40,815 bases of DNA from an uncultured Oscillospiraceae bacterium (GTDB lineage Bacteria; Bacillota; Clostridia; Oscillospirales; Oscillospiraceae): contig CANQQB010000014.1 of assembly GCA_947625845.1 (NCBI GenBank), positions 1 to 40,815 of the forward strand, in the 5' to 3' direction. The notes under the pieces were generated by a model. It made no database searches. It worked only from the letters and a program-made list of their open reading frames with translations, and was not told the origin of the DNA. Of this stretch, positions 1-40,815 are shown piece after piece (within the stretch, counting starts at the first letter, position 1; the number at the start of each line of letters is the position of its first letter). The position numbers and the translations under genes were made by a program.

Positions 1-2
1 CG

Positions 3-926
3 TTCACCTGCGTCACCGGCGTGTCCGGCAGCGGCAAATCGTCCCTGGTCAACGAGGTCATCGAGAAGAAGCTGGGGGCCGATCTGAACCGGCGGAAGGT
101 CCGTCCCGGCAAGTGCGAGGCCATATTCGGCCTGGAATACCTGGACAAGGTCATCGATATCGACCAAAGCCCCATAGGCCGCACGCCAAGGTCCAATCCG
201 GCCACGTACACGGGCCTTTTCAACGACATCCGGGACCTGTTCGCCTCCACACAGGACGCAAAGCTGCGGGGATTTAAATCCGGCCGGTTCTCCTTCAACG
301 TGAAGGGCGGCCGGTGCGAGGCCTGCTCCGGCGACGGGCTTATCAAGATCGAGATGCTTTTCCTGCCGGATGTGTACGTCCCCTGCGAGGTCTGCCACGG
401 CAAGCGCTATAACCGGGAGACGCTGGAGGTACACTATAAGGGCAAGAACATCGCCGAGGTGCTGGACATGACGGTGGAGGAGGCGCTGGATTTCTTCCAG
501 AACCAGCAGCATATCCGGGAAAAGCTCCAGACCTTGTGGGACGTGGGGCTGGGCTACGTGAAGCTGGGCCAGTCGTCCACGACGCTGTCCGGCGGTGAGG
601 CTCAGCGGGTGAAGCTGGCCACGGAGCTGGCCAGGCGCAGTACGGGCAGCACGTTTTATATCCTGGACGAACCCACCACCGGTCTGCACACCGCGGACGT
701 GGCAAGGCTGCTGGATATTTTGCAGCGGCTGACGGACGCGGGCAATACGGTGCTGGTCATCGAGCATAATCTGGATGTGATCAAGTGCGCGGACTACATC
801 ATCGACCTGGGTCCCGAGGGGGGCGACGAGGGCGGCGAGGTCGTTTTTGCCGGCACGCCGGAACAGTGCGCCAACCATAAGCGCAGCTATACGGGACAGT
901 TTTTGAGAAGGTCGCTTCTCAGATAG
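3..926 (+). CDS. uvrA: Excinuclease ABC subunit A, C-terminal part (cut by window start)
   Basis: UvrA is the damage-recognition ATPase of nucleotide excision repair; it dimerises, loads UvrB on lesions and acts in the cytoplasm on DNA. The visible ~308 residues are the second ABC module. They show a Walker A (GVSGSGKSS) at the very start, a zinc finger of two CxxC pairs (CEAC and CEVC) about 25 residues apart, the ABC signature [11 protein letters not shown], a Walker B ending [10 protein letters not shown], and an H-loop VIEHN. The reading frame is open to the window edge before the first possible start codon, so the N-terminal half lies outside. The next gene starts 7 nt downstream, suggesting one transcript. 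Identification is secure; only completeness is unknown. Confidence 0.97.
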
Positions 927-933
927 GAGTTTC

Positions 934-1425
934 ATGGATATTGCCGAGTACATAACCGAGATGGGGCTGGGCCGCGGCGTCGCCACGTTCCTGGTGTCCA
1001 TCCTGCCCATTATCGAGCTGCGCGGCGCCATCCCCATCGGCGTGAGCCTGGGGCTTCCCGTGTGGCAGGCGGCGCTCATCAGCGTGGCGGGGAATATCCT
1101 GCCCGTGCCGTTCATCATCGCCTTCATCCGCACCTTCATGGACTGGCTGCGGACCAAATCCGACCGGGCCAGGCGCTTCGTGGCCTGGCTGGAACGGAAG
1201 GGCTCCGGTCCGAAGGCGGAGAAGGTCCGTAAGGCTCAGTTCTGGGGCCTGCTGGCCTTCGTGGCGATACCGTTTCCGGGTACCGGCGCCTGGACTGGCG
1301 CGCTGATCGCGGCGCTTTTGAACATGCGCATGCGCCGGGCGCTGCCGCCCATTATCCTGGGCGTGCTCATCGCCGGGCTGGTCGTGTCCCTGGCCACGGC
1401 CGGCGTGGTCAAGCTGCTGTTCTGA
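934..1425 (+). CDS. Small multi-drug export family membrane protein (COG2426 type)
   Basis: This 163-residue integral membrane protein resembles the COG2426/Sm_multidrug_ex family, whose transport role is poorly proven. It has hydrophobic segments near residues 18-38, 44-66, 100-125 and 135-160. The family-like motif ELRGAIPIG (about residues 28-36) lies early in the protein, and a Pro/Gly-rich stretch (AIPFPGTGAWTG) sits near residue 113. The ATG at 934 follows a TAGGAG ribosome site. It lies between uvrA and recD2 with gaps of 7 and 2 nt, so it is probably cotranscribed with two DNA-repair genes. Its own function cannot be read from this context, and the substrate is unknown. Confidence 0.8.
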   Translation: MDIAEYITEMGLGRGVATFLVSILPIIELRGAIPIGVSLGLPVWQAALISVAGNILPVPFIIAFIRTFMDWLRTKSDRARRFVAWLERKGSGPKAEKVRKAQFWGLLAFVAIPFPGTGAWTGALIAALLNMRMRRALPPIILGVLIAGLVVSLATAGVVKLLF

Positions 1426-1427
1426 CC

Positions 1428-3641
1428 ATGCAGGAGCAGGAACTGGAAAAAATACAGGGCCAGGTGGCCTCGGTCATCTATTTCAACGAGGACAACGGGT
1501 ACACGGTCCTGCGCCTGGACGCGGACGACGGCTCCCAGGCCATCGTCGTGGGATGCATCCCCATGCCTGTGGCGGGGGAGAGCATGACCGCATGGGGCAA
1601 TTGGACCCGCCACGCTGCCCACGGCGAGCAGTTCAAGGCTTTGTACACGGAGCGGACCATGCCCAGCGGCGCGTCCGCCATCTATGATTATCTGTCCAGC
1701 CGGGTCATCAGGGGCATCGGTCCCGCTACGGCCGCGCTCATCGTGGGCAGGTTCGGGGACGACGCGCTGAACGTGCTGCGGGACCATCCGGAAAAGCTGG
1801 CGACCCTGCGGGGCATCAGTAGACCTAAGGCGGAGGAAATGAGCGCGGCGTTCCGGCGTCAGACCGGTATGCGCTCGCTGATGGAATTTCTCGGCGGCGC
1901 GGGGCTGCCTCCCATCCTGGCCCTGCGGCTTTACCGCTACTATGGGGACGAGGCGCTGGAAAAGGTGGAGGAAAACCCCTATATCCTCTCCAGCGTGCAG
2001 GTGGGCGCGTCCTTCGCTCAGGCGGACGCGCTGGCGCTGGCCAACGGCGTGGAGGCCGACGCGCCGGAGCGTATCGCCGCGGCGCTGCTTTTTGAGCTGC
2101 GCCACAACAGCGACAACGGCCACTGTTTTTTACCGGCGGACAAGCTCACCGCCGCAACCGCACAGCTTATCGGCGTAGAACCCGAACAGGTGGGGGAGGG
2201 CCTGGACATCCTGCTGGACTCCGGGGACGTGGTGTGCGAGCCCGTGGCGAACGTGAACGCCTGCTACCTGGCGCCATTATACGCGGCGGAGGTCTATGTG
2301 GCCCAGCGGCTGCGGGAGATGGCCGGGACCGTGTATCCCGCGTCCGACGTGCATGTGGACCATATCATCGACCAGATCGAGGCCGAACAGCATATCGCCT
2401 TCGCGCCTCAGCAGCGCAGGACCCTGGACGCGGCGGCGTCAAGGCAGCTGGTGGTGATCACCGGCGGCCCCGGCACCGGCAAGACCACGTCCCTGCGGGC
2501 GGTGCTGGCACTGTTTGACGCCATGGGGCTGGAGACCATGCTGGCCGCGCCTACGGGCCAGGCCGCCAAGCGTCTGGGCGACCTCACCGGCCGGGAGGCA
2601 TCCACCATACACCGGCTGTTGGGCGCCAGCTTCTCCCCGGAGACGGACAGTACGGTCTTTCGCAAGAACGAGGACGACCAGCTCCGCTGCGGCGCGCTCA
2701 TACTGGACGAGTGCTCCATGGTGGATATGGCGCTGATGAAGGCGGTGCTGGCCGCGTTGGGGTCTTCCTGCCGGCTGGTGCTGGTGGGGGACGCGGACCA
2801 GCTTCCATCCGTGGGGCCGGGGGCCGTGTTCCGGGACGTGATACGAAGCGGCGTGGCCGAGACGGTCCGTCTGACGGAGATATTCCGGCAAAAAGAGGAA
2901 AGCCGCATCGTCCTGTGCGCTCACCAGATCGACCAGGGGCAGACGCCGGACCTGCGGGCCAATAAGGCGGGGGTCTATTTCCTGCGCCGCCGGGAGGCGG
3001 ACAGCGCGGCGGAGACCATCGTGAGCCTGTGTCAGGAGCGGCTGCCGAAGAATATGCACATCCCGTCGGGGCAGATACAGGTCCTGACCCCCACCCGCAA
3101 GGGCGCGGCGGGCACGGAGGAGCTCAACAAGCGTTTACAGGCGGCGCTGAACCCGCCTGTCTCCGGGCAGAAGCAGGAATTTGACTTTGCCGGCCGGACC
3201 TATCGGGAGGGCGACCGGGTCATGCAGATACGAAACGATTACGACATCCCCTGGAAGACGGCGGACCTGGAGAGCGGCTACGGCGTCTTCAACGGGGACA
3301 TCGGCTATATCGAGTCCATTGACCCGGCGTCGGAGGCGTTCACCGTGGACTTTGACGGCCGCCGTGCGAGCTACGCCTTTGAACAGGCGTCGGAGCTGGA
3401 CCACGCCTGGGCCACCACGGTCCATAAATCCCAGGGCAGCGAGTATCGGGCGGTGGTGCTGTCCGCCGTGCGGGCCGCGCCTCAGCTCATGTACCGGAGC
3501 CTTCTGTACACCGCCGTGACGCGGGCCCAGGAGCTTCTGGTGATCGTGGGGGACGAGGACGTGATACGGACCATGACGGAAAACGCAAGACGCGCCAAGC
3601 GATACAGCGGGCTTCGTATCCGCATGACCGATGAGAAGTAA
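1428..3641 (+). CDS. recD2: ATP-dependent RecD2-type DNA helicase
   Basis: RecD2 is a 5'-3' superfamily 1B DNA helicase that works without RecB and RecC and has been linked to replication-fork and mismatch repair. At 737 residues it has the family's usual length. The N-terminal OB-like region (residues 1-75) is followed by helix-hairpin-helix repeats (about 95-200). Then come the helicase core with Walker A VITGGPGTGKTTS (about residue 342), Walker B LILDECSMVDM, motif III GDADQLPSVGPG and a C-terminal motif with TTVHKSQGSEY. It starts 2 nt after the preceding stop and its last 11 nt overlap comF. The family call is certain; the in vivo role is inferred from homologues. Confidence 0.96.
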   Translation: MQEQELEKIQGQVASVIYFNEDNGYTVLRLDADDGSQAIVVGCIPMPVAGESMTAWGNWTRHAAHGEQFKALYTERTMPSGASAIYDYLSSRVIRGIGPATAALIVGRFGDDALNVLRDHPEKLATLRGISRPKAEEMSAAFRRQTGMRSLMEFLGGAGLPPILALRLYRYYGDEALEKVEENPYILSSVQVGASFAQADALALANGVEADAPERIAAALLFELRHNSDNGHCFLPADKLTAATAQLIGVEPEQVGEGLDILLDSGDVVCEPVANVNACYLAPLYAAEVYVAQRLREMAGTVYPASDVHVDHIIDQIEAEQHIAFAPQQRRTLDAAASRQLVVITGGPGTGKTTSLRAVLALFDAMGLETMLAAPTGQAAKRLGDLTGREASTIHRLLGASFSPETDSTVFRKNEDDQLRCGALILDECSMVDMALMKAVLAALGSSCRLVLVGDADQLPSVGPGAVFRDVIRSGVAETVRLTEIFRQKEESRIVLCAHQIDQGQTPDLRANKAGVYFLRRREADSAAETIVSLCQERLPKNMHIPSGQIQVLTPTRKGAAGTEELNKRLQAALNPPVSGQKQEFDFAGRTYREGDRVMQIRNDYDIPWKTADLESGYGVFNGDIGYIESIDPASEAFTVDFDGRRASYAFEQASELDHAWATTVHKSQGSEYRAVVLSAVRAAPQLMYRSLLYTAVTRAQELLVIVGDEDVIRTMTENARRAKRYSGLRIRMTDEK

Positions 3642-4287
3642 GCTCGTTTACCGGCTGCTGGACCTTGTCTATCCCACCCGGTGCGTGTTCTGCCGGCGGT
3701 TTTTGCCGCCGGGGCCGGTGCGGATGTGCGACAAATGCCAGGAGACGATCCCACGAGCGCCGGGCGGCGGACGGCGGCGCGGGGACTTCTTCTCCGAGTG
3801 CGTCTCGGCGCTCTATTACGAGGGCGCCGTGCGGGAGGCATTTCACCGCTATAAGTTCGCCGGCGTCCAGGTCTACGCGGGCGTATTCGGGTCCCTGGTG
3901 GCGGAGTGCATCTACGAGCACCTGGAGGGTCAGTATGACATTCTCTCCTGGGTGCCGCTGGATCCTGGCCGACGCCGGAGCCGGGGTTATGACCAGGCGG
4001 AGCTTATTGCCCGCGCTGCCGGTAAGCGCCTGATGCGCGAGCCGGTGCCGGTTTTGAAGAAAAAACGGGGCGTGCACCCCCAGTCCGGGACCGGTGCGCC
4101 GGAAAAGCGCCGGGCCAACATCGCCGGGGCGTATTCCGTCCCGGACCCGGAGCTTGTCCGGGACAAGCGCATTTTGCTCGTCGACGATCTCGTGACCACC
4201 GGTTCCACCCTCTCGGAGTGCGCCAAGACGCTGCTTTTGGCGGGAGCGGAGGACGTGCGGTGCGCCACGTTTGCCAGTACCAGGTAG
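3631..4287 (+). CDS. comF: ComF family protein (phosphoribosyltransferase-like)
   Basis: This 218-residue protein has the ComF architecture. An N-terminal zinc-binding region (CVFC near residue 16 and CDKC near residue 33) is followed by a type I phosphoribosyltransferase fold with the PRPP-binding motif ILLVDDLVTTGST near residue 180. In naturally competent bacteria ComF helps handle incoming single-stranded DNA; in other Firmicutes the gene is kept with an unclear role. The gene overlaps the recD2 end by 11 nt, so translation is probably coupled and a DNA-processing role fits. No competence pilus genes are in the window, so competence itself should not be inferred. Confidence 0.9.
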   Translation: MRSKLVYRLLDLVYPTRCVFCRRFLPPGPVRMCDKCQETIPRAPGGGRRRGDFFSECVSALYYEGAVREAFHRYKFAGVQVYAGVFGSLVAECIYEHLEGQYDILSWVPLDPGRRRSRGYDQAELIARAAGKRLMREPVPVLKKKRGVHPQSGTGAPEKRRANIAGAYSVPDPELVRDKRILLVDDLVTTGSTLSECAKTLLLAGAEDVRCATFASTR

Positions 4288-4297
4288 GAGGTTTACC

Positions 4298-5332
4298 ATG
4301 CTGTTTTTTGAAAGAGACATCGCCATCGACCTCGGCACCATGACCACTCTCATGTACGTGCGCGGCAGAGGCATCCGGCTGCGGGAGGCGTCATTGGTGG
4401 CTATGGACAGCACCAACGGCCGGCTTTTGAAGATCGGCGACGAGGCGAAAAAAATGCTGGGCCGGACCCCGGCCAATATCGTGCCCATCAGCCCCATCGT
4501 GGCCGGCGTCATCTCCGACTATGACATGACCTCCCGAATGCTCAAGGAGTTCATCAGCCATATCACGTCCTTCAGCCTGTTCAAACCACGGGTGCTCATC
4601 TGCGTGCCCGGATCCATCACCGGCGTGGAGGAACGGGCCCTGATCGACGCGGCCATCGAGGCCGGCGCCAGAAAGGTCTATCTGACGGAGGCGGCGCTGG
4701 CTACCGCCGTGGGCGCGGGCATCGACATCAGCAAGGCCGACGGGCATATGATCGTGGACATCGGCAGCGGCACGACGGAGGTGGCCGTGGTGAGCCTGGG
4801 CGGCGTGGTGGAGCGGGAGTCCATCAAGACCGCCGGCGCCGCCTTTGACGAGGCCATCGTCCGATACATCCGCAAAAAACACAACCTGCTCATCGGTACC
4901 CGCACGGCGGAGGAATTGAAGCTGTCCATCGGCTGCGTCACGCCAAGGCCGGAGGTGTCCTACGAAGAGGTCAAGGGCCGGTGCCTGGTGACGGGCCTGC
5001 CCCGGAGCGTCACGGTCAGCTCCACGGATATGGCGGAGGCGCTGGAGGAACCCGTGGCGCAGATCATGGAGGCCGTCCATCTCGTCCTGGAACAGACGCT
5101 CCCGGAGCTGGTGGGCGACGTGTCCGAAAACGGCATCATTTTGTCCGGCGGCGGCAGCCAGATATGGGGCCTGGACAAGGCCGTCACCGAGCAGACCGGC
5201 ATCGAGGCCGTGCTGGTGGACGACGCGCTCAGCTGCACCGCCTACGGCGCGGGGCGTATGCTCCAGAACCTGAACGACATGCAGGAGGGCATGATCAATT
5301 TGGCGCGCAGAAGACAAATGAAAAATGGATAA
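4298..5332 (+). CDS. mreB: MreB/Mbl-type actin-like cell-shape protein
   Basis: MreB-type proteins polymerise on the inner membrane face and guide lateral wall synthesis. This 344-residue protein has the actin-fold phosphate 1 loop (AIDLGTMTTLMYV, residues 8-20), the connecting region ALIDAAIEAGARKVYLTEA, the phosphate 2 loop MIVDIGSGTTEVAVV and an adenosine loop ILSGGGSQIWG. I chose the ATG at 4298 because AGGAGG lies 8 nt upstream; a longer frame back to 4271 would overlap comF and has no ribosome site. The first loop reads DLGTMTT where classical MreB has DLGTANT, a small but real divergence. No mreC or mreD follows; the transcript ends at a hairpin directly downstream. Confidence 0.9.
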   Translation: MLFFERDIAIDLGTMTTLMYVRGRGIRLREASLVAMDSTNGRLLKIGDEAKKMLGRTPANIVPISPIVAGVISDYDMTSRMLKEFISHITSFSLFKPRVLICVPGSITGVEERALIDAAIEAGARKVYLTEAALATAVGAGIDISKADGHMIVDIGSGTTEVAVVSLGGVVERESIKTAGAAFDEAIVRYIRKKHNLLIGTRTAEELKLSIGCVTPRPEVSYEEVKGRCLVTGLPRSVTVSSTDMAEALEEPVAQIMEAVHLVLEQTLPELVGDVSENGIILSGGGSQIWGLDKAVTEQTGIEAVLVDDALSCTAYGAGRMLQNLNDMQEGMINLARRRQMKNG

Positions 5333-5336
5333 GAAA

Positions 5337-5361
5337 AACCGGGAGGCTGCCCCTCCCGGTT
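5337..5361. terminator. Bidirectional intrinsic terminator between mreB and hydrolase gene
   Basis: A perfect 10-bp stem (AACCGGGAGG, 5337-5346, with its complement at 5352-5361) encloses a 5-nt loop. It starts 4 nt after the mreB stop and lies 4 nt beyond the stop of the convergent hydrolase gene. On the plus strand it is followed by a T-rich stretch (TATCTTATATCTTTT); on the minus strand the flank reads TTTTTCTTATCC, so it can serve both genes. Confidence 0.85.
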
Positions 5362-5364
5362 ATC

Positions 5365-6294
5365 TTATATCTTTTGGTCTATCCAATCCAATACATCCTC
5401 CCAGACCGTATCCTTGCCCCGCTCGTTGAGGACCTCGTGGCGCATGGCGGGGTAGAGCTTCACGGTCACGTCGGCCATACCGGCCTTGCGGAACATGTCC
5501 GCCACGTGGCGCACGCCTTTGCCGTATGCGCCTACCGGGTCTTCCTCGCCGGCGATAAACAGCACCGGCGCCGCCTTGTCCATCTTTGCCAGACCGGCGC
5601 GGTCGCCGATGATGCTCAGACCGTCCATCATGTCATACATGAGGCCAGCCGTGGCGGTGAAGCCGCACTTGGGGTCAGCATCGTATTGGCGCACGACGGC
5701 GGGGTCGGTGCATATCCAGTCGTTGGGACCTACGGGGTCTTTTATACGCTTGAGGTAGCTGCCAAAGGCGATCTTTTGCAGCAGGGCGCTGCGGTATTGG
5801 CTGCCGTGGCGCCTGATCTCCAGGCCGGCCAGGAGCTTGCCGAACCGGCATACGACGGCGCTCTGATGCCCTGTGCCGGACAGGACGCAGCAGGTGAAAT
5901 CGTCCGGCCACCGCATGAGACAGGTCCGGGCCATAAAGCTGCCCATGCTGTGTCCGAACAGGACCATGGGCACGGTGGGGTATCTTGCCCGCAGGATGTC
6001 CCGCAGGCGCTTTTCATCCTCCACGATGCGCTTCCAGCCGTCCTTTTCCGCGAACCAGCCCAGCTCTGCCGCATCCGTCGCCGTACGGCCGTGGCCAAGG
6101 TGGTCGTCCCCGGCCACGGCGAGGCCGTGCGCCGTCAGGAAGCAGGCAAAGTCATGATACCGGTCGATATATTCCGCCACGCCGTGGACCAACTGCACCA
6201 CGCCGCGGACTTTCCCGTCTTCCGGCTCCCAAAGCGTCCAGGCGATCGGATGGATACCGTCGGCGGAGAGGAAGGAAAGTTCTTGCTTTTTCAT
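5365..6294 (-). CDS. Alpha/beta hydrolase, lysophospholipase/monoacylglycerol lipase type
   Basis: This 309-residue serine hydrolase matches the PldB/monoglyceride-lipase group that cleaves acyl esters of glycerol or glycerophospholipids. It has an oxyanion segment VQLVHGVAEY (about residues 33-42), the nucleophile elbow GHSMGS (near 114), a DHLGHG loop (near 83), an acid in the region AGEEDPVG and the catalytic His in AMRHEVLNE (near 284). There is no signal peptide, so it is probably cytoplasmic. It is divergent from glpK, which would use the glycerol such a lipase releases; that link is inference. A promoter TTGACG-N17-TAAAAT lies upstream at 6334-6362. Confidence 0.85.
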   Translation of the reverse strand: MKKQELSFLSADGIHPIAWTLWEPEDGKVRGVVQLVHGVAEYIDRYHDFACFLTAHGLAVAGDDHLGHGRTATDAAELGWFAEKDGWKRIVEDEKRLRDILRARYPTVPMVLFGHSMGSFMARTCLMRWPDDFTCCVLSGTGHQSAVVCRFGKLLAGLEIRRHGSQYRSALLQKIAFGSYLKRIKDPVGPNDWICTDPAVVRQYDADPKCGFTATAGLMYDMMDGLSIIGDRAGLAKMDKAAPVLFIAGEEDPVGAYGKGVRHVADMFRKAGMADVTVKLYPAMRHEVLNERGKDTVWEDVLDWIDQKI

Positions 6295-6296
6295 GA

Positions 6297-6325
6297 TAGA
6301 AAACCGCCGTCCTATATGATATAAT
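6297..6325 (+). promoter_or_regulatory. Sigma-A-type promoter for glpK (extended -10)
   Basis: TAGAAA (6297-6302) is separated by 17 nt from TATAAT (6320-6325), which is preceded by TG plus one base, an extended -10. The predicted start near 6332 gives a leader of about 45 nt to glpK. The -35 is weak (4 of 6), as is common with an extended -10. The -35 begins just upstream of the start codon of the divergent gene. Confidence 0.6.
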
Positions 6326-6333
6326 TCATTTTG

Positions 6334-6362
6334 ATTTTACAGCATCTACGCTTATTCGTCAA
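6334..6362 (-). promoter_or_regulatory. Sigma-A-type promoter for the hydrolase gene
   Basis: Read on the minus strand, TTGACG (6362-6357) is followed by a 17-nt spacer and TAAAAT (6339-6334), a near-consensus promoter. The predicted start near 6327 gives a leader of about 33 nt. The -35 abuts the glpK ribosome site (GAGGAGG from 6364), so the two divergent units share one compact control region. Confidence 0.65.
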
Positions 6363-6376
6363 CGAGGAGGCATATC

Positions 6377-7876
6377 ATGCAAGGCTATGTGATCGCGCTG
6401 GACCAGGGGACCACCAGCTCCCGCGCCATTGTGTTCGACCGGAAGGGGGACATCGTGTCCCAGGCACAGTATCCCTTTGCCCAGCATTATCCGAAGCCGG
6501 GCTGGGTGGAGCACGTGCCGCGGGACATCATCGACACCCAGTTCCACGCTTTGGGCGCGGCCTTTGAGCGGTCGGGCCTGTCAGCGGCGGACATCGCCGC
6601 CATCGGCATCACCAACCAGCGGGAGACCACCATCGTCTGGGACAGGGAGACCGGCGAGCCGGTCTATAACGCCATCGTCTGGCAATGCCGCCGTACCGCG
6701 CCTACGATACGCCAGCTGGTGGACCGGGGCATGAAGGACCAGATCCTGCGCACCACCGGACTTGTGCCGGACCCCTATTTCTCCGGCACGAAGATCCGGT
6801 GGATACTGGACAATGTGCCCGGTGCGCGGTTGAAGGCGGAGCAGGGGAAGCTCCTGTTCGGTACGGTGGACACCTGGCTCATCTGGAACCTGACCGGGCG
6901 GCATGTGACGGACCCGTCCAACGCCTCCAGGACCATGCTCTTCAACATCGACAAGCTCCGCTGGGACGAGGACATGTGCCGCATGCTTGGCGTACCCATG
7001 TCCATGCTGCCGGAGGTGCTGCCCAACGCCGGGGAGTTTGGCCGGGTGAAGCGGGGCATCCCCGGTCTGGAGCAGCTGGAGGGCATCCCCATTGCCGGCG
7101 CGGCCGGTGACCAGCAGGCGGCGCTGCTGGGCCAGGGCTGCGTACGGCCGGGCCAGGCGAAAAATACGTACGGCACCGGGTGTTTTACGCTGATGAACGT
7201 GGGGGAGACCTCCCCCAGGAGCCGCAACGGGCTGCTCACCAGCGTGGCGTGGCAGGTGAACGGCCGGACCGCCTACGCGGTGGAGGGCAGCGTATTCAAC
7301 GCCGGGTCCTCCATCCAGTGGCTGCGGGATGAACTGGAGCTCATCTCCACGGCTCACGAGTGCGACGTGCTGGCCGAGCAGGTACCGGACACCGGCGGGG
7401 TGTACATGGTCAGCGCGTTCACGGGTCTGGGCGCGCCCTGGTGGGACCCCTATGCCAGGGGCGCGGTGCTGGGCGTCACAAGGGGCACCAGGAAGGCACA
7501 TCTCTGCCGGGCGGTGCTGGAGGGCATCGCCTACCAGGTGGCGGACCTGCTGGCGCTGATGGAGGCCGACGCCGGGTATAAGATGGACGTGCTGCGGGTA
7601 GACGGCGGCGCGAGCGTGTCGGACTTTCTCATGCAGTTTCAGGCGGATATGCTCCAACAGCCCATCGACAGGCCGGAGACCGTGGAGACAACGGCTCTGG
7701 GCGCCGCGTTTCTGGCAGGGCTGGCCACAGGGGTGTGGACCGGACCGGACCAGGTGTGCTCCCTCCGGCGGACACAGCGGCGCTTCGAGCCCGTCATGGA
7801 CCCGGACAAGGCACAGCGGCTAATGACCGGCTGGCACAAAGCGGTAGAAAGAGCGAGGGACTGGGAAACAAAATAG
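6377..7876 (+). CDS. glpK: Glycerol kinase
   Basis: GlpK phosphorylates glycerol to sn-glycerol 3-phosphate with ATP, trapping it in the cytoplasm for lipid synthesis or glycolysis. The 499-residue length is standard for the FGGY family. Visible motifs are the N-terminal phosphate loop ALDQGTTSSRAIVFD (residues 8-22), the substrate region NQRETTIVWD (near 79), GAAGDQQAALLGQ (near 240), and the C-terminal ATP-site signature DVLRVDGGASVSDFLMQFQAD. The ATG follows GAGGAGG by 7 nt and its own promoter. No glpF or glpD is present here; a MATE gene follows after 1 nt. Confidence 0.97.
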   Translation: MQGYVIALDQGTTSSRAIVFDRKGDIVSQAQYPFAQHYPKPGWVEHVPRDIIDTQFHALGAAFERSGLSAADIAAIGITNQRETTIVWDRETGEPVYNAIVWQCRRTAPTIRQLVDRGMKDQILRTTGLVPDPYFSGTKIRWILDNVPGARLKAEQGKLLFGTVDTWLIWNLTGRHVTDPSNASRTMLFNIDKLRWDEDMCRMLGVPMSMLPEVLPNAGEFGRVKRGIPGLEQLEGIPIAGAAGDQQAALLGQGCVRPGQAKNTYGTGCFTLMNVGETSPRSRNGLLTSVAWQVNGRTAYAVEGSVFNAGSSIQWLRDELELISTAHECDVLAEQVPDTGGVYMVSAFTGLGAPWWDPYARGAVLGVTRGTRKAHLCRAVLEGIAYQVADLLALMEADAGYKMDVLRVDGGASVSDFLMQFQADMLQQPIDRPETVETTALGAAFLAGLATGVWTGPDQVCSLRRTQRRFEPVMDPDKAQRLMTGWHKAVERARDWETK

Positions 7877-7877
7877 C

Positions 7878-9257
7878 ATGAAAACACGCGCGCCTCATTC
7901 CAATCAGATCGATATGCTGCACGGGCCGCTGCTGGGGAAGATATTGTTGTTCGCGCTTCCCCTGGCGGCAAGCAGCATTTTGCAGCAGCTTTTCAATTCC
8001 GCCGACGTGGCGGTGGCGGGCCGGTTCGCCGGCTATCAGGCTCAGGCTGCCGTGGGCGTAAACAGCCCCGTCATCAATCTGCTCATCAACCTGTTCGTTG
8101 GCCTTTCCGTGGGCGGGAACGTGGTCATCGCCAACTTCATCGGCCAGCGGAAGGACCATGAGATCCAGACAGCCGTCCACACCGTCGTCGCTCTGGCGCT
8201 CATCAGCGGCTTTTTCCTGCTGGGCCTGGGGCAGGTCGCCGCGCGGCCGATCCTGACGCTGATGGATACGCCGGCGGATACGCTGGACCTGGCGGTGGTG
8301 TACCTGCGTATCTACTTTCTCGGCATGCCGTTTATCATGGCGTATAACTTCGGCTCCGCCATTTTGCGCAGCGTGGGGGATACCCGCCGGCCGCTGTACT
8401 GCCTGACGCTCTCCGGCGTCATCAACGTGATATTGAACCTGCTGTTCGTCATCGGATTCCACCGCAGCGCGGACGGCGTGGCCATCGCAACGGTCCTGTC
8501 CAACGGCGTCAGCGCGTCGCTGGTGATCTTCTTCCTGCTCCGGGAGGAAGAGCCCATCCGGCTGTATCCGAAACGGCTTCGGGTGGACAGAGACATCCTG
8601 CGCCGGGTGGTGCGTATCGGCGTGCCGGCGGGCTTGCAGGGCACGGTGTTCTCCCTGTCCAACGTCTGCATCCAGTCCGCCGTGAACGGCTTCGGCTCCG
8701 CCGCGATGGCCGGGTCGGCGGCGGCGCAGAACTTCGAGTCCTTCACCTTCTTCGTCACCAACTCCTTCAACCAGGCCACGGTGACCTTTGTGAGCCAGAA
8801 CTACGGCGCTCACCAGTTTGACCGGTGCAAACGGGTGCTGGCGCTCAGCCTGACCGCCGGGTTTCTCGCCAGCGGGCTCATGTCGGGCACGTTCTGCCTG
8901 GGGCGCAATACGTTTATCCGGGTGTTCACCAAGGACCCGGAGGTGATCGCCTTCGGCGTGGAACGGCTGCTGCACGTGGGACTGTTCTCCTTCCTGGCGG
9001 TGTCCTATGAGGTCACCGGCGCGGCGCTGCGAGGCACGGGGTATTCCCTGACACCCACCATCATCACCGTGTTCGGCTCCTGCGTGCTGCGGCTGGTGTG
9101 GGTGTACCTGATCTTTGACGGCGGGGAGTCCTTTGCGAAGCTTTTGAGCGTGTATCCCATCACCTGGGTGGTCACCGGCATCCTCATGATCTCCACCTAT
9201 CTGGTCCTGCGCGGAAAGATCTACCGCAAGGACGCGTTGCAGCAGATGAAGCCGTAA
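7878..9257 (+). CDS. MATE family efflux transporter
   Basis: This 459-residue polytopic membrane protein belongs to the MATE/MatE superfamily (NorM/DinF-like), which exports cationic drugs or metabolites using sodium or proton gradients. About twelve hydrophobic segments fall in two six-helix repeats. The first begins with the family-like GPLLGKILLFALPLAASSILQ (broken here by the loop near residue 30) and FNSADVAVAGRFAG; the second begins near residue 235 with VVRIGVPAGLQGTVFSLSN. It starts 1 nt after glpK stops and is probably read on the glpK transcript. Substrate unknown; linkage to glycerol use may be incidental. Confidence 0.92.
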   Translation: MKTRAPHSNQIDMLHGPLLGKILLFALPLAASSILQQLFNSADVAVAGRFAGYQAQAAVGVNSPVINLLINLFVGLSVGGNVVIANFIGQRKDHEIQTAVHTVVALALISGFFLLGLGQVAARPILTLMDTPADTLDLAVVYLRIYFLGMPFIMAYNFGSAILRSVGDTRRPLYCLTLSGVINVILNLLFVIGFHRSADGVAIATVLSNGVSASLVIFFLLREEEPIRLYPKRLRVDRDILRRVVRIGVPAGLQGTVFSLSNVCIQSAVNGFGSAAMAGSAAAQNFESFTFFVTNSFNQATVTFVSQNYGAHQFDRCKRVLALSLTAGFLASGLMSGTFCLGRNTFIRVFTKDPEVIAFGVERLLHVGLFSFLAVSYEVTGAALRGTGYSLTPTIITVFGSCVLRLVWVYLIFDGGESFAKLLSVYPITWVVTGILMISTYLVLRGKIYRKDALQQMKP

Positions 9258-9272
9258 AGGGCGGAAAAAGTC

Positions 9273-9302
9273 GAATCAGGACAGACCGTGGCGGCATAGT
9301 CT
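9273..9302 (+). promoter_or_regulatory. Possible sigma-E-type promoter upstream of sigK
   Basis: GAATCAG (9273-9279) and CATAGTCT (9295-9302) are separated by 15 nt, recalling the mother-cell sigma-E pattern (KMATATT, 14-15 nt, CATACAMT) with only partial matches (about 4/7 and 5/8). In Bacillus sigK is sigma-E dependent, which is the main reason to list it. Weak evidence. Confidence 0.25.
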
Positions 9303-9323
9303 GTACCGGGGTGATCAACGGCT

Positions 9324-10016
9324 ATGCTTTCCGCGACGTTCATGCTGCTTCTCTCCAGCGCGCTTCTGATGCTCCGGCTGGGGGACAACGCCTCGTCCTT
9401 CCCGCGGCCATTAAAACCGCAGGAGGAACAGGAATATATCCGGCGGGCCGCGCAGGGGGACCTGGAGGCCAGAAACATGCTCATCGAGCACAATCTGCGC
9501 CTGGTGATGCACATCATCAAAAAGTACTACACGTCCTCCGCCGACGCGGAGGACCTGGTGTCCATCGGCACTATCGGGCTCATCAAGGGCGTGTCCACCT
9601 ACCGGCCGGACAAGGGCGTGCGGCTGGCCACGTACGCGTCCAAGTGCATCGAGAACGAGATCCTCATGCACTTCCGGGGCCAGAAAAAGTCCGCCGGGGA
9701 CGTATCCCTGTCCGACGCGCTGGACACGGACGGCGAGGGGGAGGGCCTTGCCCTGCTGGACACCATCGCGGGCGATCAGGATATGCTGGAGGAGCTGTCC
9801 CGCCGGGAGGCTACAAAGCAGGTCCGTCAGGCGGTGGACACGGTCCTGGAAGGACGTGAGGCACAGATCATCCGCCTGCGCTACGGCCTCTCCGGCGAGC
9901 CTCCCATGCCCCAGCGGGCTGTCGCCGAGCGCATCGGCATCAGTAGGTCGTATGTATCGCGCATCGAGAAAAAGGCGCTGGAGAAGCTGCGGGGACAACT
10001 GGACGATGAAAAATGA
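9324..10016 (+). CDS. sigK: RNA polymerase sporulation sigma factor K (pro-sigma-K)
   Basis: Sigma-K directs late mother-cell transcription during spore coat formation. The 230-residue protein has a hydrophobic N-terminal pro-sequence (MLSATFMLLLSSALLML, residues 1-17). Region 2 follows, with ARNMLIEHNLRLVMHI and the -10 binding stretch VSIGTIGLIKGVSTY. Region 4 ends with the helix-turn-helix AERIGISRSYVSRIEKKAL. The conserved ARNMLIEHNLRLV and CIENEILMH strings match sigma-K better than sigma-E. The gene is uninterrupted: no skin-like element splits it. The ATG at 9324 has only a weak ribosome site (GGGGTGA at 9309-9315). A second ATG at 9342 would still leave part of the pro-sequence. Confidence 0.9.
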   Translation: MLSATFMLLLSSALLMLRLGDNASSFPRPLKPQEEQEYIRRAAQGDLEARNMLIEHNLRLVMHIIKKYYTSSADAEDLVSIGTIGLIKGVSTYRPDKGVRLATYASKCIENEILMHFRGQKKSAGDVSLSDALDTDGEGEGLALLDTIAGDQDMLEELSRREATKQVRQAVDTVLEGREAQIIRLRYGLSGEPPMPQRAVAERIGISRSYVSRIEKKALEKLRGQLDDEK

Positions 10017-10078
10017 CAAAATATTGGGGTCAATGCGCCAGGTGGGATACAAATATTAGGTATCCCGCGAAAAAGTGC

Positions 10079-10107
10079 TTGATTTATGTACCCATATGTG
10101 GTATATT
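10079..10107 (+). promoter_or_regulatory. Sigma-A-type promoter of the rimP-nusA-infB operon
   Basis: TTGATT (10079-10084), a 17-nt spacer and TATATT (10102-10107) form a near-consensus promoter. The predicted start near 10114 leaves an 84-nt leader before rimP, which contains a terminator-like hairpin. The string AAAAAGTGC just before the -35 recurs before the -35 of sigH at 19769. Confidence 0.75.
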
Positions 10108-10133
10108 TAGGTCAGCGTAAGTCTTGATTCCTG

Positions 10134-10159
10134 GAGTGGGAGCTGTCCCACTCTTTTTT
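10134..10159 (+). terminator. Terminator-like hairpin in rimP leader (possible attenuator)
   Basis: A perfect 8-bp stem GAGTGGGA (10134-10141) pairs with TCCCACTC (10146-10153) around a GCTG tetraloop and is followed at once by six T. It lies about 20 nt after the predicted transcription start and 38 nt before the rimP start, so it would stop most transcripts unless overcome. NusA, encoded second in this operon, acts on such hairpins, which makes autogenous control possible; that is inference. Confidence 0.75.
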
Positions 10160-10197
10160 CTGAGGAAAAAGAATTTGGAAGAAACTGGTAAATCTTT

Positions 10198-10650
10198 ATG
10201 AATCGGATCGAAAAAACCGTGTGGGACCTGGCGCTGCCGGTGGCGGAAAAGGCCGGATTTGAGCTGTGGGACGTGGAATACGTGACCGAGGGCGGCCAGC
10301 GGTACCTGCGGGTGTATCTGGACGGGCCGGACGGGGTGGACCTGGACGGCTGCGAGCGGGTGTCGCGGGCCATGGACCCCATTCTGGACGAGGCGGACCC
10401 GGTGCCGGACAGCTATATCTTTGAGGTCAGCTCCGCCGGGTGCGAGCGGGCTCTGAAGCGGCCCACGGATTTTGAACGGTTTCTGGGCTCCAATGTGGAG
10501 GTCCGGCTCTACAGCGCCGTGGACGGCGCCAAACAGTGGGTGGGGAAGCTCCTGGCTTACGACAACGGGGACGTGACCGTGGACGCCGGCGGAGAGCGCC
10601 GGTTTGCAAAGAATCAAATCGCCAGCGTCAGGCTGCGGATGGAAATATAA
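10198..10650 (+). CDS. rimP: Ribosome maturation factor RimP
   Basis: RimP assists assembly of the 30S ribosomal subunit. The 150-residue length and both domains fit the family. An alpha/beta domain (residues 1-85) carries the conserved GFELWDVEYV and LRVYLDGPDGVDLDGCE. It is followed by SSAGCERALKRPTDFERFLG and a small C-terminal SH3-like barrel (about 86-150). It is the first gene of the classical nusA operon, 14 nt before nusA. The ribosome site in front of ATG 10198 is poor (GGAAG too far upstream), so translation may be moderate or depend on leader folding. Confidence 0.96.
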   Translation: MNRIEKTVWDLALPVAEKAGFELWDVEYVTEGGQRYLRVYLDGPDGVDLDGCERVSRAMDPILDEADPVPDSYIFEVSSAGCERALKRPTDFERFLGSNVEVRLYSAVDGAKQWVGKLLAYDNGDVTVDAGGERRFAKNQIASVRLRMEI

Positions 10651-10664
10651 CGGAGGAAAGAAAA

Positions 10665-11717
10665 ATGAACGCCGAATTTTTTGAAGCCATCGAGGACTTG
10701 GAGCGCGAAAAGGGAATTCCCCGGGAATATATGTACGACAAGATCAACCAGGCCATGATCGCCGCCTTCCGCAAGGACCATCCGGACGCGGCGGACAACG
10801 TGGTGGTGGAGCTGGACGAGGACAAGAAGAAGGTCGAGATGTTCGTGGTCACCAACGTGGTGGACGTGGTCGAGGACCCCGCCGTGGAGATGACCCTTGC
10901 CGACGCGCAGATGATCTCCCGCCGGGCCAAGGTTGGCGGTCAGATCAAGGTCCCCGTGAACACCAGGGAGCTGGGCCGTATCGCTGCCCAGAACGCCAAG
11001 CAGGTGATCATCCAGGGCATCCGGGAGGCGGAACGCGGGCTTATCTACGACGAGTTCACCAGCCGTGAGCATGAGATACTCACCGGCGAGGTGGCTCGTA
11101 TCGACCCGCGCACCGGCAACGTGTCCATGCGCATAAGCTCCAACTCGGAGTATACGGACGCGCTGCTGTCCGTCAACGAACAGATCAGGGACGAAGCGCT
11201 GACGGAAGGCCAGCTTGTGAAGGTCTATGTCATCGAAGTGCGCAAATCTACCCGCGGGCCCCAGGTGCTGGTGAGCCGGACACATCCGGTGCTGGTGAAG
11301 CGGCTGTTCGAGCTGGAGGTGCCCGAGATAGCGGACGGCACCGTGGAGATCATGAGCATCGCCAGGGAAGCCGGGTCCAGGACCAAGATGGCCGTGTGGA
11401 GCACGGCGGCGGACGTGGATCCCATCGGCGCGTGCGTCGGTCCCCGGGGCGGGCGCGTGTCCAGCATCGTGGATGAGCTGGGCGGCGAGAAGATCGATAT
11501 CGTCAAATACAGCGAGATCCCCGAGGAATACGTCTCCGCGGCACTGTCCCCGGCGGAGGTGCTGAACGTGTATATGGACGAGAGCGGCAAGTCCTGCCGG
11601 GTCATCGTGCCGGACAACCAGCTCTCTCTGGCCATCGGCAAGGAGGGGCAGAACGCCCGTCTGGCCGCCAAGCTGACCGGCATCAAGATCGACATCAAGC
11701 CGGAGAGCGAGGACTGA
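10665..11717 (+). CDS. nusA: Transcription termination/antitermination factor NusA
   Basis: NusA binds RNA polymerase and nascent RNA and modulates pausing, termination and antitermination. The 350-residue protein shows the N-terminal polymerase-binding domain (1-~125), the S1 domain (near 130-200, beginning LTGEVARIDPRTGNV) and two KH domains with IGACVGPRGGRV and LAIGKEGQNARLAAKLTG. It ends there, without the acidic repeats of enterobacterial NusA, as usual in Firmicutes. I use the ATG at 10665 because CGGAGGAAAG precedes it; longer in-frame versions run into rimP. Confidence 0.97.
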   Translation: MNAEFFEAIEDLEREKGIPREYMYDKINQAMIAAFRKDHPDAADNVVVELDEDKKKVEMFVVTNVVDVVEDPAVEMTLADAQMISRRAKVGGQIKVPVNTRELGRIAAQNAKQVIIQGIREAERGLIYDEFTSREHEILTGEVARIDPRTGNVSMRISSNSEYTDALLSVNEQIRDEALTEGQLVKVYVIEVRKSTRGPQVLVSRTHPVLVKRLFELEVPEIADGTVEIMSIAREAGSRTKMAVWSTAADVDPIGACVGPRGGRVSSIVDELGGEKIDIVKYSEIPEEYVSAALSPAEVLNVYMDESGKSCRVIVPDNQLSLAIGKEGQNARLAAKLTGIKIDIKPESED

Positions 11718-11720
11718 GCA

Positions 11721-11984
11721 ATGGCCGAGCCTGTGCGGATGTGCGTGGGGTGCCGGGAACACACCGCGAAAAAGGACCTGATCCGTATCGTGCGCACCCC
11801 GACGGGCGATATCGTGGCCGACGCCAGGGGCAAGACCCCCGGCCGGGGCGCGTATATATGCCGGAAGAAAGAGTGCCTGGCAAAGGCCCGGAAGAGCCGG
11901 GCGTTGGAACGGATGCTGTCGGCTTCCATCAGCCCCGAGACCTATGCCGCTCTGGAGGCGGCCATCGAGGCGGCGGATGGATAA
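11721..11984 (+). CDS. ylxR: YlxR family RNA-binding protein (RnpM/DUF448)
   Basis: This 87-residue basic protein has the YlxR signature: RMCVGCREHTAKKDLIRIV at residues 6-24 and the later GRGAYICRKKECLAKARK. YlxR proteins bind RNA, and in some Firmicutes they are reported to modulate RNase P. It sits in the standard place between nusA and the L7Ae-like gene, 3 nt after nusA, and overlaps the next gene by 8 nt, consistent with coupled translation. The family is certain; the biochemical role is taken from homologues. Confidence 0.92.
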   Translation: MAEPVRMCVGCREHTAKKDLIRIVRTPTGDIVADARGKTPGRGAYICRKKECLAKARKSRALERMLSASISPETYAALEAAIEAADG

Positions 11985-12309
11985 GGCCATGGGTTATTTA
12001 GGGCTGGCTGCACGGGCAGGAAAGCTCACGATCGGCGCGGAGGACTGCGCCGCTGCGATGAAAAAGCGCAGAGGCGGCCTGCTGGTCGCGGCGGCCGACG
12101 CGTCGGAAAACACGTTGGACCGGGCCGGTCGCATGACGGCCGGCAGGGAAGAGCGCCTGTACCGCACAGGGTATACAAAACGGCAGCTTGCCGACGCCGC
12201 CGGCAGAGCTGCGCCTGTGGCGCTGGCGTTCATCGGTGACGACGGCCTTGCCCAGGCGTTCAGGAAGGCAGCGGAATTGGATCGAAGACAACAGGAGGAG
12301 CGAGTATGA
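11977..12309 (+). CDS. ylxQ: L7Ae-like ribosomal/kink-turn RNA-binding protein (YlxQ)
   Basis: This 110-residue protein belongs to the L7Ae/L30e/S12e group. It has the family opening MGYLGLAARAGKLTIGAEDCAAAM and a central LLVAAADASENT that corresponds to the RNA-contacting part of L7Ae. Family members bind kink-turn RNA. I start it at ATG 11977 rather than upstream at 11944, because homologues begin close to the GYLGLA motif. It overlaps ylxR by 8 nt, and its TGA overlaps the infB ATG (ATGA, 12306-12309). Confidence 0.85.
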   Translation: MDKAMGYLGLAARAGKLTIGAEDCAAAMKKRRGGLLVAAADASENTLDRAGRMTAGREERLYRTGYTKRQLADAAGRAAPVALAFIGDDGLAQAFRKAAELDRRQQEERV

Positions 12310-14651
12310 GCAGTTTGGTGAAATATCGCGTGCATGAGGTGGCGAAGGATTTTGGCGTCACCTCCAAGGTCATTACGGAGATCCTTTCTCAGTATGCCAC
12401 CACCCCCAAGAACCATATGCAGGTGCTGGAGGATGAGGAGCTGAGCATCATCTTCGAGTACATGACCCAGCACAACCAGATGGAGAGCATCGCGGACGTG
12501 TTTGCCGATACCGCTCCGGCCAAGGAGAAGAAGGCCCCCGCCGCCTCCGGGCAGGATAAGGGGCAGCGATCCGCGCCGACCGGGGACAAGGCGTCCCAGG
12601 CCGCCGCGCCTGCCCAGGCACAGCAGCCAAAACAGCCCAAGCCCGACAAGCCCCATGTGCCCAAGCAGATGCCCCAGAAAAAGGTTGTGGACACAAGAGG
12701 CTCCGCCAACACGAACCTTTCCAAATACGACGAGCGCTTTGACCGCATGGCCGGGGACAAGGCCGATAAGATGAAGCGGGGCAAGGAGAAGATCGGCTCC
12801 CGGAACAAGCAGCGTCAGAACACCGCCGCCGCCAGCGCCAAGCGCCGTCAGGAGGAGCGGGACAAGATGCAGCGGCTCCAGTTCGAGATCGCGAAGAAGG
12901 CCCCCACGCGGGTGCAGATCCCTGACGAGATCTCCGTGCAGGAGCTGGCCGTGCGGATGAAAAAGAGCGGCGCGGAAGTGGTGCGCAAGCTCATCAAAAT
13001 GGGCGTTATGGCGGGACTTCCCGACATCATCGACTATGACACCGCGGCGCTGGTCGCCATGGAGTTCAATTGCAAGATCGAGCACGAAGTGGTCGTGACC
13101 GTGGAGGAAAAGCTCATCGACGACCACGTGGACACGGAGGAAGAACTGGTCCCCCGGGCGCCCGTGGTGGTGGTCATGGGCCACGTGGACCACGGCAAGA
13201 CGTCCCTGCTGGACTATATCCGCCACACGAAGGTGGCGGCGGGGGAGGCCGGCGGTATAACCCAGGCCATCGGCGCGTATATCGTGGACATCAACGGCAG
13301 CCCCGTCACGTTCCTGGATACGCCGGGCCATGAGGCGTTCACCTCCATGCGCGCGAGGGGCGCGATGGTGACGGACGTGGCCATTCTGGTGGTGGCCGCC
13401 ACGGAGGGCATCAAGCCCCAGACCGTGGAGTCTATCAACCACGCCAAGGCCGCCAATATCCCCATCGTGGTGGCCGTGAACAAAATGGATATGCCCGGCG
13501 CCAACGCGGACCGGGTCAAGCAGGAGCTGACCGAGTACGACCTGGTCCCGGAGGAATGGGGCGGCGAGACCATCGTCTGTCCCATCTCCGCCAAGACCGG
13601 CCAGGGTGTCGACGAGCTTCTGGAAATGCTGGCCCTGCAGACCGAGATGCTGGGCCTGAAGGCCAACCCTGACCGGGCCGCCAGCGGCACCGTCATCGAG
13701 GCGCGGCTGGATAAGGGCCGGGGTCCCATCATGACCGTTCTGGTGCAAAACGGCACGCTGAAGCAGGGCGACGTGATCATCGCCGGCACGGCGGTGGGCC
13801 GGGTCCGCACCATGATCAACGACAAGGGCCAGCGGGTCACCGAGGCCGGACCCTCCGTGCCCGTGGAGATCGCCGGCATGAACGAGGTACCCAACGCCGG
13901 GGACAACTTCAACGCCGTCGCCGACGAGCGCATGGCCCGCGAGCTGGTGGAGGAGCGCAAGGCCAAGGCCAAGCTGGCCGCCAATACCGCGCCCAAGAAG
14001 GTCTCCCTGGACGATTTGTTCGCCCGTATCCAGGAGGGCGAGATGAAGGACTTCAACATCATCGTCAAGGCCGACGTGAAGGGCAGCGCCGAGGCGGTGA
14101 AGGCGTCGCTGGAGAAGCTGTCCAACGAGGAGGTCCGGGTACGGGTCATCCACTGCGGCGTAGGCGCCATCAACGAGTCCGACGTGATGCTGGCCTCTAC
14201 CTCCGGCGCGGTCATCGTGGGCTTCAACGTGCGGCCCGACAACGCCGCGCGTGACAGCGCCGCGCGGGACCATGTGGACGTCCGGCTCTACCGGGTCATT
14301 TACGACTGCATCAACGAGATCGAAGCGGCCATGAAGGGCATGCTGGCCCCCAAGTACTCGGAGAAGATCATCGGCCACGCCGAGGTACGCCAGACCTACA
14401 AGGTCTCCAAGGTGGGCACGGTCTGCGGCTGCTACGTGCTGGACGGCAAGATCCAGCGCAACTGCAAGGTCCGGGTCCTGCGGGACAATGTGGTGGCCTA
14501 TGAGGGCGACCTGGCCAGCCTGCGCCGGTTCAAGGACGACGTGCGTGAGGTGGCCGCCGGGTACGAGTGCGGCATGCAGGTGGATAAGTTCAACGACGTG
14601 AAGGAACAGGACGTCATCGAGTGCTTTGTGATGGAGCGGATCAATGCCTAA
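12306..14651 (+). CDS. infB: Translation initiation factor IF-2
   Basis: IF-2 is the GTPase that brings fMet-tRNA to the 30S subunit and promotes 50S joining. The 781 residues contain an N-terminal IF2N domain (1-55, VHEVAKDFGVTSKVITEIL), a low-complexity linker rich in Ala, Pro, Gln and Lys (65-200), a second IF2N-like domain (~205-260), and the G domain. G1 is GHVDHGKTS from residue 292, G3 DTPGHEAF and G4 NKMD. Domain II and the C-terminal IF-2 domains follow. Its start overlaps the ylxQ stop and its end overlaps rbfA by 8 nt. Confidence 0.98.
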   Translation: MSSLVKYRVHEVAKDFGVTSKVITEILSQYATTPKNHMQVLEDEELSIIFEYMTQHNQMESIADVFADTAPAKEKKAPAASGQDKGQRSAPTGDKASQAAAPAQAQQPKQPKPDKPHVPKQMPQKKVVDTRGSANTNLSKYDERFDRMAGDKADKMKRGKEKIGSRNKQRQNTAAASAKRRQEERDKMQRLQFEIAKKAPTRVQIPDEISVQELAVRMKKSGAEVVRKLIKMGVMAGLPDIIDYDTAALVAMEFNCKIEHEVVVTVEEKLIDDHVDTEEELVPRAPVVVVMGHVDHGKTSLLDYIRHTKVAAGEAGGITQAIGAYIVDINGSPVTFLDTPGHEAFTSMRARGAMVTDVAILVVAATEGIKPQTVESINHAKAANIPIVVAVNKMDMPGANADRVKQELTEYDLVPEEWGGETIVCPISAKTGQGVDELLEMLALQTEMLGLKANPDRAASGTVIEARLDKGRGPIMTVLVQNGTLKQGDVIIAGTAVGRVRTMINDKGQRVTEAGPSVPVEIAGMNEVPNAGDNFNAVADERMARELVEERKAKAKLAANTAPKKVSLDDLFARIQEGEMKDFNIIVKADVKGSAEAVKASLEKLSNEEVRVRVIHCGVGAINESDVMLASTSGAVIVGFNVRPDNAARDSAARDHVDVRLYRVIYDCINEIEAAMKGMLAPKYSEKIIGHAEVRQTYKVSKVGTVCGCYVLDGKIQRNCKVRVLRDNVVAYEGDLASLRRFKDDVREVAAGYECGMQVDKFNDVKEQDVIECFVMERINA

Positions 14652-15015
14652 CTACCACATCGACCGTATCAACGACGATATCCGCCGGGTGCTGGCGGAG
14701 AAGCTGCGGGAGGTTAAGGACCCCCGCGTGGCACAGGGCGCGATGCTCACCGTGACCCACACGGATACCACCAACGACCTGCGCTACTGCAAGGTCTATA
14801 TCAGCGTGCTGGGCGAGGTGGACGAAAAGCAGCTCGTCAAGGGCCTGAAGTCCGTGTCCGGGTATCTGCGCCGGGAGCTGGGTCACAGCCTGGACCTGCG
14901 CTATACGCCGGAGCTGACCTTCGTGCTGGACGACTCCATCGCCCACGGCGCGTATATCAATAAACTCATCAACGAACTGGACATTCAACATGACGACGAC
15001 GATGACTCTCAATGA
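14644..15015 (+). CDS. rbfA: 30S ribosome-binding factor RbfA
   Basis: RbfA binds the immature 30S subunit near the 16S rRNA 5' end and is needed for late assembly and cold adaptation. At 123 residues it has the usual single KH-like domain: RINDDIRRVLAEKLREVKDPRV at the N-terminus (split by a loop) and the central LRYCKVYISVLG. It ends with LRYTPELTFVLDDSI and an acidic tail of Asp residues. Its ATG lies within the end of infB (8-nt overlap) and its last 26 nt overlap nrnA, so the three are translationally linked. Confidence 0.96.
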   Translation: MPNYHIDRINDDIRRVLAEKLREVKDPRVAQGAMLTVTHTDTTNDLRYCKVYISVLGEVDEKQLVKGLKSVSGYLRRELGHSLDLRYTPELTFVLDDSIAHGAYINKLINELDIQHDDDDDSQ

Positions 15016-15943
15016 TTGCGTAGAATATCTCAAAGATAACGACGGATACCTGCTTTTAACGCATGTCCGTCCGGACGGCGACACGCTTGGAAGTGCCGCC
15101 GCCCTTTGTCATATCCTGCGCCGGATGGGCAAGACCGCCTATCTCTATGACAACCCCCAGGTGACGGCCACGTACTCCCTGTTCGTGGACCGGTACCTGG
15201 CTCCGGAGGATTTCAGACCCGCGTGCACCGTGGCGGTGGACCTGGCGTCGGAAAACCTGTTCCCGGAGGGGTTTTCCCAAAAGAGTACCGTGGACCTGTG
15301 CATCGACCACCATCCCACCAACTCCCATTATGCAAAGCTTCTTCTCTGCGACCCGGAGAAGGCCTCCTGCGGGGAGATCGTGCTGGAACTGGCCAAACTT
15401 ATGCTGGGACAGCTCGACGAGACGACGGCCAATTTGCTCTACATCGCCGTGAGCACGGACTGCGGCTGCTTTGTCTACGCCAACACCAAGCCGGATACCC
15501 ACCGGGCCGCGGCGGAGCTCATGGACGCCGGCGCGGACTATAAGACGCTCAACAAGCTCCTGTTCCGGACCTACTCTTACTCCCGCCTGATGCTGGAGGG
15601 GCTGATCTACACCGGCATGCGCCGGTACGGACAGGGCAACTGCGTCACGGTCGTCACCGTGACGCTGGAGATGATGGAACAGAGCGGCGCCACGGAGGAC
15701 GACTGCGAGGACCTGGCGTCCCTGGCCGGGCGCGTAGAGGGCAACCGGGTGGCGGTGACCATCCGGGAGCTGGAGCCGGGACTTTGCAAGGTGAGCCTGC
15801 GCAGCGGCGAGGATTTTGACTGCGCCGCCATATGTGCCCTGCACGGGGGCGGCGGGCATAAAATGGCCGCGGGCTGCACGGTCCATTCCGACCCGGACGA
15901 GACGCGGGACACCATCGTCTGGGACATTCTGGAGGCCATCTGA
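14990..15943 (+). CDS. nrnA: DHH family phosphoesterase (NrnA-type nanoRNase/pAp phosphatase)
   Basis: NrnA-type enzymes degrade 2-5 nt RNA and dephosphorylate 3'-phosphoadenosine 5'-phosphate using two metal ions. The 317-residue protein has the DHH domain metal motifs THVRPDGDTLGSA (near residue 24), a DLAS region, DHHPTN (near 108) and a later STDCGCF. The C-terminal DHHA1 domain carries the substrate-binding GGGGHKMAAGC (near 288). It lies between rbfA and truB as in many Firmicutes, overlapping both (26 nt and a shared TGATG). The start could also be the ATG at 15002; both give the same domains. Confidence 0.93.
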   Translation: MTTTMTLNDCVEYLKDNDGYLLLTHVRPDGDTLGSAAALCHILRRMGKTAYLYDNPQVTATYSLFVDRYLAPEDFRPACTVAVDLASENLFPEGFSQKSTVDLCIDHHPTNSHYAKLLLCDPEKASCGEIVLELAKLMLGQLDETTANLLYIAVSTDCGCFVYANTKPDTHRAAAELMDAGADYKTLNKLLFRTYSYSRLMLEGLIYTGMRRYGQGNCVTVVTVTLEMMEQSGATEDDCEDLASLAGRVEGNRVAVTIRELEPGLCKVSLRSGEDFDCAAICALHGGGGHKMAAGCTVHSDPDETRDTIVWDILEAI

Positions 15944-16638
15944 TGGACGGGCTGCTGCTGGTGGACAAGCCGGCCGAATGGACCAGCATGGACGTGTGTG
16001 CCCACCTGCGGGGCGTGCTGCACGAAAGGCACATCGGCCACACCGGGACCCTGGACCCCAACGCCACGGGTCTGCTGGTTGTGTTGACGGGCAAGGGGAC
16101 CAAGGCCGCTAAGTACGCGGAGAATGACACGAAGGAATATCATGCCCGCCTCCGGCTGGGCACGGCGACGGATACACAGGATATCTGGGGAAACGTGCTG
16201 GAACAGCGCGACGGCGCCCGGACCCGTGGGGATATCGAGGCGGTGCTGGGCCGGTTTCGCGGCCAGATCATGCAGCTTCCGCCTATGTACTCCGCCATCA
16301 AAATCCGCGGCAAGAAGCTCTATGATATTGCCCGCCGGGGCGGGGACGTGGAGCGTGAACCAAGGCCTGTCACCATCTACCGTCTGGACGTGACGGATCA
16401 GGACGAGACGGGGGACTGGGGGCTTGCGATCGAGTGCTCCAAGGGCACCTATATCCGCACCCTGTGCGCCGACATCGGCGCGGCTCTTGGCTGCGGCGGG
16501 TGCATGAGCGCCCTGCGGCGGGTCCGTGCGGGGAAATTCACCATTGATCAGGCTCATACGCTGGACGAGATACGGCAGGACCCGGAGAAGTATATCCTGC
16601 CCCTGACGCTGATGACCCCGGAGGGACAGACGCCATGA
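15943..16638 (+). CDS. truB: tRNA pseudouridine(55) synthase TruB
   Basis: TruB converts uridine 55 in the T-loop of most tRNAs to pseudouridine. The 231-residue protein opens with the family string MDGLLLVDKPAEWTS. It carries the catalytic Asp within HTGTLDPNATGLL (residues ~33-45), followed by KEYHARLRLGTATDT and the CSKGTYIRTLCADIG motif near residue 168. It is at the short end of the family and seems to lack an extended C-terminal PUA domain. The ATG overlaps the nrnA stop (TGATG) and its end overlaps ribF by 4 nt. Confidence 0.96.
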   Translation: MDGLLLVDKPAEWTSMDVCAHLRGVLHERHIGHTGTLDPNATGLLVVLTGKGTKAAKYAENDTKEYHARLRLGTATDTQDIWGNVLEQRDGARTRGDIEAVLGRFRGQIMQLPPMYSAIKIRGKKLYDIARRGGDVEREPRPVTIYRLDVTDQDETGDWGLAIECSKGTYIRTLCADIGAALGCGGCMSALRRVRAGKFTIDQAHTLDEIRQDPEKYILPLTLMTPEGQTP

Positions 16639-17543
16639 CGGAAACAAGACGGGTGGCCGCTCTGGGCTTTTTCGACGGGGTGCACCTGGGCCATCAGGCG
16701 CTGATGGCAAAGGCCAGGGAGCGGGCCGCCGAACTGGACGCGGAGCCCGCCGTCATCACCTTCGACGCTCACCCGGACCTGATCGTTCGGGGAGAGCAGG
16801 TGCCTCTGCTGGAGAGCATGGACGACCGCCGGGAGCTGATCGCCAGGGCCGGGGGTATCGAGGACGTGCTCTTTCTGCACTTTGACGCGGCGTTCATGCA
16901 GACCCCCTGGGAGGACTTTGTCCGCTCCGTGGTCGAGGATATGGGCGCTGTCCATCTGGTGATGGGGCGGGACTTCTCCTGCGGCTGGCGCGGCATGGGC
17001 ACGGCGGAGCGCGTGGCCGACTGGTGTGCCAGCCACGGCGTGGGCTTTGACATCGTGGAGCAGGTCACGCTGGACGGCGTGGTCGTCAGCTCCACCTACA
17101 TCCGCTCGCTGGTGGCTGCGGGGGACATGGAGCGCGCCGCGCGGTTCCTGGGCCATCCCTATTCCGTGTCCCACACGGTGGTCCACGGCTTCCAGCGGGG
17201 CCGCCGCATGGGCATCCCCACAATAAACTTCCCCATACCCGACGGGGTCATCGTGCCCCGGCACGGGGTGTACGCCGCTCGTGCGTGGCTGCCTGACGGG
17301 CCACATGCCGCGGTGACGAACATCGGCGTCCGGCCTACGTTCCAGGAGGGCGGCTCCGTGACGGTGGAGACGAATCTGCTGGATTATACCGGTCAGCTTT
17401 ACGGCGTGCGTGTGCGGCTGGAGCTGCTGGCATTTTTGCGGGACGAGGTGAAATTTGCCTCCCAGCAGGCTCTGGCAGCGCAGATCAACGCCGACATCGA
17501 AAGCGCCCGGCGCTGGTTCCGGGAGGGGGCGTGCGGCGTATGA
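16635..17543 (+). CDS. ribF: Bifunctional riboflavin kinase/FAD synthetase
   Basis: RibF converts riboflavin to FMN and then FAD. The 302-residue protein has both domains. The N-terminal nucleotidyltransferase carries GFFDGVHLGHQALM (residues 11-24) and later VVSSTYIRSLVAAGD. The C-terminal riboflavin kinase carries GRRMGIPTINFPIP (near 192) and GVRPTFQEGGSVTVETNLLD. It starts inside the truB end by 4 nt, and its TGA overlaps the ruvC ATG. FAD supply has no evident link to ruvCAB; the overlap suggests only shared transcription. Confidence 0.96.
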   Translation: MTETRRVAALGFFDGVHLGHQALMAKARERAAELDAEPAVITFDAHPDLIVRGEQVPLLESMDDRRELIARAGGIEDVLFLHFDAAFMQTPWEDFVRSVVEDMGAVHLVMGRDFSCGWRGMGTAERVADWCASHGVGFDIVEQVTLDGVVVSSTYIRSLVAAGDMERAARFLGHPYSVSHTVVHGFQRGRRMGIPTINFPIPDGVIVPRHGVYAARAWLPDGPHAAVTNIGVRPTFQEGGSVTVETNLLDYTGQLYGVRVRLELLAFLRDEVKFASQQALAAQINADIESARRWFREGACGV

Positions 17544-18055
17544 GGATACTGGGCATCGACCCCGGCGTGGGCACGGTGGGCTTCGGCGTCATCGACGCGG
17601 ACAAGGGCCGCAACGCCTACGTGGCCTGCGGGGCCATCACCACGCCTGCCAACACGGCCCTGTCCCCGCGCCTGGACATGATCTACAACGATCTGAACGA
17701 GCTGATCGTCACGTTTTCCCCGGACGCCATCTCCGTGGAGGAGCTGTTTTTCTCCAAGAACATCACCACCGGCATCGCCGTGGCTCACGGCCGGGGCGTA
17801 ATACTGCTCAGCGCCTACCGCAGCGGCGTGCCGGTATACGAATACACCCCCATGCAGGTGAAGCAGGCGGTGGTGGGCTACGGCAACGCGAAAAAGGGGC
17901 AGGTCATCTACATGGTCCAGCGGCTTTTAAACATGAAGGCGCCGCCTAAGCCGGACGACGCCGCGGACGCGCTGGCCCTGGCTATCTGCCACGCCAGAAG
18001 CATGACGAGCCGCCTCACGGCGGAGGGAGGGGAGCACCCATGTTCTACCATTTGA
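17540..18055 (+). CDS. ruvC: Crossover junction endodeoxyribonuclease RuvC
   Basis: RuvC cuts Holliday junctions symmetrically, together with RuvAB. The 171-residue protein has the first catalytic Asp in MRILGIDPGVGTVGFG, a Glu in ISVEELFFSKN, and the C-terminal acidic pair in PKPDDAADALALAICH. I start at ATG 17540, which overlaps the ribF stop (ATGA) and puts the catalytic Asp at residue 7 as in most RuvC proteins. A GTG at 17531 would add three residues. It overlaps ruvA by 16 nt. Confidence 0.95.
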   Translation: MRILGIDPGVGTVGFGVIDADKGRNAYVACGAITTPANTALSPRLDMIYNDLNELIVTFSPDAISVEELFFSKNITTGIAVAHGRGVILLSAYRSGVPVYEYTPMQVKQAVVGYGNAKKGQVIYMVQRLLNMKAPPKPDDAADALALAICHARSMTSRLTAEGGEHPCSTI

Positions 18056-18645
18056 GCGGGACCGTCACGGACCTGGAGCCGGGCCTGGCCGTCGTGGACT
18101 GCGGCGGCGTGGGCTTTGCGGTGAACACCACGGCGTACACCGTGGGGCAGCTCCACCGGGGCGAGAAGGGCAAGCTCTATATCTGCGAGCAGGTCCGGGA
18201 GGACGCCTTTGACCTGTACGGCTTTGCCACGCTGGGGGAGAAGCGGTGCTTTGAGATGCTGATCTCCGTGTCCGGCGTGGGACCCAAGGCGGCGCTGGCG
18301 ATATTGTCCGCCAACACCCCGGAGCGGGTGTGCATGGCGGTGCTGAACGACGACGAGAAGGCTCTCACCGCTGCCCAGGGCGTGGGCAAGCGCCTGGCTC
18401 AGCGGATCATTCTGGAGCTGAAGGACAAGATGGGCAAGCAGGCGGAGGGTCTGGCGCCCTCCGGCATAACGCTGCCGACGGCGGCTGTCGCCGGGGACGG
18501 GACAAAGCTGGCAGACGTGATGAGCGCGCTGACCGTGCTGGGGTACAGCCGGGCCGAGTGCAGCGCCGCGCTCAAAGGTGTGGACCTGGATGCCCTCAGC
18601 CTGGAGGACGCCATCCGGGCCGCTCTGCGCAATATGATGCAATAA
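18040..18645 (+). CDS. ruvA: Holliday junction branch migration protein RuvA
   Basis: RuvA tetramers bind the four-way junction and hold RuvB rings on opposite arms. The 201-residue protein begins with the OB-fold domain [15 protein letters not shown]. The helix-hairpin-helix region follows, with [17 protein letters not shown] and [20 protein letters not shown], and the C-terminal UBA-like domain that contacts RuvB covers about residues 150-201. The ATG is inside the ruvC 3' end (16-nt overlap), and ruvB follows after 22 nt. Confidence 0.97.
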
Positions 18646-18667
18646 GCGGGAAGGGGGTACGCGGTCC

Positions 18668-19708
18668 ATGAGCATCAATTTTTCCTCGGAGGAACCGGAA
18701 CAGGTCCTGACCACCGCAACGTTCCAGCCGGAGGACGCCACGGAGGCGTCCCTGCGTCCCAAGCGGCTGGAGGACTATACCGGCCAGACAAAGGCCAAGG
18801 AGAATCTGGCGGTATTCATTCAGGCCGCCAAGCTCAGAAACGAGCCGCTGGACCACGTGCTGCTCCACGGCCCTCCGGGCCTGGGCAAGACCACTCTGGC
18901 CGGGGTCATCGCCAACGAGATGGGCGTCAACATGCGCATCACCTCCGGGCCGGCTATTGAAAAGCCCGGCGATTTAGTTGCGCTGCTGACGAATCTACAG
19001 GAAAACGACATCTTGTTTCTGGACGAGATACACCGGCTGAACCGCTCCGTGGAGGAGATCCTGTATCCCGCCATGGAGGATTACGCCATCGACATCATTC
19101 TGGGCAAGGGTCCCTCGGCCAACTCCATCCGCCTGGACCTGCCCCACTTCACGCTCATCGGCGCGACTACCCGGTCCGGCCAGCTCTCCGCGCCTCTGCG
19201 GGACCGGTTCGGCGTGGTGCTCCGGCTGGAGCTGTACAGCACCGAGGACCTGCGGGCCATCGTGGAGCGCAGCGCCGGTATTTTGAACGTGGCCATCGAA
19301 CGGGACGGCGCCACGGAGATCGCCTCCCGCAGCCGGGGCACGCCCCGTATCGCCAACCGCATGCTCCGCCGGGTCCGGGACTTCGCTCAGGTGAAAGGGC
19401 AGGGGGTCATCACAAAACCCATCGCCGACGAGGCTTTGAGCCGCCTGGAGGTGGACAAGGAGGGGCTGGACAACGTGGACCGGCGCATGCTCCGGGCCAT
19501 CATCGAGCTGTATAACGGCGGACCGGTGGGCCTGGAAGCCCTGGCCGCCACCATCAACGAGGAGGCCGTCACGCTGGAGGACGTCTACGAGCCGTTTTTG
19601 CTGCAACAGGGCTTTTTGACCCGCACGCTCCGGGGCCGGTGTGTCACCCAAAAGGCATACGAGCACCTGGGACTGGAATATCTTGGTCAGCAGCGGCTGG
19701 ACTTGTGA
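18668..19708 (+). CDS. ruvB: Holliday junction branch migration ATPase RuvB
   Basis: RuvB is the hexameric AAA+ motor that drives branch migration with RuvA. The 346-residue length is standard. Visible features are the start [18 protein letters not shown], Walker [14 protein letters not shown] (near residue 69), Walker [13 protein letters not shown] (near 115), sensor 1 [13 protein letters not shown] and the arginine finger region [14 protein letters not shown]. The C-terminal winged-helix domain ends with [22 protein letters not shown] ribosome site precedes ATG 18668. No clear terminator follows; a short palindrome and the sigH promoter occupy the 90-nt gap. Confidence 0.98.
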
Positions 19709-19729
19709 AAACGTGTCGGCAAATGTCAA

Positions 19730-19744
19730 ATTTTCCTGGAAAAT
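19730..19744. repeat. 15-nt palindrome upstream of sigH promoter (possible operator)
   Basis: ATTTTCC, one central T, and GGAAAAT form a perfect palindrome 24 nt before the -35 box of sigH. It has no loop and no T-run, so it does not look like a terminator. A protein-binding site is possible; no known regulator motif is recognised. Confidence 0.35.
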
Positions 19745-19768
19745 CACAACATATTTTGTAAAAAGTGC

Positions 19769-19796
19769 TTGACTTCCTGCTGTAAAGCGATATAAT
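19769..19796 (+). promoter_or_regulatory. Sigma-A-type promoter of sigH
   Basis: TTGACT (19769-19774), a 16-nt spacer and TATAAT (19791-19796) form a strong promoter. The likely start purines are G19801 or G19802, which coincide with the start codon of the downstream sigma factor gene. Confidence 0.75.
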
Positions 19797-19801
19797 GTTT
19801 G

Positions 19802-20404
19802 GTGTGTGATTTTGATTATAAAAACCGATCGGATGAACAGCTGCAGACCCTTGCCAAACAGCAGGTGGCCTCGGCGGAGGAAGAGCTGGTGCAGCGCTAC
19901 GTGCGCGAGGTGCGCATGTGTACGCGTCCGTACTTCCTGATCGGCGGCGACAGCGAAGACCTTATCCAGGAGGGAATGATCGGTCTTCTGTCCGCCATCC
20001 GGGAGTATGAGCCGGACAAAGGCGCTTCCTTTAAGACGTTCGCGCAAGCCTGTATCCACAACCGTATCCGATCCGCAGTCCGCAGTGCCCAGCGTAGAAA
20101 GAACGCGCCGCTCAATGACGGCGTGCCGTTGGATGATGTCCTCTCAGATGAATCCCAAGCCCTAGGCGCCCACTTCTATCAGCGCAGTCCCGAGGAGCAG
20201 GTTCTGGCCAGAGAGACCGAAAAAGAGTTTATTTCCACCTATTCGCGGTGCTTGTCAAAATTGGAAGCCGAGATCTTGCGGCTGTATTTGGACGGCCTTT
20301 CCTATGGGGAGATCGCCGCCATTACGGGACGCGACGTCAAAGCGGTGGACAACGCCGTGCAGCGCATACGGCACAAGCTGGCCAAGCTGCCCTCCAGGCG
20401 ATAA
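19802..20404 (+). CDS. sigH: RNA polymerase sigma-H-type factor (sporulation/stationary phase)
   Basis: This 200-residue sigma-70 family factor resembles SigH, which starts the sporulation programme. It shows DEQLQTLAK at the start, region 2 with YFLIGGDSEDLIQEGMIGL and IREYEPDKGASFKTFAQ, and a region 4 helix-turn-helix (YGEIAAITGRDVKAVDNAVQRI). The ordering and the phrase FLIGGDSEDLIQEGM are typical of SigH rather than ECF factors. No ribosome site exists for any start before region 1. The GTG at 19802 (or TTG 19799) sits 5 nt after the -10 box, so translation may begin on a leaderless mRNA. Confidence 0.82.
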   Translation: MCDFDYKNRSDEQLQTLAKQQVASAEEELVQRYVREVRMCTRPYFLIGGDSEDLIQEGMIGLLSAIREYEPDKGASFKTFAQACIHNRIRSAVRSAQRRKNAPLNDGVPLDDVLSDESQALGAHFYQRSPEEQVLARETEKEFISTYSRCLSKLEAEILRLYLDGLSYGEIAAITGRDVKAVDNAVQRIRHKLAKLPSRR

Positions 20405-20467
20405 CAGCGAAAGCTGATCGCAATAAACTGCCCGATATGGGAAAACTATCAAAAGAGAGGAACCACA

Positions 20468-20749
20468 ATGTACGAAGACAAGACCCTTGTATGCAAGGAA
20501 TGCGGACAGGAGTTCGTGTTCACCGCCGGTGAGCAGGAGTTTTACGCGGAGCGCGGCTTCCAGAACGAGCCCCAGCGCTGCAAGGCCTGCCGTGACGCCC
20601 GCAAGGCCGCGGCCCGCGGTCCCCGGGAGTACTTCACCGCTACCTGCGCAGCCTGCGGCGGAGAGGCTCGCGTTCCCTTCGAGCCCAAGAGCGACCGTCC
20701 TGTGTATTGCAGCGATTGCTTCGCCAAGATCCGCGCCGGTGAGCTTTGA
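20468..20749 (+). CDS. Small zinc-ribbon protein
   Basis: This 93-residue protein carries four Cys-x-x-Cys pairs: CKEC (near 9), CKAC (near 38), CAAC (near 61) and CSDC (near 79). They are arranged as two zinc ribbons with the family-like EFVFTAGEQEFYAERGF between the first two. Such proteins are common in Clostridia and their function is unknown; nucleic-acid or protein binding is a reasonable guess only. GAGAGGA precedes the ATG by 6 nt. It lies 63 nt after sigH, probably on the same transcript, and ends before a strong terminator. Confidence 0.85.
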   Translation: MYEDKTLVCKECGQEFVFTAGEQEFYAERGFQNEPQRCKACRDARKAAARGPREYFTATCAACGGEARVPFEPKSDRPVYCSDCFAKIRAGEL

Positions 20750-20763
20750 TTTGACCGGCCGTC

Positions 20764-20799
20764 AAAAATAGAGGAAGCGACGCCGCTTCCTCTATTTTT
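20764..20799. terminator. Strong bidirectional-type terminator after the zinc-ribbon gene
   Basis: A perfect 16-bp stem (20764-20779 with 20784-20799) closes on a 4-nt loop. Its outer part is A-rich on the left and T-rich on the right (TATTTTT), so it terminates plus-strand transcription and, if needed, minus-strand transcription. Confidence 0.9.
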
Positions 20800-20802
20800 A
20801 TG

Positions 20803-20831
20803 TTGAAATTTGCGGCGCAGGCGCATATAAT
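20803..20831 (+). promoter_or_regulatory. Sigma-A-type promoter of the DUF1858 gene
   Basis: TTGAAA (20803-20808), a 17-nt spacer and TATAAT (20826-20831) form a near-consensus promoter. It begins 3 nt after the preceding terminator and gives a leader of about 30 nt with an AGGAGG ribosome site. Confidence 0.8.
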
Positions 20832-20868
20832 AATGCCATCGTGAATTTGCGTTAGGAGGATTTTTTCA

Positions 20869-21081
20869 ATGTATCAGATCACGAAAGATACCATCGTCTA
20901 CGATATCATGGTCAACGCCCCCCAGACCCAGCCCCTGTTCCAGCGCATCGGCATGCACTGTCTGGGCTGCGCCTTTGCCACGGGTGAGAGCGTGGAGCAG
21001 GCCTGCCGAGCCCACGGCGTGGAGGTCGACCCCTTTGTGAAAGAGGTCAACGACTTCATCGCCGCGAGCGCCAACGCGTAA
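20869..21081 (+). CDS. DUF1858 domain protein (redox-disulfide type)
   Basis: This 70-residue protein matches DUF1858, found in anaerobes as a stand-alone small protein or next to hybrid-cluster proteins. It shows ITKDTIVYDIMVNAPQT at the start, a conserved GMHCLGCAFATGES with the CxxC pair near residues 29-32, and a Glu/Val-rich C-terminus. A thiol redox or metal-binding role is plausible, not shown. It has its own strong promoter, an AGGAGG ribosome site and a terminator, so it is a self-contained unit likely to be well expressed. Confidence 0.87.
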   Translation: MYQITKDTIVYDIMVNAPQTQPLFQRIGMHCLGCAFATGESVEQACRAHGVEVDPFVKEVNDFIAASANA

Positions 21082-21093
21082 GGACCAATCAGT

Positions 21094-21120
21094 CGGCGGG
21101 ATGTTCTCCCGCCGCTTTTT
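21094..21120 (+). terminator. Intrinsic terminator after the DUF1858 gene
   Basis: CGGCGGGA (21094-21101) pairs with TCCCGCCG (21107-21114) around TGTTC and is followed by C and a T6 run. It ends only 8 nt before the trmK start codon. Confidence 0.88.
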
Positions 21121-21128
21121 TATTTGTC

Positions 21129-21809
21129 ATGATACATCTGTCATCGCGTCTGGCGGCCGTGGCGGAGCAGGTACCGGCCGGCGCGCGCGTCGCCGACGTG
21201 GGCACGGACCACGCCATGGTCCCCGTGTGGCTGGTCCAGTCCGGCAGGGCGGCCGGTGTGCTGGCCACGGACATAAGACCCGGACCTCTGCAAAGCGCCG
21301 CCGCGCTGGTGGAAAGGACCGGCACGGGCGAATATATACGTCTCATACAGACCGGCGGCCTTACTGGCATCGGTCCAGAGGACGCCGATACTATCGTCTT
21401 GGCCGGTATGGGCGGGGAGACGATGATCGCCATCCTGGCCGCCGCGCCTTGGACAAAGCGCGACACGCTGCTCATTTTGCAGCCACAGAGCAAGCGGGCG
21501 GCGCTGCGCCGGTGGCTCGCGGAGAATGGCTATTTTATTGAGGCGGAGCGCCTGGCGGAGGACGCCGGGCGTATCTATCCCATCATGCGCGTCCGGGGCG
21601 GCGTCAGCCCTGCCTATACGGCGGCGGAGCTGCGCCTGGGACGGCTGGACCAGGTCGGCGCGGACCCGCTGTTCGTCCGGTACCTGGATATAGCCCGCGC
21701 CAGCGCCGTGAAGGCAGCGCCATACGATGCGGAAGCCGCCGCGCTGCTGCGGGAATACGACGATATCAAAAGGAGGCTTGACCATGCCGACGGTAGGGGA
21801 GATATTTGA
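21129..21809 (+). CDS. trmK: tRNA (adenine(22)-N1)-methyltransferase TrmK
   Basis: TrmK methylates N1 of adenine 22 in the D-loop region of tRNA using S-adenosylmethionine. The 226-residue protein has the family start LSSRLAAVAEQVPAGARVADVG (split by a turn), with SAM motif I ADVGTDHAMVPVWL, the acidic motif II TDIRPGPLQSA, and the signature VLAGMGGETMIAIL. A C-terminal coiled-coil-like region covers the last 60 residues. No Shine-Dalgarno precedes the ATG: the upstream bases are the T-run of a terminator. It overlaps the Nif3-like gene by 26 nt, the usual neighbour in Firmicutes. Confidence 0.93.
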   Translation: MIHLSSRLAAVAEQVPAGARVADVGTDHAMVPVWLVQSGRAAGVLATDIRPGPLQSAAALVERTGTGEYIRLIQTGGLTGIGPEDADTIVLAGMGGETMIAILAAAPWTKRDTLLILQPQSKRAALRRWLAENGYFIEAERLAEDAGRIYPIMRVRGGVSPAYTAAELRLGRLDQVGADPLFVRYLDIARASAVKAAPYDAEAAALLREYDDIKRRLDHADGRGDI

Positions 21810-22551
21810 CGCTTTGAACGAAAAGGCCCCGGTGGCCGGGAAAATGGACTTTGACAACGTGGGGCTGCTGGTGGGGCACGGTGACGCAGCCGTTTCCCGC
21901 GTGCTGGTGGCGCTGGACATCACCGACGAGGTGACAGACGAGGCCGCGTCTCTGGGCGCGGAGCTCATCGTGAGCCACCACCCGCTGTTTTTCGAGCTGA
22001 AGGCCGTGTCCGACGCTACCTGGGAGGGGCAGAAGGCGCTCAAACTGGCGGAAAATCGTATGGCCGCCATCTGCATGCATACCAACCTGGACGCCGCACA
22101 GGGCGGCGTGAACGACGTGCTGATGGAGGCGCTTGGCGGCACAGTCGACGGTATTTGGGAGCCAGATACCGGCATCGGCCGCGTGGGGACGCTGCCTGCA
22201 CCCATGGACTTTGGCCCGTTCCTGACCCATGTCAGGTCGGCGCTGCGCTGCAACGGTCTGCGCTATCACGACGCGGGCAGACCCGTGAAGCGGCTGGCCG
22301 TGTGCGGCGGCTCCGGCGGAGGCGAGCTGGGACTGGCGGCCGCCGCCGGGTGCGACACCTATGTGACGGCGGACGTGAAGTACCACCAGTTCCTGGAGGC
22401 GAAGCACCTGGGGGTCAACCTCATCGACGCGGACCATTTCTGCACGGAGAACGTGGTGGTCCCGGTGCTGGCCCGGTGGCTGCGGGAGGCGTTCCCGGCG
22501 CTGGACGTGTCCGTCAGCCAGGTCCACCGGCAGACGGTGCAGTTTCTTTGA
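21784..22551 (+). CDS. Nif3-like dinuclear metal-centre protein
   Basis: This 255-residue protein belongs to the Nif3/DUF34 family, hexameric proteins with two metal ions of still unsettled role (GTP cyclohydrolase I type 2-like by annotation). It shows DNVGLLVGHGDAAVSRVLVALD (broken at residue 30), the metal-binding SHHPLFF (near 61), the His in CMHTNLDAAQGGVNDVL, and the C-terminal DVKYHQFLEA with ADHFCTEN. I start at ATG 21784, which follows AGGAGG within the trmK end; a frame back to 21727 lacks a ribosome site. It is short because the central PII-like insert of some homologues is absent. Confidence 0.9.
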   Translation: MPTVGEIFDALNEKAPVAGKMDFDNVGLLVGHGDAAVSRVLVALDITDEVTDEAASLGAELIVSHHPLFFELKAVSDATWEGQKALKLAENRMAAICMHTNLDAAQGGVNDVLMEALGGTVDGIWEPDTGIGRVGTLPAPMDFGPFLTHVRSALRCNGLRYHDAGRPVKRLAVCGGSGGGELGLAAAAGCDTYVTADVKYHQFLEAKHLGVNLIDADHFCTENVVVPVLARWLREAFPALDVSVSQVHRQTVQFL

Positions 22552-22565
22552 ATTTGTCATAAACC

Positions 22566-22609
22566 ATCCCTCCGGGGCGTATGTTTTACCAAACATGCCT
22601 TGGAGGGAT
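22566..22609 (+). promoter_or_regulatory. Long hairpin that sequesters the spoIVA ribosome-binding site
   Basis: ATCCCTCC (22566-22573) pairs perfectly with GGAGGGAT (22602-22609), which contains the spoIVA Shine-Dalgarno. The helix continues through two G-T pairs, GGC/GCC, a two-base bulge and ATGTTT/AAACAT (22581-22586 with 22591-22596) closing on TACC. No T-run follows, so it is not a standard terminator. If transcribed, it should reduce translation of spoIVA until opened. Confidence 0.7.
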
Positions 22610-22614
22610 ACGTT

Positions 22615-24087
22615 GTGGACAGCATCTATGAGGATATTGCCCGCAGGACGGACGGCGACATCTATCTTGGCGTCGTCGGGCCGGTGCGGACAGGGAAATC
22701 GACCTTTATCAAGCGGTTCATGGAGACCCAGGTCATCCCCAACATCGACAATATGTACCGAAAGGAACGGGCCCGTGACGAGCTGCCCCAGTCCGGTTCC
22801 GGCAGGACCGTCATGACCGCCGAACCGAAATTCGTCCCGGAGGAGGCCGCCGAGATCGCCTTCGGGGACGAGACAAAGGCATCCGTGCGGCTCATCGACT
22901 GCGTGGGCTATATGGTGCCGGGGGTAGAGGGCCTTTACGAGGACGGGGTGGAGCGCATGGTCACCACGCCCTGGTACGACCATGAGATCCCCATGACCCA
23001 GGCGGCGGAGGAGGGTACCCGGAAGGTCATCGCCGAGCACTCCACCATTGGCCTGGTGGTCACCACCGACGGCAGCTTCGGGGAGATACCGCGGGAGAAC
23101 TATTTGCAGGCGGAGGAACGGGTGATACGGGAGCTTTTGGACATCGGCAAGCCCTTCGCCGTCGTCATCAACTCCGCCGAGCCGGAGGGCAACGCGGCCA
23201 CGGCTCTGGCGTCGGAGCTCTCCGAGCGGTATCGGGTGCCCTGCATGCCGCTCAACTGCCAGGAGATGGGCGAGGCGGACATCCACGCGGTGATGAAGGC
23301 GGTGCTGTACCAGTTTCCCCTGGGAGAGCTGAGCCTGTGGCTGCCGGCGTGGGCGGAGGCTTTGCCGGAGGACAGCGAGCTCAAGAGGACCCTCTATGAC
23401 ATGCTTCTGGCGGCGGGGAAGCAGATGAACGCCTTGCAGGACGCCTATACCGGCGTGCAATCCCTGACGACCAGCGAGCTTATAAGCTCTGCCCGTATCA
23501 CCGCCGCGCAGGCCGGCTGCGGCACGGCCACCGCCGTGATCGAGCTGGAACAGTCTCTCTATTATAAGACCATCAGCGACCAGTCCGGCTTCGAGATACA
23601 CGACGACGGGGACCTGATGGAGCTGCTGCGGTCCTTAAAAAGCGTCAAGACCGAGTACGACCACGTCCACGAGGCCTTGCAGCAGGCCCGCGAGACGGGC
23701 TATGGCATCATCATGCCCAGTCCCGAGGAAATGGAGCTGCAGGAGCCGCAGATCGTGAGCAAGGGCGGACGGTACAGCGTACGCCTGAAGGCCAGCGCAC
23801 CCGCCATCCATCTTTTCCGCACCCAGGTGGAGACGGAGGTCTCCCCGGCGGTGGGCGGGGAAAAGGCGTCGGAGCAGATCGTGAGCTTCCTGCTCCAGGG
23901 CTTCGACGGGGACATCAACCGGATATGGGAGTCCAATATCTTCGGCAAGTCCCTGTATGACATCGCGGAGGAAGGGCTGACCGGCAAGCTCCAGCGCATG
24001 CCTCCCAACATCCGCAAGCGCCTGCAGGGCACCATCCAGCGGCTGGTGAACGACGGCGGGTACAGCCTCATCTGCATCATCATATAA
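22615..24087 (+). CDS. spoIVA: Stage IV sporulation protein A (spore coat morphogenetic ATPase)
   Basis: SpoIVA hydrolyses ATP to polymerise on the forespore outer membrane and forms the platform for coat assembly. The 490-residue protein has Walker A GPVRTGKST (residues 22-30), the conserved DELPQS(G)SGRTVMTAEPKF, a switch-like VRLIDCVGYMVPG, and the C-terminal segment ending GGYSLICIII. I choose the GTG at 22615: GGAGGG lies 7 nt upstream and the resulting start (MDSIYEDIARRT) aligns with known SpoIVA starts. The TTG at 22600 has no ribosome site. It is 63 nt after the Nif3-like gene, and a strong terminator follows. Confidence 0.96.
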   Translation: MDSIYEDIARRTDGDIYLGVVGPVRTGKSTFIKRFMETQVIPNIDNMYRKERARDELPQSGSGRTVMTAEPKFVPEEAAEIAFGDETKASVRLIDCVGYMVPGVEGLYEDGVERMVTTPWYDHEIPMTQAAEEGTRKVIAEHSTIGLVVTTDGSFGEIPRENYLQAEERVIRELLDIGKPFAVVINSAEPEGNAATALASELSERYRVPCMPLNCQEMGEADIHAVMKAVLYQFPLGELSLWLPAWAEALPEDSELKRTLYDMLLAAGKQMNALQDAYTGVQSLTTSELISSARITAAQAGCGTATAVIELEQSLYYKTISDQSGFEIHDDGDLMELLRSLKSVKTEYDHVHEALQQARETGYGIIMPSPEEMELQEPQIVSKGGRYSVRLKASAPAIHLFRTQVETEVSPAVGGEKASEQIVSFLLQGFDGDINRIWESNIFGKSLYDIAEEGLTGKLQRMPPNIRKRLQGTIQRLVNDGGYSLICIII

Positions 24088-24113
24088 GACCTTGCGTCAA
24101 CGGACGCTCTGGG

Positions 24114-24152
24114 GGTATAATGGCACGGGAAACGCCATTATACCTCTTTTTT
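24114..24152 (+). terminator. Intrinsic terminator after spoIVA
   Basis: GGTATAATGGC (24114-24124) pairs perfectly with GCCATTATACC (24134-24144) around a 9-nt loop and is followed by TCTTTTTT. It separates spoIVA from cwlD. Confidence 0.88.
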
Positions 24153-24161
24153 CCATCTGCC

Positions 24162-24190
24162 GCATACGTGCCTGGTCCGCCGCATAGATT
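24162..24190 (+). promoter_or_regulatory. Possible sigma-E-type promoter of cwlD
   Basis: GCATACG (24162-24168), a 14-nt spacer and CATAGATT (24183-24190) match the sigma-E pattern at about 5/7 and 6/8 positions with correct spacing. It lies between the spoIVA terminator and cwlD, which is a mother-cell gene in Bacillus. The predicted start falls at the edge of the ribosome site, leaving a very short leader. Confidence 0.35.
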
Positions 24191-24207
24191 GCACCGAGGT
24201 GGTGCAG

Positions 24208-24936
24208 ATGGGGAAGGGGCCGAGGCACAACAGGCCGGTATTTATATTTAAATGGTGGTACCCGCTGGCGGCGGCGGTGCTGCTGGCGCTGGCGGCGCTG
24301 GTGCAGCAGTCCGCGTCGCTGCATACCGATGCTCCCGCGCTGCCGCCGGTGCTGGTCATCGACGCGGGCCACGGGGGCGCCGACGGGGGCGCGTCCGCCG
24401 CGGACGGGACACTGGAGAGCGACATCAACCTGGACATTGCCCTGCGGCTGGAGGCGCTGGCCCGGTTCTGGGGCGTGGAAACGGTCATGACCCGCACGGG
24501 TCCGGACATCGCGTACCCGTCGGACGCTGATTCTATCGCGGCGAAAAAAATAGCGGACCAGCACGCACGGGTGGGACTTGTGAACAACACGGCCGGGGCC
24601 GTGCTGCTGAGCATCCACCAGAACAACTATCCCGCCGCCTCGCCAAACGGTATCCAGGTGTTTTACGGTCCCGCCGCCGGCAGCAACGCGCTGGCGGAGC
24701 TGGCCCAGAACAATCTGACGGCGCTGCTGTGCCCGGATAACCGGCGGGTGGCATCCAAGGCGGACAAGGGCGTGTATCTGATGAAAAACGCCAAATGCAC
24801 CGCCGTGCTGGTGGAGTGCGGTTTTTTGTCCAACCCCGGCGATCTGGCAAAGCTTCAGGACGGCGGCTACCGGGAGAAGCTGGCGGCCGTGCTGTTGGGG
24901 AGCTATCTGCAATACATACAAGGAGCGGTCACATGA
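24208..24936 (+). CDS. cwlD: N-acetylmuramoyl-L-alanine amidase CwlD (spore cortex)
   Basis: CwlD removes peptide side chains from cortex peptidoglycan as the first step of muramic-delta-lactam formation, needed for germination. The 242-residue protein has a short basic start, one membrane segment (about residues 14-36, WWYPLAAAVLLALAALV) and an Amidase_3 domain. Zinc and catalytic residues appear in VIDAGHGGADGG (His and nearby), ESDINLDIA (Glu), LLSIHQNNY (His) and VLVECGFLSNP (Glu). I prefer ATG 24208, with GAGGTGG just upstream, over GTG 24199. Its stop overlaps the radA start (ATGA). Confidence 0.87.
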   Translation: MGKGPRHNRPVFIFKWWYPLAAAVLLALAALVQQSASLHTDAPALPPVLVIDAGHGGADGGASAADGTLESDINLDIALRLEALARFWGVETVMTRTGPDIAYPSDADSIAAKKIADQHARVGLVNNTAGAVLLSIHQNNYPAASPNGIQVFYGPAAGSNALAELAQNNLTALLCPDNRRVASKADKGVYLMKNAKCTAVLVECGFLSNPGDLAKLQDGGYREKLAAVLLGSYLQYIQGAVT

Positions 24937-26282
24937 AAGAGAAAACGGTATTTTTCTGCTCCGCCTGCGGGTATGAGACCTCCCGCTGGCAGGGTCAGTG
25001 CCCAAGCTGCCGGGCCTGGAACACCCTGACGGAGGCTCCCGCGGCGCCAAAGGCGGCGGAAAAGGTCCGGCCTCTGCGCCGGGCGCTGCCCAAGAAACTG
25101 GCGGAGTTGGACGACCGGGACGAACTGCGCTTTTCCACCGGCATCGCGGAGCTGGACCGGGTGCTGGGCGGCGGCGCGGTGCGCGGCTCCATCGTCCTGT
25201 TCGGCGGCGCGCCGGGCATCGGAAAATCCACCATGCTCCTGCAGGCCTGCGGCAGCATCGACAGCGGCGAGAGCATTTTATACGTCACCGGCGAGGAAAG
25301 CGAACACCAGCTCAAAATGCGGGCCCAGCGCCTGGGCGTGGACCAGGCGGATCTGCATGTGCTGGCCGGCACCGACATCAACGACGTGATCGCAGCCATC
25401 GAGGACCTGACGCCGGACGTGGTCATCATCGACTCCATCCAGACCGTGTATGACCCCGGCCAGAGCACCGCACCCGGCAGCGTGGGCCAGGTGAAACAGT
25501 GCGCTATGGAGATCATGCAGCTGGCCAAGACCAGCGGCTTTACCGCCTTCGTGGTGGGCCACGTGAACAAGGAGGGAGCCATCGCGGGGCCAAAGGTGCT
25601 GGAGCACATGGTGGACTGCGTGCTGTATTTCGAGGGCGACGGTTCCCTCAGCTACCGCATTTTGCGGGCGGAGAAGAACCGTTTCGGCTCCACCAACGAG
25701 ATCGGCGTGTTTGAGATGCGCCGGGAGGGTCTGCGGGAGGTGCCGAATCCCTCCGAGGTCATGCTGGCCGGCCGGCCTACGGGCGTGCCCGGTACCTGCG
25801 TGGCATGCGTGATGGAGGGCAGCCGTCCCATTCTGGCGGAGGTCCAGGCGCTTGTCACGCCTACCGGCTTTTCCTCCGCGCGGCGGACCTCCAACGGCTT
25901 TGACTATAACCGCCTGTACCTGCTGCTGGCGGTGCTGGAAAAGCGGGGCGGCATGAACGTGAACGCCTGCGACGCCTATATGAACGTGGTTGGCGGCCTG
26001 ACGCTGGACGAGCCCGCCGCCGACCTGGCCGCGTGTCTGGCCATCGCGTCCAGCTTCCGGGACACGCCGCTGCCGGACAAGCTGGCCGCCGTGGGGGAGG
26101 TGGGTCTGACCGGGGAGATACGCTCTGTCCAGGCATTGGACCAGCGCCTTTCCGAGATCGCCCGCCTGGGCTTTACCCAGTGCGTGATACCCGCGCGGGT
26201 CCGTGGGGAGATGAAAACACCCAAGGGCCTTGAGCTCATCCGCGTGCGGACGCTGCGGGAGGCCGTGGAGAAGACGCTGTGA
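24933..26282 (+). CDS. radA: DNA repair protein RadA
   Basis: RadA is a RecA-like, DnaB-type branch-migration helicase in homologous recombination. The 449-residue protein has an N-terminal C4 zinc finger (CSACGYETSRWQGQCPSC, residues 8-25). The RecA core carries Walker A GGAPGIGKSTM (near 93), Walker B VVIIDSIQTV and the family hallmark KNRFGSTNEIG (near 250). A Lon-protease-like C-terminal domain (about 290-449) follows. An AGGAG site precedes ATG 24933 inside the cwlD end. The GTGA overlap at 26279 couples it to the next gene. Confidence 0.97.
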   Translation: MKEKTVFFCSACGYETSRWQGQCPSCRAWNTLTEAPAAPKAAEKVRPLRRALPKKLAELDDRDELRFSTGIAELDRVLGGGAVRGSIVLFGGAPGIGKSTMLLQACGSIDSGESILYVTGEESEHQLKMRAQRLGVDQADLHVLAGTDINDVIAAIEDLTPDVVIIDSIQTVYDPGQSTAPGSVGQVKQCAMEIMQLAKTSGFTAFVVGHVNKEGAIAGPKVLEHMVDCVLYFEGDGSLSYRILRAEKNRFGSTNEIGVFEMRREGLREVPNPSEVMLAGRPTGVPGTCVACVMEGSRPILAEVQALVTPTGFSSARRTSNGFDYNRLYLLLAVLEKRGGMNVNACDAYMNVVGGLTLDEPAADLAACLAIASSFRDTPLPDKLAAVGEVGLTGEIRSVQALDQRLSEIARLGFTQCVIPARVRGEMKTPKGLELIRVRTLREAVEKTL

Positions 26283-26968
26283 CGGTCCTGATAGGGGAGA
26301 GATACTGGCCGAAACTGGCGCAAAGCCTTGCGGCGCAAGGGATAGACGCCATTTGGCTGCCCGATAACGCCGCGCTGGACAAAAGACTTTCCAGCCACGC
26401 GGACCTGAGCGTTTTCGTCTGCGGCAACAACGCTGTCGTGGCGAGAGCACTGGTCGCCTCCAACTTTGTGAAGTATTTAACGAACAGGGGATACATCGTC
26501 GCGCCATCCGCTGAACAGGGCGCGGACTATCCCCGTGACGCGGGCCTGTGCGTGTGTTGGACAGGCAGGTATACGATTTATAATGAAGCGACGGCGGACC
26601 CGGCTGTGCTGGACATCATCTGCGGCGTGCCGGTGCACGTGTCCCAGGGTTATACAAAATGCGCCGCGCTGGTCGTGGACGACCATTCCATCGTCACGGC
26701 GGACGCCGGCGTCTCCAGAGCCGCGAAAAGTGCCGGGATGGACGTGCTGGAGATAACGCCGGGACATATCGCGCTGGACGGATTTGAATACGGCTTCATC
26801 GGCGGCGCGTCGTTTATAATAAGTGATAACACGGTCGCGTTCACCGGAACGCTGGACGGGCATCCGGACAAAGACCGCATACTTGACTTTCTGGCTCAGC
26901 ACGGCAAAAAGCCGGTTTTCCTCACGGATGAGGCCATATTTGATATCGGCGGGGCTATATCGGTTTAG
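26279..26968 (+). CDS. DUF6873 family protein (GME-fold-like), function unknown
   Basis: This 229-residue protein has no signal peptide or membrane segment. Alternating short beta and helical stretches, with repeated small-residue turns such as VFVCGNNAVVARAL, ALVVDDHSIVTADAGVSRAAKSAG and a C-terminal GFIGGASFIISDNTVAFTGTLDGHPD (each continuing across loops), recall the DUF6873 family. That family is grouped with guanidino-modifying (GME) folds. I do not see the complete Cys/His/Glu catalytic set of active arginine deiminases, so activity is uncertain. The GTG start overlaps the radA TGA (GTGA), implying coupled translation. Confidence 0.65.
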   Translation: MTVLIGERYWPKLAQSLAAQGIDAIWLPDNAALDKRLSSHADLSVFVCGNNAVVARALVASNFVKYLTNRGYIVAPSAEQGADYPRDAGLCVCWTGRYTIYNEATADPAVLDIICGVPVHVSQGYTKCAALVVDDHSIVTADAGVSRAAKSAGMDVLEITPGHIALDGFEYGFIGGASFIISDNTVAFTGTLDGHPDKDRILDFLAQHGKKPVFLTDEAIFDIGGAISV

Positions 26969-26979
26969 CCCTCCCCCAA

Positions 26980-27007
26980 ATTCGGCATAATATTAATTAT
27001 GCCGAAT
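26980..27007. repeat. 28-bp dif-like inverted repeat (11-6-11) beside the Xer gene
   Basis: ATTCGGCATAA (26980-26990) and its exact reverse complement (26997-27007) flank a 6-bp AT centre (TATTAA). The layout and the inner ATAA/TTATG halves resemble bacterial dif sites. The symmetry extends one base pair outward on each side (26979 and 27008). An alternative reading is a terminator for radA-DUF6873, but the downstream T-run is poor. Confidence 0.45.
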
Positions 27008-27026
27008 TATTTGTGTATTTTGCCAC

Positions 27027-27055
27027 TTTACAAGGGTTTCCTCCTCTGCTATTAT
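27027..27055 (+). promoter_or_regulatory. Sigma-A-type promoter of the recombinase gene
   Basis: TTTACA (27027-27032), 17 nt, and TATTAT (27050-27055) give 5/6 matches at each box. The predicted start near 27062 lies only a few bases before the CGGAGG ribosome site at 27066-27071. Confidence 0.6.
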
Positions 27056-27079
27056 TAACATAATTCGGAGGATGTGCCT

Positions 27080-28060
27080 ATGAGCTATCGGGACGAGGCC
27101 CCCCAGGTGCTGCGGGAATTTTTAGTGTACCACGACACCATCAAAGGCCAATCGAAAAAAACTGTGGATTCATATTTTATGGATCTGCGCACATTCACGC
27201 GGTATCTTTATATAGCGCGGAATCTGGTCCCACGGGATACGCCGCTGGAAGACGTGGACATCCGCAACGCGGACCTGGACTTTTACGGCAAGGTGACGCT
27301 GGCGGAGGTCTACGACTTTCTGGCGTATCTGTCCCGCGACCGGGAGTTGAACGCCGCCAGCCGCGCGAGAATGATCACAAGTTTGAAGGGCTTTTACAGG
27401 TACCTGACCGTCAAGACGAAACAGCTCACCGTGGACCCGGTCCAGGACCTGGACACGCCTAAGCTGCAAAAGTCCCTCCCCCACTACCTGACCCTGGAGG
27501 AAAGCCAGCGGCTGTTGAACGCCGTGGACGGGAAAAACAAGGAGCGGGACTATTGCATCCTGTGCCTGTTTCTCAACTGCGGGCTGCGTATCTCGGAGAT
27601 GGTGGGCCTGGACCTGACGGACATCCGGCAGGACAGTCTGCTGATACACGGCAAGGGCAATAAGCAGCGGGTGGTCTATCTGAACGACGCCTGCGTGGAA
27701 GCTCTGAACGCCTGGCTGGCCGTCAGAAAAGATATCGCCACCACGGACAAAAAGGCCGTGTTCCTGTCCTCCCGGCGCAAGCGCATCAGCGTGGACGCCG
27801 TGCAGGTGATGGTCCACAAGACGCTGCTGCGTGCCGGTCTGGACGCCAGCCACATCTCCCCCCACAAGCTGCGGCACACCGCCGCCACGCTGATGCTGCA
27901 AAACGGCGTGGACGTGCGCACGCTCCAGGAACTTTTGGGTCACGAGAGCCTGAACACCACCCAGATCTATACCCATATCGCCAACGCGGAGCTGAAAAAG
28001 GCCGCCGCCGCCAATCCCCTGGCCCGGTTCGAGCCGACTAACGTCGATCCGGAGGACTGA
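27080..28060 (+). CDS. Tyrosine recombinase, XerC/XerD type
   Basis: Xer recombinases resolve chromosome dimers at dif. The 326-residue protein has an N-terminal SAM-like core-binding domain (residues ~8-112) and the catalytic domain with all signature residues: Arg170 (NCGLRISE), Lys192 (GKGNKQR), His262 and Arg265 (PHKLRHTAAT), His288 (LLGHESLNTTQ) and Tyr297 (QIYTH). I chose ATG 27080, 8 nt after CGGAGG; GTG 27074 is too close to it. It is somewhat longer than XerC/XerD (about 295-300), mainly in the first 75 residues. Whether it is the main chromosomal Xer cannot be decided here. Confidence 0.88.
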   Translation: MSYRDEAPQVLREFLVYHDTIKGQSKKTVDSYFMDLRTFTRYLYIARNLVPRDTPLEDVDIRNADLDFYGKVTLAEVYDFLAYLSRDRELNAASRARMITSLKGFYRYLTVKTKQLTVDPVQDLDTPKLQKSLPHYLTLEESQRLLNAVDGKNKERDYCILCLFLNCGLRISEMVGLDLTDIRQDSLLIHGKGNKQRVVYLNDACVEALNAWLAVRKDIATTDKKAVFLSSRRKRISVDAVQVMVHKTLLRAGLDASHISPHKLRHTAATLMLQNGVDVRTLQELLGHESLNTTQIYTHIANAELKKAAAANPLARFEPTNVDPED

Positions 28061-28066
28061 CCGACC

Positions 28067-29464
28067 ATGGTATTCTCCAGCATTCTGTTCATGTTCATAT
28101 ACCTGCCCGTCGTGCTGGCGGTGTATTATATCGTCCCTGCCCGGTGGCGGAACCTGTGGCTGTTCGCGGTGAACCTGGTGTTTTACGGCTGGGGCGAGCC
28201 GGTGTACATTCTGCTGATGGTCTTTTCCATATGCCTCAACTACGTCAGCGGCCTTCTCATCGGTCAATTCCTGCCGGACCGGCGGCCAAGGGCAAAACTG
28301 GTGCTCGTCGTCAACACGGTCCTCAACCTGGGGATGCTGTTTTTCTTCAAGTACTTCGATCTGGTGGCGGAAACGCTCAGCGCCATCCCCGGCGTGGAGA
28401 TACCAACCCTGGAACTGACGCTGCCCATCGGCATCTCGTTTTACACCTTCCAGACCATGAGCTACCCCATCGACGTGTACCGGGGCGACGGGCACGTGCA
28501 GAAGAATTTCATCAAATTCGGCACCTTCGTGGCCCTGTTCCCCCAATTGATCGCGGGACCTATCGTCCGGTATAAGGACATCGCCGAGCAATTGGACCGG
28601 CGGCATGAGAGCGTGGACAAGTTTGCCCAGGGTGTGCAGCGGTTCATCGTGGGACTGGGCAAAAAGGTGCTCATTGCCAACAATGTAGGCATGCTCTGGG
28701 ACGTGTACGCCAACGCCGCTCCCGGCGAGCTCACCTTCGTGGGAAGCTGGCTGGCCGCTGTCGCCTTCTCCCTGCAAATCTACTTCGATTTCTCCGGCTA
28801 TTCCGATATGGCCATCGGCCTGGGCAGGATGCTGGGCTTCGAGTTTTTGGAGAACTTCAACTATCCTTATATCTCCCGCACGGTCACGGAGTTCTGGCGG
28901 CGCTGGCACATCAGCCTGGGCACCTGGTTCAGGGACTATGTATATATCCCCCTGGGGGGCAACCGCAAGGGACTTTCCCGCCAGCTATGCAATATCCTGA
29001 TCGTCTGGGCGCTGACAGGGCTATGGCACGGAGCGAGCTGGACGTTCCTGTTCTGGGGGCTTTACTACGCCTTCTTCCTGATATTGGAGAAGCTTTTCCT
29101 GCTCAAATGGCTGGACAGGCATCATGCCGTCGGACACGTATACACGCTCCTGGTCGCCATCTCCGGCTGGGTGATCTTCCAGCAGGCCAGCATGGACCAG
29201 ACGCTGGTGTTCTTCAAGGCCATGTACGGCTTCGGCGCGGCGGGCTTCTGCACGGGCAAAGACCTCTATTATCTGGCCGGGTTCGGCGTGATGCTGCTGG
29301 CGGCCTGTTTTGCCAGCCTCCCGGTGGGAAAGACGCTGTTCGGCCGCCTGCCGGAAAAATGCCGGGCTGTGGCCGTGCCGGTGCTGGTGGCGCTGGTGCT
29401 GATAGCCGCCACCGCCTATATGGTGGACTCCACCTACAACCCCTTCCTCTACTTCCGGTTCTGA
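28067..29464 (+). CDS. MBOAT family membrane O-acyltransferase (AlgI/DltB-like)
   Basis: MBOAT proteins of the AlgI type pass acetyl or acyl groups across the membrane to modify extracellular polysaccharides. The 465-residue protein has around ten membrane segments, PIGISFYTFQTMSYPIDVYRG near residue 125 (broken by a loop) and the catalytic His321 in TGLWHGASWTF. It begins 6 nt after the recombinase stop, with GGAGGA upstream, and the DHHW gene follows after 9 nt. The AlgI plus DHHW/AlgX-like pair is a known layout for O-acetylation; the target polymer is not in the window. Confidence 0.92.
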   Translation: MVFSSILFMFIYLPVVLAVYYIVPARWRNLWLFAVNLVFYGWGEPVYILLMVFSICLNYVSGLLIGQFLPDRRPRAKLVLVVNTVLNLGMLFFFKYFDLVAETLSAIPGVEIPTLELTLPIGISFYTFQTMSYPIDVYRGDGHVQKNFIKFGTFVALFPQLIAGPIVRYKDIAEQLDRRHESVDKFAQGVQRFIVGLGKKVLIANNVGMLWDVYANAAPGELTFVGSWLAAVAFSLQIYFDFSGYSDMAIGLGRMLGFEFLENFNYPYISRTVTEFWRRWHISLGTWFRDYVYIPLGGNRKGLSRQLCNILIVWALTGLWHGASWTFLFWGLYYAFFLILEKLFLLKWLDRHHAVGHVYTLLVAISGWVIFQQASMDQTLVFFKAMYGFGAAGFCTGKDLYYLAGFGVMLLAACFASLPVGKTLFGRLPEKCRAVAVPVLVALVLIAATAYMVDSTYNPFLYFRF

Positions 29465-29473
29465 GGTGCGCCT

Positions 29474-30607
29474 ATGAACAGAAAAGCCAACGTCGTCATC
29501 ATCGCGGTCTTCGCGCTCTTTCTTGGGGCATTTGCCCTGCTCCAGCCCATAATGCCGGACGTGGAATTTTCCCAGCAGGAAAACAAATACCTGCAAATGC
29601 TGCCCAGGTTCTCCCTGGACGCGCTGACGGACGGGGATTTCACCGAGGACTTCGAGCGCTATACCACCGACCAGTTCCCCTTCCGGGACGCCTGGGTGGC
29701 ACTGAAGGCACGGTGCGAGCTGCTCACCGGTAAGAAGGAGAACAACGGCGTCTACTATTGCGAGGGAGGCGTGCTCATTCCCGACTTTGACATGCCCGCG
29801 AAGGAGACCGTGGACAGGAACGTCAGTTATCTGAACGCGCTGGTAGATGGTATCGACATCCCGGTCTACTTTGGTCTGATCCCCGGCGCGGGCGAGGTGC
29901 AAGCCTCCCTCCTGCCGAAAAACGCCCCTGTTGGCAGCCAGCAGACCGTCATCGACTGGGCCTATGGCGCCAGCCGTGCTACCAACATCGACGTGCAATC
30001 CGCTCTTGGTGCGCACAAGGACGAGTATATCTTCTACCGCACGGACCACCACTGGACGAGCCTGGGCGCGTTCTACGGCTACGGGGCCCTGTGCCAGGCG
30101 CTGGACCTGCCTGCCCCCTCCCTGGCCTCCTACGACCGCCAGACGGTCTCCGAGGACTTTTACGGTACGTCCTACTCCTCCTCCGGCTTTGCCTGGGTGC
30201 GGCCGGACGCCATCGAGACCTTCGTCCCGGATGACGGCGCTGTCACGGTGTTCAACTGCGAAAAGGACCCGCCTACCCAGGGGCCGCTGTACGACACGTC
30301 GTTTCTGAACGTGAAGGACAAGTATTCCATGTTTCTGGGCGGCAACTGTGCTCTGCGCAGCATCGAGACGGGCCATGACGGACCCTCCATCCTGCTCATC
30401 CGAGACTCCTATTCGGACAGCCTGGCCCCCTTCCTGCTGGAGAATTTCTCCCGTGTCGATTTGATGGACCTGCGCTATTATCGGGGCTCCCCGGCGCGGT
30501 ACGCCGAGGAAAACGGTTTTGACGGCATACTGGTGCTGTACAGCGTCAGCACATTTGCCACGGACAGAAATCTCTATATGCTGGCACCGGAAATGGAGGG
30601 TTTTTAA
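29474..30607 (+). CDS. DHHW family protein (AlgX/AlgJ-like, extracytoplasmic)
   Basis: This 377-residue protein has one N-terminal membrane anchor (about residues 7-27) and a large outer domain. The family motif DHHW is at residues 191-194 within YRTDHHWTSLGA, and a serine motif RDSYSDSLAPFL near residue 310 may supply the SGNH-type nucleophile. Such proteins act with an MBOAT partner, taking the acyl group on the outer face and placing it on a wall polymer or exopolysaccharide. It lies directly behind the MBOAT gene. dut follows after a single base, which is odd given its different role. Confidence 0.88.
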   Translation: MNRKANVVIIAVFALFLGAFALLQPIMPDVEFSQQENKYLQMLPRFSLDALTDGDFTEDFERYTTDQFPFRDAWVALKARCELLTGKKENNGVYYCEGGVLIPDFDMPAKETVDRNVSYLNALVDGIDIPVYFGLIPGAGEVQASLLPKNAPVGSQQTVIDWAYGASRATNIDVQSALGAHKDEYIFYRTDHHWTSLGAFYGYGALCQALDLPAPSLASYDRQTVSEDFYGTSYSSSGFAWVRPDAIETFVPDDGAVTVFNCEKDPPTQGPLYDTSFLNVKDKYSMFLGGNCALRSIETGHDGPSILLIRDSYSDSLAPFLLENFSRVDLMDLRYYRGSPARYAEENGFDGILVLYSVSTFATDRNLYMLAPEMEGF

Positions 30608-30608
30608 G

Positions 30609-31019
30609 ATGAAAGTAACGCTTGATCCCGGCGCGTATATGCCCACGCGTGCCCATGCCACCGACGCGGGGCTGGACCTCTATGCCCGCGAGACCGTGAC
30701 CATCCCGGCGCGGGGCCATGCCACGGTGGAAACGGGCGTGCACGTGGCCATCCCGGAGGGATATGTGGGCATGCTCAAGAGCAAGAGCGGCCTGAACGTG
30801 AAGAAAAACATTCTGGGCGAGGGCGTCATCGACGCGGGATACACCGGCCCCATCGTGGTCAAGCTCTACAACCAGGGTGACGAGGACGTGACCATCCAGG
30901 CGGGCATGAAGCTCATTCAGTTGGTGATCCTCCCCATCCTGACGCCGGAGTTGGAACTGGCGGATTCCCTGGACGACACCGAGCGCGGCGCGAGCGGCTT
31001 CGGCAGCACCGGGGCGTAG
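30609..31019 (+). CDS. dut: dUTP diphosphatase
   Basis: Dut hydrolyses dUTP to dUMP and PPi, keeping uracil out of DNA and feeding dTMP synthesis. The 136-residue trimeric-type enzyme shows the five conserved motifs: HATDAGLDLYA, MLKSKSGLN, GEGVIDAGYTG, KLIQLVILP and the C-terminal GASGFGSTG that closes over the nucleotide. I start at ATG 30609, one base after the DHHW stop. Upstream GGAGGGTTTTTAAG offers a ribosome site inside that gene. A terminator follows directly. Confidence 0.95.
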   Translation: MKVTLDPGAYMPTRAHATDAGLDLYARETVTIPARGHATVETGVHVAIPEGYVGMLKSKSGLNVKKNILGEGVIDAGYTGPIVVKLYNQGDEDVTIQAGMKLIQLVILPILTPELELADSLDDTERGASGFGSTGA

Positions 31020-31030
31020 TGAATGACATA

Positions 31031-31076
31031 AATAATGGGGCTGCTGCGATCATGCAGCAGCCCCTTATTATATTTT
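31031..31076. terminator. Intrinsic terminator between dut and convergent lipoprotein gene
   Basis: GGGGCTGCTGC (31037-31047) pairs perfectly with GCAGCAGCCCC (31054-31064) around GATCAT. The flanking AATAA and TTATT can extend the stem past a bulged T. TATATTTT follows on the plus strand; on the minus strand ATTATTTATGTCATT follows, a weaker tract for the convergent unit. Confidence 0.85.
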
Positions 31077-31087
31077 AAGCTGTCGGT

Positions 31088-31498
31088 TCAGCCATACCCG
31101 TGGGTAGCGTGCCTCCACTGCCCATCGCTGTCCCGCACAAGTATCCATTGCCAATCCTCATAGGTAGAGTTTGGCGCCAGCGAACCATCTCCGCCCGATG
31201 AATCTACATCAAAGTCTGAGTAAAGAACGATGGCCTCATCCGCGTCATATCGTTTCGCCCATTCGTCAAACGCGCCGGAAAAGGTATCGCCAGGATAACA
31301 GAGTTTTGTGAGGGTGCAGCCGTCAAACACCTTGGAGAAATAGTCTTTCACCGTCTGAAACGCCGATTCGATCTCATCGTCCGTGTAAATCTCCGACGGT
31401 TTCCAGTCCGGGATCTCCACATCGCTGACCCTTCCTCCGCGGCAAGAGGACAGAAACAGCACGAGGAAAAGTGCAAGGGGGATCATGGCCTTTTTCAT
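31088..31498 (-). CDS. Small predicted lipoprotein, function unknown
   Basis: This 136-residue protein has a lipoprotein signal: basic start MKKAM, hydrophobic core (residues 6-16) and lipobox LSSC with the acylated Cys19. The mature part is acidic and soluble and ends with WILVRDSDGQWRHATHGYG, a tail seen in uncharacterised lipoproteins and secreted proteins of Clostridia. It lies 18 nt after the histidine kinase stop with an AAGGGGAG ribosome site, so it is probably the third gene of the two-component operon. It may act at the surface as an accessory or target of the sensor. I do not recognise a functional domain. Confidence 0.72.
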   Translation of the reverse strand: MKKAMIPLALFLVLFLSSCRGGRVSDVEIPDWKPSEIYTDDEIESAFQTVKDYFSKVFDGCTLTKLCYPGDTFSGAFDEWAKRYDADEAIVLYSDFDVDSSGGDGSLAPNSTYEDWQWILVRDSDGQWRHATHGYG

Positions 31499-31516
31499 AA
31501 GAATATTTCTCCCCTT

Positions 31517-33445
31517 TTACGCCTTCTCGGCCGTGAGAGGTTTTTCTCCCTCTGCTATCTGCGGGACCTCCGGCTCTCTGGGCGGAGGCGAGGCGGCGGG
31601 GAAAATGAGCTCCGCCTTGAACAGGTCCCCGTCCAGGGTCAGCCGCATCTCGCCGCCCATGAGCTCCGTAAGGCTCCGGGCGATGGAAAGCCCCAGGCCG
31701 CTGCCCTCGGTGCTCCGGGAGCTGTCCCCCCGGACAAAGCGCTCCATCAGCTCGTCGGCGGGCATGTCCAGCGGCGCGTGGGAGATGTTTTTCACCGCGA
31801 TCACCGTCTGCCCCTCCCGCTCGATCAAATCAAAATAGGCCCGTGTGCCCGGCTGGGCATATTTGATGATGTTGGTGATGAAATTGTCCAGCACCCGGCC
31901 CAGCAGCCGCCCGTCCGCCAGGACCCATGTCTCCTGCTCCGGCGTGTGCACGACCGGCTCCACGCCGGCGCCGGTGAGCCGTTCGGCGTACTCCCCCACC
32001 GACTGCTCCAAAAGCTCCCGCACGTCCAGTATCTCCGCGTGCACCGGCATGACGCCGCTGGCGGCCTTGGACGCCTCGATCACGTCCTCCGTCAGCTTCT
32101 TCAGCTTGGCGCTCTGCCGGTCCAGCACGTCCAGATACTCCCGACGGGTCTGCTCCGGCAGATCCTCACGCTTCAATAGCTCGATGTAGTTGATGATGGA
32201 GGTCAGAGGCGTTTTCAGGTCGTGGCTGACGTTGGTGATGAGCTCGGTCTTCATCCGCTCGCTGCGCAGCCGCTCCTCCACCGCCAGGGCCATCCCGTCG
32301 CCGATGCTGTTCAGGTCCCGACCCAGATCCCGCCAGATAAAATGCAGCTGTTTTTCGTTGACCTTATAGGCCAGGTCCCCCGACGCCAGCGCCGCCGACG
32401 CGCCGCGTATGCGCCTCTGCTCCCGGTCCCAGCGGATGTAGCACAGAAATACCACCGCGTCAAACGCCATCAAAACCAGGATGATGCGGGTGGTGCTGTA
32501 GTTAAAAAGAGCATAGACAACGCTCAGCAGCAAAAAGTCGGAATAGGGCAGCATCGCGCTCAGCAGCAAAAGCAGGTGTATCGCGACCACGCCTGACACC
32601 AGCGCCACAGGCGTGATCTTTTTCACCACCCGCCGCGTCAGCAGTCGGTCCGTGAACACGCCGGCGGAGAACTGGTTTGCCAGTATAAGCGCCAGCGCGC
32701 CGGCGCACCAGAGCAGAAAGATCATCTGGAACTGATTCTGGTAGATATGCAGCAGACGCAGGACCTCACGCACCGTTGTGCCCAGCATGCTATAGAAGAA
32801 CATGCTCGTCACCATCGGCACAAGTACCAGGCCCAGCGCCGCTGCGTCGAAGGGCAGCCATCCAAGGACCGTGAGCGCACCCCTCTTTCCCAGTCGGACC
32901 GCGCCGATGATACCAACGGCCAGCGCGGCGGCGCTCAGCAGCGTAAAGATGATGCCCAGCGGCAGAAAAAGCCGCCGCATGGGAAATATCTCGTTGAATA
33001 CGTAATACTCCCGGTAGCACCCCCCGTATGGCTGGACCGGCAGGTTCACATAGCCGCGCAGATGATAGTGCGTATCGTGTCCCTGGACCGTGATCAGCGT
33101 GCCGTAATCGGTCACGTAGCAGGACGCGTCCGTCGTGGTGTCCGCGTAGATCCAGTGGCTCTCGTTGTCCTCCACCACATAGGAGAACGCGCTGCCCGCG
33201 TAGCTGCCAAGGGTATCGTTGGTTGGATCCTCCAGCCAGGTCAGATTCGCCGCCACGAAATTCAGCGCGTCCAACACGTATTCCCGAGCCATATTGGTCT
33301 CGGCGAAGGTAAAGTCGTCGCCGAACCAGCCGTCCTGGAGCACGTACCGGTACAGGCCCAGCGTCAGCACTGCTCCGGCGGAGAACAGGAAAAACAGGGC
33401 CAGCGCCAACAGCCTGACCCATAGCTTTTCCATCAGCCGAAACAT
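31517..33445 (-). CDS. Sensor histidine kinase with multi-pass membrane domain
   Basis: This 642-residue kinase has a first membrane helix (residues 9-31) and an extracytoplasmic domain of about 125 residues. A block of around six more helices follows (about 158-337), then a HAMP-like linker (338-395). The catalytic core has H-box NVSHDLKTPLTS with His408, N-box NFITNIIKYA, VKNISHAPL, F-box MERFVRGDSS and G2 GSGLGLSIARS. The C-terminal tail is Pro/Glu-rich. The ligand is unknown. It starts 4 nt after the response regulator, with GGAGGGG in the regulator end. Confidence 0.93.
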   Translation of the reverse strand: MFRLMEKLWVRLLALALFFLFSAGAVLTLGLYRYVLQDGWFGDDFTFAETNMAREYVLDALNFVAANLTWLEDPTNDTLGSYAGSAFSYVVEDNESHWIYADTTTDASCYVTDYGTLITVQGHDTHYHLRGYVNLPVQPYGGCYREYYVFNEIFPMRRLFLPLGIIFTLLSAAALAVGIIGAVRLGKRGALTVLGWLPFDAAALGLVLVPMVTSMFFYSMLGTTVREVLRLLHIYQNQFQMIFLLWCAGALALILANQFSAGVFTDRLLTRRVVKKITPVALVSGVVAIHLLLLLSAMLPYSDFLLLSVVYALFNYSTTRIILVLMAFDAVVFLCYIRWDREQRRIRGASAALASGDLAYKVNEKQLHFIWRDLGRDLNSIGDGMALAVEERLRSERMKTELITNVSHDLKTPLTSIINYIELLKREDLPEQTRREYLDVLDRQSAKLKKLTEDVIEASKAASGVMPVHAEILDVRELLEQSVGEYAERLTGAGVEPVVHTPEQETWVLADGRLLGRVLDNFITNIIKYAQPGTRAYFDLIEREGQTVIAVKNISHAPLDMPADELMERFVRGDSSRSTEGSGLGLSIARSLTELMGGEMRLTLDGDLFKAELIFPAASPPPREPEVPQIAEGEKPLTAEKA

Positions 33446-33449
33446 CCGG

Positions 33450-34136
33450 TCACCCCTCCAGCTTGTAGCCCTTGCCCCAGACCAGCTTCAAATACTGGGG
33501 CATCGCCGGGTTGATCTCCAGCTTCTCCCGCAGGTGTCGGATGTGCACCGCCACCGTGCCCTCGGCCCCCATGGGCTTGTCGTTCCACACGCGGCGGTAT
33601 ATCTCCCGGCTGGAGAAGACCTTGCCGGGGTTTTCCATGAAGAACTTCAGGATGTCGTATTCCTTGGGGGTGATGGTGATCTTCTCCCCGTCCACGGACA
33701 CCTCTTTGTTCTCGTCGTCCAGCTCGATGCCCCCGATGACCAGCACGGACGGCCGGTCCGTCATGGTGGCCGAGTGCATATAGCGGCGCAAGATGGCCTT
33801 GACGCGGGCCAGGACCTCCTGGGCATTGAAGGGCTTGGTCACATAGTCGTCCGCGCCAAGCTCCAGGCCCATGATCTTGTCCTCGTCCTCGCTCTTGGCC
33901 GTCAGTAAAATCACCGGCACGCTGCTGGTCTCCCGCAGCCGCTTCAGCGCGGACACGCCGTCCATCTCCGGCATCATCACGTCCAGAATGACCAGATGGA
34001 CCTCTTCCCTGTCCATCAGTTCCAGCGCCTCCAGGCCGTTGGCGGCCTCCAGCACGTTATATCCGTCTCCGGTGAGGTAGATGCGCAGCGCCCGACGGAT
34101 GTCGTTGTCGTCGTCGCAGACAAGCACGGTGTACAC
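33450..34136 (-). CDS. OmpR/PhoB-family response regulator
   Basis: This 228-residue regulator has a receiver domain with the acidic cluster CDDDN (residues 7-11), phospho-acceptor Asp52 (ILDVMMPEMDG), a switch Thr79 and Lys101 (VTKPF). The winged-helix DNA-binding domain follows (TPKEYDILKFFMENPGKVFSS... and VAVHIRHLREKLE). I place the start at GTG 34136 because GGAGGAGG lies 8 nt upstream and it puts the acidic cluster at the usual distance from the N-terminus; an ATG at 34154 lies before that ribosome site. A PhoB-type direct repeat upstream suggests autoregulation. Confidence 0.93.
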   Translation of the reverse strand: MYTVLVCDDDNDIRRALRIYLTGDGYNVLEAANGLEALELMDREEVHLVILDVMMPEMDGVSALKRLRETSSVPVILLTAKSEDEDKIMGLELGADDYVTKPFNAQEVLARVKAILRRYMHSATMTDRPSVLVIGGIELDDENKEVSVDGEKITITPKEYDILKFFMENPGKVFSSREIYRRVWNDKPMGAEGTVAVHIRHLREKLEINPAMPQYLKLVWGKGYKLEG

Positions 34137-34166
34137 GTCTATCGCCTCCTCCATCCTTCTGTATGA

Positions 34167-34221
34167 ATAGTAACACAAGTTACAAAAAGATGAAAGAGAA
34201 AAGTTCTTAAGAATTTCTTAA
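34167..34221 (-). promoter_or_regulatory. Promoter with PhoB-type direct repeat upstream of the two-component operon
   Basis: On the minus strand TTAAGAA occurs twice with an 11-bp period (34221-34215 and 34210-34204). A weak -35 (TTTCAT, 34195-34190), 17 nt and TACTAT (34172-34167) follow. Direct repeats at one helical turn just upstream of a poor -35 are the usual binding site of OmpR/PhoB regulators at activated promoters. Confidence 0.6.
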
Positions 34222-34228
34222 TTATGAC

Positions 34229-34264
34229 AAAAAATGACGCCTTGGATACAAAACCCAAGGCGTC
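34229..34264 (-). terminator. Intrinsic terminator after the P-type ATPase homologue
   Basis: GACGCCTTGG and CCAAGGCGTC (34236-34245 and 34255-34264) form a perfect 10-bp stem. On the minus strand it is followed by A and six T (34234-34229). It closes the fba-ATPase unit and lies just upstream of the two-component promoter. Confidence 0.88.
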
Positions 34265-34280
34265 AGGTGTTTTAATTGTG

Positions 34281-35978
34281 TCATTTAGGCACCTGCGCTT
34301 CCCGCAGCATGAACGCACGCAGGGAGTTGAGCACGGCCAGCAGCGCCACACCCACGTCCGCGAACACGGCCAGCCACAGCGGGCAGGTGCCGAACATATC
34401 CCAGATCAGGATAATAAGCTTGAAGGCCAGAGCGAACACGATGTTCTGCCAGACGATGGAACGGGTATGCTTGGCCGCAGCCATAGCCGTCACCACCTTG
34501 GACGGCGACGCACCCATGATGACCACGTCGGCCGCCTGGATGGCGGCGTCGGACCTGGCCCCGTGCAGGCTCACGCCCACATCCGCCTGGCGGATGCACT
34601 CGGCGCTGGTCTCCGCGTCGCCCACGAACATCAGGGTGCCCCGCTTGATCTGGCGGTTCTGGATCTGCTTGACCACGGCAACCTTTTCGTTGGCGGGCAG
34701 CTCGGGATAGAACTCGTCGATGCCCACCTGGCGGGCAAATTTTTCCGCGGCGGCGGCGCTGTCGTCGGCGAGCATGGCGATCTGCCGCTGCTTGTCCCAG
34801 GACAGGACCGTCACCGTGCCGGGCGCGTCGGGCTTTGCCACGCTGCCAAACAGAATACGGCCCGCGTACTGCCCGTTGATGGCCAGATACACGCAATCCT
34901 CCCCGGACGCGTCAGGACCAGGGTCCGCGCCGTTTTCCCGCAGGAAGTCCAGAGTCCCCAGAACGATCTGGCCCCCTTCTACCTCCGCCGTGATGCCGAA
35001 GCCGTCCTCGCTCTGGTGGAAGCTGCGGATAAGCTCGATGTAGATGACGCCCTTATAGGCGGCCTTGACAGCCTCCGCGTAGGCGTGGTCGGAGTAAGCG
35101 CAGGCGTGGGCAGCGATACGCAGGAACACGTCCGCGTCCGCCTTCTCGCTCTTGACGGCCAGGACCCGCAGCCCCTCCCCTTCCAGCGCGCCGGTCTTGT
35201 CAAAGACCACCGCCTGGACGCGGGCTACGTCGTCCATCGCGCAGGTGTTTTTGAAGAGAATCCCCTGCCGGGTGGCACCGCCGATACCGGCGAAGTAACT
35301 CAGCGGGACAGAGATGACGATGGCGCAGGGACAGGCGATGACCATCAGGACCAGCGCCCTATACACGCCCTCCGCCACGGTCGTGTGCAGCGCCAGCGGG
35401 GACACCACGGCGATGACCGCCGCGATGCCCAATACCACCGGCGTATAGATACGCGCGAAGTGGGAGATAAATTCCTCCGTGCGGCCCTTGGGTCCCCTGT
35501 CGGCGCGCACGTCCGCCAGGACGGCGCTGGCCTCCGGAGAGCGGTTTTCCATCAGCCCCTCTATGTTCTGACGGACCTTCGCCACGGCATAGCCCTGGAA
35601 AAGCTCGCCAAGCTGGTAGAGGATCATCACGCTGGCGCCCTCGCTGGCCTGCCGGATGATCACGGAGGCCAGCGCGACGACGCTCATGAGAAGACTCTCG
35701 TCCAAAAGGTGCTTATGGAAGATATTCGCTACGGCCCGGATGAACACGTCGTACCCGGCGCACAGGATCGCCAGCACGTTCAGCACGACGCTCAGCCAGG
35801 GCAGCAGGTCCTCGGATACCAGACCACCCACGAAGAACACGACCGACGCGGCCAGCCGCCAGACCATCACCGTGTCAAAGCCGTGGTGCTCGTGGTGATG
35901 CTCCTGCATGCAGCTGTCGCATGTGCAGTCGTGCCCGTGACCGGCCACGGCCTCTTTTATCTCCCGGATAAAACTCAT
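34281..35978 (-). CDS. Degenerate heavy-metal P-type ATPase homologue lacking the actuator domain
   Basis: This 565-residue protein is a PIB-type metal ATPase homologue with a His/Cys-rich N-terminus (residues 14-32). It keeps the membrane metal site: Cys-Pro-Cys 216-218, Lys520 in helix 7 and Asp541 in helix 8, as in Zn/Cd/Pb pumps. It also keeps Asp260 in a modified phosphorylation loop (DKTGALEG for DKTGTLT). The ~110-residue actuator domain with TGES is absent: NRSPEASAVLADV (145-157) runs straight into GRTEEFISHFARIYTP (165-180). The HP motif is SDHA (296-299), TGD is ADD (404-406) and GDGxND is GDAETS (453-458). It is intact as an open frame, 3 nt after fba. Transport is unlikely; a metal-sensing, scaffold or relic role is possible. 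Confidence 0.85.
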   Translation of the reverse strand: MSFIREIKEAVAGHGHDCTCDSCMQEHHHEHHGFDTVMVWRLAASVVFFVGGLVSEDLLPWLSVVLNVLAILCAGYDVFIRAVANIFHKHLLDESLLMSVVALASVIIRQASEGASVMILYQLGELFQGYAVAKVRQNIEGLMENRSPEASAVLADVRADRGPKGRTEEFISHFARIYTPVVLGIAAVIAVVSPLALHTTVAEGVYRALVLMVIACPCAIVISVPLSYFAGIGGATRQGILFKNTCAMDDVARVQAVVFDKTGALEGEGLRVLAVKSEKADADVFLRIAAHACAYSDHAYAEAVKAAYKGVIYIELIRSFHQSEDGFGITAEVEGGQIVLGTLDFLRENGADPGPDASGEDCVYLAINGQYAGRILFGSVAKPDAPGTVTVLSWDKQRQIAMLADDSAAAAEKFARQVGIDEFYPELPANEKVAVVKQIQNRQIKRGTLMFVGDAETSAECIRQADVGVSLHGARSDAAIQAADVVIMGASPSKVVTAMAAAKHTRSIVWQNIVFALAFKLIILIWDMFGTCPLWLAVFADVGVALLAVLNSLRAFMLREAQVPK

Positions 35979-35981
35979 AAA

Positions 35982-36950
35982 TCAGGCCTTGCCAGCGCAG
36001 CCCAGCACGTCCACCAGCTTGTGGCGTACCAGTTCCTTGATGTTGGCGCGGGCGGGCTTCAGGTACTCGCGGGGGTCGAACTTGTCGGGGTGCTCGTCGA
36101 AGAACTGACGGATGGTGCCGGTCATGGCAAGACGCAGGTCGGAGTCGATGTTGATCTTGCACACGCTCAGCGTCGCGGCCTTGCGAAGCTGTTCCTCGGG
36201 GATACCCACGGCGTCGGGCATCTTGCCGCCGTGCTCGTTGATCATCTTCACGTAGTTCTGGGGAACGGAGGAAGAGCCATGCAGCACGATGGGGAAGCCG
36301 GGCAGACGCTTGGAGACCTCTTCCAGCACGTCGAAGCGCAGGGGAGGCGGAACCAGGATACCCTTCTCGTTGCGGGTGCACTGAGCGGCGGTGAACTTGT
36401 AAGCGCCGTGGCTGGTGCCGATGGCGATGGCCAAGCTGTCGCAGCCGGTCTTGGAGACGAACTCCTCGACCTCTTCCGGATGGGTGTAAGAGGAATCCTC
36501 GGCGGAGACCTTCACCTCGTCCTCCACGCCGGCCAGGGTACCCAGCTCGGCCTCCACGACCACGCCGTGGTCATGGGCATACTCGACCACCTTGCGGGTG
36601 ATCTCGATGTTCTCCTGGAAAGGCTTGGAGGAAGCGTCGATCATGACGGAGGTAAAGCCGCCGTCGATGCAGCTCTTGCAGGTCTCGAAGTCGGGGCCGT
36701 GGTCCAGATGCAGCACCACGGGGATCTCCGGACATTCCGCCACGGCGGCCTCCACCAGCTTCACCAGATAGGTGTGGTTGGCGTAGGCGCGGGCACCCTT
36801 GGACACCTGCAGGATCACGGGGGCGTGCTCTTCCCGGCAGGCCTCGGTGATGCCCTGGACGATCTCCATGTTGTTGACGTTGAAAGCGCCGATGGCGTAG
36901 CCGCCGTCATAGGCTTTCTTGAACATTTCGGTGGATGTTACGAGAGGCAT
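35982..36950 (-). CDS. fba: Class II fructose-bisphosphate aldolase
   Basis: Class II aldolases split fructose 1,6-bisphosphate into DHAP and glyceraldehyde 3-phosphate using a divalent metal, normally zinc. The 322-residue protein shows IGAFNVNNMEIVQGI, the metal His in VVLHLDHGPDFETC, EAELGTLAG with the catalytic-side Glu, AIGTSHGAYKF, and VLHGSSSVPQ followed by KINIDSDLR. AAGGAGAG precedes the ATG. It is divergent from pfp, which makes its substrate, and is followed after 3 nt by the P-type ATPase homologue. Confidence 0.96.
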   Translation of the reverse strand: MPLVTSTEMFKKAYDGGYAIGAFNVNNMEIVQGITEACREEHAPVILQVSKGARAYANHTYLVKLVEAAVAECPEIPVVLHLDHGPDFETCKSCIDGGFTSVMIDASSKPFQENIEITRKVVEYAHDHGVVVEAELGTLAGVEDEVKVSAEDSSYTHPEEVEEFVSKTGCDSLAIAIGTSHGAYKFTAAQCTRNEKGILVPPPLRFDVLEEVSKRLPGFPIVLHGSSSVPQNYVKMINEHGGKMPDAVGIPEEQLRKAATLSVCKINIDSDLRLAMTGTIRQFFDEHPDKFDPREYLKPARANIKELVRHKLVDVLGCAGKA

Positions 36951-36986
36951 AATAGAATCTCTCCTTCACAAAAATTTTTTGCACCC

Positions 36987-37015
36987 TTTATTTTAACGCA
37001 TGTTTGTGCTATAAT
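36987..37015 (+). promoter_or_regulatory. Promoter of pfp, extended -10, overlapping that of fba
   Basis: TATAAT (37010-37015) with an upstream TGc makes an extended -10; the -35 at 17 nt is weak (TTTATT, 36987-36992). The start near 37022 gives a leader of about 25 nt with TGGAGGG. It covers almost the same bases as the fba promoter. Confidence 0.65.
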
Positions 37016-37018
37016 CAA
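36990..37018 (-). promoter_or_regulatory. Promoter of fba, overlapping that of pfp
   Basis: On the minus strand TTGATT (37018-37013), a 17-nt spacer and TAAAAT (36995-36990) form a near-consensus promoter. The predicted start near 36983 leaves about 32 nt of leader with a strong ribosome site. Confidence 0.7.
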
Positions 37019-37046
37019 CAAAAACATTTTATTTGGAGGGAAAATT

Positions 37047-38288
37047 ATGCCAGAAAAACTTGTTGGGGCCTGCATCATCGGCCAGTCCGGCGGCCCCACG
37101 TCCGTCATCAACGCCAGCGCTTACGGCGCCATCAGCGCCGCTCTGGAGGCCGAGGAGATCACCCAGGTCCTGGGCGCCGACCACGGCATCACCGGCGTGC
37201 TCGCCGACAAGCTCTACGATATGGGCCAGGAAGACCCCCAGGAGCTGGCCTATCTGAAAAACACCCCGTCCTCCGAGCTGGGCTCCTGCCGGTACAAGCT
37301 GGCCGACCCCGAGGCGGATGACACGGACTATAAGCGCATACTGGAGGTGTTCAAGAAGCACAACGTCCGCTATTTCTTCTATAACGGCGGCAACGACTCC
37401 ATGGACACCTGCGACAAGATCAGCCGCTTTATGTCCAAGTCCGGCTGGGACTGCCACGTGATGGGCATCCCCAAGACCATCGACAACGACCTGTGGGGCA
37501 CCGACCACTGCCCCGGCTTCGCCTCCGCCGCCAAGTATATCGCCACCAGCGCCATGGAAGTGTCCAAGGACAGCAAGGTCTACCCCACCGGCCAGGTCAC
37601 CATCATGGAGATAATGGGCCGTCACGCGGGCTGGCTGGCAGGTTCCGCAGCCTTGGCGTCCTATTTTGGCGCGGGTCCCGACCTGGTCTATCTGCCGGAG
37701 ACCGACTTTGACCAGGACGCGTTCCTGAACGACGTGGAGCGCATCTACAACGAGAAGAAAAACTGCCTGGTGGCCGTGTCCGAGGGCCTGCATTATGCCG
37801 ACGGCACCTTCGTATCCGAGGCTAAGACCAGCGCCACCGACGGCTTTGGTCACGCACAGCTTGGCGGTCTGGCCGCTCGTCTTGGAGAGCTGGTCAAGGC
37901 CCGCACCGGCGCAAAGGTCCGGCCCATCGAGCTGAGCCTTTTGCAGCGCTGCGGCGCGCACCTGGCCTCCGCCACCGACCTGGAGGAAGCCGAGATGGCC
38001 GGCCGCAAGGCTGTGGAGGCCGCCGTCGCCGGCGAGACCGGCAAGATGGTCGCCTTTGAGCGGACCTTTGACGAGAATGGCAAGTACGTGTGCAAATACG
38101 TCCTGCTGCCTCTGACCACCGTCGCCAACGCGGAGAAGAAGGTCCCCATGGAGTGGATCACCCCGGAGCACAACTTTGTGACCAAGGACTTCATCGACTA
38201 CGTCCTTCCCCTGATCCAGGGTGAGCCGGAGCGTCCCACGGAGAACTCCCTGCCCCGTTATGCCAAGCTCAAGAAGGTCCAGGCGTAA
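37047..38288 (+). CDS. pfp: PPi-dependent-type 6-phosphofructokinase
   Basis: This enzyme phosphorylates fructose 6-phosphate, probably with pyrophosphate instead of ATP. The 413-residue protein has GQSGGPTSVINAS (residues 12-24), YNGGNDSMDT with Asp117 where ATP enzymes have Gly, IPKTIDNDLWGTDHCPGF with Lys143 where ATP enzymes have Gly, and MEIMGRHAGWLAG. Asp and Lys at these two sites are the known marker of PPi specificity. The ATG follows TGGAGGG. A much longer in-frame open stretch upstream is antisense to the minus-strand genes and is not coding. The reaction is reversible with PPi, which would allow gluconeogenic flow. Confidence 0.92.
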   Translation: MPEKLVGACIIGQSGGPTSVINASAYGAISAALEAEEITQVLGADHGITGVLADKLYDMGQEDPQELAYLKNTPSSELGSCRYKLADPEADDTDYKRILEVFKKHNVRYFFYNGGNDSMDTCDKISRFMSKSGWDCHVMGIPKTIDNDLWGTDHCPGFASAAKYIATSAMEVSKDSKVYPTGQVTIMEIMGRHAGWLAGSAALASYFGAGPDLVYLPETDFDQDAFLNDVERIYNEKKNCLVAVSEGLHYADGTFVSEAKTSATDGFGHAQLGGLAARLGELVKARTGAKVRPIELSLLQRCGAHLASATDLEEAEMAGRKAVEAAVAGETGKMVAFERTFDENGKYVCKYVLLPLTTVANAEKKVPMEWITPEHNFVTKDFIDYVLPLIQGEPERPTENSLPRYAKLKKVQA

Positions 38289-38305
38289 AAGATATACAGA
38301 AAACG

Positions 38306-38336
38306 CGGCCTCTGGCAAACGCCAGAGGCCGTTTTC
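38306..38336. terminator. Bidirectional terminator between pfp and hypB
   Basis: CGGCCTCTGGC (38306-38316) pairs with GCCAGAGGCCG (38321-38331) around AAAC. TTTTCTT follows on the plus strand, and the left flank (AGAAAACG) gives CGTTTTCT on the minus strand, so it can serve both convergent units. Confidence 0.88.
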
Positions 38337-38347
38337 TTATGCTGTTT

Positions 38348-39016
38348 TCAGCCGTTCCAGGCGGCGGTCTGCGCCAGCAGCCAGTTCTCCCAGGCCTGGA
38401 AGCCCTCGCCGGTCTTTGCCGACACCGGGAAGATGGCCAGGTCCGGATTGCGCATATGGGCATACTGGACCACCTTGTCCATGTCAAAGTCAAAGTACGG
38501 CAGCACATCGATCTTATTGATGACGAGCGCGTGGCAGACCTCAAACATCAGTGGGTATTTCAAGGGCTTGTCGTGCCCCTCCGGCACGGACAGGATGGCC
38601 ACATTTTTGCCGGCTCCCGTGTCAAATTCCGCCGGGCACACCAGATTGCCCACATTCTCCAGAACGACCAGGTCAAAGTTTTCCGCACCGATCTCCCGAA
38701 GGCCCTGCTCCGTCATGCCGGCGTCTAAATGGCACATGCCGCCGGTGTGTATCTGGATGGCCTTGGCGCCGGCGGCGGTGATGGCCTCCGCGTCCACGGT
38801 GGAGTCGATGTCCGCCTCCATGACGCCGATGCGCAGCCGGTCCTTCAGGTCGCCGATGGTCCTCTTGAGCGTGGTGGTCTTGCCCGCGCCGGGGGACGAC
38901 ATCAGATTGACGAGGAACGTCTTTTGTCCCTTCAATTCCCGGCGGATACGGTCCGCCTCGGCATTATTGTCCGCAAAGACGCTCTGTTTGACCTCAATGA
39001 CCCGTACTCTGTCCAT
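38348..39016 (-). CDS. hypB: Hydrogenase/nickel-enzyme GTPase HypB
   Basis: HypB is a SIMIBI GTPase that, with HypA, delivers nickel to [NiFe] hydrogenase or other nickel enzymes. The 222-residue protein has Walker A SSPGAGKTTTL (residues 40-50), ADIDSTVDA, the dimer-interface metal site GGMCHLDAGM and NVGNLVCPAEFD, EGHDKPLKYPLMF and a G4 motif NKID. The N-terminal His-rich stretch and the CxxCGC motif of some HypB proteins are absent, so only the G-domain metal site remains. Its start overlaps the hypA end by 23 nt. Confidence 0.95.
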   Translation of the reverse strand: MDRVRVIEVKQSVFADNNAEADRIRRELKGQKTFLVNLMSSPGAGKTTTLKRTIGDLKDRLRIGVMEADIDSTVDAEAITAAGAKAIQIHTGGMCHLDAGMTEQGLREIGAENFDLVVLENVGNLVCPAEFDTGAGKNVAILSVPEGHDKPLKYPLMFEVCHALVINKIDVLPYFDFDMDKVVQYAHMRNPDLAIFPVSAKTGEGFQAWENWLLAQTAAWNG

Positions 39017-39377
39017 CGTCTTCCCCCTCCGGTTCCGGTACTTCGATCTCTTTGATGATAAATTCGTTGCCCTGCAACAGCCACGTGTTCCCGCCGCCGC
39101 AATAGGGACAGGCGCGGCCGTGCTCGACGGTGCCGTATTGCTTTTTGCAGTCGTCGCACCAGCTGATGGCCTGGATGGGCTCGATTACCAGCTCCGCGCC
39201 CCTGACCAGGTCGTTTTTTGCGGATGCCCACTTCCAGCAGTCGGTCAGGTAATGGGGTATCACCGTGGACACCTCCCCCAGCGCCAGCGTCACGCGGTTG
39301 ATGCGCGTCACGGCGTTGTCCGCCGCCACCTTTTCCAGGTCGTCTATGATATGGAATACGACGCCGAGCTCATGCAT
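38994..39377 (-). CDS. hypA: Nickel metallochaperone HypA
   Basis: HypA binds Ni and Zn and hands Ni on with HypB. The 127-residue protein begins MHELGVVFHIIDDLEK, with the Ni-binding His2. It has the core LGEVSTVIPHYLTDCW and ELVIEPIQAISWC, and a zinc site of CDDC (near residue 74) and CPYC (near 90). It ends in an acidic tail. It overlaps the oxidoreductase by 8 nt and hypB by 23 nt, so the three genes are translationally linked. No hypC-F or hydrogenase subunit is visible, so the client enzyme is unknown. Confidence 0.93.
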   Translation of the reverse strand: MHELGVVFHIIDDLEKVAADNAVTRINRVTLALGEVSTVIPHYLTDCWKWASAKNDLVRGAELVIEPIQAISWCDDCKKQYGTVEHGRACPYCGGGNTWLLQGNEFIIKEIEVPEPEGEDDGQSTGH

Positions 39378-40815
39378 TTTGGTTCTTCTTGCCGAACTTG
39401 ATATGGATGGCCTGTTTGGCCGCGTAGGGCAAAATCTCCTTGAGCTTATCCTCGGCGGGGATCATGTGGGTGCACTCCGGGTGGTCCCGGTGGAGCGTGA
39501 TGGCGCCGAAAGCGCACTTGGTGGTGCACACGCCGCAGCCGATGCATTTGTTGGGGTCCACGATGGACGCGCCGCAGCCAAGGCAGCGGGCGGTCTCCTT
39601 CTTGACCTGTTCCTCGGTGAAGGGGATGCGCTCGTCCTGGAAGGTCTTGCGCAGCGCCTCGTTGTATCCAATGCGCTGGCGAGGCGTGTTGTCAAAGGTC
39701 TCCTCGTTGATTTTGATGTCCGTCTTGTCCAGCTCCACAAAGTGGTTGGGATTGCGGCCGATGGTCAGGCTGGAATGGGGCTGGACGTACCGGTGCAGGG
39801 ATATGGCCCCCTGGTGCCCGGCGGCGATGGCGTCGATGGCGAACTTCTGGCCGGTATAGGCGTCGCCGCCCACGAAGATGTCCGGCTCCGCCGTCTGATA
39901 GGTCACCGGGTCCGCCTTGGCGGTGCCGTTGGGGTTGAACTCGACTTTGGTGCCCGTCAGGAGCATCTTCCAGTCCGCCTTCTGGCCGATGCAGTACAGG
40001 ACCGTTTCACATTCGGCTGTCTCGGTGTCATTGTCATCAAACGTAGGCGCGAAGCGGCCCTGGTTGTTGCGGACGGACAGGCACTTGCGGAATTTGATAC
40101 CAGTGCACCTGCCGTTTTTGGTCAGCACCTCGGTCTGACCCCAGCCGGCCTTGATGATAACGCCGTCGCGCTCGCACTCGGAGCGATCTTCCTCGCCCAT
40201 GGGCATCTCGTCATAGCCCTCCAGGCAGTACATGGTCACGCTCTCTGCCCCGCAGCGCACCGCCGTGCGGGCCACGTCCGCGGCGATGTTCCCGCCGCCT
40301 ATCACGACGACCTTGCCGGTGAGCTTTTCCTTGCCGCCCGCGTTGACGGCCCGCATGAAGTCAATGCCGGCCACCACGCCCCCGGCGTTATCGCCGGGCA
40401 CACCCAGCTTGCCGCCGGATTGGAGGCCTACGGCCACGTAAAAGCCCTTGTACCCCTGTTCGCGAAGCTGGGGGATGGTCACGTCCTTGCCTACCTCCAC
40501 GCAGGTCTTAAACTCCACGCCCATGGCCTGGATGATGTCGATCTCCGCCTGGACCACGTCCTTTTCCAGCCGGAAGCTGGGCAGACCGTTCATGAGCATG
40601 CCGCCCATTTTCGCCTCCTTCTCGAACACGGTGGGCTTATAGCCCTTTTCCGCCAGGTAGTATGCGCAGGAAAGGCCGGCGGGGCCGCCGCCGATGATGG
40701 CGATCTTTTCCTCGAACTCGCCCCGGACCTTGGGGACCACCTTCTCCGGGATGAACCGGGTCTTGGCGTCCAGGTCCTGCTGGGCGATGAAGCGCTTGAC
40801 CTCGTCGATGGCCAC
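39370..40815 (-). CDS. FAD-dependent NAD(P) oxidoreductase with 4Fe-4S domain (cut by window end)
   Basis: The visible 481 residues match the glutamate-synthase small-chain/DPYD-like flavoprotein family. They show an FAD motif IAIIGGGPAGLSCAYYLAEKG (broken at a turn), a second dinucleotide motif VVVIGGGNIAADVARTA, and the FAD closure IFVGGDAYTG. A C-terminal ferredoxin-type segment carries CLGCGASIVDPNKCIGCGVC (positions split by loops) and CAFGA. The first codon in the window is a GTG that reads as an internal valine of a typical N-terminal double-cluster domain, so the protein continues outside. It lies upstream of hypA with an 8-nt overlap. Electron transfer between NAD(P)H and ferredoxin-like partners is likely; the exact partner is not visible. 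Confidence 0.88.
   Translation of the reverse strand: MAIDEVKRFIAQQDLDAKTRFIPEKVVPKVRGEFEEKIAIIGGGPAGLSCAYYLAEKGYKPTVFEKEAKMGGMLMNGLPSFRLEKDVVQAEIDIIQAMGVEFKTCVEVGKDVTIPQLREQGYKGFYVAVGLQSGGKLGVPGDNAGGVVAGIDFMRAVNAGGKEKLTGKVVVIGGGNIAADVARTAVRCGAESVTMYCLEGYDEMPMGEEDRSECERDGVIIKAGWGQTEVLTKNGRCTGIKFRKCLSVRNNQGRFAPTFDDNDTETAECETVLYCIGQKADWKMLLTGTKVEFNPNGTAKADPVTYQTAEPDIFVGGDAYTGQKFAIDAIAAGHQGAISLHRYVQPHSSLTIGRNPNHFVELDKTDIKINEETFDNTPRQRIGYNEALRKTFQDERIPFTEEQVKKETARCLGCGASIVDPNKCIGCGVCTTKCAFGAITLHRDHPECTHMIPAEDKLKEILPYAAKQAIHIKFGKKNQNA

Follow-up and report, generated by a model that had tools for sequence, protein, structure and literature searches.

The window, the whole 40,815-nucleotide stretch of Oscillospiraceae DNA analyzed here, encodes a derivative of a Zn/Cd-type P1B-ATPase that has no actuator (A) domain and in which the core catalytic motifs are changed. 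The pseudo-ATPase status of this protein within its genus is strongly supported, and it is still maintained by selection, so that a new job is probable. The favored reading, held with slightly less than even confidence, is that of an aldolase-coupled P1B pseudo-ATPase which, in the window's genus, binds Zn2+ in order to buffer, deliver or sense metal. The gene and its diagnostic sites are the following (minus strand throughout; motif changes were read from the sequence and from the genus alignment).

34281..35978, minus strand: P1B-type pseudo-ATPase gene without A domain, 565 amino acids (translation, profile matches, motif reading, structure model)
35883..35939, minus strand: N-terminal His/Cys motif HGHDCTCDSC...HHHEHH, residues 14-32 (H14, H16, C18, C20 and C23 in 34/34 genus copies)
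35481..35549, minus strand: actuator-domain deletion junction, residues 144-166 (alignment; the model shows a single short helix, 148-158)
35325..35333, minus strand: CPC in membrane helix M4, residues 216-218 (34/34 genus copies)
35178..35201, minus strand: phosphorylation motif DKTGTLT changed to DKTGALEG, residues 260-267
35082..35093, minus strand: HP motif changed to SDHA, residues 296-299
34761..34769, minus strand: TGD motif changed to ADD, residues 404-406
34605..34622, minus strand: GDGxND motif changed to GDAETS, residues 453-458
34419..34421, minus strand: Lys520 in M5 (34/34 genus copies)
34356..34358, minus strand: Asp541 in M6 (33/34 genus copies)

The initial annotation described an open frame that had lost the TGES-bearing actuator domain, with altered HP, TGD, GDGxND and DKTGTLT motifs and with CPC, Lys520, Asp541 and the His/Cys-rich N-terminus kept. 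All of this is borne out: the frame is translated without a stop, the four motifs read as listed, and the P1B-2 metal-site residues of M4 (CPC), M5 (Lys) and M6 (Asp) are present together with the N-terminal motif. When the protein is aligned with an intact relative, just 5 of the 91 A-domain core columns are filled and no TGES is found. The absence of an actuator domain with its TGE is also seen in the AlphaFold2 model, which consists, as the initial annotation had predicted, of a membrane domain without an A domain. Eight membrane helices (36-55, 60-87, 94-107, 111-143, 166-197, 201-237 with a break at 215-217, 493-528 and 534-557) are combined with P and N domains, and a short linker takes the place of the A domain.

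Descent from the P-type ATPase superfamily is evident from the general model TIGR01494 (93.7 bits, cut-off 62.3), from PF00122 and PF00702, both above their gathering scores, and from the predicted fold, which matches P1B pumps. The curated whole-protein cut-offs for heavy-metal P1B-ATPases are missed by the window protein (TIGR01525, 287.7 bits against 346.25; TIGR01512, 259 bits against 313.5); the intact relative L160 clears both, with 528.2 and 491.9 bits. The protein differs from the P1B-2 ATPases ZntA and CadA (TIGR01512/TIGR01525; zinc-transporting ATPase structures 4umv and 4umw) in the missing actuator domain and in its altered phosphorylation, HP, TGD and GDGxND motifs. It also differs in its location, directly after fba with no metalloregulator gene between.

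The gene was found in all 35 same-genus genomes examined, with no stop inside the match, so the window feature is not a matter of chance. In 34 of these the sequence is full-length, the 35th (G008) being split across two contig ends. The 34 copies align in 567 columns, which leaves no room for an A domain in any of them, and the other 33 are 42 to 97% identical to the window copy. C216, P217, C218, K520, H14, H16, C18, C20, C23, H291, C293 and C532 are invariant in 34/34. Several of the catalytic positions vary more: 33 of the 34 copies have D260, while K261 is kept in 32, T262 in 28, G263 in 31, K432 in 25 and D454 in 32, and of the HP motif H298 survives in 3/34 and P299 in 18/34. The metal ligands are thus better kept in the window's genus than most catalytic residues. 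The same holds for the three most divergent members, where metal residues outlast catalytic ones, even if one of the three has no Asp541; a Zn2+-binding role is favored in the genus for this reason.

Purifying selection is also apparent from dN/dS, for which a value well below 1 had been anticipated. The median is 0.204 and the maximum 0.325 over 404 genus pairs with a whole-gene dS of 0.1-1.2 (Nei-Gojobori counting, no codon model). When regional dN is taken over whole-gene dS, constraint is strongest in M5-M6 (0.073) and in the junction linker (0.080), and weakest in the P/N domains (0.251). For five ZntA-like proteins of this genus that are intact, ten pairs gave 0.167-0.637, in a set that perhaps does not consist entirely of strict orthologues and in an alignment that includes loose N-terminal ends; the comparison shows only that the pseudo-ATPase is not clearly less constrained than these live proteins. 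The gene therefore combines the loss of catalytic motifs with purifying selection, as expected of a pseudoenzyme.

The earlier proposal of a retained pseudo-ATPase, often found next to fba, is strengthened by the A-less predicted structure, by the median dN/dS and by the conservation of the locus. In 35/35 genus genomes the gene adjoins fba, its start codon lying 1-9 nt past the fba stop (3 nt in the window). The surroundings in the window are as follows.

35982..36950, minus strand: class II fructose-bisphosphate aldolase gene (fba), 3 nt upstream of the pseudo-ATPase gene (TIGR01859, 359 bits, cut-off 343.05)
37047..38288, plus strand: phosphofructokinase-like gene, divergent from fba (putative; named from sequence)
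34235..34265, minus strand: terminator-like hairpin just 3' of the pseudo-ATPase gene, 13 pairs and a T run (pattern match only)

The pseudo-ATPase gene appears from this arrangement to be the second gene of a putative fba operon. The hairpin stands between it and a response regulator gene. The latter belongs to a VanR/VanS-like response regulator and kinase pair (31517-34178, minus strand; below resistance-model cut-offs), which follows the pseudo-ATPase gene at most loci of the genus. The pair gave no match in the stretches examined for L034-L037, and in L030 and L031 only a kinase-like gene, encoded on the other strand, takes its place. It was rejected as part of the unit because it gave no match at some loci and is separated by the hairpin in the window. 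No Rfam match at gathering score was obtained in the window.

The aldolase itself is of two kinds. At 25 of the 35 genus loci the upstream aldolase is 93-100% identical to that of the window (35982-36950); at the other ten (L024, L025, L028, L030, L031 and L033-L037) it is only 67-73% identical. It appears from these sequences that fba was replaced in place within the genus while the coupling to the downstream gene stayed, which argues against a fine-tuned contact between the two proteins.

A scan of genome contigs listed among its matches two genus members (L051, 82%, and L052, 78% identity) and at least 78 other loci at 27-36% identity, a listing that does not bear on distribution. Fba was searched for in 170 genomes of the family and matched in 154, covering 97 of 106 genera. 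From the match list 100 loci were picked, mostly one per genus; in nine of them less than 1.5 kb is available downstream before the contig ends. A P1B-like frame downstream and on the fba strand was present at 12 of the 100 loci (two weak opposite-strand matches excluded). In L195, L197 and L173 the visible motifs are intact and an ArsR/SmtB-like match lies between fba and the pump, although the L173 frame is cut by the end of the stretch and the L195 ArsR is a tblastn match. The pump lies 3.1 kb from fba in L173 and 2.3 kb in L197. All nine degenerate copies of the survey (L172, L187, L204, L210, L224, L232, L246, L251 and L268) begin 17-75 bp past the fba match, with no ArsR match. Four further loci (L180, L199, L208 and L265) carry an ArsR-like match after fba and no ATPase.

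Two loci outside the survey, L160 (G126) and L165 (G253), show the order phosphofructokinase, fba, ArsR/SmtB and intact pump, and their pumps are 48% and 41% identical, respectively, to the window protein over the C-terminal part. In two other genomes of the L165 genus (L190 and L258) no pump was found directly after fba. The fba - ArsR/SmtB - P1B-ATPase loci L160, L165 and L195 resemble the window locus in their order beside fba and a phosphofructokinase-like gene. Unlike the window locus, they have the A domain, all motifs and an intervening ArsR/SmtB-type gene. From these sequences the ancestral locus was likely fba - arsR - pump, and we infer that, as the dead form arose, the regulator was lost and the gene became closely joined to fba. 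The initial annotation had held that close relatives with intact motifs at this locus would mark the window copy as a recent pseudogene. No such relatives occur within the genus; intact pumps stand at the locus only in other genera (L160, L165), which suggests an ancestor and not a recent pseudogene.

Degenerate relatives were found in twelve other genera (g3, g4, g5, g21, g26, g61, g74, g84, g103, g112, g127 and g134), and in ten of these they lie directly after fba, the exceptions being g3 and g26. Among the loci outside the survey, genome G037 has a degenerate copy directly after fba, and G100 has two, 51 and 75 nt after fba. The two G100 copies (L158 and L159) are both A-less and 63% identical, and each lies beside its own fba; the genome carries 6% contamination. 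Two degenerate relatives were observed elsewhere. L050 (G059) retains the A domain and lies beside the phosphofructokinase gene, and no fba separates the two; in that genome fba is best matched on a different contig. L048 (G036, contig C9) retains the A domain and CPC, reads GNGIGNGP for GDGxNDxP and is not beside fba; it adjoins an SGNH-like gene that also neighbors the intact L160 locus. A Pfam scan of ten relatives left three (L232, L204 and L038) below every gathering score, and such proteins may go unannotated for this reason.

In a tree of 43 rows, a single branch (95/91) unites the A-less proteins of the window's genus (g1) with those of g61. The remaining degenerate proteins from fba loci, L187 apart, group in a second branch (85/82 for its 11 rows, 97/93 for 10 of them), in which A-less and A-bearing rows are mixed. 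Outside both, on long branches, stand L187 and the protein of G036 (L048). By parsimony the A-domain state changes at least three times, a count that leaves out L187 (G054), which was scored as A-bearing although it fills only 9 of the 91 A-core columns and which has no safe place in the tree. A single origin of the loss, with the 15 A-less rows as one clade, was rejected (p-AU 0.00128), although with branches as long as 3.26 this rejection falls short of certainty. As several rows have long branches, two independent losses can be claimed more safely than three; judged from the tree, the A domain is lost at least twice.

The second degenerate clade comprises g5, g112, g74, g134, g103, g84, g127, g4 and g26. 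Its members have lost the catalytic motifs and lie directly after fba except in g26; the A domain is absent in g5, g74, g112 and g134. Both clades thus have no catalytic motifs and are mostly adjacent to fba, but the second lies on a separate branch and has lost CPC in every row inspected (NPC, NPF, NPY, NTA or TPC in g112, xxP in g5). The M5 Lys is kept in 18/18 rows and the M6 Asp in a fraction of 0.89 of the 18. Within genera this clade, too, is stable. In g112 the gene was found in 8 of 10 genomes, all eight beside fba, with dN/dS of 0.05-0.21 for close pairs and 0.28-0.51 for more distant ones. In g5 it was found in 30 of 41 sampled genomes, one copy being split over two contigs; 10 of the 30 were checked as A-less and next to fba, the others being assigned by match span. 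The g103 copies L224 and L268 are fba-linked and keep the A domain, with the phosphorylated Asp replaced by Ser (FSAEGTLT); they are 80% identical, with a dN/dS of 0.05 at a dS near saturation (2.70).

A constrained, fba-linked sister clade without CPC means that metal binding by CPC cannot be the function that the two clades share. What the clades have in common are the fold residues A290, G328 and G373 together with K520/W535. This brings in the main alternative to a metal role, namely a metal-independent membrane partner or regulator, in which the pump scaffold would tether or regulate aldolase or another glycolytic step and the metal site would be structural or a relic. For the second clade such a metal-free partner role probably holds. 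It agrees with the CPC-less relatives directly after fba in several genera, the tight, ArsR-free spacing of the surveyed degenerate copies, the constraint seen in the g112 close pairs and the shared fold residues. As the explanation for the window protein it is rather unlikely, though the strongest of the rivals: few residues in the window's genus are more conserved than the metal ligands, and fba was apparently exchanged at its locus.

According to the favored metal-binding reading, a P1B-2 (Zn/Cd) pump gave rise to a conserved pseudo-ATPase that no longer cycles. Having no A domain, it would presumably undergo neither dephosphorylation nor the E1/E2 switch, and it would stay in the membrane with a fixed metal site. 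In the window's genus, the N-terminal His/Cys motif and the CPC/Lys/Asp site would bind Zn2+ or a similar metal. Class II aldolases need a divalent metal, and the pseudo-ATPase would be made in step with one, its likeliest job being the buffering, delivery or sensing of metal for glycolysis. The initial annotation had suggested metal sensing, buffering or delivery. This part fared less evenly: the metal ligands of the genus do outlast most catalytic residues, but the sister clade has lost CPC. The metal role of the genus protein, which we infer from its sequence, is weakened accordingly by the second clade. Other points also count against it. One of the two g61 copies has lost the N-terminal motif, fba seems to have been exchanged, the G059 copy lies beside phosphofructokinase without fba, and the G036 copy lies away from fba. 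The retention of D260 and D454 may mean that some P-domain chemistry persists, which likewise counts against this reading.

A passive metal path, in which the A-less membrane part would serve as an ungated Zn2+ facilitator admitting metal for aldolase, is improbable. The protein does retain every membrane helix together with the ligand set, most strongly in M5-M6, but an open metal route would presumably do damage when zinc is high, and a clade without CPC is unlikely to provide one. Slightly less probable still is that the protein serves the ZntA/CopA-type pumps of its own cell as a regulatory subunit or decoy. ZntA-like matches (36-40% identity) do occur in 32 of the 35 genus genomes, with intact motifs in the five that were checked, but the conserved linkage is with fba. 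A decaying pseudogene, as might be read from the loss of the catalytic motifs and a whole domain and from the intact relatives at the locus in other genera, is very improbable and was rejected for the genus, given the stop-free matches in 35/35 genomes, a dN/dS far below 1 (0.20) and an A-less state shared with genus g61.

The A, N and P domains of P-type ATPases are all three regarded as indispensable. If the above holds, a selected lineage has dispensed with both the A domain and its catalytic motifs, on more than one occasion and for the most part at one glycolytic locus. The membrane and P/N scaffold would then be useful in itself, and a hitherto unrecognized connection of the aldolase step with metal or membrane status would be indicated. 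Pseudoenzymes are described in PMC10211241 as conserved proteins without conserved catalytic motifs, and the window protein is likewise conserved without them. The term P-type ATPase does not occur in that paper, and passages of PMC12363816 were of no relevance. In the open-licence literature, as far as its texts were accessible, no A-less or pseudo P-type ATPase was found, which does not imply absence from print overall; nor was anything found there on the family with ATPase and aldolase or on zinc and glycolysis. We would put forward, tentatively and with a little less assurance than the zinc-binding role itself, that this is the first recognized P-type pseudo-ATPase family. Its members would stem from a zinc pump that stood beside the aldolase gene in gut Oscillospiraceae-type bacteria and was repeatedly converted. 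In the process the metalloregulator and catalysis would have been lost, the entire actuator domain would have disappeared on two or three separate occasions, and the outcome would be a membrane protein, coupled to aldolase, that connects glycolysis with metal or membrane state.

Two minor observations concern the remainder of the window. A protein encoded at 29474-30607 (plus strand), which we take from its sequence to be SGNH/AlgX-like, has no NCBIfam match and recurs near the locus in L160, L189, L190 and L258. A plus-strand open reading frame of 1354 codons (34224-38288) runs antisense over the pseudo-ATPase and fba genes and takes in the frame for phosphofructokinase; in its antisense portion it seems to be a side effect of base composition.
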